Source: Methanolobus tindarius DSM 2278 | GTDB lineage: Archaea > Halobacteriota > Methanosarcinia > Methanosarcinales > Methanosarcinaceae | Length of the DNA: 64,000 nt | Assembly: GCF_000504205.1 (NCBI RefSeq) | Contig: NZ_AZAJ01000001.1 | Coordinates: 2,330,879-2,394,878, forward strand | Reading direction: 5' to 3' | Shown here: positions 1 through 64,000 of the stretch, piece by piece | Numbering within the stretch: position 1 is the stretch's first letter | How the letters are laid out: every line of letters starts with the position of its first letter | The notes under the pieces: generated by a model | The model's database searches: none | What the model was told of the DNA's origin: nothing | The model's input: the letters and a program-made list of their open reading frames with translations, nothing else | Made by a program: the position numbers and the translations under genes

Positions 1-74
1 ATCATAATGATGAATGCTGCAGCCAGGGTTTTTGTGAATACTCCGGAAAGTATTCTGTTTTCTAAATATTTCAT
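1..74 (-). CDS. N-terminus of a probable membrane or exported protein (cut by window edge)
   Basis: The reverse strand has an ATG at 74 and stays open for 24 codons to the window edge. The peptide begins MKYLENRIL and then becomes hydrophobic (TLAAAFIIM), as in a first membrane segment or signal sequence. No clear ribosome binding site is seen before the ATG. A perfect palindrome lies 24 bases upstream at 98-114. The family cannot be named from so few residues. Confidence 0.4.
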   Translation of the reverse strand, partial: MKYLENRILSGVFTKTLAAAFIIM

Positions 75-97
75 ATTATATCGCACCTTTTACTATT

Positions 98-114
98 TTG
101 TAGTTTAACTACAA
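98..114. promoter_or_regulatory. Perfect palindrome, candidate operator
   Basis: TTGTAGTTTAACTACAA is a perfect 8+1+8 palindrome just upstream of the reverse-strand gene starting at 74. The TGTAGT/ACTACA half-sites resemble those bound by BlaI/MecI/CopY-type repressors. That resemblance is from memory of the family, and no regulator gene is in view here. Confidence 0.4.
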
Positions 115-328
115 TGGCCGATAGCAACAAAAACACTGAATTAAAAAAGCTAAGATATCTAAATTATCTACCAAGCAAGCTATTTAATCATTATCGTTTT
201 TACCACCATAAATACCAGCCGTTTCCCGTAATGGCCGAATGATATTTAATAAAACCTCTTTTTTCAATAGTCATACAAAAGTTTAAGTTAGTCAATTCCG
301 TAGTTACCCTAATTAAAGGTGATCTTTT

Positions 329-1168
329 TTGTCAAGTCAAATTGATTATGATACTGTTGTATCTGCTGTTGTTGATATTTTAGAAGAGGCGGAGACTGTA
401 TTGCCCTGGGATGTTGTTGATGCACTGCAAAAAGCCGCATCCGGGGAATCATCTCCTATTGCAAAGGAACAGCTTGAAGCTATACTGAAAAACATTGAGA
501 TTGCAGCAAAGAATAAAGTGCCCATGTGTCAGGATACTGGCATACTTATATTCTTTGTTGAACTCGGCCGTGACTGCAGAATGGATTTCAGGCTAGAGGA
601 TGCTATTCTTGAAGGTGTGAAAAAGGCAACCGAATCAATACCACTGCGTCCAAATGCTGTTGACCCTTTAACCAGAAGCAACAGTGGAAATAATACCGGA
701 GACGGAATTCCGGATATAAAATACGAACTTGTGGACGGCAGCAGTATTAAGATCACCGTGGCTCCAAAAGGTGCAGGTTCTGAGAATATGAGTTCCATAA
801 AAATGCTCAATCCTACTGAAAAGGACAGTATACGCAATTTTGTACTGGAAACTGTCCTTAATGCAAGTGGAAAACCATGTCCTCCAATTGTTGTAGGTGT
901 AGGTATTGGTGGCTCATTTGACAAATCTGCAAGACTTGCAAAGTCAGCCCTGCTTAGGAAAGTTGATGAAATGGATGAAGAAGAAAAAGCTCTGCTTGCA
1001 GACATAAATTCACTTGGAATAGGGCCAATGGGACTTGGAGGAAAAACAACCGCCCTGGCAATTCACATCAAAAAAGCACACTGCCATACAGCATCACTTC
1101 CGGTTGCTGTAAATATTCAATGCTGGGCAAATCGACATGCTTCAGTTGTTCTGGGTGGTGATAAGTAA
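329..1168 (+). CDS. fumA: Fumarate hydratase class I, alpha subunit
   Basis: This is the N-terminal catalytic subunit (279 residues) of the two-subunit, oxygen-sensitive [4Fe-4S] fumarase that interconverts fumarate and malate in the incomplete TCA pathway of methanogens. The VPMCQDTG motif near residue 67 carries a cluster-ligand cysteine. The GSENMSS and [10 protein letters not shown] motifs and a C-terminal Cys/His stretch ([16 protein letters not shown]) are typical of the family. The start is TTG at 329, preceded by the strong site AAAGGTGAT at 315-323. The stop overlaps the start of the beta subunit by one base, so the two are translationally coupled. Confidence 0.95.
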
Positions 1169-1743
1169 TGGAATACAAACTCAATACACCGCTAACAAAG
1201 GAAGATGTTGATAAACTAAAATCAGGTGATATTGTTTATCTCAGCGGAACTGTTTTCACTGCAAGAGACGAAGCCCATGCAAGGATTCTTGAAATGGCAG
1301 AGGAAAAAAAGCAACTTCCATTTGACCTTGAAGGTGCAGTAATTTATCACTGTGGTCCTCTCATGAAAGGAAAAGACGGTGAGTGGAAAGTTGTCGCTGC
1401 CGGACCGACCACCAGTGCAAGAATGTCAAAAATGACACCTTCACTTCTGGATATTCATGAAGTGCGTGCATTTGTTGGAAAAGGCGGTATGGATAATGTG
1501 ACAGAATCCATGAAGGGCAAATCAGTCTACCTTGCATTTACAGGAGGATGTGCAGCCCTTGCAGCCATGAGTATTGCAAAAGTAACCACAGTCCACTGGT
1601 TAGACCTTGGAATGCCAGAAGCTGTGTGGGAACTTAAAGTGGAGAATTTCGGTCCTCTGGTTGTGGGGATTGATTCTCACGAAAACGATCTTTTTACAGA
1701 TGTAAGAAAAAAAGCACTGGAAGCTTATTCTAAAATCGAATAA
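1168..1743 (+). CDS. fumB: Fumarate hydratase class I, beta subunit
   Basis: This 191-residue C-terminal fumarase subunit completes the active site formed with the preceding alpha subunit. Family motifs include [13 protein letters not shown] near the N-terminus, [17 protein letters not shown], the GKGGM loop near residue 105 and the GCAAL segment. The ATG at 1168 shares its A with the TAA stop of the alpha gene, and GGTGAT at 1155-1160 inside the alpha gene is its ribosome binding site. It converges with the tadC-like gene 40 bases downstream. Confidence 0.95.
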
Positions 1744-1783
1744 GCCTTCCTTAAATCTTTTTGATCTTGTCTTGTTCATTTGT

Positions 1784-2773
1784 TTAGATAACAAATGTGA
1801 ATACCATCCATGCTATAAGAGTAAGGATGATAGAGTGTTTCAGTCCCTGGAATACAGAACTTTCTCCCATCTGTCCTGCCACAAGTCCGCTCATAAATCC
1901 CTGGATTACACCGGTATGCATCATTAGGCGCGTATATTTTGCCGGGTCAAATGAACCGATAAACTGACTTCCGGCACCAGCAGCCTGTGCAGCTTTTCCG
2001 GCTTCTGCCATTGTTGGTACGAAAGTGGATGTAAGCATTCCAATAACAAAAAGGAACACAAAGAATGACATGTAACTGATAACTACGTATACCATCATGT
2101 TACCACGTCTTTCACGTTCCAGTATTTTTACTTCCCTTGCATCACGTGCGGCAGCTTCAAGAACAGCAGCGACACGTCCTCCTGCCTTGCTTGCCTGTGT
2201 GATAAGTGAAACTGATCTTACTATAATAGGTGTAGGTACTCTTTTTGCAAAGTTCTGCAACGACTCTTCAAAGGAAACACCCCATGACATTGAAGCATCC
2301 ATAGTCTGAACTTCCTTTGTAAGAGCTCCGTATTCTCCTTTTGCAACAGTGTTAACTGCCCTTGGAAGTGTAAGTCCTGCCCTGCTCATTTCTGAAATAT
2401 CTCTCAGGAAAGTAGGCAGGTATTCTTCAATTGTATCTGTCCTCTTGTATTTCTTATGGAATGTAAATGCAGGTGGTGTAATTGCAATAAGAACTGTAAA
2501 AATTATCACATCATCAATAATCGGTGTTCCCTGCGTAGCTATGTAACCAATTGCAAAGAATATCAGTGAAACGGGTAAACTGATAGCGAAGGTATATATC
2601 GGATAGTTGTACAGCGTGTTTAAAGGATCCTTCATGAATTCTTTAATCACCACATTCTTCGTTGCTTCCTCCATTTTCGAACTGATAATTGTGTCTTCCA
2701 ATTCTGTCAGTTCTTCTTCCGTAAGCATGTCCTGATCGTTTGCATTAAACTTCAAAAATTCAGTTAACTTCAT
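1784..2773 (-). CDS. Tad/type II secretion F-family membrane platform protein (TadC-like)
   Basis: This 329-residue polytopic membrane protein has the T2SF (GspF/FlaJ/TadC) fold that anchors the pilus or secretion ATPase in the membrane. The central cytoplasmic helical domain (SEMSRAGLTLPRAV through AARDAREVKILERERRG) shows the family pattern. Hydrophobic segments lie near residues 60-110 and 225-330. It is the last gene of the run tadZ-tadA-tadB-tadC and starts one base after the upstream platform gene ends, so both are probably co-translated. No pilin or prepilin peptidase is in view, so the exported substrate is unknown. Confidence 0.85.
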   Translation of the reverse strand: MKLTEFLKFNANDQDMLTEEELTELEDTIISSKMEEATKNVVIKEFMKDPLNTLYNYPIYTFAISLPVSLIFFAIGYIATQGTPIIDDVIIFTVLIAITPPAFTFHKKYKRTDTIEEYLPTFLRDISEMSRAGLTLPRAVNTVAKGEYGALTKEVQTMDASMSWGVSFEESLQNFAKRVPTPIIVRSVSLITQASKAGGRVAAVLEAAARDAREVKILERERRGNMMVYVVISYMSFFVFLFVIGMLTSTFVPTMAEAGKAAQAAGAGSQFIGSFDPAKYTRLMMHTGVIQGFMSGLVAGQMGESSVFQGLKHSIILTLIAWMVFTFVI

Positions 2774-2774
2774 T

Positions 2775-3698
2775 TTAGGCCTCCGGAGTCAGGGTGCTGA
2801 TAAGAACAACGTACATTAAACTACCAATTGGTATCAGTGCGTAGATTATCACATAAAGGAATACAAGCTGTGCATTTCCCATAATGGACATAATGGAAAT
2901 AACAACTACAAGGAAAAGCGGACCTGCAACAAAAGCTGTTACATAAGTTTCTCCCAGAAGACCAAGGGTTTCCAGGAATTCTTTCTGGTTTTGCCTGTTT
3001 TCCAAAATGTATTGCTCAGTCTTAATCTCAAAGTATGGTTCAAGCTGTCCCCCAGAGGTTACTACCGTGATAGCACCCTGCAGGAAATCCTGCAATGCAG
3101 TTGATGGTGTCGTAACAGAAAGATTTTTCATGGCCGTTACAAGGTCATGACCCAGAATTTCAAGGTCACGTACAAGGTACCTGCATTCAACTGACATCTC
3201 TCCATAGATTTCGTTGTTTGCCAGTGACCTGAAAAGATCAACCGGAAGAACTCCGGCACCAGACATAGCTGACATATAGTTCACAGCATACGGAAGCATG
3301 CTGTCAATTCTCCTTTTCCTGTCACCAGCCATGATAGATGGATAAACAAGGAACAATTTGTAAACAATTACAAACACAAGAACTGTGAATAAAATTCCGA
3401 AAAACACACCCAGTACAATGGATTTGTACTGAAGATATGGTGCCATCCATCCGGGGAACATTATCCTGGTAGGCCTTACCTCAGGCACACCAAATATGAG
3501 AAAAAGGAAAGAAACACCAAGTAATGCCACAAATGCTGACAGTATGGAACTTAGAAGTGCACCTGACATGTACACATCATAAGCCATATCTACTCTGTTC
3601 TTTAGGAGACTATGACGCAGGCCGAAAAAATCAACCCTCTTTTTCTCATAGTATTTTCCAAATAGATTGTAAGCAAAGATAAAATACGGATTAGCCAT
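2775..3698 (-). CDS. Tad/type II secretion F-family membrane platform protein (TadB-like)
   Basis: This 307-residue T2SF family membrane protein is the partner of the TadC-like protein. Membrane segments are predicted near residues 45-70, 95-120, 250-270 and 280-300. Between them lies the cytoplasmic helical domain with MLPYAVNYMSAMSGAGV, the counterpart of the conserved GspF motif. The start ATG at 3698 lies inside the end of the ATPase gene (8-base overlap), a strong sign of coupled synthesis. Tandem TadB/TadC-type genes next to one ATPase are typical of Tad-like systems and differ from the single large FlaJ of archaella. Confidence 0.85.
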   Translation of the reverse strand: MANPYFIFAYNLFGKYYEKKRVDFFGLRHSLLKNRVDMAYDVYMSGALLSSILSAFVALLGVSFLFLIFGVPEVRPTRIMFPGWMAPYLQYKSIVLGVFFGILFTVLVFVIVYKLFLVYPSIMAGDRKRRIDSMLPYAVNYMSAMSGAGVLPVDLFRSLANNEIYGEMSVECRYLVRDLEILGHDLVTAMKNLSVTTPSTALQDFLQGAITVVTSGGQLEPYFEIKTEQYILENRQNQKEFLETLGLLGETYVTAFVAGPLFLVVVISIMSIMGNAQLVFLYVIIYALIPIGSLMYVVLISTLTPEA

Positions 3699-5883
3699 AC
3701 AATTCCTGCCTTACAAGTTTCATTATCATTTCCGGTTCACGGTTATAGCCTACGACAATCTTGGCAAAGTCCCTGAAGTGAGTGACCTTTTTCTCACGCG
3801 CCCATTCAAGAATGTCCTGTCGCCGTTTTAGCTCGTCACGAACTTTCTCTTCACTCCATCCGCGGTTTTCCATTACACTTTCAATAATGTAAGAACGTCC
3901 GGAGTACTGGAACATATCGCGTGCAGCATCCCAGACGAAAACATCATTTGTAAGCAGTTCACCGGTTCTTGGGTCAACACCTACTATTTCCGTGAGACTC
4001 TTGCATCTTCTGACACGTTCATCGCCAACCTTTACCTGTATCTGGATAGCTACGAGGTCAAGTGCCTGGATCATTATTCTTGGAACATTGATAGGTGGAT
4101 TTTCCAGTCTGTGTACTACTGATTGTACGGAATCAGCGTGCATTGTTGAGAATGTAGTGTGTCCTGTGGACATTGCCTGGAAAAGTACATAGGCTTCAGC
4201 ACCTCGGACTTCACCCACAAGAATGTATTCAGGTCTTTGCCTGAGGGATGCCCTGAGGAGCTCGTACATTTCAATGGAACCTTTATCCTCACCGGCAAAT
4301 GCCTGTCTGGTAACACCGGGGATCCAGTTAGGATGTGAAAGGTTCAGTTCCCTTGTATCTTCAATGGAAACGATTTTCATTTCCGGCTGGATGAAAAGTG
4401 AAACCGCATTCATGGCAGTTGTTTTACCGGAAGCGGTTCCTCCGGCAAATACCAGACTTTTACTCGAATCCACAGCCAGCCACATGTAAGCCATCATGGC
4501 GGTTGAGAATGTATGATATTCTATAAGATTAGCAGGAGTTATCGGATTATCCTTGAATCTCCTGATGGTGAATGTACTTCCACGGGTTGTAATTTCACGT
4601 CCCAGTGTCATCTGGATACGTGAACCATCAGGCATTGTAGCATCAAGCAATGGGTTTGCAATTGAAATGTGCCGACCACAAATCTGTGCTATCCTGATTG
4701 CAAAAGAATCCAGAACTTCATCGGATGGGAACTCAATGTCACTTGGAATTGAGTTGTATTCTTTATGATAAATATACACAGGAGTGTTAGGTCCGTCACA
4801 GGAAATATCTTCCAGGTTCGGGTCTCTCATGAGCACATCGATTTCTCCGTATCCGACATAGTCACGGACGATGTGGTACATTATTCTCTCACGTTTTCTC
4901 GGTGAGATGGCTATCTTAAATTCCTGCAGGTATTTTGCAACATTGTCTCTCAGGTATTCTTCGGCATTTTTGCGGGAAATTTCCTTGAGGTTAACGTCCA
5001 GTGTTTCAATGAACTTAAGTTTGATAGTTTCAAGCAGTTCCTGCTCTTTGTCTGAGAGTACAGGTTCAATTGCCTGGTACTGGTATTCATGGGATTCCGG
5101 GTCATAGGCAATTCTTACATATGCATAGAGCGGGTTTACTTCATACAGTTCAACTTCCCTGAAAGGACTGTCCTCAGGCATTGTAAGGTCTACTATTGGT
5201 CCGTGTTCCACAACATTATAAGGTTCAATGAGTGATTTTTTTGATGAGAATATTTTGGAAACACGATCAAAAATAGAAGATCTTTTTTCCTCTTCTATAA
5301 ACATATCTTCTTCGATAGCTTCTTCTTTATATATCTCAGAAACAGTGTCTTTCCAGAACGAATCCCTGTCTTCTTCAATAGTATCTTTGAATGAAGGGAT
5401 GTAAACATCATCGATCTTGCTTTTCAGGTCATCAATATTTACCGGTTCTGCATCAGGGAGAATAAGGTCCGCAAGCTCACCTATAACATCATCTTCATCT
5501 ACCGCCAGAGACTCTGTCTCCTCTTCCTGTAGTTCTACTGCAACAGTTTCATGTGTGGAAGCATCCGATAATCCTGTTTTTGTGTCAATTGTTTCCTCTT
5601 CAAGGGAAATCTCTTCAGTTTCAGGTTCATCAAACTCATTGGTTATGCTGTCTTCCAGTATTACGTCTTCTACTGGTCCTTCAACAGGAATCTCATTCAG
5701 TAAAATATCATCTTCTGTGTTCTCTGCAGATGACCTGGAATTTGAATTTGATTCAATTTCCCGCAGGAAATCTTCAACTTCAGAAGATTCTGTTTCAGTC
5801 TGAACAGACGCATCAATCTCCTCTTCGTTCTCTTTTGTTTCAGTCCGATCATCAGGATTATTATTTAAACTCAAAATTACCAA
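3691..5883 (-). CDS. Type II/IV secretion ATPase, TadA/CpaF-like, with long acidic N-terminus
   Basis: This is a hexameric secretion/pilus motor ATPase of the TadA/VirB11/FlaI superfamily (730 residues). Residues ~255-730 hold the conserved core: Walker A GGTASGKTTA near residue 480, an acidic IEDTRELNL box, and LRQRPEYILVGEVRG with Walker B, then the STMHADS histidine box. Residues 1-~215 are very rich in Glu, Asp and Ser with no recognised fold; this extension is much longer than in bacterial TadA. The start is uncertain: TTG at 5883 gives this length, and another TTG three codons later is equally possible. It overlaps the next gene by 8 bases. Confidence 0.9.
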   Translation of the reverse strand: MVILSLNNNPDDRTETKENEEEIDASVQTETESSEVEDFLREIESNSNSRSSAENTEDDILLNEIPVEGPVEDVILEDSITNEFDEPETEEISLEEETIDTKTGLSDASTHETVAVELQEEETESLAVDEDDVIGELADLILPDAEPVNIDDLKSKIDDVYIPSFKDTIEEDRDSFWKDTVSEIYKEEAIEEDMFIEEEKRSSIFDRVSKIFSSKKSLIEPYNVVEHGPIVDLTMPEDSPFREVELYEVNPLYAYVRIAYDPESHEYQYQAIEPVLSDKEQELLETIKLKFIETLDVNLKEISRKNAEEYLRDNVAKYLQEFKIAISPRKRERIMYHIVRDYVGYGEIDVLMRDPNLEDISCDGPNTPVYIYHKEYNSIPSDIEFPSDEVLDSFAIRIAQICGRHISIANPLLDATMPDGSRIQMTLGREITTRGSTFTIRRFKDNPITPANLIEYHTFSTAMMAYMWLAVDSSKSLVFAGGTASGKTTAMNAVSLFIQPEMKIVSIEDTRELNLSHPNWIPGVTRQAFAGEDKGSIEMYELLRASLRQRPEYILVGEVRGAEAYVLFQAMSTGHTTFSTMHADSVQSVVHRLENPPINVPRIMIQALDLVAIQIQVKVGDERVRRCKSLTEIVGVDPRTGELLTNDVFVWDAARDMFQYSGRSYIIESVMENRGWSEEKVRDELKRRQDILEWAREKKVTHFRDFAKIVVGYNREPEMIMKLVRQELYG

Positions 5884-5944
5884 CCCCAGTAATAATAGTC
5901 ATCCCATTAATTATCTGAACAATCTTTTCCGGCATTATATCCAT
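5861..5944 (-). CDS. Possible 27-residue peptide overlapping the start of the tadA-like gene
   Basis: An ATG at 5942-5944 opens a 27-codon frame (MDIMPEKIVQ...) that ends in TAA at 5861-5863, running past the weak TTG start of the ATPase gene in another frame. A GGTG sits a few bases before the ATG. It fills the gap between the TadZ-like gene and tadA. It may serve only to bring ribosomes to the TTG start, or it may be chance. No family is recognised. Confidence 0.25.
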   Translation of the reverse strand: MDIMPEKIVQIINGMTIITGVGNFEFK

Positions 5945-5957
5945 ATTCACACCCGGA

Positions 5958-6752
5958 TTAATTCTTATTTTTTGCAAGGGAGAACTTTCTTCCTTTCTTT
6001 TTCTTTTCAGGCTCTACTTGAGCCAGTTCTTCTGCTGATACTTTAATACCTGCAATTTCAGCAGCCAGGCGGTTGAAGTTCACACTTACCTGTGATGCCG
6101 GATATTTCACGATAATAGGAGCTTTGAATGCCAGTGAATTCTTCACATTCTTCTCTTCCGGTAATGTTGCCAGTATCTTTAGTCCAAGGGCAGTTTCTAT
6201 CCTTTCAGAACTAATCTCGTTCTGGGTAATACCTGTCCTGTTAAGAACTAATCCCCTGAATTGTTTGCCCATATTGTCAGAAATAGCTTTGATCTTCATT
6301 GCACCGGCAAGGGATGCAATGTCCGGGTTTACGAGCTGTATTATTTCATCTGCAAGAGAAATTGCCAGCAGGGAATTCTTGTTAATTCCAGTCGGAGAGT
6401 CAATGATTATGTAATCGTATTTTTCTTTGACACTCTCCACAATGTCACCGAGAATCTCTGTATTTGCATTCACAAAACCCTGAAGTGAAATGCTTCCCGG
6501 TAGAATATGCATATTATTTGGTCCATCATAGATGGCTTCGTTAAGCTCTACTTTGCCTGCAAGTACTTCGTGAATAGTTCCTTTTGAAGTTTTAAGTCCC
6601 AACATCAGCCCAATGGTGGGCATTCCTACATCAGCATCGATGATCAGAGTTTTTTTTGCGAACCCTGCCAGAGCGGCACCAAGATTTATAGCAGCAGTGC
6701 TTGTGCCTGCACCACCCTTCCCTGAGACGATTGTGAAAATTGTTGCTGTCAT
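5958..6752 (-). CDS. MinD/ParA-family ATPase, TadZ/CpaE-like
   Basis: This 264-residue deviant Walker ATPase has the N-terminal motif SGKGGAGTSTAAINLG. The signature Lys of the family is present, but the usual second Lys of the P-loop is Thr, as in the KGGVGTST pattern of TadZ proteins. Other motifs are LIIDADVGMPTIGLML and YDYIIIDSPTGI. Its position upstream of TadA/TadB/TadC supports a role in placing the pilus machine in the cell. The tail is Lys-rich. I chose ATG 6752 because GAGGC precedes it at good distance and the strand beta-1 motif begins there; a longer frame reaches 6803. A TATA-rich tract at 6843-6862 probably drives the operon. Confidence 0.85.
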   Translation of the reverse strand: MTATIFTIVSGKGGAGTSTAAINLGAALAGFAKKTLIIDADVGMPTIGLMLGLKTSKGTIHEVLAGKVELNEAIYDGPNNMHILPGSISLQGFVNANTEILGDIVESVKEKYDYIIIDSPTGINKNSLLAISLADEIIQLVNPDIASLAGAMKIKAISDNMGKQFRGLVLNRTGITQNEISSERIETALGLKILATLPEEKNVKNSLAFKAPIIVKYPASQVSVNFNRLAAEIAGIKVSAEELAQVEPEKKKKGRKFSLAKNKN

Positions 6753-6932
6753 AAAATGCCTCGATTGATGATCGCAGTTGCTGTACCATTCAAATGCGAT
6801 CAATCCTGTTTATGAATATATTGTATAACCATCACTAAATACAACATATAAATATAAATACATATCTATATTATTTTTGTGTTAAATTATTTACAGATCA
6901 ATAATTTATAGCATCATGACGCTTTTTCTCAC

Positions 6933-7454
6933 ATGAACCATCCTGATGAAAAAGACATTAAACTCTTTCTTTATCATGCAAAACAGTGTGATCCCAAAAA
7001 GTGCACCGGAAAGAAAATGGCGAAATTCGGACTTGTGAATCTTTCAGAGAAGATTGAGAGAATTCCTCCAAGGTCAATTTTGCTGGATCCAATGGCTGAG
7101 AAAGCCCTGTCACCTGAAGACAGTTCCAATAAAGGCATTACTGTGCTTGATTGCTCCTGGGAAGAGGTGGAGAGAGTATTTCCAAAACTTCTCAGGATGA
7201 GACTGGAACACCGGGCTTTGCCTTTCCTTGTGGCTGCAAATCCGGTAAATTTCGGAAGGCCATTCAAACTGACATCAGTGGAAGCATTTGCAGCAGCCCT
7301 TTACATCCTTGGAAACAAGCAGCAGGCAGAGAAAATAATGTCCAAGTTTAACTGGGGGCACACTTTTCTGGAACTTAACCATGAGCCTCTGGAAGAATAT
7401 TCTCAGGCAAAGGACAGTAAAGATGTTTTAAGAATACAGAGTGAATATATGTGA
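6933..7454 (+). CDS. tsr3: Tsr3/DUF367 rRNA aminocarboxypropyltransferase
   Basis: Tsr3 adds the aminocarboxypropyl group from S-adenosylmethionine to a hypermodified uridine of small-subunit rRNA near the P site. This 173-residue protein matches the family length. It has the RLI-like N-terminal part ([15 protein letters not shown]), [39 protein letters not shown] and [13 protein letters not shown], which form the SPOUT-like cofactor site. It is divergent from the TadZ-like gene. No ribosome binding site is seen right before the ATG, so the message may have a very short leader. Confidence 0.93.
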
Positions 7455-7492
7455 AAATAAGTGTATATGGGTGAATTCAGGATTGGTGTTCA

Positions 7493-7951
7493 ATGATACA
7501 GATAGGTGTAATTGGTGCGGGTTCGTGTGACAGGGAACTGGAAATTCTGGCTGAAGAAACAGGTGCTGAGATTGCCAGAAACGGTGCACTTCTTTTGTGC
7601 GGCGGACTTGGCGGCGTTATGGAAGCTTCCGCAAGAGGCGCTAAAAATAAGTCCGGCACAACTGTTGGTCTTCTTCCGGGTGAGAGCCGAAAGAGTGCTA
7701 ATCCTTACATCGACATTGTTATTGTTACTGAAATGGGACATGCAAGGAATGTAATTATTGCACGCTCTGCCGATGTTCTTATAGCCATAGGCGGCGAATA
7801 TGGTACACTTTCTGAGATTGCACATTCGCTAAAGATGGGTAAAACAGTGGTGACCCTGAATTCAAAATGGGAAATTGAAGGTACAGTCAAAGCAGGTAGT
7901 CCTGAGGATGCTGTCAGGATTGCCCTGGACAGCATCAATGAAAAGCACTAG
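7493..7951 (+). CDS. LOG/lysine-decarboxylase-like family protein (TIGR00725 type)
   Basis: This 152-residue Rossmann-like protein belongs to the group related to LOG phosphoribohydrolases. It shows IGVIGAGSCDRELE at the N-terminus, LLCGGLGGVMEASARGA near residue 40, the pyrophosphate-binding PGESR stretch and the IGGEYGTLSEIAHSL motif near residue 102 (the counterpart of PGGxGTxxE). The family may release a base from nucleoside monophosphates, but the substrate for this short type is not established. GGTG upstream of ATG 7493 serves as binding site. It lies 38 bases after tsr3, so the two may be co-transcribed. Confidence 0.85.
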   Translation: MIQIGVIGAGSCDRELEILAEETGAEIARNGALLLCGGLGGVMEASARGAKNKSGTTVGLLPGESRKSANPYIDIVIVTEMGHARNVIIARSADVLIAIGGEYGTLSEIAHSLKMGKTVVTLNSKWEIEGTVKAGSPEDAVRIALDSINEKH

Positions 7952-7974
7952 TTTTTATGATTCTGGAATTTAAA

Positions 7975-8748
7975 TCAGAATTCAACATCAATTCCTATCG
8001 GGCAATGGTCTGAACCCATTACTTCCGGCAGTATGAACGCATCTTTGATATTATCTTTCAGATTATCACTTGCAAAGAAATAATCGATTCTCCAGCCAAC
8101 GTTTCTTTCCCTGGCTCTTGTCCTCATACTCCACCAGGTATAGTTTTCAGGTTCCTCGTTGAACATCCTGAACGTATCCACATAACCGTTATCAAGTAGT
8201 TTATCAATCCATGCGCGTTCTTCAGGCAGGAATCCAGAAACAGTTTCATTGTCTTTTGGGCGGGCAAGGTCTATTTCCTTGTGTGCAGTGTTCACATCAC
8301 CGCATACGATTATGCTTTTGCCTTTTGACTTGAGGGTGTTGGCATATTCAAGGAATGCATCGTAAAATTCCATTTTGTACGCAAGTCTTTCGTCTGATGC
8401 CTTGCCGTTTGGGAAGTATATATTAAAGAGCACAAAATCCCCGAAGTCTGCAATTTGTGTGCGTCCTTCGCTGTCGAACTTTTCAATTCCAAAGCCGCAT
8501 TTAATGTCCACAGGTTCTTTATTGGTGTAAAGGGCAACTCCACTGTAGCCTTTTTTCTCAGCAGAGGCAAAATAATTATAATAGCCTTCAGTTTCCAGAA
8601 GTTCTGCCGGAAGCTGTTCCTTGCGAGCTTTTGTTTCCTGAATACAGAGTATATCAGGCTTCTCTTCATTGAACCAGTCAAGGAAACCTTTCTTATGAAC
8701 CGCCCTTATGCCATTTACATTCCATGAAATTATCCTGATCTTACTCAT
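7975..8748 (-). CDS. xth: Exodeoxyribonuclease III / AP endonuclease
   Basis: A Mg-dependent exonuclease/AP endonuclease of the EEP superfamily, acting in base excision repair. At 257 residues it has the usual length. Motifs in order: [10 protein letters not shown] (metal-binding Asn), CIQETKA (catalytic Glu), [21 protein letters not shown] (Asp/Asn), [10 protein letters not shown] and the C-terminal [11 protein letters not shown] with the catalytic Asp-His. A good GGAGAT site precedes ATG 8748. It sits back to back with the oxidative stress operon starting at 9003, which fits a role in repair of oxidised DNA, although the promoters are separate. Confidence 0.95.
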
Positions 8749-8922
8749 ATTATATCTCCGGGATTTTGATGTTTATTTTCTAATTATTTGCTATTAATCT
8801 GCTGATTATCTGTTAAGTAACTTGCTCAAAGAAGATAAATCCTTATTTACTGTCTGTTTTTAGTTGAATATATTTTGATATATATTTCTACATAGGTCAA
8901 AATACTAAATAGGAAAAAAGCT

Positions 8923-8945
8923 TAAATAATAATAATTCTTATTTA
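8923..8945. promoter_or_regulatory. Candidate PerR/Fur operator before the fur-peroxiredoxin-dpsl operon
   Basis: The arms TAAATAA (8923-8929) and TTATTTA (8939-8945) form an AT-rich inverted repeat about 60 bases upstream of the Fur-type regulator gene. Spacing and base content resemble PerR/Fur boxes (inverted repeats of the TTATAAT type). A TATA-rich stretch lies upstream at ~8870-8890. Autoregulation is inferred. Confidence 0.45.
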
Positions 8946-9002
8946 GAATCTGTTCTTACATAAGATATGTTAGAATCCTGAAAAAGCGGAAAGTGTTCAA
9001 AC

Positions 9003-9398
9003 ATGAAAAAGGCAGACATCAAGTATACAAACCAGCGGATTGAGATCCTGGATTTCCTCAAGGAATTTGATGGTCATCCAACTGTAGATGATGTCTATGA
9101 GGGAGTAAGGCAAAAACTGACACGTATCAGCAAAGCTACAGTTTACAATAACCTGAAGTTCCTTGCTGAAAAGGGATTGATTAAGGAGGTGAATGTCAAG
9201 GGGGTTTCAAGGTTCGAAGCGAATCTGGTGCCTCACCACCACACGATATGCATCGAATGCGGAGAAATTACAGACTACCAGTCAGATGAACTTAGCGAAT
9301 ATGCTATGAAAATAGCAGAAAAGATTGACGACTTTAAAATTGAATCAGCAGACACTAACTTTTACGGAATTTGTAAGAAATGTATGGAGATGGAGTAA
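9003..9398 (+). CDS. Fur-family metal-dependent regulator, PerR-like
   Basis: This 131-residue winged-helix repressor has an N-terminal DNA-binding domain (YTNQRIEILDFL, KATVYNNLKFLAEKGL) and a C-terminal dimer domain. VPHHHTICIECG carries metal-ligand histidines and the first structural-zinc CxxC, and the second CxxC (CKKC) is at the C-terminus. Direct linkage to peroxiredoxin and a Dps-like protein points to a PerR-type peroxide sensor rather than an iron-uptake Fur. The peroxiredoxin gene starts two bases after its stop codon. A candidate operator lies at 8923-8945. Confidence 0.88.
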   Translation: MKKADIKYTNQRIEILDFLKEFDGHPTVDDVYEGVRQKLTRISKATVYNNLKFLAEKGLIKEVNVKGVSRFEANLVPHHHTICIECGEITDYQSDELSEYAMKIAEKIDDFKIESADTNFYGICKKCMEME

Positions 9399-9399
9399 T

Positions 9400-10074
9400 A
9401 TGGAAGAAGAAATAGTAACAATGCCACTCATCGGAGACGCAGCACCAAACTTTAAAGCAGAGACAACCGCCGGAGAAATTAACTTCCCTAAAGACTACAA
9501 GGGTAAGTGGGTAATTCTCTTCAGTCACCCTGCAGACTTTACACCTGTATGTACAACTGAGTTTATGACTTTCTCAACAATGCAGGAAGACTTCAAAGCA
9601 CTTAACACAGAACTTATCGGACTGTCAATTGACAGTATTTACGCTCACATTGCATGGCTGCGCACAATCAAAGAGAAGATTGAGTACAGAGGAATGAAGG
9701 ATGTTGAAGTTACATTCCCTGTTATTGCAGACCTTAAGATGGAAGTTGCAAAGAAATTCGGTATGGTACAGCCAAATGCCTCCACAACACAGGCTGTAAG
9801 AGCAGTTTTCATCATGGACCCAAAGGCAACAATCAGGGCAATCCTCTACTATCCATTGTCCAACGGTAGGAACATGGATGAGATCAAGAGGCTGCTCATT
9901 GCAATGCAGAAGTCCGATGCAGAAAACATTGCAACCCCTGCAAACTGGCAGCCAGGAGATGACGTAATCATCCCACCACCAGGATCATGCGGATCAGCAA
10001 AGGAAAGGGTTGAAACCGAAGAAGAAGGCAAGTACTGCCTTGATTGGTTCATGTGCCTGAAGAAGCAGTCTTAA
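9400..10074 (+). CDS. Peroxiredoxin, archaeal Prx6-type 2-Cys enzyme
   Basis: A thiol peroxidase that reduces hydrogen peroxide and organic peroxides. At 224 residues it has the archaeal Prx6-group length. The peroxidatic Cys is C51 in FTPVCTTE. C213 and C219 near the C-terminus (KYCLDWFMC) match the resolving pair of archaeal thioredoxin peroxidases; C197 is extra. The start is ATG 9400, two bases after the fur stop; an in-frame extension to 9325 only overlaps fur and is not credible. The operon with the PerR-like regulator and Dps-like protein shows its role in peroxide defence. Confidence 0.93.
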   Translation: MEEEIVTMPLIGDAAPNFKAETTAGEINFPKDYKGKWVILFSHPADFTPVCTTEFMTFSTMQEDFKALNTELIGLSIDSIYAHIAWLRTIKEKIEYRGMKDVEVTFPVIADLKMEVAKKFGMVQPNASTTQAVRAVFIMDPKATIRAILYYPLSNGRNMDEIKRLLIAMQKSDAENIATPANWQPGDDVIIPPPGSCGSAKERVETEEEGKYCLDWFMCLKKQS

Positions 10075-10111
10075 ATAGATACTAAACGATATTATCCATA
10101 GGTGACCTATC

Positions 10112-10609
10112 ATGGGAACGAAAGGAGTAGAAATATTAGGGTTAGATGTCAATGAACTGATCGACTTACTGAACAAAGCACTTGCAGACGAGTGGTTAGC
10201 ATACTACCAGTACTGGATTGGTGCAAAAGTCATTAAGGGTCCTATGAGAGAAGCTGCAACAGCTGAACTTATAGAGCATGCAAACGATGAACTGCGCCAT
10301 GCAGACATGGTGTCCAACAGGATAGTCCAGCTTGGAGGAACTCCTGTACTCTCCCCACAGGAATGGTACGAAATAACAAACTGTGGATATGAAGCTCCTG
10401 AGGATTCATTCGTAAAGAAAATCCTTGAGCAGAATATCAAGGGAGAACAGTGTGCAATTCAGGTCTACAGCAACATTCTTGAGAAAGTCAAGGATAAAGA
10501 CCCTGTTACCTACGAAATCGTGTTACAGATACTCACCGATGAGATCGAGCACGAGGACGATCTGCAGGCAGTTATGGAAGATATCGAACTTATGCAAAGA
10601 AGGGACTAA
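10112..10609 (+). CDS. Dps-like ferritin (DPSL / thioferritin)
   Basis: This 165-residue four-helix ferritin-like protein probably forms a cage that consumes peroxide while oxidising and storing iron. Ferroxidase motifs are LADEWLAYYQY, ELRHADM and EIEHEDD (Glu and ExxH pairs). Two cysteines, C91 (ITNCGY) and C114 (GEQCAIQ), are spaced as in archaeal DPSL proteins, where such a pair lies near the di-iron site; this sets it apart from ordinary Dps and bacterioferritin. GGTGA lies just before ATG 10112. It is third in the fur-prx run, 37 bases after the peroxiredoxin gene, and a hairpin terminator follows at 10635. Confidence 0.85.
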   Translation: MGTKGVEILGLDVNELIDLLNKALADEWLAYYQYWIGAKVIKGPMREAATAELIEHANDELRHADMVSNRIVQLGGTPVLSPQEWYEITNCGYEAPEDSFVKKILEQNIKGEQCAIQVYSNILEKVKDKDPVTYEIVLQILTDEIEHEDDLQAVMEDIELMQRRD

Positions 10610-10634
10610 ACTTCTTTGTGGTGGAAAGGATTGG

Positions 10635-10690
10635 GCATTTCCTGCTCCTTGCTAAGAGCGGGAAATGTTTCATCTATCTTATTTTTGTTT
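10635..10690 (+). terminator. Hairpin terminator after the oxidative stress operon
   Basis: Arms at 10635-10647 and 10656-10668 (GCATTTCCTGCTC / GAGCGGGAAATGT, one mismatch and one wobble) form a 13-bp stem, followed by T-rich sequence from 10678. The rest of the 322-base gap to topA (to 10931) holds T-rich sequence and a small TTCAACAG/CTGTTGAA hairpin near 10719-10738, with no gene seen. Confidence 0.65.
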
Positions 10691-10931
10691 TAACTGTGTG
10701 GGTCTACACATATTTTTGTTTTTTCAACAGCCTCTGTTGAAGCTGCTTTTCTGAAAATGCATTGTTATATTATTTGTTATGTATTTGCGATAGATATATT
10801 TAGAAGAATGTTTGTTAGATTTAATCATTAAATAACACTGTAAAAATAAAGATTTTATCTCGAAAGTAACAGTTCAAATAAACATTCTATCACTTGTACT
10901 ATCACAATATTTCAAGACTCACGGAGATAAC

Positions 10932-13175
10932 ATGCATCTCATCATAGCAGAAAAGCACATTGCAGCAAAAAGAATAGCCGCAATCCTGGCACCACAGAAA
11001 GTGAAACAGGTTCGTGTAAGTGGTGTAGACACTTATGAATATGAATCTGAAGAGGGGAAAAAAATATTCATAGGCCTGAGTGGCCATATTGTGAAACTTG
11101 ATTTCCCCAAGGCATATAATAACTGGCAGAAAGTTGAGGCAAATGAACTCATCGGGGCAGAAATAATTACAGCTTCAACCCAGGTAAAGATTGTATCAGC
11201 ACTTAAGAAACTGGGAAAGGAAGCTACAAAGGTCACCATTGCAACTGACTACGACAGGGAAGGAGAACTTATTGGTGCTGAAGCCCTTGATATCATTAAA
11301 CAGGTAAATGAAAATGTGGTTTTTGATCGTGTTCACTACAGTGCAATCACTCCTAAAGCCATCGATGATGCATTTTCCAATCCTACTAATGTAGATTTCA
11401 ACCTTGCAGATGCCGGTCATTCCAGACAGGTTATTGATCTTGTTTGGGGTGCATCGCTCACTCGTTATATTTCACTTGCAGCCGGGCGTCTGGGTAAGAT
11501 GTTCCTGTCGGTTGGTAGGGTTCAGTCTCCTACACTTGCTCTTATTGTTGAGCGTGAAAAAGAAAGGGAGGCTTTTATTCCAAAACCATACTGGGAACTC
11601 TCAGCAATGCTTAAGAGCAAAAGCGGTGAGGAATTCAAGGTAGAACACCGCACCAAAAGATTCTGGGAAAAGGCAGAAGTTGATGCGGCAATGGAAAAGA
11701 TATCTATTGGCGATGATGCCCGGGTATCTGAGATCAAAACGTCTGAAAAGACAGACAAGCCACCAACTCCATTTAACACTACTGAATTTATCGGCGCTGC
11801 AAGTTCAATTGGTTTTACAGCTGCCAATGCAATGAGAATTGCTGAAACCCTTTACACTAACGGTTTCATTTCATATCCAAGGACAGACAACACTGTTTAT
11901 CCTGAAAGTCTTGACCTGCGTGCACAGATTGAGATATTCAAAACAGGTACATTCAAGCAGTATGCCTTAAAGCTTCTTGAAAAGAAAGAACTTGTTCCTA
12001 CAAAAGGTAAGAAAGAGACCACAGACCACCCACCAATCTTCCCTGCATCCCTTGCAAAGAAGTCCGAGATGAACGAGCAGGAATGGAAACTTTACGAAAT
12101 GGTTGTCAGGCGTTTCTTTGCAACCTTTGCTGACCCGGCAATATGGGAAACAATCAGGTCAAAATATGATATTCAGGGTGAAGAATTCAAAGCTAACGGT
12201 GCACGACTTGTTGAGCCCGGATGGCGATGGTACTATCATTACAATGCACCTGAGGACAGGCTTCTTCCAAAAATGGAAGAGGGTGATGTTCATTCGGTTA
12301 TCAAGGTCGATGTTGAGGCAAAGGAAACCCAGCCTCCCGGAAGATACGGACAGGGCCGTCTGATCAAGATAATGGAAGAACTTGGTCTAGGAACAAAGGC
12401 TACACGTCACGATATTATCAGTAAGCTTTACTCAAGGGCTTATGTACATGGAAACCCGTTGCAACCTACCAAAACTGCTGTTGCGGTTGTGGATGCGCTT
12501 GAAAAGTTCGCACCGACTATATCCAAGCCCGATATGACCAGCAAACTTGAAGCTGACATGGACAGAATAGCTGAAGGCGGAATTCCTGAAGATGATGTCC
12601 TGAACGAGTCCAGGGAAATGCTTGAAGGAGTATTTGTTGATCTTGAAAAGAACAAGGATGACATTACCGAGTCACTCCGTGCAGGTCTCCGTGAAGACAA
12701 GATTATAGGTACATGTTCCGAATGCGGCTCTAATCTTATGGTAATGAGGTCAAAGCGAGGAGGACGCTTCATCGGATGTGAAGGTTATCCGGATTGTACA
12801 TTCTCACTGCCACTTCCAAAAATGGGGCAGGTTATTGTCACTGATAAATTATGTGAGGATCATGGCCTGTACCACATACGCATCATCAATGCCGGTAAAA
12901 GACCATGGAACCTTGGCTGTCCTGAGTGCAATTTCATAGAATGGCAGAAAACACAGGAAGAGGAGAAGAAAAAACAAAAGGAAGCATCTCCTGATAAGGA
13001 AAAGCCAAAAACACTTAAGGATATATCGGGAATTGGTAAGGTCACCGAAGAGAAACTTGTGGATGCCGGTGTTTGCAGTGTAGATGAACTATGTGAAGCT
13101 GATGCGCTGGAACTTGCAAAAGCTACAAGTATACCTGTTAAGAAAATTAAAACATGGCAATCTGATGTTATCTGA
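10932..13175 (+). CDS. topA: DNA topoisomerase I (type IA)
   Basis: This enzyme relaxes negative supercoils through a transient 5'-phosphotyrosine. It is 747 residues long. The N-terminal TOPRIM domain has ATDYDREGELIG, the core has SVGRVQSPTL, and the active-site Tyr lies near residue 315 in FISYPRTDN. LGLGTKATRHDII marks domain IV. The C-terminus has a four-Cys zinc ribbon (CSECG ... CEGYPDC), a second Cys pair (CPECN), a Lys/Glu-rich linker and a helix-hairpin-helix domain (ISGIGKVTEEKLVDAG). GGAGAT precedes ATG 10932. A beta-CASP nuclease gene follows after 27 bases, probably in one operon. Confidence 0.95.
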   Translation: MHLIIAEKHIAAKRIAAILAPQKVKQVRVSGVDTYEYESEEGKKIFIGLSGHIVKLDFPKAYNNWQKVEANELIGAEIITASTQVKIVSALKKLGKEATKVTIATDYDREGELIGAEALDIIKQVNENVVFDRVHYSAITPKAIDDAFSNPTNVDFNLADAGHSRQVIDLVWGASLTRYISLAAGRLGKMFLSVGRVQSPTLALIVEREKEREAFIPKPYWELSAMLKSKSGEEFKVEHRTKRFWEKAEVDAAMEKISIGDDARVSEIKTSEKTDKPPTPFNTTEFIGAASSIGFTAANAMRIAETLYTNGFISYPRTDNTVYPESLDLRAQIEIFKTGTFKQYALKLLEKKELVPTKGKKETTDHPPIFPASLAKKSEMNEQEWKLYEMVVRRFFATFADPAIWETIRSKYDIQGEEFKANGARLVEPGWRWYYHYNAPEDRLLPKMEEGDVHSVIKVDVEAKETQPPGRYGQGRLIKIMEELGLGTKATRHDIISKLYSRAYVHGNPLQPTKTAVAVVDALEKFAPTISKPDMTSKLEADMDRIAEGGIPEDDVLNESREMLEGVFVDLEKNKDDITESLRAGLREDKIIGTCSECGSNLMVMRSKRGGRFIGCEGYPDCTFSLPLPKMGQVIVTDKLCEDHGLYHIRIINAGKRPWNLGCPECNFIEWQKTQEEEKKKQKEASPDKEKPKTLKDISGIGKVTEEKLVDAGVCSVDELCEADALELAKATSIPVKKIKTWQSDVI

Positions 13176-13202
13176 AGGATTGCCTGAAAGGAGACGGGTA
13201 AA

Positions 13203-14441
13203 ATGGAACTGGAATTTAAGGGTGCATGCAGAGAAGTCGGAAGATCGGCAGTCCTGGTTGATGAAAAAATAATGATGGACTACGGAGTTTCTCCGGGGGA
13301 ACATGTCAAGTATCCATTAAACGGATCAAGACCAGAAGCAGTTCTTTTATCACATGCACATATTGACCATTCCGGTGCAGTTCCAAATCTGATGGATCTT
13401 GATCCTGATATTTTTATGACTCCGCCTACTTTTGATCTTTCAAATATGCTGGCTCAGGATACCTTAAGGATAGCTGAAAGGGAAGGCGAGATGCCTGCTT
13501 TTGATTCAATTGATCTTACAAGGTTTGCCCACAGAACCAAACAGGTCGATACCGGTGTACCATTCCATACACACGGATATGATGCTGAGCTCTTCGATGC
13601 CGGGCACATACCCGGTGCAGCTTCTATATTCCTGAAAGATAAAGAAGATAAGAGTCTGTTCTATACAGGTGATATCAATACTTCTGATACAAGACTTGTT
13701 TCCGGTGCAGTAGAATTTCCGGATACGGATGTTCTTATTACGGAAAGCACCTATTTTGGCGATGAACACCCGCCTCGCAGGGAAGTTGAAAGCCAGTTCA
13801 TAGATTCTGTAATGGATACTCTGGATATAGGTGGAACAGTTATTGTTCCTGCGTTTGCAATTGGCAGAACACAGGAAATACTGATGCTTCTGGATGCTCA
13901 TGGTATCAGGGCTTATGTTGATGGCATGGGAGTTCATGCGTACAAGGTAATGTCAAAACATATGGATTATATCAGGAATCCAACACATCTTAAGAAAGCA
14001 TTTGATAATGCAACAACAGTTTCCGGAAGAAAAAGGGATTCAGTCCGTCTTGAATCATCTGTTATTGTCACAACAGCCGGAATGCTGAATGGTGGTCCTG
14101 TGCTGTATTATCTCAAAAAGAAGTACAAGGATCCAAAATCAAAGATAATACTTACCGGTTATCAGGTAGAAGGCACCAATGGCAGAATGGCTCTGGATAC
14201 TGGCATCATTGATAATGACGGAGTTATACAGCATCTGAAACCGAAGATTGAGCAATATGATTTCTCTGCTCACTCCGGTGATAAAGAGCTTAAGGAAATG
14301 GTAAAAGATTTCTGTGACCGGGGAACTGAGCATGTGTTTACCATGCATGGCGACAACTGCGAAGGATTTGCAGACTGGATTTCCGAAGAAATTGGTGTGA
14401 AAGCTTATGCTCCTGAGATAGGTGAACGGTTTACTGTATAA
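13203..14441 (+). CDS. Beta-CASP metallo-beta-lactamase ribonuclease (archaeal CPSF-like, no KH domain)
   Basis: This 412-residue RNA-processing nuclease belongs to the beta-CASP family. Zinc-binding motif 2 is LSHAHIDHSGAVP near residue 50; other metal motifs are DAGHIPGAAS, FYTGDINTSDT and the C-terminal FSAHSGDKEL. The beta-CASP insert has VIVPAFAIGRTQEIL and the terminal TMHGDN is conserved. It lacks the N-terminal KH domains of aCPSF1, so aCPSF2 or a short paralogue is the best fit; endo- or exonuclease activity cannot be decided. A GGAG site precedes ATG 13203, and topA lies 27 bases upstream. Confidence 0.88.
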   Translation: MELEFKGACREVGRSAVLVDEKIMMDYGVSPGEHVKYPLNGSRPEAVLLSHAHIDHSGAVPNLMDLDPDIFMTPPTFDLSNMLAQDTLRIAEREGEMPAFDSIDLTRFAHRTKQVDTGVPFHTHGYDAELFDAGHIPGAASIFLKDKEDKSLFYTGDINTSDTRLVSGAVEFPDTDVLITESTYFGDEHPPRREVESQFIDSVMDTLDIGGTVIVPAFAIGRTQEILMLLDAHGIRAYVDGMGVHAYKVMSKHMDYIRNPTHLKKAFDNATTVSGRKRDSVRLESSVIVTTAGMLNGGPVLYYLKKKYKDPKSKIILTGYQVEGTNGRMALDTGIIDNDGVIQHLKPKIEQYDFSAHSGDKELKEMVKDFCDRGTEHVFTMHGDNCEGFADWISEEIGVKAYAPEIGERFTV

Positions 14442-14467
14442 TTCATAAATAAGAATGAATCAAAATA

Positions 14468-15115
14468 TTACTCTTTACAGGCACGGGGAATGTTATAGTT
14501 TATTTCCTCGTTAATCTGTTTTGCTTTTAACATTGCAGCTTTCATATTTTCGATTGCATCTATATGTTCAGGGTCTATCTTAAGAACCCTGTTAAAACAG
14601 TCAACTGCATCTTCATATTTTCCAAGACCAAAATAGGCAAGACCTTTTTTATTCCACACAACTGCAAACTTATTGTCAAGCTCAATTTCCTTGTGGACTT
14701 TGCTGTAACACTCAATGGCTTCGTTGTGTCTTCCCATCACTCCCAGAATGTCACCTTTGTTGACCCATGCATTCTCATTTGTTGGGTCAAGTCTTAGAAT
14801 ACGGTTATAACATTTAATCGCAGCTTCATGGTTGCCGGTGTTGAAAAGAATGACTCCCATGTTGCACCAGACATCAACATCACTTTTGTTAAGGCGGACT
14901 GACATCTTGAAGCACTCAAGGGCTTCTTCATAAAGTCCAAGAAAAGAAAGAGCTATACCTTTATTATTCCAGACCAGCGCAAGCGCTTCATTACTCCATA
15001 ATTCAGGATCCAGATCATCATGACCAAGGATAAGTGAAAAATACTCTATTTTTTCTTCCGGATCTTCAGCATCAAACGCTAATTTGAACCATTCCTCCGG
15101 GGTATCAGAATCCAT
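14468..15115 (-). CDS. Tetratricopeptide repeat protein
   Basis: This 215-residue protein is made almost wholly of TPR units: at least four 34-residue helical repeats with the pattern W-x-x-(K/M)-G-x-x-L...G...EA-x-x-C-(F/Y) (for example VWCNMGVILFNTGNHEAAI and AWVNKGDILGVMGRHNEAI). Such proteins bind partner proteins, and no enzyme domain or membrane segment is present. It converges with the beta-CASP gene. No operon partner is evident, so the binding partner is unknown. Confidence 0.85.
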   Translation of the reverse strand: MDSDTPEEWFKLAFDAEDPEEKIEYFSLILGHDDLDPELWSNEALALVWNNKGIALSFLGLYEEALECFKMSVRLNKSDVDVWCNMGVILFNTGNHEAAIKCYNRILRLDPTNENAWVNKGDILGVMGRHNEAIECYSKVHKEIELDNKFAVVWNKKGLAYFGLGKYEDAVDCFNRVLKIDPEHIDAIENMKAAMLKAKQINEEINYNIPRACKE

Positions 15116-15349
15116 TCAACCAACCAACTCCAGAACACTAATTATGAACTAATTATAGCACACTAACATAATATCATGTTTACGGCAATCTGCCGTCTTT
15201 TCTTACTTTTCCTTAATGTGCATAACATATTAATTAAGTTATCGAAATTATTCGGACTTAATGGAGGTATATATTAACAAAATAATAAAAAAATAACGTA
15301 ATATGCATACGAAGTATAAACTGTAAGTAGTTTATTCTATCTTATCATA

Positions 15350-15883
15350 TTATGAGCAACCAGGTGCAGCCTTGCGAATTTCGTCAATATGCATTAATTT
15401 GTTGGCGTCAATTCCCACAAGGCACATACCTTTTTTATCCATTGCCCACACATCACATTTATCTTTGATGTCATCAGGTATTTTTTCACCAGGAAGGTCA
15501 TTCGGGTCAATACTACACTTCTGAAGACCGGGATATTCATCAGGATTAAGCTCCATGATGGTGATTACCTTTTGCAGGTCAGATAGCAGAACTTCAATAT
15601 TTTCATGGTCCCAATTGCGTATTCGGTCACAGATTAAAGGAATTAATATCTTAGCAACACCTGCATTGGCCAGTATTTTGTTAGAAAGGCACAGGGCTGC
15701 GTTACCGTATTTTACGTCCTCACTCGGTCCCCTGAAGCAGAAAATTCCTTCACTGACAAGTTTTTCAAGGTTTAGAGGAACTTCCGATGTATTAATGGCA
15801 CTTTCTACTGTTTTAATATCAACACCATATTCATCAGCAATTCTTCTGATAGCTTTTTCAATAACAATATTATTATCTATCAC
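15350..15883 (-). CDS. Conserved-looking hypothetical protein, soluble, cysteine-containing
   Basis: I do not recognise a named domain in this 177-residue protein. It is soluble, with a helical N-terminal part (YGVDIKTVESAIN), a middle part with GIFCFRGPSEDVKYG and a C-terminal part with three cysteines (CDVWAMDKKGMCLVGIDAN and the final GCS). The start is GTG at 15883. It lies 57 bases downstream of the mobA-like gene on the same strand. The 234 bases downstream, to the TPR gene, hold only a small ACGGCA/TGCCGT hairpin at 15182-15196. Confidence 0.7.
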   Translation of the reverse strand: MIDNNIVIEKAIRRIADEYGVDIKTVESAINTSEVPLNLEKLVSEGIFCFRGPSEDVKYGNAALCLSNKILANAGVAKILIPLICDRIRNWDHENIEVLLSDLQKVITIMELNPDEYPGLQKCSIDPNDLPGEKIPDDIKDKCDVWAMDKKGMCLVGIDANKLMHIDEIRKAAPGCS

Positions 15884-15940
15884 TCTGACACATCCTGCCG
15901 GAACATCAGACCCGTAGTCAACCAGATTACTTGAATGGGA

Positions 15941-16543
15941 TCATCTTTCCAGTTTCAGCATATCCTGCGGTGTATTAACGTTTACAAAACTCTTAAATTC
16001 TTTGTCTATTGTCCTTATCACTTCGGCATCAAGATAAATCACATCATCAAGAAATGACACCGGGGACAGTATGCTTCTACTGCCTTCCTCAAGAGCACTT
16101 TCAATTGCTCCAAGCATAACATCTCTTTTATACACTGCATGCAGCGGTTCTTTTCTACCATATTCGCTAATAGGTATGAGTGCCTCATGCTCGCCTACCA
16201 TATCGAACATTATGTCAATGAGCGCCATATTAAGATATGGCATGTCACATGCAACAGTAAAAACATAGTCGCCTTCTGCTCTTTCAAAACCGGATAGCAT
16301 TCCTGCAAGAGGCCCGGCATTTCTTATCCTGTCTGTAACTATCTTTCTTCCCTGCAAATAAGGTGAGAATTCCTGAACCTGCTGTTCATCGCGCAGTGAA
16401 ATAATTACTTCATCTGATACATCATCAAGAACCGAAAGTGATCGCTCCAGCAGAGTGCTGTCTTCAAGCATCATCAGGGCTTTTTCCCTGCCATTCATCC
16501 GGGTACCTAGTCCGCCTGCAAGCAAAAGTGATGAACGTATCAT
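15941..16543 (-). CDS. mobA: MobA-like nucleotidyltransferase
   Basis: This 200-residue GT-A fold NTP transferase probably attaches GMP to molybdopterin to make the bis-guanylyl cofactor used by formylmethanofuran and formate dehydrogenases. The nucleotide loop LLAGGLGTRMNGREKALM is at the N-terminus, and the metal-binding DxD-like VACDMPYLN lies near residue 97. Family motifs DRIRNAGPLAGMLSG and PLHAVYKR are present. Its ATG overlaps the TGA stop of the DUF460 gene by four bases (ATGA), so they are translationally coupled. Other small-molecule nucleotidyltransferases (CobY type) are the main alternative. Confidence 0.8.
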   Translation of the reverse strand: MIRSSLLLAGGLGTRMNGREKALMMLEDSTLLERSLSVLDDVSDEVIISLRDEQQVQEFSPYLQGRKIVTDRIRNAGPLAGMLSGFERAEGDYVFTVACDMPYLNMALIDIMFDMVGEHEALIPISEYGRKEPLHAVYKRDVMLGAIESALEEGSRSILSPVSFLDDVIYLDAEVIRTIDKEFKSFVNVNTPQDMLKLER

Positions 16544-18519
16544 ACAAGACCTCTTCTGCGTTCACTTCTGTATTCATCAAGAATGGACTGGAATTGTTCC
16601 TGCTCTTTTTCATTGCGGCGCTTTTCAGCTCCTTCTTTCCAGAGTTCAATTGCTTCGTCAAGAATATCAGGATCCACTGAAGCCAGGTCTCCCACACGGT
16701 GTAGCTGGATATCTTTCAGCACCGGCACATCGTTATCATAAAATGATTCAAGCGCAGCATGTGGCATATCCTCGGTAATCAGCACAGCTTTTACTTTTGA
16801 TTCGGCAAGCAGTGATGCAGTTACTGGTCCGCCGCCGCTTGGGTCTTTGAGGAAAACAACATCATTCTCTTTGATTCCATAGAGTTCTTTCGTATGCTGT
16901 ATAGCTTCCCTTGTAAAAGCAGATATGACTTTAACAGGAAGTCCTTCGCCTTTAACTTCCTTTTTTCGTATCTGCTTCAGACGTTTGTTCTGCCTGCGCT
17001 GGTTTTTCAGATTCTTGCGGGTTTTTGCAAGTTCCTTATTGAGACGCTCAATTTCAGTATCCCTTATCTGTATCTCCCTTTCCTTCTTTACCTGCTTGTA
17101 AATGGAAGTCTTGAATTTATTGATACGCATCTCAAGTTTCTCTATTGTTTTTTCTTTTTGCCCGGATTCATACTTGATTTCAGAAACATAGTCTTTGAGT
17201 TGTTTTATCTGCGAATTCTTCTGCCGGATTTCCTCACGTAACTTCTTCACAAGTTCATCTGTATCTGTAAGTTCTTCCTTTACAGGTTCGGGTTCCGGTT
17301 TAACACGAACCTGGATTTTAGATTCAGAAGCTACTTTTTCAATAGCTTCCTCTATTGAATCTCCGTTAATAACATGGAACTTGATGCTATCCATATTGAG
17401 ATATTTAGGTGCTCTTTTCTCAACCCTGGAAAAGACATTCTTGTAAGATTTATAGGTTGCAATTGCCGCTGTAAGTGAATCACGTTCATGGTCGTTGGAA
17501 TAACCATATGTCCTTGCAAGGGCTATCTTGTCTTCAGCTCTTATTTCTCCCCCCGGACTCCATATCACTGCATTGAAACTGCGGCGTACCTTTTCAACGG
17601 CCGAAGGTGTTGGGTAAACATCTGTGGCAACGATGGCAGGTTTTCCGTATTCGGCTATCATCCTGACAACTTCATCATGTGAGATTCCACGAATACTCTC
17701 AGAGAGTAAAAGTTCCCCGACAAGTGAAAGAATTGCAATTCCCACAGTTGTCCCGGGGTCAATACCAACTATGGTATACTTCCTTCCTGCTTTCTTCAGG
17801 GGTATGTATTGTATCTTGTCTCGTTCCACACTTTTGACAGTGACCTGCACATCGGCATTTGAAGATGGTTTTACGGGAACCCTGTCACGACGCGCTTTTA
17901 CTGTAAATTCTGCCCTTACATACCCACCAAAACCTTCGGTAATGCGTTCGGTGTACCTGTATCCGGTGTCCCTGGAAAATTTACGCAGGATGCTCTCTAT
18001 TTCCCTGCTTTTTTCCCTGACAGCTCCATGAACCTTTCTTCGATAGCGGTTCTGACTCCAGCCTCCTCTCCCAAGGGAACGGGCACGACTGACTTTAATG
18101 CGTGTAATATCTTCAAAAAGGGAAACTTCTTCGCCCACACCAAGACTTGCAAGTATGGCGCAGGTTTCAGCTTCCTGTATCGGATCGAACTGGTTCAGGG
18201 AAAGTCCGTGTTCCTGTGCAAGTCTTAGTAGTGGTTTCTGGTGGATTCCACCTGTAACCTGCACAAGCCGGGTGTTATCAGGGAGCTTTTCAAGTAAATG
18301 AATAAGTGCTTTTTTGTTCGGGGCAAGCTCAAAAATGTTATCTACTGCAATGTAATCAGGCCTGTCATTGTTCAACATCCGCAGTATCCTGTGAAGCCTG
18401 ACCATGGTGTAATGGCTTATTTCCCCGTCCCTGAGTACGGCAACGGCATATCGGGGAGCTTCCTGTGCTCTGGAGGAACCCCTGGCTATGTCAATACCGT
18501 ATATTACCCCGTTTTGCAT
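16540..18519 (-). CDS. DUF460 protein: RNase H-like nuclease fold with coiled coil
   Basis: This 659-residue archaeal protein matches DUF460. The N-terminal half has RNase H/RuvC-like segments: IYGIDIARG at the start, and IVGIDPGTTVGIAIL near residue 250 with the acidic first strand. Residues ~410-515 form a charged coiled coil (many KLREEI and KNLKNQRRQNKRLKQ runs), followed by a small C-terminal domain. The biochemical role is not established; nucleic acid binding or cleavage is inferred from the fold. It is in the run rio2-DUF460-mobA and overlaps mobA by four bases. Confidence 0.85.
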   Translation of the reverse strand: MQNGVIYGIDIARGSSRAQEAPRYAVAVLRDGEISHYTMVRLHRILRMLNNDRPDYIAVDNIFELAPNKKALIHLLEKLPDNTRLVQVTGGIHQKPLLRLAQEHGLSLNQFDPIQEAETCAILASLGVGEEVSLFEDITRIKVSRARSLGRGGWSQNRYRRKVHGAVREKSREIESILRKFSRDTGYRYTERITEGFGGYVRAEFTVKARRDRVPVKPSSNADVQVTVKSVERDKIQYIPLKKAGRKYTIVGIDPGTTVGIAILSLVGELLLSESIRGISHDEVVRMIAEYGKPAIVATDVYPTPSAVEKVRRSFNAVIWSPGGEIRAEDKIALARTYGYSNDHERDSLTAAIATYKSYKNVFSRVEKRAPKYLNMDSIKFHVINGDSIEEAIEKVASESKIQVRVKPEPEPVKEELTDTDELVKKLREEIRQKNSQIKQLKDYVSEIKYESGQKEKTIEKLEMRINKFKTSIYKQVKKEREIQIRDTEIERLNKELAKTRKNLKNQRRQNKRLKQIRKKEVKGEGLPVKVISAFTREAIQHTKELYGIKENDVVFLKDPSGGGPVTASLLAESKVKAVLITEDMPHAALESFYDNDVPVLKDIQLHRVGDLASVDPDILDEAIELWKEGAEKRRNEKEQEQFQSILDEYRSERRRGLV

Positions 18520-18577
18520 ACAATTTATTTTATGTTGCTACTTAGATATATCAATGACCACTGGCACTTTTCCAGCT

Positions 18578-19465
18578 TCAGCTTTGCATAATCTCTGAAA
18601 CAATATCTTTTGGATCCCTATCAATCCTGTATTTTCGCTTGAAATGTTTCAGGACATTGGCTACGTCCCTTTCGAGAAGTTCTTCAGCATGCGGGTGACT
18701 TATTTCAACGTACTGTGGCCAGTCAATGAACTGAACCCCGTTCTCGTTGACAAAAATATTGTATTCACTCAGATCAGAATGAATGTAACCTTTTTCATAA
18801 ACAAGGGAAACCTGCCTGAGTATTTCATTTAAGAACCACTCCGGGTCTTCAAGTTTTGTTTTGAAAAGGAGTGTTCCCTTTGCCACATCCATGACAAGTG
18901 CATGACGATTGTTGTCCAGCAGTTTTGGAACGGAAACTTCCGGATAGAGCTTTTTTATAATTGCAGCTTCCCTTTTTGCTGCAAGCCTGGCTGCATAAAT
19001 CCATGAAAAGTGTTCCTTCCCTTCAAGGTGTGATCGTGTCCTTTTGACGCTCTTGAAACTGGTTCTGCCTTCCCGGTGGAATTTAAGAATAACACCCTGA
19101 GCTTCACCAAATGCAAGTTCCGGTTCCTTTACAGCTTCATGAACAACGGATTCTTTCCCGACACCAATCTCATCACCAATGGCGCTGATAGTCCCTCTTT
19201 TAACAAGTGTGTTAAGAGCCAATGTATCATAACCGTCAAAGTATATCTGGTACCCCTCATATGGCTGATAGGTGGCGATTACCATGTTGTTCTTGATTAA
19301 TGTTTTAAGTTTGAACTCAAGGGCTGAGTGTGAAAGGCGAGTGTATTTCATTATATCTTCAGCAGGCACCCATTCAAAGTGCTTCATGCCTATTTCAATA
19401 CCTGCAAGTATACGCAGGTCTTTGCTGTCCATTTCCTTGAATAACTTCACAACGTCGTCTATCAT
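18578..19465 (-). CDS. rio2: Rio2-type atypical protein kinase
   Basis: This kinase/ATPase acts in late maturation of the small ribosomal subunit. It is 295 residues long, the archaeal Rio2 length. The N-terminal winged helix covers residues 1-~95. The P-loop substitute GVGKESVVHEA follows, then the Rio flexible-loop motif TRSHL and KREAAIIKKLY. The catalytic loop is YIHSDLSEYN, and the metal-binding motif is VQFIDWPQ in place of DFG. The ATG at 19465 begins a run with DUF460 and mobA, 58 bases apart from DUF460. Confidence 0.95.
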   Translation of the reverse strand: MIDDVVKLFKEMDSKDLRILAGIEIGMKHFEWVPAEDIMKYTRLSHSALEFKLKTLIKNNMVIATYQPYEGYQIYFDGYDTLALNTLVKRGTISAIGDEIGVGKESVVHEAVKEPELAFGEAQGVILKFHREGRTSFKSVKRTRSHLEGKEHFSWIYAARLAAKREAAIIKKLYPEVSVPKLLDNNRHALVMDVAKGTLLFKTKLEDPEWFLNEILRQVSLVYEKGYIHSDLSEYNIFVNENGVQFIDWPQYVEISHPHAEELLERDVANVLKHFKRKYRIDRDPKDIVSEIMQS

Positions 19466-19817
19466 CTGAATTCCTAATTGCCGGGATGGTTTAGATTGTT
19501 TGTGGTAGGCTGCACTTTAACATTAGTTTATTCAAATCTGAAATTGAATGCTCTGTAGAGATATTATTGATATGATAGAAACAGTCTTTTATCTGTTTAA
19601 ATCCACAAAATCAACTGGCAAGCTAAAATAAAGGAACCATACGCCGAAGGCGGCACAGTACGATGCTGCTGCACAGACTATAATTCCAAATATTATTGTG
19701 GTTATACAAAGAATTCTACAGGATTCCTTGGATAAAAGTACAAGGTATCATGCAGATTATTTTGTTTATTCGAGTGGCAAAACACCGGCTTTGCCGGTTC
19801 CTTCGTTTTCACTCAAG
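19466..19817. other. 352-base gap between larC and rio2 with two GC-rich hairpins
   Basis: No convincing gene is seen. Two short GC-rich hairpins stand out in AT-rich sequence: CGCCGAAGGCG near 19642-19652, and ACCGGCTTTGCCGGT at 19783-19797. The second is followed on the reverse strand by TGTTTTG and probably ends larC transcription. The remainder presumably holds the rio2 promoter. Confidence 0.5.
19783..19797 (-). terminator. Probable terminator hairpin downstream of larC
   Basis: ACCGG-CTTTG-CCGGT is a short GC-rich stem-loop 21 bases beyond the larC stop codon, and the reverse strand continues with a short T-rich tract (TGTTTTG). Confidence 0.45.
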
Positions 19818-21005
19818 TTATAATCCAAACTTACCCCACGCCTCTTCCTCAACTCTGCGAATCACTTCTTTAAGCGGCAGTCCGACCTTATCAGCAATCT
19901 TCCGACAGTCCTCATACTCCGCAGAAATATGCAGTACTTCGCCTGTTTTATCCTGTGCTATTTTCACAGCACTGGTAAATTCCTCACCTTTAAGCCGGAT
20001 GCTTATTTCATCCATCCTGCGATCAGCTACAAAACGATGTACTGTTGGGATTACACGAATTCCAAGCGTGCCGGTCTCTTTCATTATCTCCCTGGCGACA
20101 CGTTCGCTGTTCTGGGATTTTGTGATAACTTTTATAATATGGCCTGATCTGCCTTTCTTCATGATGGTTGGTGTGATTGCAACGTCTCTTGCACCTGCTG
20201 CGAGAAGTTTGTCGAACAGGTTTCCAAGAACCTCGCCGGTAACATCGTCAACATTAGTTTCCAGAACTTCAATCTGGTCTCTGGTAAGGATGTCATCCAT
20301 TTCAACAAGCATACTTCTAAGGACATTCGGGTCTTCTGTATCAGCATCGCCTGCACCGTAACCTATTGAAAGAACCTTTCCTTTTGGCAGATTATCAATG
20401 GGTTTTGCAAAATAAGAAAGTAAAGCGGCACCGGTTGGTGTGAGAAGTTCTCTTTTGCCGGAACCATAAGATGAAAGATTTCCTGAACACAGGATTTCAA
20501 GTGTTGCAGGTGCAGGAACAGCCATAAGTCCGTGTGCAGCCTTTACCTTTCCGCCGCCAACGTTGACAGGTGTGCAGAATATCGCTTCAGCGCCAATCTC
20601 ATGGATTGCTGCACAGGAGCCGATAACATCTGCCAGGGCATCATTCTGCCCGACTTCATGGAAATGAATTGTTTCAAGTGGTTCACCATGTACCTTTGAT
20701 TCGGCTTCAGCCATAATAGTAAACACATCAAGTGCACTTTTTTCAACCTGAGGATGAAGTCCTGCTGACTTGATTATATCCACAAGTTCATGATAGTGTC
20801 TGGAATGTTCCTCATGGGGTACATGGATCTTAACGTCGGTGGCAGATATACCTTGCTTATTAGCCCTGTTAACAGATACGGTTACATCAACTGCTGATTC
20901 AATTATCTCGCATATCTTTGCAGCATCTGCTCCAAGATCAATGAGACTTCCAAGTATCATGTCACCGGCTGCACCTGAGAACGGATCAAATATAAGGGAC
21001 TTCAT
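19818..21005 (-). CDS. larC: LarC nickel-insertion protein for the nickel-pincer cofactor
   Basis: LarC inserts nickel into pyridinium-bis-thiocarboxylate mononucleotide, the last step in making the nickel-pincer cofactor of lactate racemase-type enzymes. The 395-residue length is that of undivided LarC. The N-terminal FDPFSGAAGDMILGSLIDLG motif and the His-rich VHVPHEEHSRHYHELV-like segment are typical, as are IHFHEVGQNDALADVIG and GAGDADTEDPNVLR. No LarC1/LarC2 frameshift is needed here because the frame is continuous. The larB gene lies 65 bases upstream on the same strand; larA and larE are not in the window. Confidence 0.93.
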   Translation of the reverse strand: MKSLIFDPFSGAAGDMILGSLIDLGADAAKICEIIESAVDVTVSVNRANKQGISATDVKIHVPHEEHSRHYHELVDIIKSAGLHPQVEKSALDVFTIMAEAESKVHGEPLETIHFHEVGQNDALADVIGSCAAIHEIGAEAIFCTPVNVGGGKVKAAHGLMAVPAPATLEILCSGNLSSYGSGKRELLTPTGAALLSYFAKPIDNLPKGKVLSIGYGAGDADTEDPNVLRSMLVEMDDILTRDQIEVLETNVDDVTGEVLGNLFDKLLAAGARDVAITPTIMKKGRSGHIIKVITKSQNSERVAREIMKETGTLGIRVIPTVHRFVADRRMDEISIRLKGEEFTSAVKIAQDKTGEVLHISAEYEDCRKIADKVGLPLKEVIRRVEEEAWGKFGL

Positions 21006-21070
21006 ATTATCTTTCCCGGATTATATGTTTGAAGTTGTATGTTTTAAATTATAAACGTTAAACAGGAATG

Positions 21071-21856
21071 TCACTTTTTATCGTTACTTTGTCTTGCTTC
21101 AGCAACCCTGTTGGCGATTCTCGCAGCAAAGGAACCTGCTACAAATCCTGCATCTATGTTGACAACCGAAAGCACGGAGCATGACTGCAACATGGAAAGC
21201 AGTGCAGCCTCTCCTTTTGCACCGGCTCCATAACCTGTGGATACCGGAAGACCAATTACCGGCACATCCATAAGACCTGAAACTACAGTTGGCAGAGTAC
21301 CTTCCCTTCCTGCTGCAACTACTATGGAATCCGGTTTTTTCTCCTTGAGAATCTGCATTTCAGATACTAACCTGTGAAATCCTGCAACTCCTACGTCATA
21401 GATTGCTACTGTCTCACAGCCCATCTCATGAGCTACCATTCTTGCCTCTTCAGCTGCATCAATATCAGCAGTTCCTGCTGTTATTATTGCAACAACTCCT
21501 CCTGTTCTAGGTGCAGGTGTGCCATTGTGGACCACTACACCTTTTGAATGGAGATCCCATTCAAGGTTTTCGGGATCAAACGTTGCCTCAATCATTTCCC
21601 TGTGGCTTCCACTGAGTCTTGTAATGAGAACTCTTCCACTTGCATCCACCTGTGCTTTTGCAATTTGCACAACATCTGCAGGGTCTTTGCCTTCTGCAAG
21701 GATTGCTTCCATTATGCCTGTGCGATGCTTGCGGAAAATATCTATTTTGGCAATGTCTGTGACCGGGACATAGCCCATGGAGCGGATATCGGATTCTGCA
21801 GTTTCGAGATCCATCTCGTTATTTTTCAGCTTGTTCAATATGCTTTTGAGATCCAT
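21071..21856 (-). CDS. larB: LarB nicotinic-acid adenine dinucleotide carboxylase/hydrolase
   Basis: LarB carboxylates the pyridinium ring of nicotinic acid adenine dinucleotide and hydrolyses the dinucleotide, the first step in nickel-pincer cofactor synthesis. This 261-residue protein has a family N-terminal region (FRKHRTGIMEAILAEGK) and a C-terminal AIR-carboxylase-like domain (VAIITAGTADIDAAEEARM, VVAAGREGTLPTVVSGL, TGYGAGAKGEAALL). GGAG precedes ATG 21856. It forms a two-gene unit with larC. The enzyme that uses the cofactor is not in view. Confidence 0.93.
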   Translation of the reverse strand: MDLKSILNKLKNNEMDLETAESDIRSMGYVPVTDIAKIDIFRKHRTGIMEAILAEGKDPADVVQIAKAQVDASGRVLITRLSGSHREMIEATFDPENLEWDLHSKGVVVHNGTPAPRTGGVVAIITAGTADIDAAEEARMVAHEMGCETVAIYDVGVAGFHRLVSEMQILKEKKPDSIVVAAGREGTLPTVVSGLMDVPVIGLPVSTGYGAGAKGEAALLSMLQSCSVLSVVNIDAGFVAGSFAARIANRVAEARQSNDKK

Positions 21857-22002
21857 TTATATTCACTCCTATTTTGGATTATTAATATATAACTGAATTT
21901 GAGAATCAGCAAAGAAAATAGAGATATTGTCCTATCAGCTTATTAAAGTAGGTTTGAACAATATCTCATTTTGGTTTTTGATATTTCGAACTATCTCCGC
22001 TT

Positions 22003-23202
22003 TCATACCTGCTTGAACATCTCCTTTGCCATTGAAACTCTCTGCTCAAGGTCGTTTCCTTCAAGTTCGTTTACCACAGAATCAAGAACATCTGGTATGT
22101 CAATGTGCTGTGGACATTTCTCAAGACACTGTCCGCACTGGATACATAGAGATGCAAACTCGCCTCCACCTGTACCAACAGCACCGCCTGTACGTGCAGC
22201 ATACATGAATTTTACTGTGTCAGTATCCTCCTCCAGGTAAAGATTGTTATACATCTCAAAACAAAGTGGAATATTCACACCTGCCGGACAGGGCATGCAG
22301 TACTGGCAACCGGTACACTCTACCTTCATCAGCTCACGGTATTTGTTTTCCACTTTCTTCACAAGTTGCATTTCTTCTTCTGTAAGTGAGTTTGCATGTG
22401 CTTCCCCTGCAACCCTGAGATTCTCTTCAACATGAGCTTCCTCGCTCATACCTGAAAGAACCACTGTAACTTCAGGATGGTTCCATACCCAGCGCAGAGC
22501 CCATTCTGCAGGTGTCCTCTTTATTGATGCCTCGTTCCATATCTCATCCACAGCCTGCGGTACAGTTTTTGTAAGGCTTCCTCCACGAAGAGGCTCCATT
22601 ATGACAACTCCAAGGTCTTTAGAAGCTGCGTATTCCAATCCAGCTTTACCTGCCTGGTTCTTTTCATCCAGATAATTGTACTGGATCTGGCAGAAGTCCC
22701 AATCATAAGCATCAACTATGCGGTTGAAATCCTCTGATGCTCCGTGGAACGAAAAACCTGCATTAATGATACGACCATCAGCTTTGGCCTTGTCAAGAAA
22801 ATCAACTATACCTAATTTTTCAACATCGTCCCACAGGTCACCAACAAGGGCGTGTATGAGGTAATAGTCTATATGGTCGGTGTTTAACTTCTCAAGCTGG
22901 GCGTTCAGATAGTAATCCATATCCTCACGTTTCTCTATAAGCCATGATGGAAGTTTTGTTGCTATCTTTACTTTTTCACGATATCCATCAGCAAGAGCAC
23001 GACCCAGAAAAGGTTCGCTTGCTCCCATGTGATATGGCCAGGCTGTATCAACATAGTTCACTCCCTGGTCGATTGCATCACGTACCTGTTTGGTGGCTCT
23101 GTCTTCATCTATACTGCCATCTTCTTTTGAAGCAAGACGCATGCATCCGAATCCCAGTATCGAAAGCTCATCTCCGTTCTTTGGCATTTTCCTGTATAAC
23201 AT
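22003..23202 (-). CDS. Aldo/keto reductase with C-terminal [4Fe-4S] ferredoxin domain
   Basis: This 399-residue oxidoreductase has an AKR TIM barrel in residues 1-~280 (LGFGCMRLAS, NYVDTAWPYHMGASE, KIATKLPSW, with catalytic Asp/Tyr/Lys in place) and a C-terminal ferredoxin-like part with two Cys clusters (CTGCQYCMPCPAGVNIP; CIQCGQCLEKCPQHIDIP). It probably reduces reactive carbonyl compounds, with electrons moving through the iron-sulfur clusters. GGGAG precedes ATG 23202. The promoter has a TATA box near 23291-23300 flanked by two copies of the island operator (23259-23276, 23306-23323), so control by the TetR at 36891 is inferred. Confidence 0.93.
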   Translation of the reverse strand: MLYRKMPKNGDELSILGFGCMRLASKEDGSIDEDRATKQVRDAIDQGVNYVDTAWPYHMGASEPFLGRALADGYREKVKIATKLPSWLIEKREDMDYYLNAQLEKLNTDHIDYYLIHALVGDLWDDVEKLGIVDFLDKAKADGRIINAGFSFHGASEDFNRIVDAYDWDFCQIQYNYLDEKNQAGKAGLEYAASKDLGVVIMEPLRGGSLTKTVPQAVDEIWNEASIKRTPAEWALRWVWNHPEVTVVLSGMSEEAHVEENLRVAGEAHANSLTEEEMQLVKKVENKYRELMKVECTGCQYCMPCPAGVNIPLCFEMYNNLYLEEDTDTVKFMYAARTGGAVGTGGGEFASLCIQCGQCLEKCPQHIDIPDVLDSVVNELEGNDLEQRVSMAKEMFKQV

Positions 23203-23258
23203 CTTTAGTTCTCCCTAATCTTTGACTTTCAGTTATATTTTGCGACATGAATGTTTAT

Positions 23259-23276
23259 TGACTGAATAGTCAGTCA
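23259..23276. promoter_or_regulatory. Island operator, proximal copy (aldo/keto reductase promoter)
   Basis: TGACTGAATAGTCAGTCA contains TGACT-N4-AGTCA (23259-23272). It lies about 30 bp downstream of the TATA box centre (23296) on the reverse strand, near the expected transcription start, and about 60 bases before the start codon at 23202. Confidence 0.7.
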
Positions 23277-23305
23277 TGTTTGGCTTTATTAGTATATATT
23301 TGCTT

Positions 23306-23323
23306 TGATTGTTCAATCACTCA
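23306..23323. promoter_or_regulatory. Island operator, degenerate distal copy (aldo/keto reductase promoter)
   Basis: TGATTGTTCAATCACTCA is a weaker match to the island operator (compare TGATTGAGCAATCAGTCA at 33058-33075). Its centre is 51 bp from the proximal copy, on the far side of the TATA box. Confidence 0.45.
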
Positions 23324-23344
23324 TTTTATTGTGAAAAATAAATT

Positions 23345-23476
23345 TTATTCAGATTTTCTGAACACCTTTTCATTGATCAGACTTGCAATCTCACGTATAT
23401 CGCTTGAATGCGAAAAAGTACCTATGCGAATTTTCTTTGTGTTTTTATCAAAACATGTACACTCTTTTGTAGTCAC
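23345..23476 (-). CDS. Small hypothetical protein, 43 residues
   Basis: A GTG at 23474-23476 with GAGAGG nine bases upstream opens a 43-codon frame ending in TAA. The soluble peptide (VTTKECTCFDK..., then IRIGTFSHSSDIREIASLI) has a composition like real protein, with a CxC near the start and an amphipathic C-terminal helix. It lies 52 bases after the cyclophilin-like lipoprotein gene on the same strand and could be its operon partner or the remnant of a larger gene. No family is recognised. Confidence 0.4.
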   Translation of the reverse strand: MTTKECTCFDKNTKKIRIGTFSHSSDIREIASLINEKVFRKSE

Positions 23477-23527
23477 TAAAATTGTCCTCTCTATTTACTG
23501 TATTATTTTAAGAAATCCTTTATTCGT

Positions 23528-24046
23528 TTACGCTTTCTCTATGACAATCGTTCCTGACATATTCTTGATATGTTCGCCACCTGATACGGCTTTGCCTAAC
23601 TCGTACAAACCACCAGCAGAGCCGAATTTCTCATAGAACATTACAACATCTCCCCATGGAGCATAATATGCAAGAGTTCCTGCTTTTGCATTTGCCATGG
23701 GTGTGTCAGTTGTATCGAGTTTTTTGGGTGGATAGAATATCTTTTCATTATTGCTGAAATCTTCAACATCGATGGTTAAGGGTAATTGTTCATAGAGATC
23801 TTTTGCAGCTTTCCCATCATTAAGCTCAAAGATCGTTGTGTTTCCATTTGCCTGAACACTGATTTGCATTTTTGTTTCCTCCTCTTCATGGATAATTTCA
23901 TCCTGCTCCTCTTCTGATTGATTATCAATGGTGCTTTGATCCATGTTATTTTGTTCAACACATCCAATTGCTAAAATCACCAGCAAAAATACTCCTGAAT
24001 AAATCAAGATCTTTTTTTTTTCATTTTGTTCCGGAGTAATTTTCAT
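23528..24046 (-). CDS. Cyclophilin-like fold lipoprotein
   Basis: This 172-residue secreted protein has a charged N-terminus, a hydrophobic stretch and the lipobox LAIGC near residue 29, predicting lipid anchoring outside the cell. A Glu/Asp-rich linker follows, then the domain from ~60 to 172 with the cyclophilin-like pattern (FELNDGKAAKDLYEQLPLTI, GDVVMFYEKFG, GGLYELGKAVSG). The domain is related in fold to cyclophilin, but prolyl isomerase activity is not established. It follows the DUF3737 gene by 10 bases and should share its promoter. A cytoplasmic relative is at 28331. Confidence 0.82.
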   Translation of the reverse strand: MKITPEQNEKKKILIYSGVFLLVILAIGCVEQNNMDQSTIDNQSEEEQDEIIHEEEETKMQISVQANGNTTIFELNDGKAAKDLYEQLPLTIDVEDFSNNEKIFYPPKKLDTTDTPMANAKAGTLAYYAPWGDVVMFYEKFGSAGGLYELGKAVSGGEHIKNMSGTIVIEKA

Positions 24047-24056
24047 AGATAAATCC

Positions 24057-25007
24057 TCAATTTGTTACATTTCCTGAACAGGCGCATTTGCATTGTTTAA
24101 TATATATTTCATCACAGTTATCTGAATTTTGAATTTCTTCATTATTCAGTTTTTCCCGGACCTCGATAGCACATGAATCGTCTGTCAGTTGATTATCATC
24201 CAGTATCACTTTGCCAATAGAATCTGCAATGATATGCCCGCTACGTGGGTTTTTTACACTTGTAATCGAACCTGTGATTGTAGCATGAACATCGCTGTAT
24301 TCAAACGAAAGATCACAATCTATCATCTCGCAATCTTCAAGAACCAAACCTTTTGCATAACAAAGAGGCTGGGTTCCGATAATTTTGCATCGGACAAGTT
24401 TGAGATTTTCAGAGTACCAGCCAAGATATTCTCCTTTTACAATACTGTCTGAAACAGTGACATTTTTGCTATGCCAGAAAGCATCTTTTGTATCCAGACG
24501 GGAATTTCTGATTTCAACATTTTCCACATACTGAAATGAGTATTTACCACTTAATGCAAAGTTATCAAGAAGGATATCTGTGCTGTAGAAGAATGGATAT
24601 TCAGACTCAAGCTCTGAATCCTTTATTACGAGTCCGTGTGATAACCATCCAAACTCCGGTGAAACAATAGTTGAGTTTTCAATAGTTATATCCTTACATT
24701 CCCGTACAGCTTTGATGCCTCCCATATGACTATCTTTTATTGTCACCTGTTCGCTGTACCATAGTGCAGCACGGCATGTATCTGTCATCCGTATATTTTC
24801 TACCTGAGCATTTTTCACATGCCAGAATGGATAACGGAGTCTGAAGTCACAATCCGAAACGCATATGTTTGCGCTTTCCTTCAAAGCAGACTCGCCATCT
24901 GCAGGACCATCAAAGGTACAGTGAGAGATCGTAGCGTTCTGTATGGCATACAGAGCACGCTCTTCATCCAGTATCAAGTCCTTAAATTCATTAGTTTTTT
25001 GACTCAT
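24057..25007 (-). CDS. DUF3737-type right-handed beta-helix protein
   Basis: This 316-residue protein is built of short repeats of the pattern (I/V)-x-(I/N)-S-x-(I/L)-x-x-(E/G/K)-(Y/F)-x-x-(W/F)-(Y/H)-(S/A)-(K/E)-(N/D)-(V/L), as in KNVTVSDSIVKGEYLGWYSE. This repeat makes a parallel beta-helix. It matches the bacterial DUF3737 family, whose function is unknown. A short Cys-containing tail (CKCAC) is present. It is the first gene of a unit with the cyclophilin-like lipoprotein. AAAGGT precedes ATG 25007, and two island operators lie at 25063-25082 and 25118-25131. Confidence 0.82.
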   Translation of the reverse strand: MSQKTNEFKDLILDEERALYAIQNATISHCTFDGPADGESALKESANICVSDCDFRLRYPFWHVKNAQVENIRMTDTCRAALWYSEQVTIKDSHMGGIKAVRECKDITIENSTIVSPEFGWLSHGLVIKDSELESEYPFFYSTDILLDNFALSGKYSFQYVENVEIRNSRLDTKDAFWHSKNVTVSDSIVKGEYLGWYSENLKLVRCKIIGTQPLCYAKGLVLEDCEMIDCDLSFEYSDVHATITGSITSVKNPRSGHIIADSIGKVILDDNQLTDDSCAIEVREKLNNEEIQNSDNCDEIYIKQCKCACSGNVTN

Positions 25008-25062
25008 GTTTTTACCTTTTTTCCCGCCATTGATTAGAGTTATTTTGAAAATTGCAGTCTAT

Positions 25063-25082
25063 GACTGACTGAACAGTCAGTC
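25063..25082. promoter_or_regulatory. Island operator, proximal copy, perfect 9+2+9 palindrome
   Basis: GACTGACTGAACAGTCAGTC is the longest fully symmetric TGACT-type site of the set; its core TGACT-GAAC-AGTCA is at 25066-25079. It lies ~32 bp downstream of the reverse-strand TATA box (25101-25109) of the DUF3737 gene. Confidence 0.75.
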
Positions 25083-25117
25083 TTACATTGAGACTTTACA
25101 TATATATAGGTTATGAT

Positions 25118-25131
25118 TGACTGCTCACTCA
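25118..25131. promoter_or_regulatory. Island operator, distal copy (DUF3737 promoter)
   Basis: TGACT-GCTC-ACTCA has one mismatch to TGACT-N4-AGTCA. It is centred 52 bp from the proximal site, beyond the TATA box, and also faces the divergent padR gene. Confidence 0.6.
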
Positions 25132-25177
25132 TGTCCGCAATATTTATATTCTATATTGTACAGTTGGATATCATATG

Positions 25178-25189
25178 ACGATATATCGT
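25178..25189. promoter_or_regulatory. Palindrome upstream of padR, candidate PadR operator
   Basis: ACGATATATCGT is a perfect 12-bp palindrome 36 bases before the padR start, followed by a further CGATAT copy at 25194-25199. It differs from the TGACT sites, so it may be the PadR regulator's own target. Confidence 0.4.
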
Positions 25190-25225
25190 GTACCGATATA
25201 GCGGCAGACGACTACTATAGACTGT

Positions 25226-25564
25226 ATGGATGATAATATGGATAACGACATCAGAAGGGCATTTCTGAAATACATTGTCTTGACTGTGATAAGTAAGGAA
25301 AGCACCCATGGTTATGAGATAATCAAAACCATAGAAACTTGTTCTAAAGGAAGATGGAAGCCAAGCACGGGCTCGATCTATCCGATATTGGATTATCTGG
25401 TATCAGAAGGATTTGTCATGAGTGAGGAAATTGATCGTAAGAAAGTCTATACAATCACACCTGAAGGGTCAGTGGCATTGGAAGAAATGGCCCGGAAAAA
25501 AGCTGATCTTCTCAATGAAATATCCATGCTTATCGATAACATCACAGAAGGAGACTGCGAATAA
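25226..25564 (+). CDS. PadR-family transcriptional regulator
   Basis: This 112-residue winged-helix regulator matches PadR. Its pattern is LTVISKESTHGYEIIKTIE, then STGSIYPILDYLVSEGFV, then the wing KKVYTITPEGSVALEEM. PadR proteins repress efflux or detoxification genes until a small ligand binds. The MFS pump gene lies 96 bases downstream on the same strand, so regulation of that pump is the natural inference. ATG 25226 is taken as start, but ATG 25238 is as likely because neither has a good binding site. A palindrome lies at 25178-25189. Confidence 0.87.
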   Translation: MDDNMDNDIRRAFLKYIVLTVISKESTHGYEIIKTIETCSKGRWKPSTGSIYPILDYLVSEGFVMSEEIDRKKVYTITPEGSVALEEMARKKADLLNEISMLIDNITEGDCE

Positions 25565-25660
25565 TCCGGATAGTGGTATGTTCTTAAAAAAGCAACTACA
25601 GTTATAGATGATTCGATAACGATTTTCTGAATAATATTTTGATTTACAGAAGGTAATAGT

Positions 25661-27478
25661 TTGGAAAACAAAAACAATGCAAAAACAGAGACTATCTTTC
25701 ATAAAAAGGGACATGGTATCTCATACAAGTGGACGGCATTACTTACCGTGTTACTTGCATCATTTATGGCTACTATCAACAGTAGTATTATACTCATCTC
25801 GCTTCCTGCTATATTTAATGGAATCCATCTCGATCCTATGCAACCGGATGCATTCCAATACTTGTTATGGATACTGATGGGATATGGACTTGTAACGGCT
25901 ACGATCCTTCTCAGTATCGGAAGACTAGCTGATATTTATGGGAGAGTAAGACTCTTCAGACTTGGATTTTTCATATTCATGATCGGTTCGGTCATGCTAT
26001 ATCTAACACCCGGAACCGGTAGTACCGGAGCGATAGAACTTATACTCTTCAGGTTTGTGCAGGCGGTAGGAGGCGCACTGACCATGGCTAACGGTCCTGC
26101 CATAATCACCGATGTATTTCCCAGCAGTGAAAGGGGAAAAGCACTTGGTATCAATACAGTAGCTCTCATGTCAGGCCAGTTTATCGGACTCCTGCTTGGA
26201 GGCATACTTGTAACCTATAACTGGCGCTATGTTTTCCTTGTGAATATCCCATTTGCCCTGATTGGAACTATTTGGGCATACTGGAAAATGGAAGAGCTTT
26301 CCTTCAAGGCAAAGAAGACCAGCGTAGACATACTTGGAAACGTATTCTTCATCGGTGGGCTGACATCACTTCTTGTGGGTATCACCTATGGTCTGATGCC
26401 TTACGAACATGATGGAATTATGGATGCAATGGGATGGAACAGTCCGCTTGTGCACATTACTTCTGCAATAGGAATTATATTGCTTCTTGCGTTCCCATTC
26501 GTAGAGCGCAGAGCAGAGAACCCAATGTTCCGCTTCGAATTCTTCAAGATAAGGGCTTTTGCTTTTTCAAACCTTGCAAATTTCATGGCAGCTATTGCAC
26601 GAGGTGGCATAATGTTCATGCTGATACTGTTGCTTCAGGGAATATGGCTGCCACTTCAGGGTTATAGTTTTGAGGACACTCCTCTCTGGGCTGGCATCTA
26701 CATGCTTCCGCTGACCATTGGTTTTATCATAATGGGTCCGATATCAGGAATGCTTTCGGACAAATACGGACCCCGATGGATAGCTACTGGCGGAATGGCA
26801 CTTGTTGCAGTTGTGTTTCTGGGTCTTGCAATGCTGCCTTACAATTTCGACTACTGGGAGCTTGGAATCCTCATTTTCCTTATGGGAATAGGTAACGGCA
26901 TGTTCAGTTCACCAAACAGTTCATCCATTATGAACTCGGTACCCGCCGAGGACAGGGGAGTTGCTTCAGGTATGATGTCGACCCTGATGAACTCAGCTAT
27001 GGTACTAAGTATGGGCCTTTTCTTCACTATTGTGATCGTAGGTCTCCAGGGAACGTTCCCTAATGCAATACATGAGTCATTCACAAGTTTTGCATCAACA
27101 CAGACTGCACCGGTTATGCAGAATCTTGCAGAGCAGATATCTGAGATATCCCCAACCAATGCATTATTCTCAGCTTTCCTTGGATACAATCCAATGGGTA
27201 CCATTCTGAACGTAATGGACAGCAGTGTAGTAGCATCCATACCACAATCAGTGGTCGATACATTGACCAGCAACTACTGGTTCCCGGAGACTCTGCAACA
27301 GGCTTTCATGCCAGCACTCAGAGTATCCTTCATCATAGGTGCATTCCTTTCAGCAATAGCAGCTCTGTTGTCTGCAATGAGAGGCCAGCACTACGTGCAT
27401 GAGCTCCAGAGTGAAATAGAATCTGCAATGAAAGGCCAGCCTTTTGTGCATGCTGTCCCTGATGATATAGATAAGTAA
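25661..27478 (+). CDS. MFS multidrug efflux transporter, DHA2 family (14 TM)
   Basis: This 605-residue proton-coupled drug exporter has about 14 hydrophobic helices. The signature [14 protein letters not shown] between helices 2 and 3 and motif C-like [22 protein letters not shown] in helix 5 fit DHA2 pumps. A second RxG-type loop ([11 protein letters not shown]) follows the mid-point, and an extra ~100-residue extracellular loop lies near residues 455-540. The start is TTG 25661 with AGAAGGT upstream at 25648-25654. It is paired with padR and followed by a terminator at 27495. Confidence 0.92.
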
Positions 27479-27494
27479 TGTGTTAGTGTTTAGT

Positions 27495-27524
27495 GACATG
27501 TCTGCAAAGGCATGTCCCTTTTTT
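27495..27524 (+). terminator. Hairpin terminator after the MFS gene
   Basis: GACATG (27495-27500) and CATGTC (27511-27516) form a stem followed by CC and six T (27519-27524), 17 bases after the stop codon. Confidence 0.75.
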
Positions 27525-27845
27525 ACATTTTAGGTGTTGTAGAAAACAAAACAATACAACCACCCACCGCAGGCGGAACTTTTCGACTCCACATTTCTAA
27601 AGATAACTAAAATAATACAGTTATTGAAAATTAGTGAAAACGGGCTATGTTGGGATACTACTTTGAACTTCTATGCCAAATTGTCGGTATGCAGAAAAAG
27701 AGGTGAAGTGAATACATTTTTTATGCATCTATTCATAGCATTTTTTTGGAAGTGCCGGCTTCGCCGTACTCCCCGGGCTGGTTAAAGTATTCACGACTTC
27801 CACTATATTCTAAAGACTACTGAAAGGATGAGATAATAAAGAGTA
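27525..27845. other. 321-base gap with GC-rich mini-hairpins and an inverted repeat
   Basis: No gene is seen. Two GC-rich hairpins, CCGCAGGCGG (near 27568) and CGGCTTCGCCG (near 27760), recall those at 19642 and 19783. GTGAATAC near 27709 is repeated inverted as GTATTCAC near 27788, enclosing about 75 bases. This may be a degenerate insertion or only the shared 3' region of two convergent genes. Confidence 0.35.
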
Positions 27846-28280
27846 CTATAGTTTACTAAACTCTTCATCACTAACAGTCTCTAACCATTCGTTCCGGGTG
27901 TTTTCTCCCGGTAGTTCAAAAGCAATATGGGAGAACCAACTGTCGGCCTTTGCACCATGCCAATGCTTCACTCCTGCCGGAATATAAACTACAGAACCTT
28001 CATGCAGACTAACTGCTTCTTTTCCTTCTTCCTGGTACCAGCCTTCTCCGGCAGTGCAAATAAGCATCTGTCCACCACCACTTTCAGCATGGTGTATGTG
28101 CCAGTTATTGCGACATCCAGGTTCAAAGGTTACATTTGCTAAAAACACTGGAGTTTCTCCGGGTTTTGTCAACGGATTCAGGAAGGAATCTCCTATAAAA
28201 TATTGTGCAAACATCTCATTAGGCACGCCTGTTCCAAACATATTTGCCTTTTCAAAATCCTCTTTATTCATGTATTTCAT
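27846..28280 (-). CDS. Cupin-domain protein, cytoplasmic
   Basis: This 144-residue single-domain cupin shows motif 1 (GCRNNWHIHHAESGGGQML, with metal-ligand His, His and Glu-like positions) and motif 2 (GSVVYIPAGVKHWHGA). It closely resembles the lipoprotein cupin at 29776 but has no signal peptide. Such cupins accompany carboxymuconolactone decarboxylase-like proteins and reductases in bacterial stress clusters; the substrate is unknown. It lies 50 bases after the cyclophilin-like gene on the same strand, probably in one unit. Confidence 0.88.
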   Translation of the reverse strand: MKYMNKEDFEKANMFGTGVPNEMFAQYFIGDSFLNPLTKPGETPVFLANVTFEPGCRNNWHIHHAESGGGQMLICTAGEGWYQEEGKEAVSLHEGSVVYIPAGVKHWHGAKADSWFSHIAFELPGENTRNEWLETVSDEEFSKL

Positions 28281-28330
28281 TGTTTATTCCTCACTAGTTC
28301 TAATTGTAGTTATTATGTCTAAGTAATTTA

Positions 28331-28708
28331 TCAGGCCAGTTCTATTAAAATATCAAAGCTGCCATTTAATGAATCCATGGTAGAAGGTTCACAGTCAATA
28401 ACACCAAGATTTACAAATTCACCATAGCAATTTTCTTCATTATCAAACAAAATTGTAAAATAATCTCCCCGGGTAGTAAAGTCAATATCACCATTTTTCC
28501 ATCCGGGGATCAGGTCTTCATCAGTAAATGACAATGGTTTTTCCATTACGCCACAAACATCAAACTCATATCTGCTGGCATGGATTGTAAAGGGAAGTCT
28601 GCTGATGAGTTCCCTTGCAGGTTCACTATCATTTAGTATTCCGGGAATGACTGTGCTACCAAAATGCATGTTAATTTTTGTTCCGTTTTTTATTTCGCGA
28701 GTTGTCAT
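28331..28708 (-). CDS. Cyclophilin-like fold protein, cytoplasmic
   Basis: This 125-residue one-domain protein has the cyclophilin-like pattern (INMHFGSTVIPGIL, ARELISRLPFTI, DYFTILFDNEEN, GSFDILIELA). It lacks a signal peptide and is related to the domain of the lipoprotein at 23528. Activity is unknown. It precedes the cytoplasmic cupin gene by 50 bases. Upstream, an 11-bp hairpin at 28751-28780 separates it from the hydrolase gene, so it may have its own promoter in the remaining gap. Confidence 0.75.
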   Translation of the reverse strand: MTTREIKNGTKINMHFGSTVIPGILNDSEPARELISRLPFTIHASRYEFDVCGVMEKPLSFTDEDLIPGWKNGDIDFTTRGDYFTILFDNEENCYGEFVNLGVIDCEPSTMDSLNGSFDILIELA

Positions 28709-28750
28709 ATCCAGATTCTCACTTGTTAGTAATAGAAAAAGTTAAAATTT

Positions 28751-28780
28751 GAAAAATAGAAAAATGATCTTCTATTTTTC
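28751..28780 (-). terminator. Perfect 11-bp hairpin downstream of the hydrolase gene
   Basis: GAAAAATAGAA (28751-28761) and TTCTATTTTTC (28770-28780) pair perfectly around an 8-base loop, 10 bases after the hydrolase stop. It is U-rich on both strands and so a likely transcription end. Confidence 0.5.
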
Positions 28781-28789
28781 CATATACTT

Positions 28790-29653
28790 TTAGTTCAGAT
28801 TTTCTTTGAAGAATGATTCCAGCTTGTCAAATGGAATATAGTCATTGTCTCCGCCATCGTAAAGATCGATGTGTCTTGCACCCGGAACAATTACAAGCTC
28901 TTTTGGTTCGGCTGCTTTTTCATATGCTTCTTCAGTATAGTATCTGGAATGAGCATTCTCTCCCATGATGAAAAGAATTGGTCTTGGGGAAATTGTCTCA
29001 ATGTAGTTCATCAGAGGGAAGTTCATGAAGGACATACCGCTTGTTGCAGTAAATGATGCTCCTGCATTTGGATGGAATCCTCTTTCCATAGCATAGTATT
29101 CAAAGAATTCACTTGTAACAGGATCCATTCCTTCTGGGATTTCTGTTGCTGGTTCACGAGGGAATCCAACAGGAACCAATGGGCTTCCGTTCTCAAAGTC
29201 TACCCATCTCTGCTCAGCCATCTGGGCTAAAGATGCAGCACGCTGATCATCGGTCAATGAATATGCAAATCCATCTCTGAACATGCCGCTAATATCGTAC
29301 ATGCTTGCAGTAGCAACTGCCTTGATACGTGGGTCAACCTGAGCTGCAGTTAGTGCAAATCCACCACTGCCACAAATTCCAATAACTCCAATCTTATCTC
29401 TGTCTACAAAGTCCCTTGTACCGATGAAGTCAACCGCTGCACTGAAATCCTCAACAAACAGGTCCGGGGATGAGATATGTCTTGGTTCTCCACCACTGTC
29501 ACCATTATAGGATTCATCGAAGGCCATGGCAACAAAGCCTCTCTGTGCCAGTTCCTGGGCATAGAGTCCTGCTCCCTGCTCCTTTACTCCACCGTAAGGT
29601 GTTCCGACAATAATTGCAGGATATCTTTGGGACCTGTTTATATCTTCAGGCAC
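28790..29653 (-). CDS. Dienelactone hydrolase-like alpha/beta hydrolase (5' end irregular)
   Basis: This alpha/beta hydrolase has the nucleophile elbow GICGSGGFA, with Cys in place of Ser as in dienelactone hydrolases, and PRPILFIMGENAHSRYY with GARHIDLYDGG giving the acid/His part. The first available start is GTG 29653 (287 residues). However, the frame upstream stays open to 29782 and reads as the normal N-terminal strand region of the family (RYDPGDLTFELS..., EEVRFKNKFGAEVSGHLYV) with no ATG, GTG or TTG. At 29779 it meets the end of the lipoprotein cupin. Either a one-base deletion removed a start or a fusion, or an unusual initiation is used. Confidence 0.8.
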   Translation of the reverse strand: MPEDINRSQRYPAIIVGTPYGGVKEQGAGLYAQELAQRGFVAMAFDESYNGDSGGEPRHISSPDLFVEDFSAAVDFIGTRDFVDRDKIGVIGICGSGGFALTAAQVDPRIKAVATASMYDISGMFRDGFAYSLTDDQRAASLAQMAEQRWVDFENGSPLVPVGFPREPATEIPEGMDPVTSEFFEYYAMERGFHPNAGASFTATSGMSFMNFPLMNYIETISPRPILFIMGENAHSRYYTEEAYEKAAEPKELVIVPGARHIDLYDGGDNDYIPFDKLESFFKENLN

Positions 29654-29775
29654 GTATAAATGACCTGAAACCTCGGCTCCAAATTTATTCTTGAATCTGA
29701 CTTCTTCTAAAATTACGTTTTCACTTAGTTCGAATGTAAGATCTCCAGGATCATATCTTCCCTGTTCGTTATTTT

Positions 29776-30312
29776 CTACATGTTATCTTTCTCTGAATTT
29801 TGTTCTGTAGTAATTACTAAATTATTGTATTGTTCATCTGTAACGTCTCCAAACCATTCTGCAGCACCTGCACCTGGATTGGTGGTTACTCCGACATGTT
29901 CAAATGTACTATCTGCTGTTGCACCGTGCCAGTGTACGATATCTGGTGGAATTTCCACAACATCACCAGATTTCAGTAATCTTGCCGGTTCACCTTCTTC
30001 CTGGTAATAACCTTCTCCGCTGGTAACAAACAGAAGCTGTCCTCCTGGGTGGGAATGCCAGTCGGTCCTTGCCCCTTTTGAAAATATCACGTTATATGAA
30101 GGAGAGTTGTAAGTATCGTCAGTCACAAGCATTTCCACCCATACGTCTCCTGTAAAACTGTCTTCAAGTGGACTTCCGGCAACATTATTTCCTCTTGGGA
30201 ATATTGTGTCATCTTCAAGTTCACTATCAGAATCACTTATGCATCCTGTAGCAAAAATGAACATCAAAGAAAAACTCAGCATAAGTAATCTGGTTTTTGT
30301 ATTTTTTGTCAT
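29776..30312 (-). CDS. Cupin-domain lipoprotein
   Basis: This 178-residue exported cupin has a basic N-terminus, a hydrophobic core and the lipobox FATGC near residue 24, predicting a lipid-anchored extracytoplasmic protein. The cupin domain (~60-165) has GARTDWHSHPGGQLLFV and GDVVEIPPDIVHWHGA with the metal-binding histidines. It resembles the cytoplasmic cupin at 27846. Its TAG stop (29776-29778) lies where the hydrolase frame begins; one extra base there would fuse the two proteins. Two island operators at 30342-30355 and 30397-30410 precede it. Confidence 0.87.
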   Translation of the reverse strand: MTKNTKTRLLMLSFSLMFIFATGCISDSDSELEDDTIFPRGNNVAGSPLEDSFTGDVWVEMLVTDDTYNSPSYNVIFSKGARTDWHSHPGGQLLFVTSGEGYYQEEGEPARLLKSGDVVEIPPDIVHWHGATADSTFEHVGVTTNPGAGAAEWFGDVTDEQYNNLVITTEQNSEKDNM

Positions 30313-30341
30313 TTTGTTATCTCTCTATTTTTGTGTATGAT

Positions 30342-30355
30342 TGAGTAATCAGTCA
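30342..30355. promoter_or_regulatory. Island operator, proximal copy (cupin lipoprotein promoter)
   Basis: TGAGT-AATC-AGTCA, one mismatch from TGACT-AATC-AGTCA, centred ~34 bp downstream of the TATA-like stretch at 30377-30388 on the reverse strand and ~36 bases before the start codon. Confidence 0.65.
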
Positions 30356-30396
30356 TCGTTTTTAGTATAAGATAAACTAATATGTATCTCGTGGAG

Positions 30397-30410
30397 TGAC
30401 TAATCAGTCA
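30397..30410. promoter_or_regulatory. Island operator, distal copy (cupin lipoprotein promoter)
   Basis: TGACTAATCAGTCA, preceded by GAG, is centred 55 bp from the proximal copy on the far side of the TATA-like stretch. It lies 38 bases from the 3' end of the acetyltransferase gene. Confidence 0.7.
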
Positions 30411-30447
30411 AAATTATATATTCAATACTAGTATATAATACTAAGCA

Positions 30448-31023
30448 TTACAATGTTCTAATTACTTTTGCCGGTACACCAGCTACAACAGTGTTAGGAG
30501 GCACATCCTGCGTAACTACAGCTGCAGCGGCTACTACGGAGTTCTCTCCGATTGTCACACCTGGTAAGATAGTTGCAGCAGCACCGATCCATACATTCTT
30601 TTTGATCCATATGGGAGTGGATACCAATTCTTTTCTATGTGCCGGATCCAATGGATGATTGGATGTAAGAAGATTGGCTTTTGGTCCTATTTTGGTGTCG
30701 TCCTCGATAGTTATCCCTCCCCTATCCATAAAGGTACATGCATGGTTGACAAACACATTTTTACCGAGCTTGATATTCCGTCCGAAATCGGTATAGAATG
30801 GAGGAGTTACTCTGGTTGATTCGTCAACCTTTGAACCTATTATTTCACTTATCAGACTTCTAGCTCCATCCTCATCATGATATGAAGTGTTCAGTCTGGT
30901 CGTTAGTTCTGCAGTTCGAAGCATAACTTCCTTTAACTTTGGAAATTCAGGGTCATCTATAGAAACTGTTTCTCCTGACCTGTCACGTTCAAAAATGTCC
31001 TTATTCAACTTTTTTTCATCCAT
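30448..31023 (-). CDS. Maltose/galactoside O-acetyltransferase-like left-handed beta-helix enzyme
   Basis: This 191-residue hexapeptide-repeat acyltransferase probably transfers acetyl from acetyl-CoA to a sugar hydroxyl. It has the family N-terminal region (helical, to ~residue 60) and then hexapeptide turns ([42 protein letters not shown] with the catalytic His, [20 protein letters not shown]). I chose ATG 31023 because GGAG stands 8 bases before it; the frame extends to an ATG at 31047 without such a site. The upstream carboxymuconolactone decarboxylase-like gene ends 5-30 bases before, so the two form one unit. Confidence 0.9.
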
Positions 31024-31052
31024 TAAACTTTCTCCATAATTTGCCATGAAAT

Positions 31053-31805
31053 TTATTCCGGTATCAGCTCGTTCAAAGCTGCAATAGCATTCAATGTTCG
31101 TGGGTATCCGATATATGGCAAAAGCTGTGTGACTGTGCTGAGAAGTGTTTCCTTATCATTCCCTACATTCAGATTACCCATAATATGTCCTTTTAATTGA
31201 GGCTCACATCCTCCCAGCGACAGGAGCATGGAAAAGGTAAGGAGTTCTCTCATTTTTACATCCAGACCCTTTCTGGTGTAGTAATCACCAAAACAATTCG
31301 CAGACAGATATTTTTGAATGTGGATCTGATTTTTCGGTGCTGCTTCATACATTTGATCGATAATAGGGCCAAATATCTGCTTCTGTACTTCCAGTCCCTT
31401 TTCAAACCGTGTTTCAGGTGAAGTCGTGGACTGACCTTCTAATGGCAGTTCAATCCCTCTGTTTTTCAGTATTTCATTGCTGGCATGGACAAAGTCAACT
31501 GCTTTTGCAAATCCCACATATGGTATGGATTGATATACAATCTCCTTAACCTCTATTGGAGCTACACCAATGTTAAGCGCACCTTCAAGCATTACTTTAT
31601 ATTCACTCAAGGTCTGGCTTGCTATCATGGAGCTCAGAATTACCATCATCCTGGTCTTTGTATCCAAATTCCCATAGCTGATAACTTCGTCAAATGTAAA
31701 ATTATTGAGAACTTCCATAAGTTCCGGATCGGTTGCATTCAAATCCGACTTATTTTCAGGGAATAATTCTTCCAGATTCTTTTTTGCTGTTTCACTTAAA
31801 CTCAT
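31053..31805 (-). CDS. Carboxymuconolactone decarboxylase-like protein, two-domain
   Basis: This 250-residue protein holds two CMD/AhpD-like helical domains (~40-115 and ~150-235), each with the LLTFSM/ARMMVI...A-type helix and GV-x-x-x-E(I/L) pattern (for example [20 protein letters not shown]). No CxxC pair is present, so it is not a typical AhpD peroxidase; a role on a lactone or quinone-like substrate is guessed from family. It has its own TATA-like box near 31847-31856 and GTGAGG before ATG 31805, with no TGACT operator in this gap. The acetyltransferase gene follows. Confidence 0.88.
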
Positions 31806-31876
31806 TATTAAACCTCACTTTCATTGTTGGATAATTCATGAAAAATCTTTATATGAAATTATCATTCTTTCATGGT

Positions 31877-31904
31877 AAAAAAAAGCAAGGACCTGGTATG
31901 GTCC
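31877..31904 (-). terminator. Hairpin terminator downstream of the alcohol dehydrogenase
   Basis: On the reverse strand GGACC (31904-31900) pairs with GGTCC (31893-31889) and is followed by TTGC and eight T (31884-31877), just after the adh stop codon. Confidence 0.75.
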
Positions 31905-31906
31905 TA

Positions 31907-32968
31907 TTATAAGGTTGACATGTCAATTACATATCGATAGCGAGCTTCCTTATTTACGACCTTCTCCCATACCTCATTGATCATTTCAGGCTCTATCATC
32001 TGAATTTCAGGATAGATCTTGTTTTCAGCACAATAATCAACAACTTCCTGAGTTTCCGGGATTCCTCCAATAAGTGATCCGTTGAAGTTCACCCTGTTGA
32101 ATATCATATTGAAGTTGTTAATTGTGAGTTCTCCGCCAATTGGTTGTCCCACCTGGGTGAAGTATCCATATGGTTTTACGCAGTCAATATATGATGACAT
32201 GTCGTATGCATATGGAACTGTGGATATCATGAAATCCAGTTTTCCTCTCATTGGCTGCAGGTCTTCTGCTGAGTTTACAACAATAACTTCTGTTGCTCCG
32301 AATGCAAGGCAGTCTTCTTTTTTGCTCTCAGTTGTTGTAAAAGCGTAAACTTCAGCACCTTTAGATACGGCTAATTTGATGGCTATGTGTCCCAGGCCAC
32401 CAATTCCTACAACTCCGACCTTGTCTCCTTTTTCGATATCTACTTTCATTAAAGGTGAATATGTGGTAATACCTGCACACAATAATGGAGCAGCATCCTG
32501 AAGCTCAATGGAATCCGGTATCTTTATTGCAAAATGCTCGGTGACAACGATGTTCTGGGAATATCCTCCCTGACTTATACCGGTAGGTGATGATTCTTCC
32601 AGATAACCATAGGTCATTATAGTTTCACCCTTGTCGCAATGATGTTCTTCACCATTGTTGCAGCTTTCACAGTCCATACAACTGTTAACCATACATCCAA
32701 CACCTGCACGGTCACCTACTTTGAAATTTTTTACGTTCTTCCCGACAGCAGCAACAATACCCACAATTTCATGGCCCGGTACCTGTGGATATTGTTGTGG
32801 TCCCCAGTGCCCTTTGATCTGATGAATATCGGAATGACAAACTCCACAGTATTTAATGTCAATTAGAACATCATTATCGCCTACAGGTCTTCTTTCAAAA
32901 GACCAGGGGGACAATTTTCCTGAATCATCTTTTCCAGCATAACCCTTTGATTGAATATTTTCTGCCAT
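31907..32968 (-). CDS. NAD(P)-dependent zinc alcohol dehydrogenase (cinnamyl-alcohol type)
   Basis: This 353-residue medium-chain dehydrogenase/reductase probably reduces aldehydes to alcohols with NADPH. Catalytic zinc ligands lie in CGVCHSDIHQIKGHWG and PGHEIVG. Four structural-zinc cysteines are in GCMVNSCMDCESCNNGEEHHC. The Rossmann motif is VGVVGIGGLGHIAIKLA near residue 185. It resembles bacterial YahK/CAD enzymes. GAGGAG precedes ATG 32968. Two island operators lie at 33062-33075 and 33119-33132, and a terminator follows the gene. Confidence 0.94.
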   Translation of the reverse strand: MAENIQSKGYAGKDDSGKLSPWSFERRPVGDNDVLIDIKYCGVCHSDIHQIKGHWGPQQYPQVPGHEIVGIVAAVGKNVKNFKVGDRAGVGCMVNSCMDCESCNNGEEHHCDKGETIMTYGYLEESSPTGISQGGYSQNIVVTEHFAIKIPDSIELQDAAPLLCAGITTYSPLMKVDIEKGDKVGVVGIGGLGHIAIKLAVSKGAEVYAFTTTESKKEDCLAFGATEVIVVNSAEDLQPMRGKLDFMISTVPYAYDMSSYIDCVKPYGYFTQVGQPIGGELTINNFNMIFNRVNFNGSLIGGIPETQEVVDYCAENKIYPEIQMIEPEMINEVWEKVVNKEARYRYVIDMSTL

Positions 32969-33061
32969 ATTTTAACTCCTCTTCTCTACTTTGTAATTTG
33001 GAACATCATTTTCGTTTCTAGCTTTTTTCAGAACCTGCATCATATTCACCATCCATGTGAT

Positions 33062-33075
33062 TGAGCAATCAGTCA
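33062..33075. promoter_or_regulatory. Island operator, proximal copy (alcohol dehydrogenase promoter)
   Basis: TGAGC-AATC-AGTCA inside the longer TGATTGAGCAATCAGTCA, ~35 bp downstream of the TATA-like GCTTATGATT (33100-33109, reverse strand). Confidence 0.6.
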
Positions 33076-33118
33076 CGTGCATGTGGATGTCGGTAGCTGA
33101 ATCATAAGCAACCACGAG

Positions 33119-33132
33119 TGACTAATCAGTCA
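33119..33132. promoter_or_regulatory. Island operator, distal copy (alcohol dehydrogenase promoter)
   Basis: GAGTGACTAATCAGTCA covers 33116-33132; the 14-base core is centred 57 bp from the proximal site. The rest of the gap to 33389 is AT-rich with possible TATA boxes on the forward strand (GGTATATAAAG near 33151-33161) and no other gene seen. Confidence 0.7.
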
Positions 33133-33389
33133 TTGGTATATTATGTTTGCTGGTATATAAAGATAAGCATATTGGATGCTTTGTCCGAAAAATAGTGTAT
33201 TTATTGGATAGTTCATACCTTCTACTACGTTAGAACATATTTTAAGGAATATATTGAAATAGACTCAAAGATACATTCAGTGGTTTTGTCAGGATAATGT
33301 TGCCACTACTTCTTTATAGTAAGGAAATTATCATTCTTACATAAAAAGGATAAAATTAAAATTATCTTGTGATGTATGGGGTTTCTTAA

Positions 33390-33569
33390 ATGAATATATA
33401 TCGAACGAAAGAAAAAATAATGTATTTCATTCTAATCCTAACTGTATGTGCAGTGGTAGGATACTTTTCTCATGATTTAGCAAGTGGAATACGTAGTGGA
33501 ATTCTAATAGGAATCGGATTTGCTTTCATTGGTCCGATGGTTTTTAAGAATATACTTGAAAAACAATAA
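33390..33569 (+). CDS. Small membrane protein, 59 residues, two TM helices
   Basis: A 60-codon frame starts at ATG 33390 and ends at TAA 33567-33569. It encodes a basic N-terminus (MNIYRTKEK), a first hydrophobic helix (MYFILILTVCAVVGYF), a short polar loop (SHDLASGIRSG), a second helix (ILIGIGFAFIGPMVF) and a charged tail. This layout is typical of a real small membrane protein. GGGG lies 9 bases before the start, a weak binding site. It converges with the metallo-beta-lactamase gene. No family is recognised. Confidence 0.55.
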   Translation: MNIYRTKEKIMYFILILTVCAVVGYFSHDLASGIRSGILIGIGFAFIGPMVFKNILEKQ

Positions 33570-33631
33570 AATTTCATAATACATTTTGTCGGTCTCAGCT
33601 TATCGGTACATCGGGAGAAACCTGTATCGTT

Positions 33632-34774
33632 TCAGAAATCCCACCACGAAGCTGGAGATGTTTCCATCTCTGAATCTAACAAAACTGTCTCACCGATCAT
33701 TGGAGCAATTATGTCCACTTTTTTTTTGTTTGCTTCTTCAATTGCCCTTTCTATTGGTTCATTCCAGGCATGATTAGCCAGTGTAAATGCTCCCCAATGC
33801 ATCAGCATCATGGTTTCACCCTTGACATCCAGATGAGCCTGTACTGCTTGTTCCGGCACCATATGAATTTCAGACCATCTCCGGTCATATTGGGCACCTT
33901 CCATCAGGGTGATGTCAAAAGGTCCGTATTTGTTTCCAATTTCCTCAAAGTGCGGACCGTATCCTCCATCTCCGCTGGTATATACCCGGTTTTTACTTCC
34001 CAGAATTACCCATCCACCCCATAAAGTAGTATCAATGCTGAATAGATCTCTTCCTGAGCCATGTCTTGATGGTGTAAGAGCAACAGTCAAACCCTGATAC
34101 TCCGCTTCTTCCCACCAGTTGAGTTCTGTGATTTTTTCCTCCGGGATACCCCATCTTATCAGATGAGCACCACATCCAAGAGGAACAAAGAAGTGAGATA
34201 CTTTGCTGTTTAATTTTACAATGGATTGGTAATCCATGTGATCGTAATGATCGTGTGTTATGAGTACTGCATCAATTGGTGGCATTTCATCAATGATATT
34301 CATCATGATATCTTCGGTGTATTCATATCTGTTAATTCCCACAAACGAAACCGGTGAAGCAACAGGACTCAGCATAGGATCGAGCAATATTTTATTGTCA
34401 TCAATACTCAGCAGGTAAGCGGAGTGTCCCAACCAGGTCAGACTATCGTTTTTACTGTTCACCTGATTCCAGTCTATCGCAGAAACAGGGATTGGATTTG
34501 CAGGATCACGGTTTACGACTTCGGAACCTGAAGAATCATTTGATGATGTATCTGGCGAATCTACGAATACACTTGTTGGTAATTCGTTTACAAAATGTCC
34601 GTCGGCATAGTTACTTAATTGTTGATATGCTTCTTTTTGCTCTGATGTTGGATCTCCTCCAAAAGCCGGAGCTACATTCATGAATACTATTATTCCGGCA
34701 AAAAACAGAAGCAAAAGCAGGAATGAATGTAATACGACCTTTTTGAGTTTGATCTTTTTTATTTTTTGAATCAC
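33632..34774 (-). CDS. Membrane-anchored metallo-beta-lactamase-fold hydrolase (UlaG/NAPE-PLD-like)
   Basis: This 380-residue protein has an N-terminal membrane anchor (hydrophobic stretch at ~13-37) and an extracytoplasmic or membrane-facing MBL domain: LGHSAYLLSIDDNKILLDPML, the metal motif ITHDHYDHMDY, SRHGSGRD and YTSGDGGYGPHF, then LMHWGAFTLA. This order matches the UlaG/NAPE-phospholipase D group. The substrate is unknown; a phosphodiester or lactone is plausible. It ends the run DUF362-permease-MBL, 50 bases after the permease gene. Confidence 0.88.
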   Translation of the reverse strand: MIQKIKKIKLKKVVLHSFLLLLLFFAGIIVFMNVAPAFGGDPTSEQKEAYQQLSNYADGHFVNELPTSVFVDSPDTSSNDSSGSEVVNRDPANPIPVSAIDWNQVNSKNDSLTWLGHSAYLLSIDDNKILLDPMLSPVASPVSFVGINRYEYTEDIMMNIIDEMPPIDAVLITHDHYDHMDYQSIVKLNSKVSHFFVPLGCGAHLIRWGIPEEKITELNWWEEAEYQGLTVALTPSRHGSGRDLFSIDTTLWGGWVILGSKNRVYTSGDGGYGPHFEEIGNKYGPFDITLMEGAQYDRRWSEIHMVPEQAVQAHLDVKGETMMLMHWGAFTLANHAWNEPIERAIEEANKKKVDIIAPMIGETVLLDSEMETSPASWWDF

Positions 34775-34824
34775 AAGAACACCAATTTCTTTAACACCTT
34801 GTTTTTATTCTCCACTATAGGATA

Positions 34825-35727
34825 TTACAGAACAATATCTATAATAATTCCTGTTATAATTGCAAACAAAATCGTATATGCCAGATAGATACTGAATTGC
34901 CTTTTACCCAGTACTATTTTCACAGCACCAAGATTCGTAATTTTCGTTGCAGGCCCTGTTACCATAAATGCTGCAGCAGCACCCAGACTCATTCCATGTC
35001 GCAGCCATTCCAGTAGTAAAGGAATAGTACCTCCGCCGCATACGTATAAGGGTACTCCTATGGTTGCTGCCAGCAATACTCCAAATCCCTGCTGGCTCCC
35101 GAAAAGGCTGGCAAATGCATCAGGGGATACATAGCGTTGAAACATCGCTGAAAGCAAGATACCCAGAAAAAAATAAGCTCCTGTTGCCCTGATATTTCTC
35201 CTGATATTTTTTATCAGGCGCATCAGCATATTGGTGTCTGTATCCCTGTTTTCCGGCAGCACAAGCGTTGAAAAATTGAAAAATCCTTTTTCACGGAAAA
35301 ATAACCTGACACAGAGGCCGGCCAGAATTCCACAAATGATACATGAAATTAAACGTATGGAAAAAACTGTTTTGCCAAGAGCGGCACTGTAAATGAGCAG
35401 TTGAGGATTGAGCAAAATAGAGCTCATCATGAATGCAGCAAGCCAGTCATCCCTCATTCCTTTTTCAGAGAATGAAGCTGCAATAGGAATAGTACCAAAC
35501 ATACAAAGAGGGGAGGCGATTCCCAGCAGACTTGCCGGAACCACTCCGAATAATCCAAGGCGTTTGTTCTGTATGGAAACGAACAATCTGTGAATTTTCT
35601 CTTTCCCAAATACGGAAATTACTGAGCCCAGGATAATACCGAAGACCCAGTATATTGCTATCTGGTTGAACAGGACGCTGGAATAATACCAGAGATATAT
35701 GACTTCTCTCTGAAGTATGTCAAGCAT
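34825..35727 (-). CDS. Predicted permease, DUF318/ArsP-like
   Basis: This 300-residue polytopic membrane protein has about eight hydrophobic helices and two similar halves, each with a Pro/Gly-rich turn (PASLLGIASPLCMFGTIPIA near residue 65; GVPLYVCGGGTIPLLLEWL near residue 230). This repeat is typical of the DUF318/ArsP permease family, some of which export organoarsenicals; the substrate here is not known. Its start overlaps the end of the DUF362 lipoprotein gene by 8 bases, indicating coupled synthesis. Confidence 0.87.
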   Translation of the reverse strand: MLDILQREVIYLWYYSSVLFNQIAIYWVFGIILGSVISVFGKEKIHRLFVSIQNKRLGLFGVVPASLLGIASPLCMFGTIPIAASFSEKGMRDDWLAAFMMSSILLNPQLLIYSAALGKTVFSIRLISCIICGILAGLCVRLFFREKGFFNFSTLVLPENRDTDTNMLMRLIKNIRRNIRATGAYFFLGILLSAMFQRYVSPDAFASLFGSQQGFGVLLAATIGVPLYVCGGGTIPLLLEWLRHGMSLGAAAAFMVTGPATKITNLGAVKIVLGKRQFSIYLAYTILFAIITGIIIDIVL

Positions 35728-36784
35728 CCAGATTCACCAATTCATATTCCTGACTACCTATGCCAATTCCTGCTGCATAGTCAAGGATATGTGTACCGTT
35801 TCTTGACTCAATCCTCTCAATTACATGTTCTCCGTCAGGTGCTGTGTAAATCTGGTCAACACTAGCCTGATCAAGAGCTACAGGATCAAGGGACGCCATG
35901 ATTCCTATGTCTTCCATAGTTGGTTCAGCCGGACTGGCAACACAATCACAATCAACAGAGATCCTGTTTAAGACATTTATGTAGGCTACGTTATCTCCAA
36001 CATCATCCATGAATGCACCATTGGCTTCTGCCATCGATTCCAAAAAATCGTCCTGTGGTGTTTCTCTGAAGGCATCCCAGATCTGACTAACATCGTCATA
36101 ATTTCCTGCACCATGTACACTTGTCTTTCCATTAGCTGATGCAATACCTATTGCCACATTCTTTAGGGCACCTCCAAAACCGCCCATTGCATGACCTTTA
36201 AAGTGAGAAAGAATTAACCATGAGTCATAATTTGAGTAATGTGAACCAACAATGAATTCGTCAAGGTGTTTTCCATTACTTACCGGAAGCGACATTTCAC
36301 CTTTTTCATCCATTATGTCTGTTGGAGCAATAGCTGTGAATCCATGATCTATCATAACTTGTTTATGCATTGCTGTTTCAGCCCTACCGCCACCGTAAGC
36401 AGTATTGGCTTCAACAATAGTACCGTTCACTAACTGAACCAGATCTTTTATAAATTCAGGTCTGAGATAATTGTTATCTTCACTGCCTGGTTCCCCACTA
36501 TGAAGCTTGACTGCAACATTTCCGGTAAGATCACGGTTCATTGCTTCATAAACTGCAATTAAGCCTTCCGGACTGATGTCAGTGGTCATATAGACTTTAG
36601 GAACTTCAGTTGACATGTTATCCTTAGCAGTTGTCATCTGAGAATTTTCTCCTGGATTGTTGCTATCGGCTTCCAGTCTTTCCGAATCAGTTTCTGATGC
36701 GCTGTCATCTGTGATGCATCCCGCAATTAAAGAAAACATCAGAATGGAAACCAGCAAAATAGTAGTCTGCTTTCTCATTTTCAT
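35720..36784 (-). CDS. DUF362-domain lipoprotein
   Basis: This 354-residue exported protein has a signal with the lipobox LIAGC near residue 23 and a Ser/Asp/Glu-rich linker. The DUF362 domain follows (AVKLHSGEPGSEDNNYLRPE, AYGGGRAETAMHKQVMIDHGF, LSHFKGHAMGGFGGALKNVA, DVGDNVAYINVLNRISVDCDC). Related proteins often carry ferredoxin domains, but this one does not. The function is unknown; a redox or metal-related role outside the membrane is inferred. A strong AAGGAG precedes ATG 36784. A 24-bp perfect palindrome at 36850-36873 lies in its promoter. Confidence 0.88.
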   Translation of the reverse strand: MKMRKQTTILLVSILMFSLIAGCITDDSASETDSERLEADSNNPGENSQMTTAKDNMSTEVPKVYMTTDISPEGLIAVYEAMNRDLTGNVAVKLHSGEPGSEDNNYLRPEFIKDLVQLVNGTIVEANTAYGGGRAETAMHKQVMIDHGFTAIAPTDIMDEKGEMSLPVSNGKHLDEFIVGSHYSNYDSWLILSHFKGHAMGGFGGALKNVAIGIASANGKTSVHGAGNYDDVSQIWDAFRETPQDDFLESMAEANGAFMDDVGDNVAYINVLNRISVDCDCVASPAEPTMEDIGIMASLDPVALDQASVDQIYTAPDGEHVIERIESRNGTHILDYAAGIGIGSQEYELVNLDA

Positions 36785-36849
36785 TAACTCTCCTTTCTAT
36801 ATGTGCAAATTTTCAATGATTTTTATGAAAGTGTATGCGTCTTAATGTT

Positions 36850-36873
36850 ATATGAGTGACCGGTCACTCATAT
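36850..36873. promoter_or_regulatory. Perfect 24-bp palindrome, variant island operator (DUF362 operon promoter)
   Basis: The centre is GAGTGACCGGTCACTC, extended on each side to a fully symmetric 24 bases. Its GAGTGAC half matches the left half of the sites at 30394 and 33116. It overlaps a TATA-like CATATATG on the reverse strand, ~70 bases before the DUF362 start. Confidence 0.65.
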
Positions 36874-36890
36874 ATGTGGAGAAAAAAATA

Positions 36891-37466
36891 TTATTTTTTG
36901 GCAATCCCATTCCATACAACCTGAAATCCATCTTCAATAGCTTTATTCTTATCCTGTGGTTCTGAAAAAAGAATAAATTCTACTATTGTCCTGCTTGATT
37001 GATAGAACATTGAAATGATCATTCCTTCAGGGTAATCTCCCAGCTCACCATTTGCTAATCCTTCTTTCACAAGATCATGGAAGAAAATATACTCTTCCAT
37101 AACTACTTCACGGGTATGGTTTGTGATGTAAGGAGAAGAACAGAACTGTCCTACAAAAAGGAATTCATTCTGGTTTTCCAGTCCCCATTCTGCCAGGTTA
37201 TACCACATTTTCCTTAGTTTTTCCTTATAGTTTTCCTGTATATGGACATCTTTTCCCATTTCACGGCTTAGTTCACCTTTAACCTCAAAATACAGGCTGT
37301 TGATGAGATCTTCTTTTGTAGGGAAATAGTTGAATAAAGTGCCTGTGGCTACTCCTGCCTCTTTTGATATCTGGGCTGTGGATGTACCATGGAAGCCTCT
37401 TTCAGTAAAGAGCTTCAGGGCAGCTTCTAAAAGAGCTGCTTTTTTGTCTTCAACCTGTTTTTTCAT
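36891..37466 (-). CDS. TetR/AcrR-family repressor, likely regulator of the island
   Basis: This 191-residue TetR regulator has an N-terminal helix-turn-helix (ALKLFTERGFHGTSTAQISKEAG, VATGTLFNYFPTKEDLINSLY) and a helical C-terminal ligand domain. Its own promoter contains the perfect palindrome TGACTAATTAGTCA (37483-37496), 17 bases upstream of the start codon, and the same 14 bases precede the MacB-like gene. Variants occur before four other units of the island. Autoregulation and wider control are therefore inferred; the inducer is unknown. Confidence 0.9.
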   Translation of the reverse strand: MKKQVEDKKAALLEAALKLFTERGFHGTSTAQISKEAGVATGTLFNYFPTKEDLINSLYFEVKGELSREMGKDVHIQENYKEKLRKMWYNLAEWGLENQNEFLFVGQFCSSPYITNHTREVVMEEYIFFHDLVKEGLANGELGDYPEGMIISMFYQSSRTIVEFILFSEPQDKNKAIEDGFQVVWNGIAKK

Positions 37467-37482
37467 GGATAATCTCTGGTAT

Positions 37483-37496
37483 TGACTAATTAGTCA
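37483..37496. promoter_or_regulatory. Island operator, perfect copy in the tetR promoter
   Basis: TGACTAATTAGTCA, perfect palindrome, centred ~37 bp downstream of the TATA box (TATTTATAG, reverse strand, 37523-37531) and 24 bases before ATG 37466. Confidence 0.78.
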
Positions 37497-37568
37497 TTTT
37501 ATGTTACTAAAAATGGTTTGTTCTATAAATACCTTTTGTATATCTTTGTTCATCTGATTGAGTTTTAA

Positions 37569-38807
37569 TTATTCGTACCTCAATGCGTCCACTGGTTTCA
37601 TTTTTGATGCATTATATGCAGGTATAATTCCTGAAATAATTCCTATAAACATTGCAAGACCAATACCAAGCAGCATCAGGTCAGGAGCAACTGTCATTCC
37701 TGTGGATGAACGTGTCATTGGAAGTCCGAGGTAAGGGAAAAATGATGTCAGTATCAGACTTAAAACAATACCAAGTACTCCTCCCACAAAGCCCACAAGT
37801 GCGGAGTTGAAGAGGAATATCATCATAATATCACTATTTTTTGCACCAATAGCCTTCATGGTTCCTATTTCTTTTGTCCTTTCCAGTACGGATGTAAACA
37901 TTGTATTTGCAATACCCACAGAACCTACTACAAGTGATACACCTGCTATGGCTCCCAAAAATATTGTAAACGATGCCATCATCTCACTGAAGGATTCTGC
38001 CATTGATAATGAATCTGAAACACTGAAATCACGGTCATCATCGTTCATAACATGCCTTGAGATCATGAGTTTCTCTTCGATGTCCTCTACAACCGTTTCA
38101 ACATTATCCACATCATCAGCTTTTACAACAATACTGTCAAATACGTCCGTTTCAGCATCATCGATGATATCTACTGCAGAATCTATGGGCATAATGATAG
38201 CACTATCACTTTCCCCTTCTGCCAGTATTCCTACAACTCTGTAGGACCTTCCTTCAATAGCAAGCAAGCGGTTAAGGCCAATCTCCTGGTCATACATCTC
38301 ATGAGCTATCCTGTAACCTATGACTACAACGTTATTATCGGTGGCTTCAAGCAATCTTCCGGATTCCAGCTCATAAGTCACAGTATATTGCCAGACCTGA
38401 GGATCAACTCCTGTTACAGAAAGGTCTGCAGTTTCACCCATGAAGTAGACTTCCAGACCACTGTCTGCTATCTGGCCATAGATGTAACCAATGTTCTCTA
38501 CCAGCTTTATCGCCATTATATCCTTATCTGTAAGTTCTGCATCCGAGGATGAAGTGCTGCTTCCAAAGCCACCTCCTCCACCTCTAAAACCTGACATTGC
38601 CTGCGTGTAACCCGGGGTCACCGTGATAAGTGTAAGATCCAGGTCAGCTAATCTCTCTTCCATGTCTGCTTCCATACTGTCACTTAGTGCCATGATGGTA
38701 ACAACTGATCCAACGCCTATTACAATACCTATTATGGTGAGCCAGCTTCTGATCTTACTATGTACCAGGATATTAGTAGCAAGTTTTAGGTAGGTACTTT
38801 TTCTCAT
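37569..38807 (-). CDS. MacB-like ABC transporter permease (FtsX family), no ATPase partner in view
   Basis: This 412-residue permease has the MacB layout: TM1 at ~20-40 (SWLTIIGIVIGVGSVVTIMA), a large extracytoplasmic MacB periplasmic-core-like domain (~45-275) with a Gly-rich FRGGGGGFGSS stretch, and three C-terminal TM helices with the FtsX pattern (LERTKEIGTMKAIGAKNSDIM, SGIIPAYNASKMKPVDALRYE). Such permeases act as mechanotransmitters with a MacB/LolD-type ATPase, which is not in the neighbourhood. The promoter at ~38890 carries the same perfect operator as tetR, and tetR follows downstream. Confidence 0.9.
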   Translation of the reverse strand: MRKSTYLKLATNILVHSKIRSWLTIIGIVIGVGSVVTIMALSDSMEADMEERLADLDLTLITVTPGYTQAMSGFRGGGGGFGSSTSSSDAELTDKDIMAIKLVENIGYIYGQIADSGLEVYFMGETADLSVTGVDPQVWQYTVTYELESGRLLEATDNNVVVIGYRIAHEMYDQEIGLNRLLAIEGRSYRVVGILAEGESDSAIIMPIDSAVDIIDDAETDVFDSIVVKADDVDNVETVVEDIEEKLMISRHVMNDDDRDFSVSDSLSMAESFSEMMASFTIFLGAIAGVSLVVGSVGIANTMFTSVLERTKEIGTMKAIGAKNSDIMMIFLFNSALVGFVGGVLGIVLSLILTSFFPYLGLPMTRSSTGMTVAPDLMLLGIGLAMFIGIISGIIPAYNASKMKPVDALRYE

Positions 38808-38852
38808 TGCAGTTTCTTCCCAATTTCATTTCATCCGCTGTTTTTCATTGAT

Positions 38853-38866
38853 TGACTAATTAGTCA
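38853..38866. promoter_or_regulatory. Island operator, perfect copy before the MacB-like permease
   Basis: TGACTAATTAGTCA, identical to the tetR site, ~34 bp downstream of the TATA-like TATTTATATG (38889-38898, reverse strand) and 46 bases before the start codon. Confidence 0.78.
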
Positions 38867-39002
38867 TTTTAAGTTTAATAAAATTGTACATATAAATACT
38901 TATGCTAAATTCAGATGATTATTCCTAAATAGACTATATCATAATCATCATGGATTCGCAATAAATAGAAAACTATAATATGGATAAAATGTTGTTCTGA
39001 CT

Positions 39003-39212
39003 ATGGAAGGGCCACTTGGTAAAATATACGGTATGCCGGCAGCGGTACTGCTGGTTGTTGGTATGGTTTTGAGTGCGTTTCTTTTCTATAGTCTCATGAA
39101 GGCAGCAGAAAACGGGAACGTATTGATGGTTGTAATTCTTTCAATAGCAATATCCATCGTAGCTTTTGTAATAAGCAAGGCAATCAAGTTCCAGAATATG
39201 AAAAAGTTTTGA
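39003..39212 (+). CDS. Small membrane protein, 69 residues, two TM helices
   Basis: Two hydrophobic segments (AAVLLVVGMVLSAFLFYSLM and VLMVVILSIAISIVAFVI) are separated by a short polar turn (KAAENGN), with a basic C-terminal tail (SKAIKFQNMKKF). No ribosome binding site is seen before ATG 39003. The message may start close to the ATG, as often in archaea. It is divergent from the MacB-like gene. No family is recognised. Confidence 0.6.
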   Translation: MEGPLGKIYGMPAAVLLVVGMVLSAFLFYSLMKAAENGNVLMVVILSIAISIVAFVISKAIKFQNMKKF

Positions 39213-39255
39213 TTGAACTGATTGAACTATTATTCAGGTTCAACGTATTCAATGA

Positions 39256-39702
39256 TCAAATCTGGATTTCCTGCTGACAGCTTGCTGATACATGCCGATG
39301 ATCGCAAGTAAAATAGACTCCTGCACTTTGACTTTGACTTTTGCTTTTTCTTTTGAGGTATCGGTCACATTGCTGTATTCTATCATAACCCAGCATTGTT
39401 CCAAGTATAAAGTCTTCCTCAGGAGTGTAATCTGAAAGACTTTTATTCCCTATCTTTTTGAGAACACTGATACATCTCCTATCACCAAAAAAGACATTGA
39501 TCTTTTTATCCGAAGCTTTCTGGATATGATAGTTGACATTCTTTTTTTCAAGCAGGTCAGTTATCTCATTTTCTAAGTCTGTGGTAGAAGTATGTAATAT
39601 CAAATGCCTCAGACCTTTCTGGTATTCATAGATATGATGGCGTAAAACTTGCATGTTGCCACGCATGTACGAATTTAAAAAATCATCACTTACCTTTTTC
39701 AC
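39256..39702 (-). CDS. DUF2023-like small protein
   Basis: This 148-residue protein has a middle part (residues ~18-105: QVLRHHIYEYQKGLRHLILHT, then VNYHIQKASDKKINVFFGD and FILGTMLGYDRIQQCDRYL) that resembles what I remember of the DUF2023 family, of unknown function; the assignment is moderate. The C-terminal ~35 residues are Ser/Gln/Lys-rich with a CDHRH-type Cys/His stretch. The start is GTG 39702 with GAGGTG eight bases before it. Confidence 0.6.
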   Translation of the reverse strand: MKKVSDDFLNSYMRGNMQVLRHHIYEYQKGLRHLILHTSTTDLENEITDLLEKKNVNYHIQKASDKKINVFFGDRRCISVLKKIGNKSLSDYTPEEDFILGTMLGYDRIQQCDRYLKRKSKSQSQSAGVYFTCDHRHVSASCQQEIQI

Positions 39703-39917
39703 TTGAATACACCTCTTGTTTTTGATACTGTTTATCCGTTTCTTTCAGATGCAAGTTATTCACTTTTCAGAACCTGAGTAATATTCTGCATCATGCCATA
39801 CTCTGAAATGTCTGAAACGTTGCTGTGTTCTTCTTGGCAGTCTCCAATCCATAATTTTACTCCTTTTAGACTGTTTCTGAAATTTTATTTATTATTTATT
39901 TTTTTTGTGTTTGAAGG

Positions 39918-40044
39918 CTACCATACAACACCTGGAGAAGAGTGTTCTGCTTAAGGAAAATGACCAATCTGGTTGCAATAGATAACCAATTTTTGTTTAT
40001 TGGCAGGTGTTATGTTGTATGGTAGCAACACCTACTAGGTGTTG
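39918..40044. repeat. Nested inverted-repeat element
   Basis: CTACCATACAACACCTG (39918-39934) recurs inverted at 40004-40025 with a five-base insertion in one arm, bounding 108 bases. Directly after it, CAACACCTACTAGGTGTTG (40026-40044) is a second palindrome built from the same ACAACACCT unit. Inside are further small inverted repeats (CCAAT/ATTGG). The surrounding 562-base gap (39703-40264) holds no gene that I can see. It could be a MITE-like remnant or a structured RNA or regulatory locus. Confidence 0.6.
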
Positions 40045-40264
40045 TGAGTATTTATTTATTTTGGTATGCCTAATATTTGTGAAGGTACCTATTGTAAAAC
40101 TGATATTCTTTTAGATTTAAATACGGCAGGAAACAGGAATATTTGAATCGGATTTGATTTCATCAAAGTCAAAACTCAGAAGATTAGCTACCAGCACGGA
40201 TAATCAAAAAGCAGCAAAAATGTATAAAAAAGAAACCAAGATAAAGAATGAAGGCAATAATTTC

Positions 40265-40693
40265 TTACTGAATTCTTTTTCTTGATTCTTCCACTTCGTC
40301 AATTATACCTGGATATTCCCTGAACATCACCAGTATGTCAAGGGCTGCAACAAGATCAACAACACCTATAGCACCAATGGCATCCCCGCCGAGTGTTCTT
40401 ATAGGAGCAACCATGACCGACTTACCCTTGTAAACACCTTCTTTTGGTACTGTCCTGATACTCTGGTTTATCCTCATGACCTCTTCTAGTACCGGACCTG
40501 TGTAGTCTCTATCAATTATCATACCTCTTTCCATACGAATTCCCTTGCAATTGAGACTGCGAATCGTAGTCGGTATGCCTATCAGGGCGTGTACAGCAGT
40601 TGCTATGGGCTCCAGATCATCAGCCGTGGAATCCGGGCATATGTTCAGGCAAATCGAACCATTTAATTCTTCACCGCATGTCATTTTACTCAC
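40265..40693 (-). CDS. DUF2111 protein of methanogens
   Basis: This 142-residue soluble protein matches the DUF2111 family found in methanogenic archaea. It has CLNICPDSTADDLEPIATAVHALIGIPTTIRS, a central KGIRMERGMIIDRDYTGPVLEE and a C-terminal GAIGVVDLVAALDIL. The pattern suggests a small sensor-like (GAF/roadblock-like) fold, but the function is unknown. GGTGAG precedes ATG 40693. It lies 21 bases after the thioredoxin reductase gene and is probably co-transcribed with it. Confidence 0.82.
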   Translation of the reverse strand: MSKMTCGEELNGSICLNICPDSTADDLEPIATAVHALIGIPTTIRSLNCKGIRMERGMIIDRDYTGPVLEEVMRINQSIRTVPKEGVYKGKSVMVAPIRTLGGDAIGAIGVVDLVAALDILVMFREYPGIIDEVEESRKRIQ

Positions 40694-40714
40694 CTTCTAT
40701 TTTGTGGAAAGAAC

Positions 40715-41629
40715 CTAATTTTCATATTTAATAGCTGTAATGTATTCATGTGCCGATATGGCTGCAACCGCACCATCTGAGACAGCTGTAACCACCTGCC
40801 ACATGGAAGTCCTGCGACAGTCACCTGCTGCAAAAATGCCGGAAACAGAGGATTCCATTTTATCATCGGTTACAATGAAACCTGCACCTTTCTTTTCTAC
40901 ATCCACCATAGATGTGTTTGGGTTAATACCAACATAGATGAAAAGGCCATCAATTTCCATTTCAGTCAGTTCATCTGTTTTTGTATTCCTGAGGACCACT
41001 TTTTCAACAAGGTCGCTGCCCTTTATCTCCTGAACAACTGTGTCCCAGATGAATGTGATATTCTCTTTATCAAAAGCTCTTTTCTGAAGAAGAGAACAGG
41101 CTCTAAGTTCATCACGCCTGTGAACCACATAGACTTTCTCGGCAATATCGGAAAGTATGAGTGCATCGGTAACTGCAGACTCTCCTCCACCTACTACGAT
41201 TACATTCAGTCCCGAGTAAAAAGGACCGTCACATGTGGCGCAATAGGAAACTCCTTTTGTCAGGAATTCATCTTCACCGGGAACACCAAGTCGTCTTGGA
41301 TTTGCTCCTGTTGCAACGATTACTGCCAGAGCTTCAAAATCGCCGTTGTCAGTGACAATAATCTTTTTGTCACCTTCATCTTTGACGGTTTTTACATCTG
41401 CACTTTGGGTTTTGACACCAGTTTGCTCTGCATGCTCCCTGAACTTGTTCATGAGTTCCATTCCTGATATGGAAGGAAAACCGGGGTAATTCTCAACCCT
41501 GTCAGCGGTTGCTATCTGGCCGGGGACAACGTTCTTTTCCAGCACAAGGGTATCCAGACCGTAGCGCACGGCATAGATGCCTGCTGTCATTCCCGCAGGC
41601 CCTCCGCCAATAATCACAAGATCATACAT
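40715..41629 (-). CDS. trxB: Thioredoxin reductase (FAD, CxxC)
   Basis: This 304-residue flavoprotein disulfide reductase has the FAD-binding IIGGGPAGMTAGIYA at the N-terminus, the redox-active CATC near residues 133-136 (SYCATCDGPF), the pyridine-nucleotide motif VVGGGESAVTDAL and the C-terminal FAD motif GIFAAGDCR. The second dinucleotide motif has Glu/Ser where NADPH-specific enzymes have other residues; in methanogens some family members use F420H2 instead, so the electron donor is open. It starts 5 bases after the glutaredoxin-like gene, its likely substrate. Confidence 0.92.
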   Translation of the reverse strand: MYDLVIIGGGPAGMTAGIYAVRYGLDTLVLEKNVVPGQIATADRVENYPGFPSISGMELMNKFREHAEQTGVKTQSADVKTVKDEGDKKIIVTDNGDFEALAVIVATGANPRRLGVPGEDEFLTKGVSYCATCDGPFYSGLNVIVVGGGESAVTDALILSDIAEKVYVVHRRDELRACSLLQKRAFDKENITFIWDTVVQEIKGSDLVEKVVLRNTKTDELTEMEIDGLFIYVGINPNTSMVDVEKKGAGFIVTDDKMESSVSGIFAAGDCRRTSMWQVVTAVSDGAVAAISAHEYITAIKYEN

Positions 41630-41634
41630 ATTGA

Positions 41635-41883
41635 TCAGCTAGCATCACAAACATTGCTTGCCTGGGCTTTGTCAGGAACTCCTACAAATGCAACCTTATC
41701 ATCAATGATTGTTGTAGGTATTGAGCGGATCTTGAACTTCTTTGCAAGTTCTTTTCCCTCAGGAGTGTCCAGTTCTACTTCCTCGTACTCAAAATCACAC
41801 TGTTCCTTAAGTTCGCGCCATATTTTTTTTGCAGTAGGACAAAAATGACACCATTCCGAATGTACTAAAGTAACTTTAACCAT
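41635..41883 (-). CDS. Glutaredoxin/thioredoxin-like small redox protein
   Basis: This 82-residue thioredoxin-fold protein has the redox motif WCHFCPTAKK near the N-terminus, the cis-Pro loop IRSIPTTII and ELDTPEGKELAKKF between. It is probably the partner of the thioredoxin reductase encoded 5 bases downstream. I chose ATG 41883 because GGAG is ten bases before it; a GTG three codons upstream is too close to that site. An unusual C-terminal Cys (SNVCDAS) is present. Confidence 0.87.
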   Translation of the reverse strand: MVKVTLVHSEWCHFCPTAKKIWRELKEQCDFEYEEVELDTPEGKELAKKFKIRSIPTTIIDDKVAFVGVPDKAQASNVCDAS

Positions 41884-42059
41884 ATTTTCCACACTCCTTG
41901 TATTGGTTATTAATCTATTAGTTAGGAGAGTATATCAAATTAATGACTGTAAAAAGTTAATTATCGCTGTTAACTTACTGTTGAAGCTTGAATCTATAAA
42001 TTTTCATTTGAAAAAGTATATCACTAATAAACAATATTTTCAATGATGGAGGGATTGAT

Positions 42060-42755
42060 ATATCAAGATATTCCATCGATGAGTTTGTAAAGAATACAGG
42101 TCAGAAAGATCTTGGACAGGGCAAGTTTGAACTTGAACGTGACAGGATGCTTGAAGTGAACCTTGATGGTCGTGTATGGATCAAAAGAGGTTCAATGGTT
42201 GCTTACCTTGGTGATGTAAAATTTACCCGCGAAGGTGTGCTGGAACATGGCCTTGGAAAGATGATGAAAAAAGCGGTTACCGGTGAGGGTGTTTCCCTTA
42301 CAAAAGCCGAGGGTGCCGGTAAAGTTTACCTTGCAGACGGCGGTAAGAAAATATCCATACTCAACCTCAAAGGCGAGGCAATTTATGTGAATGGAAATGA
42401 CCTTCTGGCTTTTGAAGAAAGTATCAACTGGGACATCAAAATGATGAAAAAGGTGGCTGGAATGATGGCCGGCGGACTTTTCAACGTAAGGCTTGAAGGA
42501 ACCGGAATGGTTGCTATTACAACACACTACGACCCGTTGACATTGATGGTAACTCCTGACAGGCCAGTATTTACCGATCCGAATGCAACTGTTGCATGGT
42601 CAGGAAACCTGCAGCCTGATATAAAAACGGATATTTCCCTGAAAACACTGGTTGGAAGGTCAAGTGGTGAAAGTATACAGATGGCTTTCAAAGGACAGGG
42701 TTTTGTGGTAATCCAGCCTTATGAGGAAATTCCTTACGTAGTTCCAACTGCATGA
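42060..42755 (+). CDS. AIM24-family protein, probably starting at a non-AUG (ATA) codon
   Basis: This AIM24/TRAP-like beta-prism protein matches the family from RYSIDEFV through [47 protein letters not shown] and [14 protein letters not shown]. The first in-frame ATG is 42147, but the conserved N-terminus begins about 29 codons upstream, where there is no ATG, GTG or TTG back to the stop at 42009. ATA 42060 lies seven bases after a perfect GGAGG (42048-42052), so initiation at ATA is the best reading (231 residues). The function in archaea is unknown. A bidirectional terminator follows. Confidence 0.82.
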
Positions 42756-42773
42756 GTAAATTAAAATCATAAA

Positions 42774-42815
42774 AAGTTTCCAGTTAGCACTCAATTGATT
42801 GGGTGCATACTTTTT
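42774..42815. terminator. Bidirectional terminator between AIM24 and the 35-residue membrane peptide
   Basis: GCACTCAA (42787-42794) and TTGGGTGC (42799-42806) form a stem with a four-base loop, flanked by AAAAAG on the left and ACTTTTT on the right, giving T-runs on both strands between convergent genes. Confidence 0.7.
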
Positions 42816-42832
42816 ATTTAAGTCGTAAAATG

Positions 42833-42940
42833 TCAGGTATTGACAAGTCCTGCTATTACGACTACTGCCATCAGCATGAGTGTGTACAGGAAGAACATCA
42901 GTCCTACCTTTTTGGCACTGATGATTGCATCGTTATTCAT
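42833..42940 (-). CDS. Mini membrane protein, 35 residues
   Basis: ATG 42940, preceded by GGAG eight bases upstream, opens a 35-codon frame. A polar N-terminus (MNNDAIISAKK) is followed by one hydrophobic helix (VGLMFFLYTLMLMAVVVIAG) and a four-residue tail. A longer frame to 43039 exists but lacks a binding site. The shared terminator with AIM24 supports a real transcript. The 30-residue peptide at 61802 has a similar plan and aligns without gaps over 28 residues. The function is unknown; it may be a small subunit or modulator of a membrane complex. Confidence 0.65.
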   Translation of the reverse strand: MNNDAIISAKKVGLMFFLYTLMLMAVVVIAGLVNT

Positions 42941-43107
42941 TGTTAAGCTCCAGTCACTATCAATTATAATTATAGGCTTCAAAAGTATATAATGATTATT
43001 AGTTACAACATATCTATATTTGATTGCACATTTCCACATTAATTTAGTAATTTCTACTTACGGGCTTAAAAATTCTGGCTGGCCCCATGCGGAAGATTTC
43101 ATAAACT

Positions 43108-43115
43108 TTATATAG
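43108..43115 (+). promoter_or_regulatory. TATA box preceding the candidate structured RNA
   Basis: TTTATATA (within ACTTTATATAGAG) is placed so that transcription should begin near 43138-43140, directly before the first helix of the candidate RNA. Confidence 0.5.
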
Positions 43116-43139
43116 AGAATGGTTTGAACTATATGTATC

Positions 43140-43275
43140 AGACGTGGGGGTGGTCTCATCAGGGCAGATCACCTCAATAGATTCAATCTTAAAAGGTGGT
43201 CTGCCTCCCGATCGAATACATGGAACGGTGAGATTAGGATCATAACAACATACACCCCCACATACGATACCCTTT
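43140..43275 (+). ncRNA. Candidate structured RNA with nested helices
   Basis: Three nested helices are visible. P1 is GTGGGGGTG (43144-43152) with CACCCCCAC (43253-43261), 9 bp perfect. P1b is TCTCATC (43154-43160) with GGTGAGA (43227-43233), 7 bp with one wobble. P2 is GGCAGATCACC (43163-43173) with GGTGGTCTGCC (43195-43205), 11 bp with one wobble. A TATA box at 43108 predicts a start just before P1, and CCCTTTTCC follows P1. It could be an independent small RNA or a leader of the membrane protein gene at 43376. No known class is recognised. Confidence 0.5.
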
Positions 43276-43375
43276 TCCTGTATTCTTTGTAATCTGTAAT
43301 ATTTGGTATTCGGTAAAAACAACTTCCGGATGTACTTGTAAAGAGTTATATTATTTGAATACCATTACGGGGCAG

Positions 43376-43621
43376 ATGAAATTAAAAACGCCAATGTACA
43401 TGGTAGCAGCAGGGCTCGTTATTATCTTTCTTGTTGCGGGCATATTGTCAATGTGCAATATTGCAGGAATTGACCTTACTGAAAGTGCATGTGATGCAGC
43501 AGGAAATCCAACCGGAAATCCTCATACGCTTCCATCTGTCATTTTCAATGTGGGGCTGACCGGAATGTTCATGGTGCTTATCGGAGTTGTATGGACAGTC
43601 AAGTCTTATTTCTTCGCATAA
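43376..43621 (+). CDS. Small membrane protein, 81 residues, two TM helices
   Basis: This small membrane protein has a first helix (YMVAAGLVIIFLVAGILSM), an exterior loop with two Cys and an Asn/Gly/Pro-rich stretch (CDAAGNPTGNPHTLP) and a second helix (IFNVGLTGMFMVLIGVVWTV). The start is uncertain: ATG 43376 is preferred, and a TTG at 43355 would add seven residues; neither has a good binding site. It lies ~100 bases downstream of the candidate structured RNA, which might be its leader. It converges with the next gene with no gap. Confidence 0.6.
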   Translation: MKLKTPMYMVAAGLVIIFLVAGILSMCNIAGIDLTESACDAAGNPTGNPHTLPSVIFNVGLTGMFMVLIGVVWTVKSYFFA

Positions 43622-43948
43622 TCAATTCACATTTTTACTGTTTTTGGGGTCAGCAGTTTCATTGTATTTTGTGAATACAAGTGCAAAATAAAGAAATGCT
43701 CCTATCAGGTTAAGAAATATCAGGACCATTGACCAGATTAGTTTTTCATTCTGCCCCTTCACGGGAAATTCAGTTTCATTTCTCTGCAGGCAATCAACAA
43801 GCATATTCACCCAGAACGCAAAAAACAATAGTATTATCCCCCAGAGCAATTGGCCAATTTTAAATGTGAAAGGAATTACTATCAGCACAACTAATGCCAG
43901 AATTAGCCATTTCATTATTGAATTTACAGCTTTTTGATTAAATTTCAT
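43622..43948 (-). CDS. Membrane protein with PLDc_N-like C-terminal helices
   Basis: This 108-residue protein has two N-terminal hydrophobic stretches (WLILALVVLIVIPF; LLWGIILLFFAFWVNMLVDCL), a charged loop (QRNETEFPVKGQNEK) and a last helix LIWSMVLIFLNLIGAFLYFALVF. The order D-C-L-x-x followed by (K/E)L-I-W-x-(M/L)-(V/I) and N-x-I-G-A-(F/I)-L-Y-F resembles the PLDc_N/immunity-like two-helix domain common in small membrane proteins. The function is unknown. It ends one base from the convergent gene. Confidence 0.6.
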   Translation of the reverse strand: MKFNQKAVNSIMKWLILALVVLIVIPFTFKIGQLLWGIILLFFAFWVNMLVDCLQRNETEFPVKGQNEKLIWSMVLIFLNLIGAFLYFALVFTKYNETADPKNSKNVN

Positions 43949-44148
43949 AATTTTCTTCCCAATTATTTATTCTTGAAATGATGAAATATATCTAAAATTA
44001 ATAATATTTGATGTAAATTAATTTACAATAACTTTTCGATCAAATGCATATAAGATAGAAAAGGACGTAGAAAAAATAAGATTACAGGTACAGGAATATT
44101 CACAAAAACAGATCGCATTCCCTAAACAAATCTCTTATGAAAGAGAAT

Positions 44149-45471
44149 TCATTCAAATTCATCAAACAGTTTACCGGTTTTTGGAATTGAAAATGTAAAC
44201 TTACTTCCTTTGGAAACTTCGCTTTCAAGCTTAATTGTGCCATCGTGTAGTTCTACTAATTTTTTTACAAGAGCAAGACCAAGGCCTGTACCTTTCTGGT
44301 CTTTACTTAAGGAAGAATTTAGCTGTGAGAAAGGGTCAAATATTTTTTCGTGGCATTCAGATGGAATTCCGATACCTGTATCCTCTATCGATATCTCTAT
44401 TTTATGATCAACTGATTTCCCGGTGACATCTACTGCTCCTTGCTCGGGAGTAAATTTCAGGGCATTGCTAATGAGGTTCAACATAATTTGTTTTAGCTTA
44501 CACATATCCCCCTCAAAAGTGATGTTGTTTTCTTCCTGTTTAAAATTCAGATTAATCTCTTTGTACGAGGCTATAGGATATACCATGTGTTCTATTTCTT
44601 TTAATAGTTCGTTCATATTGACCTGTTCGAGACTAAGTTCCATCTTTCCGGCTTCCACTTTAGAAATATCAAGCAAGTCATTTATAAGATTAAGCAGATG
44701 TTTGCCACTTTCTTCTATATACCCCATATAGCGCCTTTGCTCTTCATTCAATTCGCCAGTCTCTCCCCTTTCCATTGCTTCAGAAAATCCTATTATGGAA
44801 GTAAGAGGCGTTCGCAGCTCATGACTCATATTTGCAAGGAACCAGCTTTTAGTATTGTTTGCTTCCTCTGCTGCTTTCATTGCATTGACAATAGCCTTTT
44901 CTGCATTTTTGCGCTCTGCTATGTCATTGAACGTTATGAGTATCATAGGAGTTTGTTCATAAATGCTGAAGAATCCAAAGTGTTCCTTGATCTCTTTTCT
45001 CCCTCTCATCTCCATGTAAAGTATATTTCCCTCCCTGCCTTTAAAACGCAGTTCCAGCGTTTTATCTTCAGGTTTTTTAAAAAAAGCCTTAAAACGGGAC
45101 ATATATGCAGACCTGTCTTCCTCTACAATATACTTTGAAAGGGGATTACACATATTCTCACATTGTGAAAGATCGATAAGCTCGCAAAGCAACTGGTTAG
45201 CCTTTCGGATCATTCCGTTCTCATCCAGTAGTGCATAGCCAATGGGGGCCCGATGGAACAATTGGTAATAACTCTCTCTCTGGAGAACAAGTTCCTCCTG
45301 TGATCTTTTCAGTTCCTCATTCTGAAGTTCCAGTTCTATCTGGTGCACACGTAGTTCATGAAGGATTGCCTGTATGTTTTCATCAGGATTTTCTTTTACG
45401 GTTTCCTCCTTTTCCAGCTCGTTAAGTCGTGTGTGTGCTTCTTTTTTCAAATCCTCTAAGCTCTTATCCAT
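44149..45471 (-). CDS. PAS-domain sensor histidine kinase, soluble
   Basis: This 440-residue kinase has an N-terminal coiled coil (~10-65), a PAS domain (~65-190, RAPIGYALLDENGMIRKANQ) and HisKA with the phospho-acceptor His217 in FLANMSHELRTPLTS. HATPase_c follows with the N box (LMLNLISNALKFTPE), G1 (EDTGIGIP) and G2 (KGTGLGLALV). No membrane segment or receiver is present, so the signal is intracellular and the partner regulator is elsewhere. It lies 64 bases after the CheB-CheR-PAS gene on the same strand and probably works in the same pathway. Confidence 0.93.
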   Translation of the reverse strand: MDKSLEDLKKEAHTRLNELEKEETVKENPDENIQAILHELRVHQIELELQNEELKRSQEELVLQRESYYQLFHRAPIGYALLDENGMIRKANQLLCELIDLSQCENMCNPLSKYIVEEDRSAYMSRFKAFFKKPEDKTLELRFKGREGNILYMEMRGRKEIKEHFGFFSIYEQTPMILITFNDIAERKNAEKAIVNAMKAAEEANNTKSWFLANMSHELRTPLTSIIGFSEAMERGETGELNEEQRRYMGYIEESGKHLLNLINDLLDISKVEAGKMELSLEQVNMNELLKEIEHMVYPIASYKEINLNFKQEENNITFEGDMCKLKQIMLNLISNALKFTPEQGAVDVTGKSVDHKIEISIEDTGIGIPSECHEKIFDPFSQLNSSLSKDQKGTGLGLALVKKLVELHDGTIKLESEVSKGSKFTFSIPKTGKLFDEFE

Positions 45472-45535
45472 ATAAGTGCCCCATTTCGATTATCAATTTT
45501 CAGATTTTCATCATATTTGTACAACTGTCTTTTCC

Positions 45536-48500
45536 CTAATCTATACTATAGAATATAATTACAATTTCTCCATTGGGAAGCATGTACATATAAATTTCAT
45601 ACTTTCCGTTGGTATTTTCAACATCAAATGTATATGAGTCAATGTGAGAAGGCAATCCATTTTTCTTTACACTGAGAATCAATTCCTCTAAGGTTCCATC
45701 CTTATCCGGTAGCAATTCAAACAGTTTGTTCCCAACTACATTCTCTCGCTTAACGGAAAAGATATTTTCTGCGGCACAATTAATTTCCTTGATATCACAT
45801 TTACCGGTAGATTCACAATTGCAGACAATTGCCGGGCTTGTTATCATTTCATAAAGTACATCATACTTATTTCTTGCATTTTCAAGCTCCGATATCATAT
45901 TTGATTGTTCTGTGATATCCTGAAAAGCCCCGTAAACCCTGACGATTTTATTTTCATTTTTTTCTGCTTTTCCTATTGCTCTGACCCATTTTATCTTTCC
46001 CTTATTGGTTATGAGACGCAGCTTAAGATCAAAAGGATTCCCTTTTTCAAGGGCATTTTTAACTGCGTTTTCAATTATAGGCCTGTCATCAGGATGGTAG
46101 AAATCAATTCCATTGTGGACATCATGATCAAAATCAGGTTCTACTTCGTGTATTCTGTAAACTTCTTCAGTCCAGATTGTTTTCATTGTAGATGTATCGA
46201 TCTCCCACCCACCTACTTTAGCGATAGATGCGGCTTCTTCTTGCCACATTTCTTTCTTTTCAAGGGTACGCTGCGTTTTTTTGAGAGTGGTTATGTCTAT
46301 TACTGTAAGAACTATACCGGAATATTTGTCATTTGATATAAAGTATGGAAGAACTTTTAGGAAATACCATCTGTCATCCTTTGTGTGAACTTCATTCTCA
46401 TAACTTCTGTTGTTCTCATGTACATCCTTTATAATGGTGATTAGATCAATATCAACTACTTTATTGGCGATTCCTTCCAGTGGCCTTCCAATATCGTTGT
46501 CTACCAGGTGGAAGATCTTTTCGATCATGGTGGTATATTTACGGATCTCAAGATTCTCATCAAGGAATAATGTTCCTATTTGAGTATTTGCCATGAGATT
46601 CTCCATATCCTGATTTAGTTCAGTAAGTTCTATTATCTTAGCCTGGAACTCTGAATTTACAGTGTGCAGTTCTTCATTAACAGACTGAAGTTCTTCGTTT
46701 GTAGCCTGAAGTTCTTCGTTACTTGCAAAAAGTTCCTCGTTTGTTGCCTGAAGCTCTTCATTTGATGTTTCGAGTTCCTCTATGGTTGCCTGCAGGTTCT
46801 CGCGGGTAAACTGTAATTCCTGTTCAAGGTCTGATATACGCTGCTCAACGATCTCTTCCATATCATATTCATTTTGATCAGGGTTTTGATCCTGTACAGG
46901 AATTATATTCTCCTTCAGTATAATTGCAGCAAGAGGAGTCTGGTTATTTCGGGAAGGGAGGAGTTTTATCTCAATATCGAGTTTCTTTTTTTCTCCCTTT
47001 ATGCTTGCCTTTACATTTTTATATCTGACTTCTTCTTTGGTGTTGAATACTTTCTGAAGACCAGTGGTAATAGGTATGGACAGGTCATTTGATGCCATTC
47101 TTGAAATAGTGAATACCATTTTTCCGGAAGGGACCTTGAAATATCCTTCTGTGTCGCCTATTGTGTAGACGATCTCCATGCTTTCATTTGCTATGATGGT
47201 CACAGGAAGATATTCATCCTGTATAGTATCCATGATCCTTTCAAGCAACTTTTCATCCTGTGTTTGTTTCCATGTTCTGGTTTGCGGAACGTATTCATTT
47301 TTAGCTCTGGAAACATCCATCGTTATATTGCGGATCTTCTGGATATCAAGGGTCTTTGCCTTTCCTCTTGAACGATATATTTTCCATTTATGGTTCATAG
47401 GCTCAAAGTTATCAGACATATCACCTGTGGTTTCACTGGGTCCCAGGAATAGTATTCCACCGGGCTTTAGTGAATAATTGAAAAGTTCAAGTACTCTGGA
47501 TTGAAGCACAGGCTGGAGATATATGAGCAGGTTCCTGCAGCTTATAAGATCAATATTCGGGAAAGGAGGATCCATAAGAACATCGTGTTTTGCAAAAACT
47601 ATCATTTCCCTTATTTCTTTACTTATACGGAATTCATTATCAGTTGCAATAAAATATTTGTGGAGTCTTTCAGGATTTACGTCAGAAACTATTGCTTCAG
47701 GATAACGACCGCTGGCTGCTTTAAGAATTGCATCTTCGTCAACATCAGTTGCAAAAATCTTAACATAGATGTGTTTGCCAATCATTTCCATTGTTTCTTT
47801 CAGGATAATTGCAAGGCTGTAAGCCTCCTCACCGGTGGAGCATCCTGCCACCCAGATGCGGATCTCTTTTTCGCCGGACTTGTTAATAATGTCAATAATA
47901 GATTTCTGGGCTATGTAATCAAAAGCATCTTTGTCTCTGAAAAAATGAGTTACTCCTATAAGCAGTTCCTTGTAAAGATTTGTTATCTCCTGTGGATTGT
48001 TTTCCAGATATCCCACATAATCCCTGAATTCGGAAATATGGTTTACAACCATTCTGCGTTCTACCCTTCTGACAACCGTGTTCATCTTATAATGTGTAAA
48101 GTCAACTTTGTGTTTTTTTCTTAAAAGGGAAAAGAGCTTGCCCATGCTTTTCTGATCTGAAAGAAGTACATTCGTCTCTGCAGGGTTGCTTGCATAGGGA
48201 TGCTCAATAAAGGAGATGAGTTGCTCAGGCATTTCCCTTGTTGTCAGTACGTAGTCTACGATTCCAGTAGATATGGCACTCTTTGGCATACCGTCAAATT
48301 TAGCGGAATCTTCTCTCTGGACCATCACCATGCCACCTTTTTCCTTGATGGCTTTTATTCCCCGCATACCATCACTGCCGGTTCCTGAGAGGATTATGCC
48401 AATGGCTTTATTTCCCTGGTCTTCAGCCAGCGATTCTAAAAATATGTCAATTGGGAAATTCGGAACCCTGTGATTATCGTGCTCGCTTAAGAGTAGTTTG

Positions 48501-48796
48501 CCGTGAAAAATAGTGAGATTGTTTTTTGGAGGAATAAGATATATCTTGTTTGGTTCTACAAGCATCCCTTCTTCTGCCCTTAACACTTCCATCTTTGTCC
48601 TTTTAGATAGTAGTTCCACCATCAGGCTCTTATAATCAGGTGAAAGGTGTTGTATTATCACAAATGCCATTCCAGTATTGGAAGGCATGCTGTTGAATAC
48701 TTCTTCAATGGCTTCAAGGCCACCTGCTGATGCTCCTATGCCTACTATGTAATGGGAAGATTCAAATCCACCCTCTGTAATACCCACCGAATTCAT
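45536..48796 (-). CDS. CheB-CheR fusion protein with coiled coil and PAS domains
   Basis: This 1086-residue signalling protein joins a CheB methylesterase domain (1-~195; triad Ser23 in GASAGGLE, His50 in IIQHLSP, Asp142 in GTGSDGM) to a CheR methyltransferase (~215-485; VTHFFRDKDAF, VAGCSTGEEAYSLA). A long coiled coil of repeated ATNEEL units follows (~650-745), then three PAS-type regions to the end. No receiver or kinase domain is present. Such proteins usually modify chemoreceptors or act with PAS kinases. GGAG precedes ATG 48796. The MCP at 50414 and the kinases on both sides are possible partners. Confidence 0.92.
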   Translation of the reverse strand: MNSVGITEGGFESSHYIVGIGASAGGLEAIEEVFNSMPSNTGMAFVIIQHLSPDYKSLMVELLSKRTKMEVLRAEEGMLVEPNKIYLIPPKNNLTIFHGKLLLSEHDNHRVPNFPIDIFLESLAEDQGNKAIGIILSGTGSDGMRGIKAIKEKGGMVMVQREDSAKFDGMPKSAISTGIVDYVLTTREMPEQLISFIEHPYASNPAETNVLLSDQKSMGKLFSLLRKKHKVDFTHYKMNTVVRRVERRMVVNHISEFRDYVGYLENNPQEITNLYKELLIGVTHFFRDKDAFDYIAQKSIIDIINKSGEKEIRIWVAGCSTGEEAYSLAIILKETMEMIGKHIYVKIFATDVDEDAILKAASGRYPEAIVSDVNPERLHKYFIATDNEFRISKEIREMIVFAKHDVLMDPPFPNIDLISCRNLLIYLQPVLQSRVLELFNYSLKPGGILFLGPSETTGDMSDNFEPMNHKWKIYRSRGKAKTLDIQKIRNITMDVSRAKNEYVPQTRTWKQTQDEKLLERIMDTIQDEYLPVTIIANESMEIVYTIGDTEGYFKVPSGKMVFTISRMASNDLSIPITTGLQKVFNTKEEVRYKNVKASIKGEKKKLDIEIKLLPSRNNQTPLAAIILKENIIPVQDQNPDQNEYDMEEIVEQRISDLEQELQFTRENLQATIEELETSNEELQATNEELFASNEELQATNEELQSVNEELHTVNSEFQAKIIELTELNQDMENLMANTQIGTLFLDENLEIRKYTTMIEKIFHLVDNDIGRPLEGIANKVVDIDLITIIKDVHENNRSYENEVHTKDDRWYFLKVLPYFISNDKYSGIVLTVIDITTLKKTQRTLEKKEMWQEEAASIAKVGGWEIDTSTMKTIWTEEVYRIHEVEPDFDHDVHNGIDFYHPDDRPIIENAVKNALEKGNPFDLKLRLITNKGKIKWVRAIGKAEKNENKIVRVYGAFQDITEQSNMISELENARNKYDVLYEMITSPAIVCNCESTGKCDIKEINCAAENIFSVKRENVVGNKLFELLPDKDGTLEELILSVKKNGLPSHIDSYTFDVENTNGKYEIYMYMLPNGEIVIIFYSID

Positions 48797-49295
48797 ATTA
48801 TACTCCTGATTATTGTTGTCAGAAGTATATCTAATAATATATTAGATATTTGTCTTTTCTAACACAAGAAACACTATTAAGTGACTATTTACTCACCAAT
48901 TATGTTTTTGTTGCACACTAGTCCCAATCACATTACGATGCGATTTTATTTTATATATATTTACCTATAAATTCAAATTTTGCTGCACAATGTGAAAAAT
49001 GATTTCATATATTTATAATAATATCTTAATAACAATGTGGATAATGCATGCTACGCATTAATTCCAATTTTTTTATTAAGAAACGTAATAGAATTATTAT
49101 AATATCTTTTCTTCTTGATTATTATTTTCCAAATTTGATGAGTTGCGGCATATAATTGTCCGATAATAAATTTGTCGTTTAAATTATCTTGCTGAATCAC
49201 TTTTAATGCCTTTTCCTATTTTTACTCTGTCACAGCGTTAATCTGATATATGCGGGAACACCTAATCAGGCTGAGAAACATTAAAGGAGATAATT
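48797..49295. other. 499-base AT-rich gap with an unassigned hairpin and T-run
   Basis: No protein gene is seen. GGATAATGC (49039-49047) pairs with GCATTA (49055-49060) and TCC, followed by seven T (49068-49074), which looks like a forward-strand terminator with no gene before it; a short RNA might end there. The right part should contain the rubrerythrin promoter. Confidence 0.35.
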
Positions 49296-49787
49296 ATGAG
49301 TTCCAAAGATAACCTTAAAGCAGCATTTACCGGTGAATCAATGGCAAACAGGACATACCTGGCCTTTGCAGCAAAAGCTGATGCAGAAGGATACACTCAG
49401 GTAGCTAAACTTTTCAGGGCTGCAGCAGCTGCTGAAACAATCCATGCACTAAATCACCTCAAACGTATGGGTGGCATCGGTTCAACAGAGGATAACCTGA
49501 AAGAGGCTATCAATGGCGAAACTTATGAATTTGAGAGTATGTACCCTTCCTTTATTGAAGAAGCAGAAAAGGAAGGCGATGACAAGGCTCTCTGGAGTTT
49601 CAAGGTCGCAAACGAAGTGGAAAAAACCCACGCAGCTCTTTACGAAAAAGCCCTTAAAGAACTTGGCAGCAACGAAGAAACAGATTACTACGTTTGCAGC
49701 GTCTGCGGACATACCCACGAAGGCAAACCTGAAGATAACTGTCCTGTCTGCGGTGCACCTGCATCCAAATTTGATAAGATTGACTAA
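49296..49787 (+). CDS. rbr: Rubrerythrin
   Basis: This 163-residue non-haem di-iron peroxidase protects anaerobes from hydrogen peroxide. The ferritin-like domain holds the Glu/His ligands (GESMANRTYLAFAAKAD, AAAAETIHALNHL, EAEKEGDDKALWSF, VEKTHAALYEKAL). The C-terminal rubredoxin domain has two Cys pairs (CSVCGHTHEG and CPVCGAPASKF) for one iron. GGAGAT precedes ATG 49296, and a hairpin terminator follows at 49818. It stands alone as one unit between signalling genes. Confidence 0.95.
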   Translation: MSSKDNLKAAFTGESMANRTYLAFAAKADAEGYTQVAKLFRAAAAAETIHALNHLKRMGGIGSTEDNLKEAINGETYEFESMYPSFIEEAEKEGDDKALWSFKVANEVEKTHAALYEKALKELGSNEETDYYVCSVCGHTHEGKPEDNCPVCGAPASKFDKID

Positions 49788-49817
49788 ATCTCAGAGTAAT
49801 ATATAATATAAAATAAC

Positions 49818-49859
49818 GAGAGCATAAGCATTATGCTTATCTCTTTAACAACTTTTTTT
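49818..49859 (+). terminator. Terminator after rubrerythrin
   Basis: ATAAGCATTATGCTTAT (49824-49840) is a perfect palindrome, extended by GAGA/TCTC, followed by seven T at 49853-49859. Confidence 0.72.
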
Positions 49860-50076
49860 ATTCAGGATTTCCTGTCCTGCTTTCTTCATCCAGAAAAGAC
49901 GCAGTAGCTTTTTGAATGAATGCCATTTCGTCCAGTGAGAAATACATAAAGACATCCTCCCCGGTGTGGCGATTGCATTTCATGATACGTAACCACTTGT
50001 CTGAATAAGAGTTTATACGGATAAAATTTTTACTGTTACAGTGTACAAACTCCTTTCCTTTGTTGCATATCTCCAT
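49858..50076 (-). CDS. Small hypothetical protein, 72 residues
   Basis: This soluble protein is rich in Lys, Asn and aromatic residues (KNFIRINSYSDKWLRIMKCN, then TGEDVFMYFSLDEMAFIQKA). The composition and the well-formed C-terminal helix suggest a real gene. It converges with rubrerythrin, sharing the terminator region. The binding site before ATG 50076 is weak. No family can be named. The 337 bases upstream, to 50413, are AT-rich and show no gene. Confidence 0.5.
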   Translation of the reverse strand: MEICNKGKEFVHCNSKNFIRINSYSDKWLRIMKCNRHTGEDVFMYFSLDEMAFIQKATASFLDEESRTGNPE

Positions 50077-50413
50077 GAATGAATGGAGGTTCAGATCGAA
50101 CTTATACTTATGTTGTATATTCTCTATAGAAGTACGTGTACAATATAATAGTATAATTTATGTGTAGATTTTCTGATACAGCTTGAATGGCACTGATGTG
50201 TTTCAACAGTAATTCTCTTTTGATGTGTTTTTGGTATATTCTAAAATTTGTGAGTTATATAGTTTTATTTTCACACTGCAACATTTATATATTTTTAGTT
50301 CTATACATATGCTGGCTGGTTAACAGTTGAACTTATGTACATTAAATATTTACTGAGTTAACATTAGAATGCGGTACAAATCAAAATCATCTGTTGGTAT
50401 TTGGTGAGGCAAC

Positions 50414-53400
50414 ATGTTTGAGAATATAAAAATAAATAATCTTCTTATAGGAAGTTTTGTAGTGTTACTATTATTAACCGCTATTGTGGGATACAGTGGT
50501 TATAATGGAATGATGAATGTAGACGACAGGGTTGTCAAGGCGGACGACATGAACCGGCTTGTCAAATTCATGAAAGATGCCCGCATCTCTCAGGAAAGTT
50601 ATCAACTGACACAGGATCCGGCCTATGTTGTAGAAGTAGATGCACATGTTGAGGAAATTGTAGCACAGACTGAAGCTTCAAAAGAGATATTTGCTGACCC
50701 CGTTAATGATCAGCAAATGGACGATGTGCAGACAGCTGCTCTTGCATATGATGCCGCATTCAACAATTATGTAGCTCTTGAAAACCAGAAGACAGAAGCT
50801 GAAAATGTTTTAGTTCAGCAGGGTCTGCTTCTTGACGAAATGGCAGTTAACCTGATGGAAAGTCAGGATGCGGATTATGTCCAGGCACTGGAACAGAACG
50901 CCGGAGCTGCAGTTCTCACGGAAGAATTTGAAAATATAGAATACATCAATGAGATTATCCAGTTAAACCTTGAATCACGTGGTGAAAGATTACGTTTCAT
51001 GGTTCACCTTGAAGATCAATATGTGACAAATGTCAACAATATAATGGACGAGATTATTGTCACAGCAAATACTCTTGATTCACGTTTCCAGAACACTGCT
51101 GACAAAGAAGCTGCCCAGGCAATAGCCGCAGCAGCAGCTGAATATAAAACTGATTTCAATGCCTATGTTTCCTATGCCCAGGAACAGGAAGTAGCAAGGA
51201 CAAGTATGGTACAGAGTGCGGCTGCCGTTGAAACAATAACAACCCAGGCCCGTGCTGACCAGAAAGAAAAGATGGAAAGTGAAATGAACAGTGCTGTTAC
51301 CACAGTAATAAGTATGGTAGTCCTGGCGATTCTGATTGGTATTATAATGTCACTTTTCATTTCAAGACTTATATCAAAGTCCATCAATGACATAGTAGAC
51401 GACTTTAAGAAATTGACACAGGACACCCTTGACGGTAAGCTTGACAAAAGGGCAAAAACCAATGTAGGTGTTGACTTTATTGATATTCCAAAAGGTTTCA
51501 ACATGGTTCTGGATGCTGTTATCGGTCCTCTTAATCTTGCTGCTGAATATATTGACAGGATATCCAAAGGTGATATTCCTGCACCTATTACTGATGAATA
51601 CAAAGGCGATTTCAATGAAATAAAGAACAATCTCAATCAGTGTATTGATTCAGTACATGCACTGGTTGATGATGCCAATATGCTTTCTGCCGCCGCTGTT
51701 GAAGGCCAGCTTGACACCCGCGCCGATGCTTCAAGGCACCAGGGGGATTTCAAGGCTATAATCGATGGTGTAAACGACACCCTTGATGCTGTCATCGGTC
51801 CTCTTAACGTTTCAGCTGAATACATCGACCGCATTTCCAAAGGAGATATTCCTGAAAAGATCACAGACGAATATCGCGGTGATTTCAACGAAATAAAAGA
51901 TAATCTGAATATGTGTATAGATTCTGTAAATGAACTCATTTCAGATGCTAATATGCTTTCTGCTGCTGCTGTTGAAGGTCAGCTCGACATCCGTGCCGAT
52001 GCATCAAAGCATAATGGGGATTTCAAACGTATTATTGATGGTGTCAATGACACTCTCGATGCTGTCATCGGTCCTCTTAACGTTTCAGCTGAATACATCG
52101 ACCGCATTTCCAAAGGAGAAATTCCTGAAAAGATTACAGATGAATATCGCGGTGATTTCAACGAAATAAAAGACAATCTGAATATGTGTATCGACTCTAT
52201 CAATGCTCTTGTTTCAGATGCTAATATGCTTTCTGCTGCTGCTGTCAGAGGTCAGCTTGATGCCCGTGCTGATGCCAGCAAACACCAGGGTGATTACCTT
52301 GCAATAGTTCAGGGTGTTAATGACACTCTTGATGCTGTAATTGGTCCGCTCAACGTTTCAGCCGAATACATCGACCGCATCTCCAAGGGAGATATTCCTG
52401 AAAAGATCACCGATGAATACTATGGAGATTTCAATGAGATCAAGGACAATCTAAACCAATGTATTGATGCAGTCAATGCCCTTGTTTCCGATGCTAACAT
52501 GCTTTCAAAAGCAGCGGTAGAAGGAAGACTTGATACCCGTGCCGATGCTTCAAGACATGGTGGCGATTATCGTGCAATCGTTGAAGGTGTCAATGACACT
52601 CTTGATGCTGTCATCGGCCCACTTAATGTTGCTGCTGAATATGTTGACAGTATAGCACACGGAAATATTCCTGAGCAGATTACCGATGATTACAATGGTG
52701 ACTTCAGTGAGATCAAGGACAACCTGAACCAACTGATTAATGAACTCAATATGTTCGTAGCTGAAATGTCTCGTATGAGTAGTGAGCACGATGCCGGAGA
52801 TATTGATGTTGAAATGCCAGTTGACAGGTTCCAGGGAGTTTATGCCAGCATGGCAAAAGGTGTCAATGATATGGTCGCAGGCCACATTTCTGTGAAGAAA
52901 AAAGCAATGGCATGTGTAAAAGAGTTCGGAGAAGGAAACTTTGAAGCTCCGCTTGAACAATTCCCTGGTAAGAAGGCTTTCATAAACGACACGGTTGAAG
53001 AAGTAAGAGGCAATCTCAAGGCTTTGATTGCTGATGCTAATATGCTGTCAGAAGCTGCCATTGAAGGAAAGCTTGATACCCGTGCCGATGCTTCAAGGCA
53101 TCACGGTGATTTCAGAAAGATAATAGAAGGTGTTAATGAAACTCTTGATGCTGTCATCGGTCCTCTTAATGTTTCTGCCGAATACATTGACCGTATATCC
53201 AAGGGAGATATTCCTGAGAAGATCACTGATGATTACAATGGTGATTTTAACGCCATCAAGAACAATCTTAACCAGTGTATCGATGCTATCAACGCGCTGA
53301 TTTCCGATGCCAATATGCTTGCAGAGGCTGCTGTTCAGGGTAAACTTGAAACCCGTGCTGATGCTTCCATGCATCAGGGTGATTATCGTGCTATTGTTGA

Positions 53401-55018
53401 AGGTGTAAACCGCACTCTTGATGCTGTTATTGGTCCTCTCAATGTTGCTGCCGATTATGTTGATTTCATATCCAGCGGTGCAATCCCTGATAGGATTACT
53501 GACAACTATAATGGTGATTTCAACACTATCAAGAACAATCTTAACCAGTGTATCGACGCCATCAATGCTCTTGTAATGGATGCCAATATGCTTGCAGAAG
53601 CAGGAGTCAATGGTGAACTTAGTACCCGTGCCGATGCATCCATGCATCAGGGTGATTATCGCAGGATTGTTGAAGGTGTCAATAATTGTCTTGATGCGGT
53701 TGTTGGCCCTGTCAATGAAACTGCAAGGGTTATCAATGCTTATGCAGATGGTGATCTTGGTACCAGGGTATCAATTGATGCAAAGGGAGATTTCAAACAG
53801 TTAAGTGATACACTTGATGGATTTGGTGATTCCTTGCAGTCTATTATAAGAGACTCATGTGATGTTCTGGAATCAATGGCCTCCAACGACCTTACAAGAA
53901 AAGTAAAAGTAAGGGGAGTCGGTGACTTTGTACAGTTGACCGATGGTGTGGAGAATTGCAGAGTATCCCTGAATGAAGTTGTTTCACTTGTGGCTTCAAA
54001 TGCAGAAAATATTTCTGCTACAGCACAGCAGATGTCCTCATCCAGCGAACAGTTAACAGCTACTGCAGAACAATTAACAACAACAGTGACTGAGATATCA
54101 AAGGGAACACAGGTTCAGTCCGGTAAGGCTGAAGAGGTTTCTCAGGCGATGGCTGACATGAGCCGCACTGTTCAGGAAGTTGCTTGCAATTCAAGCAGTG
54201 CTGCAGAAAGTGCTGTACAGTCTAACAACCTGATACAAAACCTGGGTAAGATGTCTGAGGATCTCAAGTTAAAGATGACAGGCATAAAATCCGCTGTTGG
54301 TGATTCTTCAAATGTAATCAATGAACTTGATGAAAAGTCCAAACAGATTGGGGAAATTGTCAACCTCATCACTAACATTGCAGACCAGACAAATCTGCTT
54401 GCTTTGAATGCTGCCATTGAGGCTGCAAGGGCAGGAGAACACGGAAAAGGATTTGCTGTTGTGGCTGATGAAGTTAGAAAGCTTGCTGAAGACTCAGGTA
54501 ATGCTGCCAAGCAAATTGCAGAACTCATCGGCCAGATGCAGACCGGAACCCATGAAGCAGTTTCATCCATGAAAAAGGGTGCAGAGGAAGTCGATACAGG
54601 AGCAGAGTCTCTGGATGAGTCTGTGGCTGCAATCGGTGATGTTGTTGAAGCCGGAAACACCATTGTGAGAATGGTTCAGGAAATTGCAGCGGCTGCAGAA
54701 GAACAGTCTGCTTCCATAGAGGAGGTTACAAGTTCTGTTGAAGAAGTATCTGCCATTTCAGAAGAGTCTGCAGCAGGAGCACAGGAAGCTTCCGCTTCAG
54801 TTCAGGAACAGACGGCTTCCATGCATGAGCTTGCTAAAGCCGCAGAAGGTCTTGCAAATGTTGCTTCCAACATGCAGTCTGTAGTTTCCAAGTTCCGTAT
54901 AGATGCGTCATGTACTACTGCTTCAACGAAGACAACAATAACAGAGGATTTAGATTTTGATGATTCTCCGGAAGCAAATGACATGTTTGCCTCATTCCCG
55001 GAAAATGCATTTGTCTAA
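50414..55018 (+). CDS. Methyl-accepting chemotaxis protein with giant poly-HAMP array
   Basis: This 1534-residue chemoreceptor has TM1 at ~10-30, a helical extracytoplasmic sensor (~30-295) and TM2 at ~296-318 ([18 protein letters not shown]). A long chain of HAMP-type units follows to ~1190, of which seven or eight copies are a 91-residue module ([20 protein letters not shown]..., [15 protein letters not shown]). The methyl-accepting/signalling hairpin is at ~1200-1490 with its tip [26 protein letters not shown] precedes ATG 50414. It probably couples to CheA/CheW encoded elsewhere; the CheB-CheR fusion at 45536 could adjust its methylation. Confidence 0.93.
51512..53720 (+). repeat. In-gene tandem array with exact 273-bp period (HAMP modules)
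   Basis: The GATGCTGTxxTxGGTCC-type segment recurs at 51512, 51785, 52058, 52331, 52604, 53147, 53420 and 53693. All spacings are 273 bp except 543 bp for one step, which contains a divergent double module. Copies two and three (51785 and 52058) are nearly identical over more than 100 bp, which points to recent duplication or gene conversion. Confidence 0.9.
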
Positions 55019-55051
55019 TCCCGTGTAAGAATACAAACAACAGAAATAAAC

Positions 55052-55097
55052 ACAAACGACAGCTCAGCTTGAGTTGTTGTTTGTAGATTCTTTTTTT
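55052..55097 (+). terminator. Terminator after the chemoreceptor gene
   Basis: ACAAACGACAGCTCA (55052-55066) pairs with TGAGTTGTTGTTTGT (55070-55084) with two G-T wobbles, followed by seven T (55091-55097). Confidence 0.75.
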
Positions 55098-55127
55098 AAA
55101 GCTGAATTTAAAATAGCTTGTACAGGT

Positions 55128-58100
55128 TTATATTTTTTCTAATTCCTGCATAAGGAGCTCATAACTCTTTTCCAGTTCCGGCAGCATTTTCGCGATCATA
55201 TCCATCTCACCGGAGCCTGCCTGCATCTCTATTCTGGAAGATATGTCACTAAGTGCCATTCCTCCAACACTTGCCGAGGCTCCTTTTAGTGAATGTGCAC
55301 TATTGACAATACTTTCAATTTCCTTTTCACTAATAGCTTTCTTCAGTTCATCAAGCTGGCGAGGAGCATTTCTATTAAAGATATCAATGATTCCCCTGGC
55401 AATGACCATATCATCCATGATATTTTCCATAAAGAGATCGTAGTCAAATATCTTTGGTTCTTCTTTTTGCTCATCCGGGGAATTGTTTACATCATCCTTT
55501 TCCGGTTCATTATCCAGCCACTTGTCTATCTTTGCTGCAAGCAATTCCAGATTAATAGGTTTTGACATATAATCATTCATGCCTGCTTCTATGCATTTTT
55601 CGTCATCTCCTTTCATTGCATGTGCTGTCATGGCAATGATAGGAACATCATGGTTGATGACCGAGGAATGCTTATTACGGATGTGCTTACTCGCTTCCAG
55701 TCCATCCATTTCAGGCATTTGTATGTCCATAAAAACAAGGTCATAAGGTATTGTTTCCAGGGCTTCGATGGCTTCCAGCCCGTTATTTGCAACATCTGCT
55801 GTAATGCCAAGTTTGCGGAGCATACTCTGGGCAACATGCTGGTTAATCACATTGTCTTCCACAAGCAGTATCCTTGCTTTGCTGCTATCAATACTGGATT
55901 TTTCACTATTCTCCCCGTTTTTAACAATGTTGTCTTTTTCTCCTTTATTGTCTTCAGATAACAGCGAAGACAATTTTGTAAACAGAACTGAAGATTTAAC
56001 GGGTTTTGAAAGACAGGCTGCAAAATTACTTTTATTTTGCTCCCAGTTATCAGGCATTTGTCCTGCAGAGCTTAACATTATTAATGATGTCCCATTCAAA
56101 TCCTTGTCTGATTTAATAATACGTCCAAGCAGAACTCCATCCATACCCGGCATTTGCATATCCAGTATAGCTATATGGAAATCTTCTCCTTTTTCATGTG
56201 CTTTAAAAAGCTTCTCAATTGCTGAAGGCCCATTCTCTGCTTCATCTACTTTCATATTCCAGGAATCAAGCAGCTTTACCAGGACTTCACGGTTAGTCTT
56301 ATTGTCATCAACTACCAGGACACTAATATCTTCAATTCCCGGATAGTATCTGTCTTGTATTTCAGCTGCAGGAGATTTCTCAACATTTAGTTTGAACCAG
56401 AACTCCGAACCTTTACCTTCCTTACTTTCAAAACCTATTTCACCGTTCATCAGTTCCACAAGTTCCCTGGAAATCGCAAGGCCAAGTCCTGTGCCTCCGT
56501 AATAACGTGTTGTTGAAGCATCTACCTGGCTGAATTTCTGGAAAAGGAGGTCCTTTTTCTCATCAGGAATTCCAATACCTGTATCCCTGACAGAAAAACG
56601 TAGTGTTTCTGCATCTTCACTTTCTGATTCCAGGCTGACCCTGATGACAACTTCACCTTCATGTGTGAATTTTATTGCATTTCCACCGAGATTTATCAGT
56701 ATCTGCTTCAGTCTTGCAGGGTCTGCTTTGATATTTACCGGCACATCAGGGTCAGCTATACATATAAATTCGAGTCCTTTGCTATTTGCTTTTACAGACA
56801 GAATTGATGCTACATCTTCCAGCATTTCCTGAAGGTTAGTATCGATTACATCGATTTCCAGTTTTCCGGCTTCTATTTTAGAGATATCAAGAATATCATT
56901 GATAAGTTCAAGAAGGGATTCCCCGCTTTTCTTTACAGTATCAATATAGTGTCTCTGCTCTTCATTCAGTTTTGTAGTGAGCAGAAGGTTTGTCATTCCT
57001 ATGACGCCATTCATTGGTGTGCGTATTTCATGGGACATATTAGCCAGGAAAGCACTTTTAGCTCTGGTGGCTTCTTCCGCCTTTACCAGGGCTTTGTCAA
57101 GTTCTATATTCTTATTTTCCAGTTCCTCGGCATATTCCAGCAGTTTTTTCTCTGCACTCTTACGTTCTGTAATGTCCTGCAATATTCCGGTTACTTTCAC
57201 AACCTTCCCATCTACGATTTTCGGAAAACCACTTGTTCTGACCCATTTGTGGTTTCCTTTAGCTGTTATAAATTCAAGTTCGAGTTCATAAGGTTCACTT
57301 TCCTCGATGAGTTTATTAAATGATTTCTCAAGTATCTCCCTTGATTTTTCAGGATAATAAGACAATCCCATGTCAGTACTTGCTACTGAATCTACGTCCA
57401 GTTCGTGTATCTTTGCAACTTCAGGTGTCCAGCTGGGTTTGTTGGTAAGCAAATCAAGCTCCCATCCGCCTATCTTTGCAATATTTCCCATTCTGGTAAG
57501 AAGTGATTCTCTTTCCCGAAGCTTTTCTTCGTATTCCTTACGTTCAGTGATGTCTTCTGCAAAGATTATAATGCCACCAATCGAGCCGTCGGCTGCTTTC
57601 CATGGCCTGAGCTCCCAGCGAAGCCAACGCATACGACCATCATCTCTGATATAAAAGTCCTCATTACTGCGTACCACTTCTCCGTTCAGCGCTTTTTGAT
57701 GTGCTTCTTTCCATTTTTCCTTGATATAAGGCATTACTTCATAGTGATGTTTACCTATAATGTCCATGTCAAGGGAAAAATCTTCAAGCCATCTCTGGCT
57801 CACGGCTATGTGCCGCATATCACAGTCAAGCATTGTCAGGGCTGCAGGTGCGTGTTCAATGAACAGTCTAAGCTTTTCTTCACTCTCTTGCAGTTTTTCT
57901 TCTGCTTTCTTCCGCTTTGTAATATCCCTTGCTACTGCGTAGATTAGTTCTCCTATCGGGGCAGAGCGCCATTCTATCCAGCGGTAAGTTCCATCCCTGG
58001 CAAGGTAACGGTTCTCAAAGCTTTGAACCTTTGTTCCCTGATTGGCCTGATCAGTAAGGACTCCAATGGTAGTCTCTTTGTCATCAGGATGTACAAAATC

Positions 58101-61100
58101 TATGAAGTAACGACCTTCCAGCTCGCTGATAGGGTATCCAAGTACATTTTCCCATTCAGGATTCAGACGGATGAATTGTCCTTTTGTGTTAACAATGCAA
58201 AGGAGGTCAAGACTGGATGTGAAATATACTTCAAGTTCCTTTGTTTTCTCAAGTAAAGCTTTTTCAGCCAGTTTCTGTTCCGTTATGTCCCTGAATTCAA
58301 CAACTCTTACCTGTTTACCTTTGTAGGGTATATTCCTTGCTTCAAGCCTGAGGGGATACTCAGTTCCATTTTTTCGAAGTCCCATTGATTCATATGGTTT
58401 TTCGTAGCCTGAAAGTATATTGGACATGACTATATCCCTGTGGCTTTCGGCTATCAAAAGTAGTCCATTCATTCCTATGAGTTCATCATGTGAATAGCCT
58501 GTCATATCTGAAAGACCCAGGTTACAATCAAGTATCACACCTTTGTCGTGAATGGTAATTCCACCAAAGGATGCGTTGTGAAGGGCTTTGAACCGTTCTT
58601 CACTTTCTCTTAGTTCCTGCTCTATTTCTTTCCTCTCTGTGATATCTTCTGAGAATATTACAATGCCACCAATGCTGCCATTAGTTGTTTTCCATGGCCT
58701 TGCTTCCCACCGTAACCACTGTATCGTTCCGTCTGTACGTTTGAAACGACTACCCTCATCACTAATGATTTCTCCTTCTATGACTCGCTGATGGATCTTT
58801 TTCAGTTCCTCTTTGATTTCAGGGAATATTTCGTAGTGTGATATTCCGATAACCTCCCGGTCATTAAGAGAAAAGTCATTCCTCCAACGGCGGCTAACAG
58901 ATATATATCTCATATCCCTGTCAAACATTGCCAGGGAAGCAGGAGCATGCTCAATGAAAAGTTTCAACTTTTCTTCGCTTTCAAGCAGTTTTAATTCGGC
59001 TTCTTTAAGTGTGGTTATATCCTGCAATGTGCCTGTTAATTTTACAACCCTGTTACCTTCTATTACAGGTTTTCCAATTGCTCTTACCCATTTGTATTCG
59101 CCTTTTCCAGAAATCATTTCCAGATCAAGATCATATGGTTCAGCATTTTCAATAGCATCATTAAGCGCTTTTTCCAGTATATTTCTGGATTCAGGCAGGA
59201 AAAGTTTCAGGCTTTCTGCAGGGTCGGAAGCATCTTCTTTTCCATGGATTACCTCAATTTCTTTTGTCCATTTGACTTTATTTGATTCAACATCCAGTTC
59301 CCATCCACCGATTTTCCCTATTTTGCTGACTTCACTGAGAATAGCTTCATTTTCCCTGAGTGCGATTTCAGTTTCTTTTCTATCGGTAACGTCTTCTGAA
59401 AAGATAATTATGCCACCTATTGTGCCATCAGCTGTTTTCCATGGTCTCACTTCCCAAGAACTCCAATGGATTGATCCATCAGGCATCTCTACGCGATCAT
59501 CATCTCTGCGAATGTTCTCTCCCTTTAATGCACAACGATGTGCTTCCTTATAGTATTCCGGTAGATGAGGTAACAGGTCGTAATGATGTGTCCCAATAAT
59601 TTCCTCAGTGCTAAGACCTACCAAGTCAGCCCATCGGCGACTAACAGCTATATGTCGCATATCGCGATCTAACATGACCAATGCAGCAGGTGCATGTTCT
59701 ATGAACAACCTTAGTTTTTCCTCACTCTCAAACAGCTTGTTCTCAGCAGTCTTACGTTCGGTTATGTCTCTTGCCGCAGCTACCCTGACCTTCTTTCCTT
59801 TGTATGTAATAGTATGGGATTCAATTTCAGTTATGATTACAGTTCCATCTTTTCTGATAGTGCGAACCTCATAAGGCTTAGTAGAATTCTTTTTCATCTG
59901 CTGTTTTATTTTGTCAATATCATCAGGATGAGCAAGTAATTCCAGAAGATTCCTGCCTATAAGTTCTTCATTTGTATATCCTGTCAGGCGATGTATAGCC
60001 TCATTTGCCTCAAGAACAATCCCATTCTCATGAATAGCAATACCCTCGTAGGTCAGGTCTGAGAGCATCTGGTACTTTTCCTTGCTTTCTGCAAGTTCTT
60101 GCTGCATTTCTTTACGTTCTGTGATGTCCTGAAATACTCCTACAACAACATTTTTTTCGATACTGTATGCATTTACATTGAAGTATTTTTTTAAATCCGT
60201 AGAATACGTTTCTGTACTGTCGGCAAGTCCGGTAAGTGCGACTTTCACGTGCAGGCCATAAGTGCTGTTTTCTCCTTTGTCAATATTAGAAAAGACATCA
60301 CTTACACGTTTTCCTATTATTTTTTCGGCGTTAAGCCCGGTATCTTTTTCAAAGATTTCATTTACTTCAAGAAAAACAAAATCAACAGGATGACCTGTTT
60401 CATCTGTAATTGCTTTAGTAATGACTACACCACTGATGTTATTCTCAAAAAGACCACGGTACTTCTTTTCACTCTCTCTCAGGGCTTCTTCTGCACCTAT
60501 CTGTCCTATGACCTTCCAAACAGAATCCATGAGAAGAGTAAGCTGGAGAATGTTATTTTCTGTATAATCGGATTTTTTGTTGGCAACTCCTATTACAGCA
60601 ACGATTTTTCCATTCCTGAAAATGGGTACACTCATAAATTTATTAACTCTGACATGACCTTGCGGATATCCTTTAATAAGGGGATTAGGTTTGTGGAAGT
60701 CATTTACAATAATAGGTTTGCGTTGTCTTACCGGCTCCCCCCAGATTCCTGTATCTTCCAGCTTGTAAACAGTTTTTATCTCTTCAACGTCACAACCATC
60801 TATTGCCTTCTCAGACCATGAGTTTACAGTGAATAGCTTCTCTTTTTCACTATAATAGAAAATGTAACCGATTTCACTTTCTGTTAATTTTATAGCTTCT
60901 TCAAGTGCAAAGTCCAGTGCTTCATGGATGGATTCATGTTTTGATTGCAGGATTTCTACAAGGCTTTTTAGCCTTTTTTCTGTTATATGAAGCTCTTTTT
61001 CTGCTTCTTTTGTTCTTGTTATATCAGTAATACTGAAGCAGAGAATGTATTTGTTTTCTATTTTTATTGGTATTGTAGAAATTTCAACATCATGTTTTTC

Positions 61101-61361
61101 TTTAAATGGGATTCGGCAAGTACAGATGAACTGGTCCTGCTGTCCGTTGAGTGCTTTGTTGATAAAATGACTGCATTTCTCCCCGGAATGAGAAACTATT
61201 TCAAATATTTTCATCCGGCTCAGCTCTTCAGCGGATGACTCATAGTATTGGCAGGCTGCACTGTTCGCATCAATTATGTCCATACTGTCCGGATCTACCA
61301 GCAGCATCGGGGTATGGTTTTTTTCAAATAATGTCCTGTATCCTGACAAATCTGTTTTCAT
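55128..61361 (-). CDS. Giant hybrid sensor histidine kinase: 10 PAS, GAF, HisKA, HATPase, two receivers, Hpt
   Basis: This 2077-residue soluble hybrid kinase holds, in order: PAS (1-130), GAF (~140-300), nine further PAS (~310-1410), HisKA with His ~1445 in ANMSHEIRTPMNG, HATPase_c (N box ~1560; DTGIGIP; GGTGLGLAIS), receiver 1 (phospho-Asp ~1732 in ILDMQMPGMDG), receiver 2 (Asp ~1877 in VFMDIQMPEMDG) and Hpt (His ~2023 in AHSLKGASAS). All phosphorelay residues are present. PAS units starting EKLRLFIEHAPAALxMLD appear three times and IGGWELD units twice, showing internal duplication. No membrane segment is seen. Its output partner is not in the window. Confidence 0.93.
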   Translation of the reverse strand: MKTDLSGYRTLFEKNHTPMLLVDPDSMDIIDANSAACQYYESSAEELSRMKIFEIVSHSGEKCSHFINKALNGQQDQFICTCRIPFKEKHDVEISTIPIKIENKYILCFSITDITRTKEAEKELHITEKRLKSLVEILQSKHESIHEALDFALEEAIKLTESEIGYIFYYSEKEKLFTVNSWSEKAIDGCDVEEIKTVYKLEDTGIWGEPVRQRKPIIVNDFHKPNPLIKGYPQGHVRVNKFMSVPIFRNGKIVAVIGVANKKSDYTENNILQLTLLMDSVWKVIGQIGAEEALRESEKKYRGLFENNISGVVITKAITDETGHPVDFVFLEVNEIFEKDTGLNAEKIIGKRVSDVFSNIDKGENSTYGLHVKVALTGLADSTETYSTDLKKYFNVNAYSIEKNVVVGVFQDITERKEMQQELAESKEKYQMLSDLTYEGIAIHENGIVLEANEAIHRLTGYTNEELIGRNLLELLAHPDDIDKIKQQMKKNSTKPYEVRTIRKDGTVIITEIESHTITYKGKKVRVAAARDITERKTAENKLFESEEKLRLFIEHAPAALVMLDRDMRHIAVSRRWADLVGLSTEEIIGTHHYDLLPHLPEYYKEAHRCALKGENIRRDDDRVEMPDGSIHWSSWEVRPWKTADGTIGGIIIFSEDVTDRKETEIALRENEAILSEVSKIGKIGGWELDVESNKVKWTKEIEVIHGKEDASDPAESLKLFLPESRNILEKALNDAIENAEPYDLDLEMISGKGEYKWVRAIGKPVIEGNRVVKLTGTLQDITTLKEAELKLLESEEKLKLFIEHAPASLAMFDRDMRYISVSRRWRNDFSLNDREVIGISHYEIFPEIKEELKKIHQRVIEGEIISDEGSRFKRTDGTIQWLRWEARPWKTTNGSIGGIVIFSEDITERKEIEQELRESEERFKALHNASFGGITIHDKGVILDCNLGLSDMTGYSHDELIGMNGLLLIAESHRDIVMSNILSGYEKPYESMGLRKNGTEYPLRLEARNIPYKGKQVRVVEFRDITEQKLAEKALLEKTKELEVYFTSSLDLLCIVNTKGQFIRLNPEWENVLGYPISELEGRYFIDFVHPDDKETTIGVLTDQANQGTKVQSFENRYLARDGTYRWIEWRSAPIGELIYAVARDITKRKKAEEKLQESEEKLRLFIEHAPAALTMLDCDMRHIAVSQRWLEDFSLDMDIIGKHHYEVMPYIKEKWKEAHQKALNGEVVRSNEDFYIRDDGRMRWLRWELRPWKAADGSIGGIIIFAEDITERKEYEEKLRERESLLTRMGNIAKIGGWELDLLTNKPSWTPEVAKIHELDVDSVASTDMGLSYYPEKSREILEKSFNKLIEESEPYELELEFITAKGNHKWVRTSGFPKIVDGKVVKVTGILQDITERKSAEKKLLEYAEELENKNIELDKALVKAEEATRAKSAFLANMSHEIRTPMNGVIGMTNLLLTTKLNEEQRHYIDTVKKSGESLLELINDILDISKIEAGKLEIDVIDTNLQEMLEDVASILSVKANSKGLEFICIADPDVPVNIKADPARLKQILINLGGNAIKFTHEGEVVIRVSLESESEDAETLRFSVRDTGIGIPDEKKDLLFQKFSQVDASTTRYYGGTGLGLAISRELVELMNGEIGFESKEGKGSEFWFKLNVEKSPAAEIQDRYYPGIEDISVLVVDDNKTNREVLVKLLDSWNMKVDEAENGPSAIEKLFKAHEKGEDFHIAILDMQMPGMDGVLLGRIIKSDKDLNGTSLIMLSSAGQMPDNWEQNKSNFAACLSKPVKSSVLFTKLSSLLSEDNKGEKDNIVKNGENSEKSSIDSSKARILLVEDNVINQHVAQSMLRKLGITADVANNGLEAIEALETIPYDLVFMDIQMPEMDGLEASKHIRNKHSSVINHDVPIIAMTAHAMKGDDEKCIEAGMNDYMSKPINLELLAAKIDKWLDNEPEKDDVNNSPDEQKEEPKIFDYDLFMENIMDDMVIARGIIDIFNRNAPRQLDELKKAISEKEIESIVNSAHSLKGASASVGGMALSDISSRIEMQAGSGEMDMIAKMLPELEKSYELLMQELEKI

Positions 61362-61769
61362 GTATATTTACCAGTGTTTACGATTGCTCATGTTTCCAAC
61401 TATTTCGTTTTTCATAACCATGTAAAACCAGTTTCAGGATTCCAAATAATGACATCAGCTTTGCTAATATATCTTCTTTTTACAGAATTCCAACCCACAC
61501 TTAATAAACTGATCACGTCTTACACTATTTCAACGATCCGCAGAGTTAAATTTTCCTGCCGGACTTTCCATATCCATTATTACATTTGAACTCTCAATTA
61601 TATTAATTTACTGATTTAATTGCCCGGATATTGATTTTCTTATCAGTACCGTTCATATTTTTAATTAAAAAAGTATTTTTTATCACTGTCTTATTGGAAT
61701 ATAGCTAGTGTCCGCATTGTTTCCGGAAAATGTAAAGAATCCGAAACACATGTTAATCATACGGATTTC
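61362..61769. other. AT-rich gap without gene
   Basis: About 410 bases upstream of the giant kinase show stop codons in all frames and AT-rich tracts that may include its promoter. I see no gene or repeat in it. Confidence 0.5.
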
Positions 61770-61801
61770 CATCTAAAAGTCTGCAAGGACTTATTTAGAT
61801 G
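61770..61801 (-). terminator. Strong hairpin directly after the 30-residue peptide gene
   Basis: CATCTAAA (61770-61777) pairs with TTTAGATG (61794-61801), and AGTC (61778-61781) with GACT (61788-61791), around a six-base loop and a two-base bulge. It begins one base beyond the stop codon of the small reverse-strand gene. Confidence 0.6.
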
Positions 61802-61894
61802 TCAAAGTGAACTAAAACCCGCCAACAGGGCAATAGCCAGCATCATCAGTAGATATGATGAGATAACTAACGCTGTCTTTGTATTGGAATTCAA
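61802..61894 (-). CDS. Mini membrane protein, 30 residues
   Basis: TTG 61894, with GGTGGT five bases upstream, opens a 30-codon frame ending in TGA at 61802. It has a short polar N-terminus (MNSNTKTA), one hydrophobic helix (LVISSYLLMMLAIALLAG) and a short tail. The plan and several positions (Y, LM, A, AG near the end) match the 35-residue peptide at 42833. A strong hairpin follows at once, which supports a separate short transcript. It is too short for a family assignment. Confidence 0.5.
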   Translation of the reverse strand: MNSNTKTALVISSYLLMMLAIALLAGFSSL

Positions 61895-62021
61895 TCTATA
61901 CCACCATTTATAAAAATACAGGCAGATATTATAAATCTTTTTAATATGTAGTCTTTAATTAAAATTGAATTAAAATTGACATTTAGTTTTCATGATATTA
62001 TTGAAATTTCGGAGAATCTCA

Positions 62022-62432
62022 ATGGATAGCTGGATTAAGAATTTACTTGTAACTCTGGACGAAAAACTGGATGAAGCAACAAAGATCAAAATAATGGAAG
62101 CATGTGGAGCGGACTGTCCTTTCACCCACCTTAATGATGAAAAACTGATGGAAATAAAAAAATCGTCAGGGAATGAATCTGAGTTTCTCCAAAAACTCTC
62201 AAAAGAGTGGCGCGTAATATTTGAAAATGGAAATGTGTATGTGGTTTTTGACAAATGCTACTGTCCGCTTGTAAATGAAAATCCGGAAGGTGCTTCTAAG
62301 ACACTCTGCTATTGTACAATGGGAAATCTCAAAAAGAAGTTCAGGCTTGGACTTGACAGGGATGTTGAAATTGTTATGGAGAAAACCGTACTTGCCGGAG
62401 ATGAAGAATGTCGCTTCAGGGTGATGGTATGA
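62022..62432 (+). CDS. Cysteine-rich protein, DUF6144-like
   Basis: This 136-residue soluble protein has paired cysteines: ACGADCPF near residue 27, FDKCYCPLV near 82 and TLCYCTMGNLKKKF near 100. They probably bind a metal or take part in thiol chemistry. The pattern recalls the DUF6144 family of small Cys-rich proteins; I am only moderately sure of that name, and its function is unknown. I chose ATG 62022 because GGAG (62011-62014) lies seven bases before it; an upstream ATG at 61992 has no such site. It converges with the mscS gene. Confidence 0.65.
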   Translation: MDSWIKNLLVTLDEKLDEATKIKIMEACGADCPFTHLNDEKLMEIKKSSGNESEFLQKLSKEWRVIFENGNVYVVFDKCYCPLVNENPEGASKTLCYCTMGNLKKKFRLGLDRDVEIVMEKTVLAGDEECRFRVMV

Positions 62433-62460
62433 GTTGTTTGTCTGTTCAATAGCTGTCATC

Positions 62461-63324
62461 TCAATTACTGTCTCTATGGACTCTCCGGTTATTTAATTTT
62501 AAGTCACGATTTTCATATCCCAATATATTTAACTCAGGAGCTTTAATCCCGGCTTTATGGAACTCATTCCATGCTCTTCTTGTTACATCCGATCTGTAAA
62601 CAAATTCATCCCGAAGGTCATTTACATAAGCTTTTGCTGTGATGATTTTGTAAAACGGATGGTCGTTAAGGAGCATTATGACAGGTCTTGAAGATGAGAT
62701 GTAAACAAAACGGGAAGTGACAACTGCTTCTCTTAATATCTTAATGGCCAGATCAGCATCAGAGTTGTTGTTAATATACACGTTAAGTTCGGCCATCATT
62801 TCCGAACTGCCTGCATTGCCACTTGCCACACATTCTGTAAATATCAGGTTATTAGGAGCTGAGACAGTATTGTCATAGGGAGTTACAAGTCTGGTGGATC
62901 TTAAACCTATGTCAGTTACCTCACCATAATATTCTCCTATTTCAATTCTGTCCCCTACCTGATATGGTTTTTCCATTACTATGACAAAACCAGCTGCAAG
63001 ATCCGCTAAATAATCCCTTAGTGCTAAACCTATTGCTGCACCAAGAAGTGCCATCAATATCATTACCTGACTTACTGAGAATGCAAAGACTGCTGTAAGA
63101 ATATAATAGATAGCGAAGAGGTAAATGAAGACTTTAATTATGGGGATTATTGTTTTTAGATGAAGCCTGTGTCTCCATATTTTTTCAGAGATGTAGCTGA
63201 GAAGGGATGCGACTATCTTTGTAATTAGAAACGCAATGAAAAATATGGCAACTGAAAGTAATATGGAAGTAAAGTCAATTCCCTGAAAATTTTCAATTAA
63301 TAATTCGATGTTGGATTCTGCCAT
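62461..63324 (-). CDS. Small-conductance mechanosensitive channel (MscS family)
   Basis: This 287-residue channel opens under membrane tension to release solutes. It has three or four N-terminal hydrophobic helices (to ~residue 100), the pore-helix region (MILMALLGAAIGLALRDYLADLAAG) and the MscS beta domain (QVGDRIEIGEYYGEVTDIGLRSTRLVTPYDN). A mixed alpha/beta C-terminal domain ends the protein. The ATG 63324 shares its first base with the TAA stop of the upstream gene; a GTG two codons earlier is possible. The tight overlap implies joint synthesis with the probable ATPase gene before it. Confidence 0.9.
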   Translation of the reverse strand: MAESNIELLIENFQGIDFTSILLSVAIFFIAFLITKIVASLLSYISEKIWRHRLHLKTIIPIIKVFIYLFAIYYILTAVFAFSVSQVMILMALLGAAIGLALRDYLADLAAGFVIVMEKPYQVGDRIEIGEYYGEVTDIGLRSTRLVTPYDNTVSAPNNLIFTECVASGNAGSSEMMAELNVYINNNSDADLAIKILREAVVTSRFVYISSSRPVIMLLNDHPFYKIITAKAYVNDLRDEFVYRSDVTRRAWNEFHKAGIKAPELNILGYENRDLKLNNRRVHRDSN

Positions 63325-64000
63325 TACCACACCTGCCTTATTTTTTCCAGATAACTAATTGCAGAATACATTTTCTCAGGCTTTATGCTGTAATAGTTAT
63401 CATCTTTGACAATGAGATCCATATCTGACAACTGGAAGAAAGCTTTGTTTATTTCCGTGGAATTTCCACTGCAATCCCAGCTTATTGAGTCTGCGATTTC
63501 ATCTTTTGTGATATGGCCGTATGAGATTATCAGGGCCAGAATGAACTGCCCGGTATTGTCAAGATCAATGTCAATATGGGCATCTGTGGTGCTGCTCACT
63601 TTTATCTGGTTATTGTCAAGCCATTTGGTCCATATTTCCTTTGCAAGTCCCGGATTGCCATAAGATATTTTTGTTATTTCTCTGAGTATTACCGATTCCG
63701 GACTTTCATCATTATTTCTCTGTAGCAAAGAGAGCAGGTAAGAATAATTGATGTGTACACTATACAAATGTAATTTGCTTTTTGTTATCTTTTCAAGTAC
63801 CGGTTTTCTGGCTATTTCAATAACGTTTTTCTCTTCTTTCTGAGTATCATCTACAAATTCGATATCACTATTATCCTGAAGTAAAAAGTCTTTCATTTCC
63901 TCTTTTTCAAGTGAAGGAATTGTGATCTTAACAGAGAAATATTTGCTTATGTTTAGTACCTGGTCGAGATAGTTCCATGAATGTATGTTCCATGTGGTGA
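63324..64000 (-). CDS. C-terminal part of a probable P-loop/AAA-type ATPase (5' end outside the window)
   Basis: The frame is open from the window edge to TAA at 63324 (225 codons plus two bases); the ATG at 63896 is internal because the preceding sequence (SWNYLDQVLNISKYFSVKI) reads as coding. Visible are a helical lid-like segment (ISYGNPGLAKEIWTKWL, recalling the GNPxxA/xxW sensor region of STAND/AAA ATPases) and a C-terminal winged helix (ITKDEIADSISW, INKAFFQLSDMDLIV). The nucleotide site is outside the window, so the ATPase call is an inference. It overlaps mscS by one base. Confidence 0.65.
   Translation of the reverse strand, partial: TTWNIHSWNYLDQVLNISKYFSVKITIPSLEKEEMKDFLLQDNSDIEFVDDTQKEEKNVIEIARKPVLEKITKSKLHLYSVHINYSYLLSLLQRNNDESPESVILREITKISYGNPGLAKEIWTKWLDNNQIKVSSTTDAHIDIDLDNTGQFILALIISYGHITKDEIADSISWDCSGNSTEINKAFFQLSDMDLIVKDDNYYSIKPEKMYSAISYLEKIRQVW

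Follow-up and report, generated by a model that had tools for sequence, protein, structure and literature searches.

Evidence for a conserved structured small RNA gene in Methanolobus

The locus and the folded element

The window analysed here, a whole stretch of 64,000 nucleotides from Methanolobus tindarius DSM 2278, carries at 43135-43275 of the plus strand an element that matches a structured small RNA gene (covariance model R2, 130.9 bits, E 5.3e-40, the sequence itself being included in R2). A divergent gene for a 35-aa membrane peptide (MNNDAIISAKKVGLMFF...; 42833-42940, minus strand) adjoins the RNA promoter; the peptide gene also accompanies the RNA in G017 and is found at the locus of G022 that lacks the RNA. 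On the 3' side lies a small membrane-protein gene (43376-43621, plus strand; MKLKTPMYMVAAG...), for which a Pfam search returned no match and which is regarded as a neighbour, not a partner, of the RNA. Farther along, a gene for a PAS histidine kinase (44149-45471) stands next to one for a 1086-aa CheB-CheR-PAS fusion protein (45536-48796, minus strand), a pair conserved 3' of the RNA in G001, G010 and G019. In 11 of the 13 loci a rubrerythrin gene (49000-49600 in the window) is located at a distance of 0.3-6.3 kb from the RNA; it is inverted in G020, and in clade A it adjoins thioredoxin reductase and thioredoxin-like genes, so that a link to oxidative stress is conceivable.

The 141-nt stretch at 43135-43275 has a minimum free energy (MFE) of -53.9 kcal/mol as opposed to -33.5 +/- 3.8 in dinucleotide shuffles (z -5.42), with none of 200 shuffles being as low, and the interval originally delimited, 43108-43275, gives a z of -4.47. 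The initial annotation had described the pairing as far stronger than in the surrounding sequence; indeed, when 6386 segments of 141 nt from either strand of the 64 kb were folded, the minimum MFE was that of the one over the element. The second strongest fold (53600-53800, plus strand, z -2.45) falls within a gene for a 1534-aa methyl-accepting-chemotaxis-like protein with repeated units and is probably due to coding-sequence bias. The minus strand of the element folds with a z of -4.05, as against -5.42 for the plus strand, and the plus strand is also favoured by the homologue alignment, in which 29 G-U cells are found versus 13 A-C cells. Matches of the model to the minus strand were discarded as a palindromic shadow of the plus-strand RNA.

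All 12 intact copies of the element share a common architecture: the long stem P1 closes the molecule, P2 leads to a three-way junction from which the hairpins P3 and P4 branch, and an A-rich bulge lies on the 3' side. Across the family P1 is composed of a UAUC/GAUA closure and a 9-10-bp GUGGGGGUGG/CCACCCCCAC helix, P2 has 7 bp, P3 has 11 bp below a variable top, and P4 has about 5 bp and a 12-nt loop. The three nested helices of 9, 7 and 11 bp first reported are all present on the plus strand of the window: P1b, in which GUGGGGGUG (43144-43152) pairs with CACCCCCAC (43253-43261); P2, in which UCUCAUC (43154-43160) pairs with GGUGAGA (43227-43233); and P3, in which 43163-43173 pairs with GGUGGUCUGCC (43195-43205). 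That description had missed the closure of the first helix (P1a), where UAUC (43136-43139) pairs with GAUA (43266-43269); the P4 hairpin (43206-43225), whose near-invariant loop reads GCUUGAAUAAAU in the family consensus and GAUCGAAUACAU in the window; and the conserved single-stranded 3' bulge from P2 to P1 (43234-43252, family consensus AACARCAU), which measures 19 nt in the window and 15-22 nt across the family.

Covariation, range and descent

Compensatory changes among relatives, which had been put forward as a check on the structure, are strong. In A4, an alignment of the 12 intact copies fitted to the structure, 93.1% of the cells are paired (83.1% in shuffles, 43-51% when slid), both members are changed in 21 of 40 pairs (10.1 in shuffles, with 0/500 shuffles as high), and the covariation score is 0.360, as compared with 0.172 for shuffled and 0.04-0.11 for slid controls. 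With the plain MAFFT alignment A2 the outcome was the same, 15 pairs being changed on both sides at a score of 0.319 versus 0.175, and an RNAalifold consensus independently predicted these helices and counted 20 compensatory pairs. In P3 (97% of cells paired, both-side changes in 8 of 11 pairs) the sequence is free to vary while pairing is kept through C-G/G-C, A-U/G-C and C-G/U-A swaps, and both-side changes also affect 5 of the 7 pairs of P2. P1b has 97% of its cells paired, with UA and GC pair swaps in G086, and P1a 86%, with one pair changed on both sides. The P4 stem covaries and is conserved in the relatives, its degenerate form in the genome of the window being the weakest of the set. 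Single-stranded parts are conserved as well: residues A89, A90, A92 and A94 of the P4 loop (A4 numbering) are invariant in the 12 sequences, and columns 119, 121 and 122 of A4 are conserved and unpaired in the bulge.

The element could be imagined to encode a small protein on one strand or the other, since a 92-aa open frame runs across it on the minus strand in the genome of the window. However, every forward and reverse frame is interrupted by stops or indels in some relatives, the indels do not come in multiples of three and the substitutions follow the base pairs. The coding constraint on the reverse strand that would have spoken against an RNA is absent, and a protein gene is thus highly improbable. 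From these sequence comparisons, we consider the element to be almost certainly a real structured RNA gene.

Homologues were found in 11 other Methanolobus genomes, one of them with a decayed copy, and in G086, a genome of another genus of the same family. BLASTN detected the copies of nine Methanolobus genomes besides that of the window, and covariance model R1 added those of G024, G015 and G086. Model R2, run on 186 genomes from the order and 238 from the class, recovered the same 13 genomes and none further, and, Methanolobus and G086 aside, the family gave no match to either model, in large searches run with stricter filters that very divergent relatives could escape. The carriers include the cultured Methanolobus vulcani, M. 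bombayensis and M. profundi as well as Methanolobus MAGs, each genome having one copy. The decayed copy of G015 (L056, 9945-10090) reaches 48 bits, is AT-rich and has lost P1 pairing, its G-rich P1 strand having become UAGGAAUUG with no matching change in the opposite strand; it is possibly an RNA pseudogene, judging from its sequence. In the copy of G086 (L055, 9946-10075), which lies upstream of a YggS-like gene, P2 is fully rewritten yet paired. The RNA occurs in one of eight species of that genus, and this copy may derive from lateral transfer or be a surviving old one. Further candidates were rejected as chance: a weak R1 match in G063 (E 0.088) that disappeared with R2, and pattern matches in bacterial MAGs and viral contigs, of which four sources were devoid of any model match and one viral contig, L120, has a likeness confined to the 22-nt P4 stretch that had served as the pattern.

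Most Methanolobus copies lie in one neighbourhood, in which an AIM24 or MscS-like gene, the RNA, a PLDc_N gene and rubrerythrin are found, and this common ancestral neighbourhood indicates vertical descent. Within Methanolobus the RNA is present in 12 of 27 genomes, including the decayed copy, and on the McrA tree this distribution needs at least six changes, three of them forced by well-supported branches. In genomes without the RNA, a search with filters off at 16 loci near rubrerythrin or MKLKTPMYM genes revealed no diverged copy. As far as genome sequences tell, the range of the RNA is narrow and its losses are repeated, and the patchy presence suggests that its role is dispensable and that it is an accessory RNA. 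Patchiness, together with the inverted repeat at the ends of the element, is also what would be expected of a non-autonomous, MITE-like mobile element with P1 as terminal inverted repeats. Against such an origin, there is a single copy in each genome, the locus is vertical with a conserved neighbourhood, internal helices covary and the promoter is conserved; moreover, in G022, which has no RNA, the promoter and flanks are missing too, and the locus does not correspond to a precise empty site. None of the strains showed several copies flanked by target-site duplications, and a mobile element seems scarcely credible.

Transcription unit and neighbouring genes

A TATA box ahead of the first helix and a pyrimidine tract after the helices, both proposed in the initial annotation, were located in the window. 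The TATA box (TTTATATA, 43107-43114, plus strand) is preceded by CATAAAC (43100-43106), a putative BRE that corresponds to the 5' part of a CACAAA/CAAAA-CTTATAT block in most relatives. A TATA-like hexamer stands at a fixed distance, 34-39 nt before GTGGGG, in all 12 homologues, compared to 5% at control upstream positions. The T tract (CCCTTTTCC, 43270-43278, plus strand), a likely archaeal terminator, is of the CTTTT type and lies 0-10 nt 3' of P1 in nearly all homologues; in G012 the tract is interrupted, and in G019 it is some 8 nt away from P1. The spacing from the TATA box places the predicted transcription start at about 43136 +/- 3, the base of P1, and with the T tract following P1 the predicted transcript would be about 140 nt long with paired ends. 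The RNA appears in this way to have a promoter and a terminator of its own.

It had been suggested at first that the element might be either a small RNA or a cis-acting leader of the gene at 43376. A 5' leader acting as riboswitch or thermosensor would agree with the six genomes of clade A in which the RNA is found about 100 nt upstream of a 43376-type gene and in the same direction. However, a conserved TATA box (TTATATTA, 43346-43353, plus strand) belongs to the downstream gene itself, being situated outside the RNA gene and about 25 nt before the ATG, and the T tract comes directly after P1. The genes that lie 3' of the RNA are also different in clade B and G086: the MKLKTPMYM gene of six genomes is replaced by another membrane protein in G017, G024 and G015, by rubrerythrin at +323 in G012 and by a YggS-like gene in G086, while the next gene is an opposite-strand kinase in G019 and tRNA genes are found in G020, neither having a co-directional gene directly after the RNA. 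Conversely, the downstream gene occurs without the RNA in G022 and G008, and the RNA without the gene in G012, G017, G024 and G020. G022, which groups beside M. vulcani on the McrA tree, is a natural deletion control: at its locus (L058, about 1350-1500) the same flanking genes are present, the RNA and its promoter are gone and the TATA box of the downstream gene is intact. Thus, the changing neighbours and the loss in G022 with the gene promoter kept argue for a free-standing RNA gene. The genomes show no constant placement of the RNA ahead of a single gene family with which it would be co-transcribed, and of the two original suggestions the small RNA is supported and the leader is very unlikely. 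At the level of sequence, these data establish the structure, the promoter position and the independence of the RNA from its neighbours.

Possible mode of action and known RNA classes

We propose that transcription would start at the base of P1, 25-28 nt after the TATA box of the RNA, and end in the U tract just past P1, so that the paired ends would form a closed rod. This rod would open to a three-way junction displaying the 12-nt P4 loop (GCUUGAAUAAAU type) and the bulge UAACARCAU. The RNA would act in trans on unlinked genes, and the P4 loop, the bulge or both would base-pair with target mRNAs, altering their translation or stability, by analogy with sRNA154 of Methanosarcina mazei. An action in trans rather than in cis is very likely, and base pairing as the main mechanism is a plausible, if tentative, proposal. 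The explanation as a whole, an independently transcribed, free-standing RNA of about 140 nt that acts in trans, likeliest by pairing with mRNAs, is on balance the one that we favour, with modest confidence.

The invariant A residues of the loop could equally be protein contacts. The rod, junction, P4 loop and bulge may together form a scaffold or decoy for a single protein, which would be sequestered or guided with no pairing to mRNAs, and 6S RNA offers a parallel for such a working principle. A long closed rod whose two ends are paired would suit this function, as would the free variation of P3 with pairing kept and the location of the invariant residues, mostly A, in loop and bulge. In the same sense, when the P4 loop and bulge were compared with the start regions of five nearby genes, their complementarity did not consistently exceed that of shuffles. 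However, the RNA has no linked partner gene, and Ro60/TROVE proteins, the partners of Y RNAs, were found in none of the 27 genomes. We regard protein binding as a possibility of somewhat lesser weight, and pairing with mRNAs is ranked slightly above it because of the sRNA154 precedent (PMC5867862). A bolder form of the protein-binding idea is unlikely: here the RNA would found a class new to archaea, a closed scaffold or decoy with a three-way junction that would be the functional counterpart of 6S or 7SK-type RNAs, gained early in Methanolobus and repeatedly lost.

To our knowledge, few archaeal sRNA families have a structure proven by covariation, and for very few is the function known. The precise predicted ends, the calibrated model, the 12 homologues, among them cultured species, and the natural losses as controls make the function of the present one directly testable. 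In agreement with the initial claim that it belongs to no known RNA class, no Rfam 15 family matched at the gathering threshold; a relaxed search gave one miRNA (E 1.3), attributable to chance. The literature searched, partial in its coverage, held no account of the Methanolobus RNA. By comparison of sequences and folds, it appears to be a new RNA family, absent from Rfam 15, within the known kind of lineage-specific archaeal sRNAs.

Several known classes were compared with it. Like archaeal H/ACA guides, it has an ACA after the CCCCC strand of P1, but it lacks a pseudouridylation pocket, P1 adjoins P2 without a break along the 5' side and unpaired residues occur solely on the 3' side, and Rfam gave no match, so this identity was rejected. 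A k-turn in P1 was ruled out by geometry. 6S RNA and Y RNA are closed rods that bind a protein, and the Methanolobus RNA resembles them in having both ends paired in a long stem and conserved internal single-stranded parts; it differs in having a three-way junction in place of a central bubble and no Rfam match, and a Y RNA was discarded in view of the missing TROVE partner in the genus.

According to its published description, sRNA154 is a nitrogen-regulated intergenic sRNA, highly conserved in Methanosarcina, whose predicted stable fold presents two loops that pair with target mRNAs and alter their translation or stability (PMC5867862). The Methanolobus RNA is likewise intergenic, comes from the same archaeal family and has a predicted fold presenting two single-stranded elements. 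The two RNAs are also about the same size. In contrast, R1 and R2 match nothing in the family beyond Methanolobus and G086, with sRNA154 compared by description. A similar role in nitrogen metabolism was rejected: nifH scores above the cut-off in 24 of 27 genomes, many nifH-bearing Methanolobus lack the RNA, and G020 has the RNA and no nifH above the cut-off. Closer in lineage, 195 sRNAs were identified by dRNA-seq in Methanolobus psychrophilus R15, nine of them conserved and cold-induced, and the RNA described here is like these in its genus, its intergenic location and the apparent possession of its own promoter (PMC5378194).
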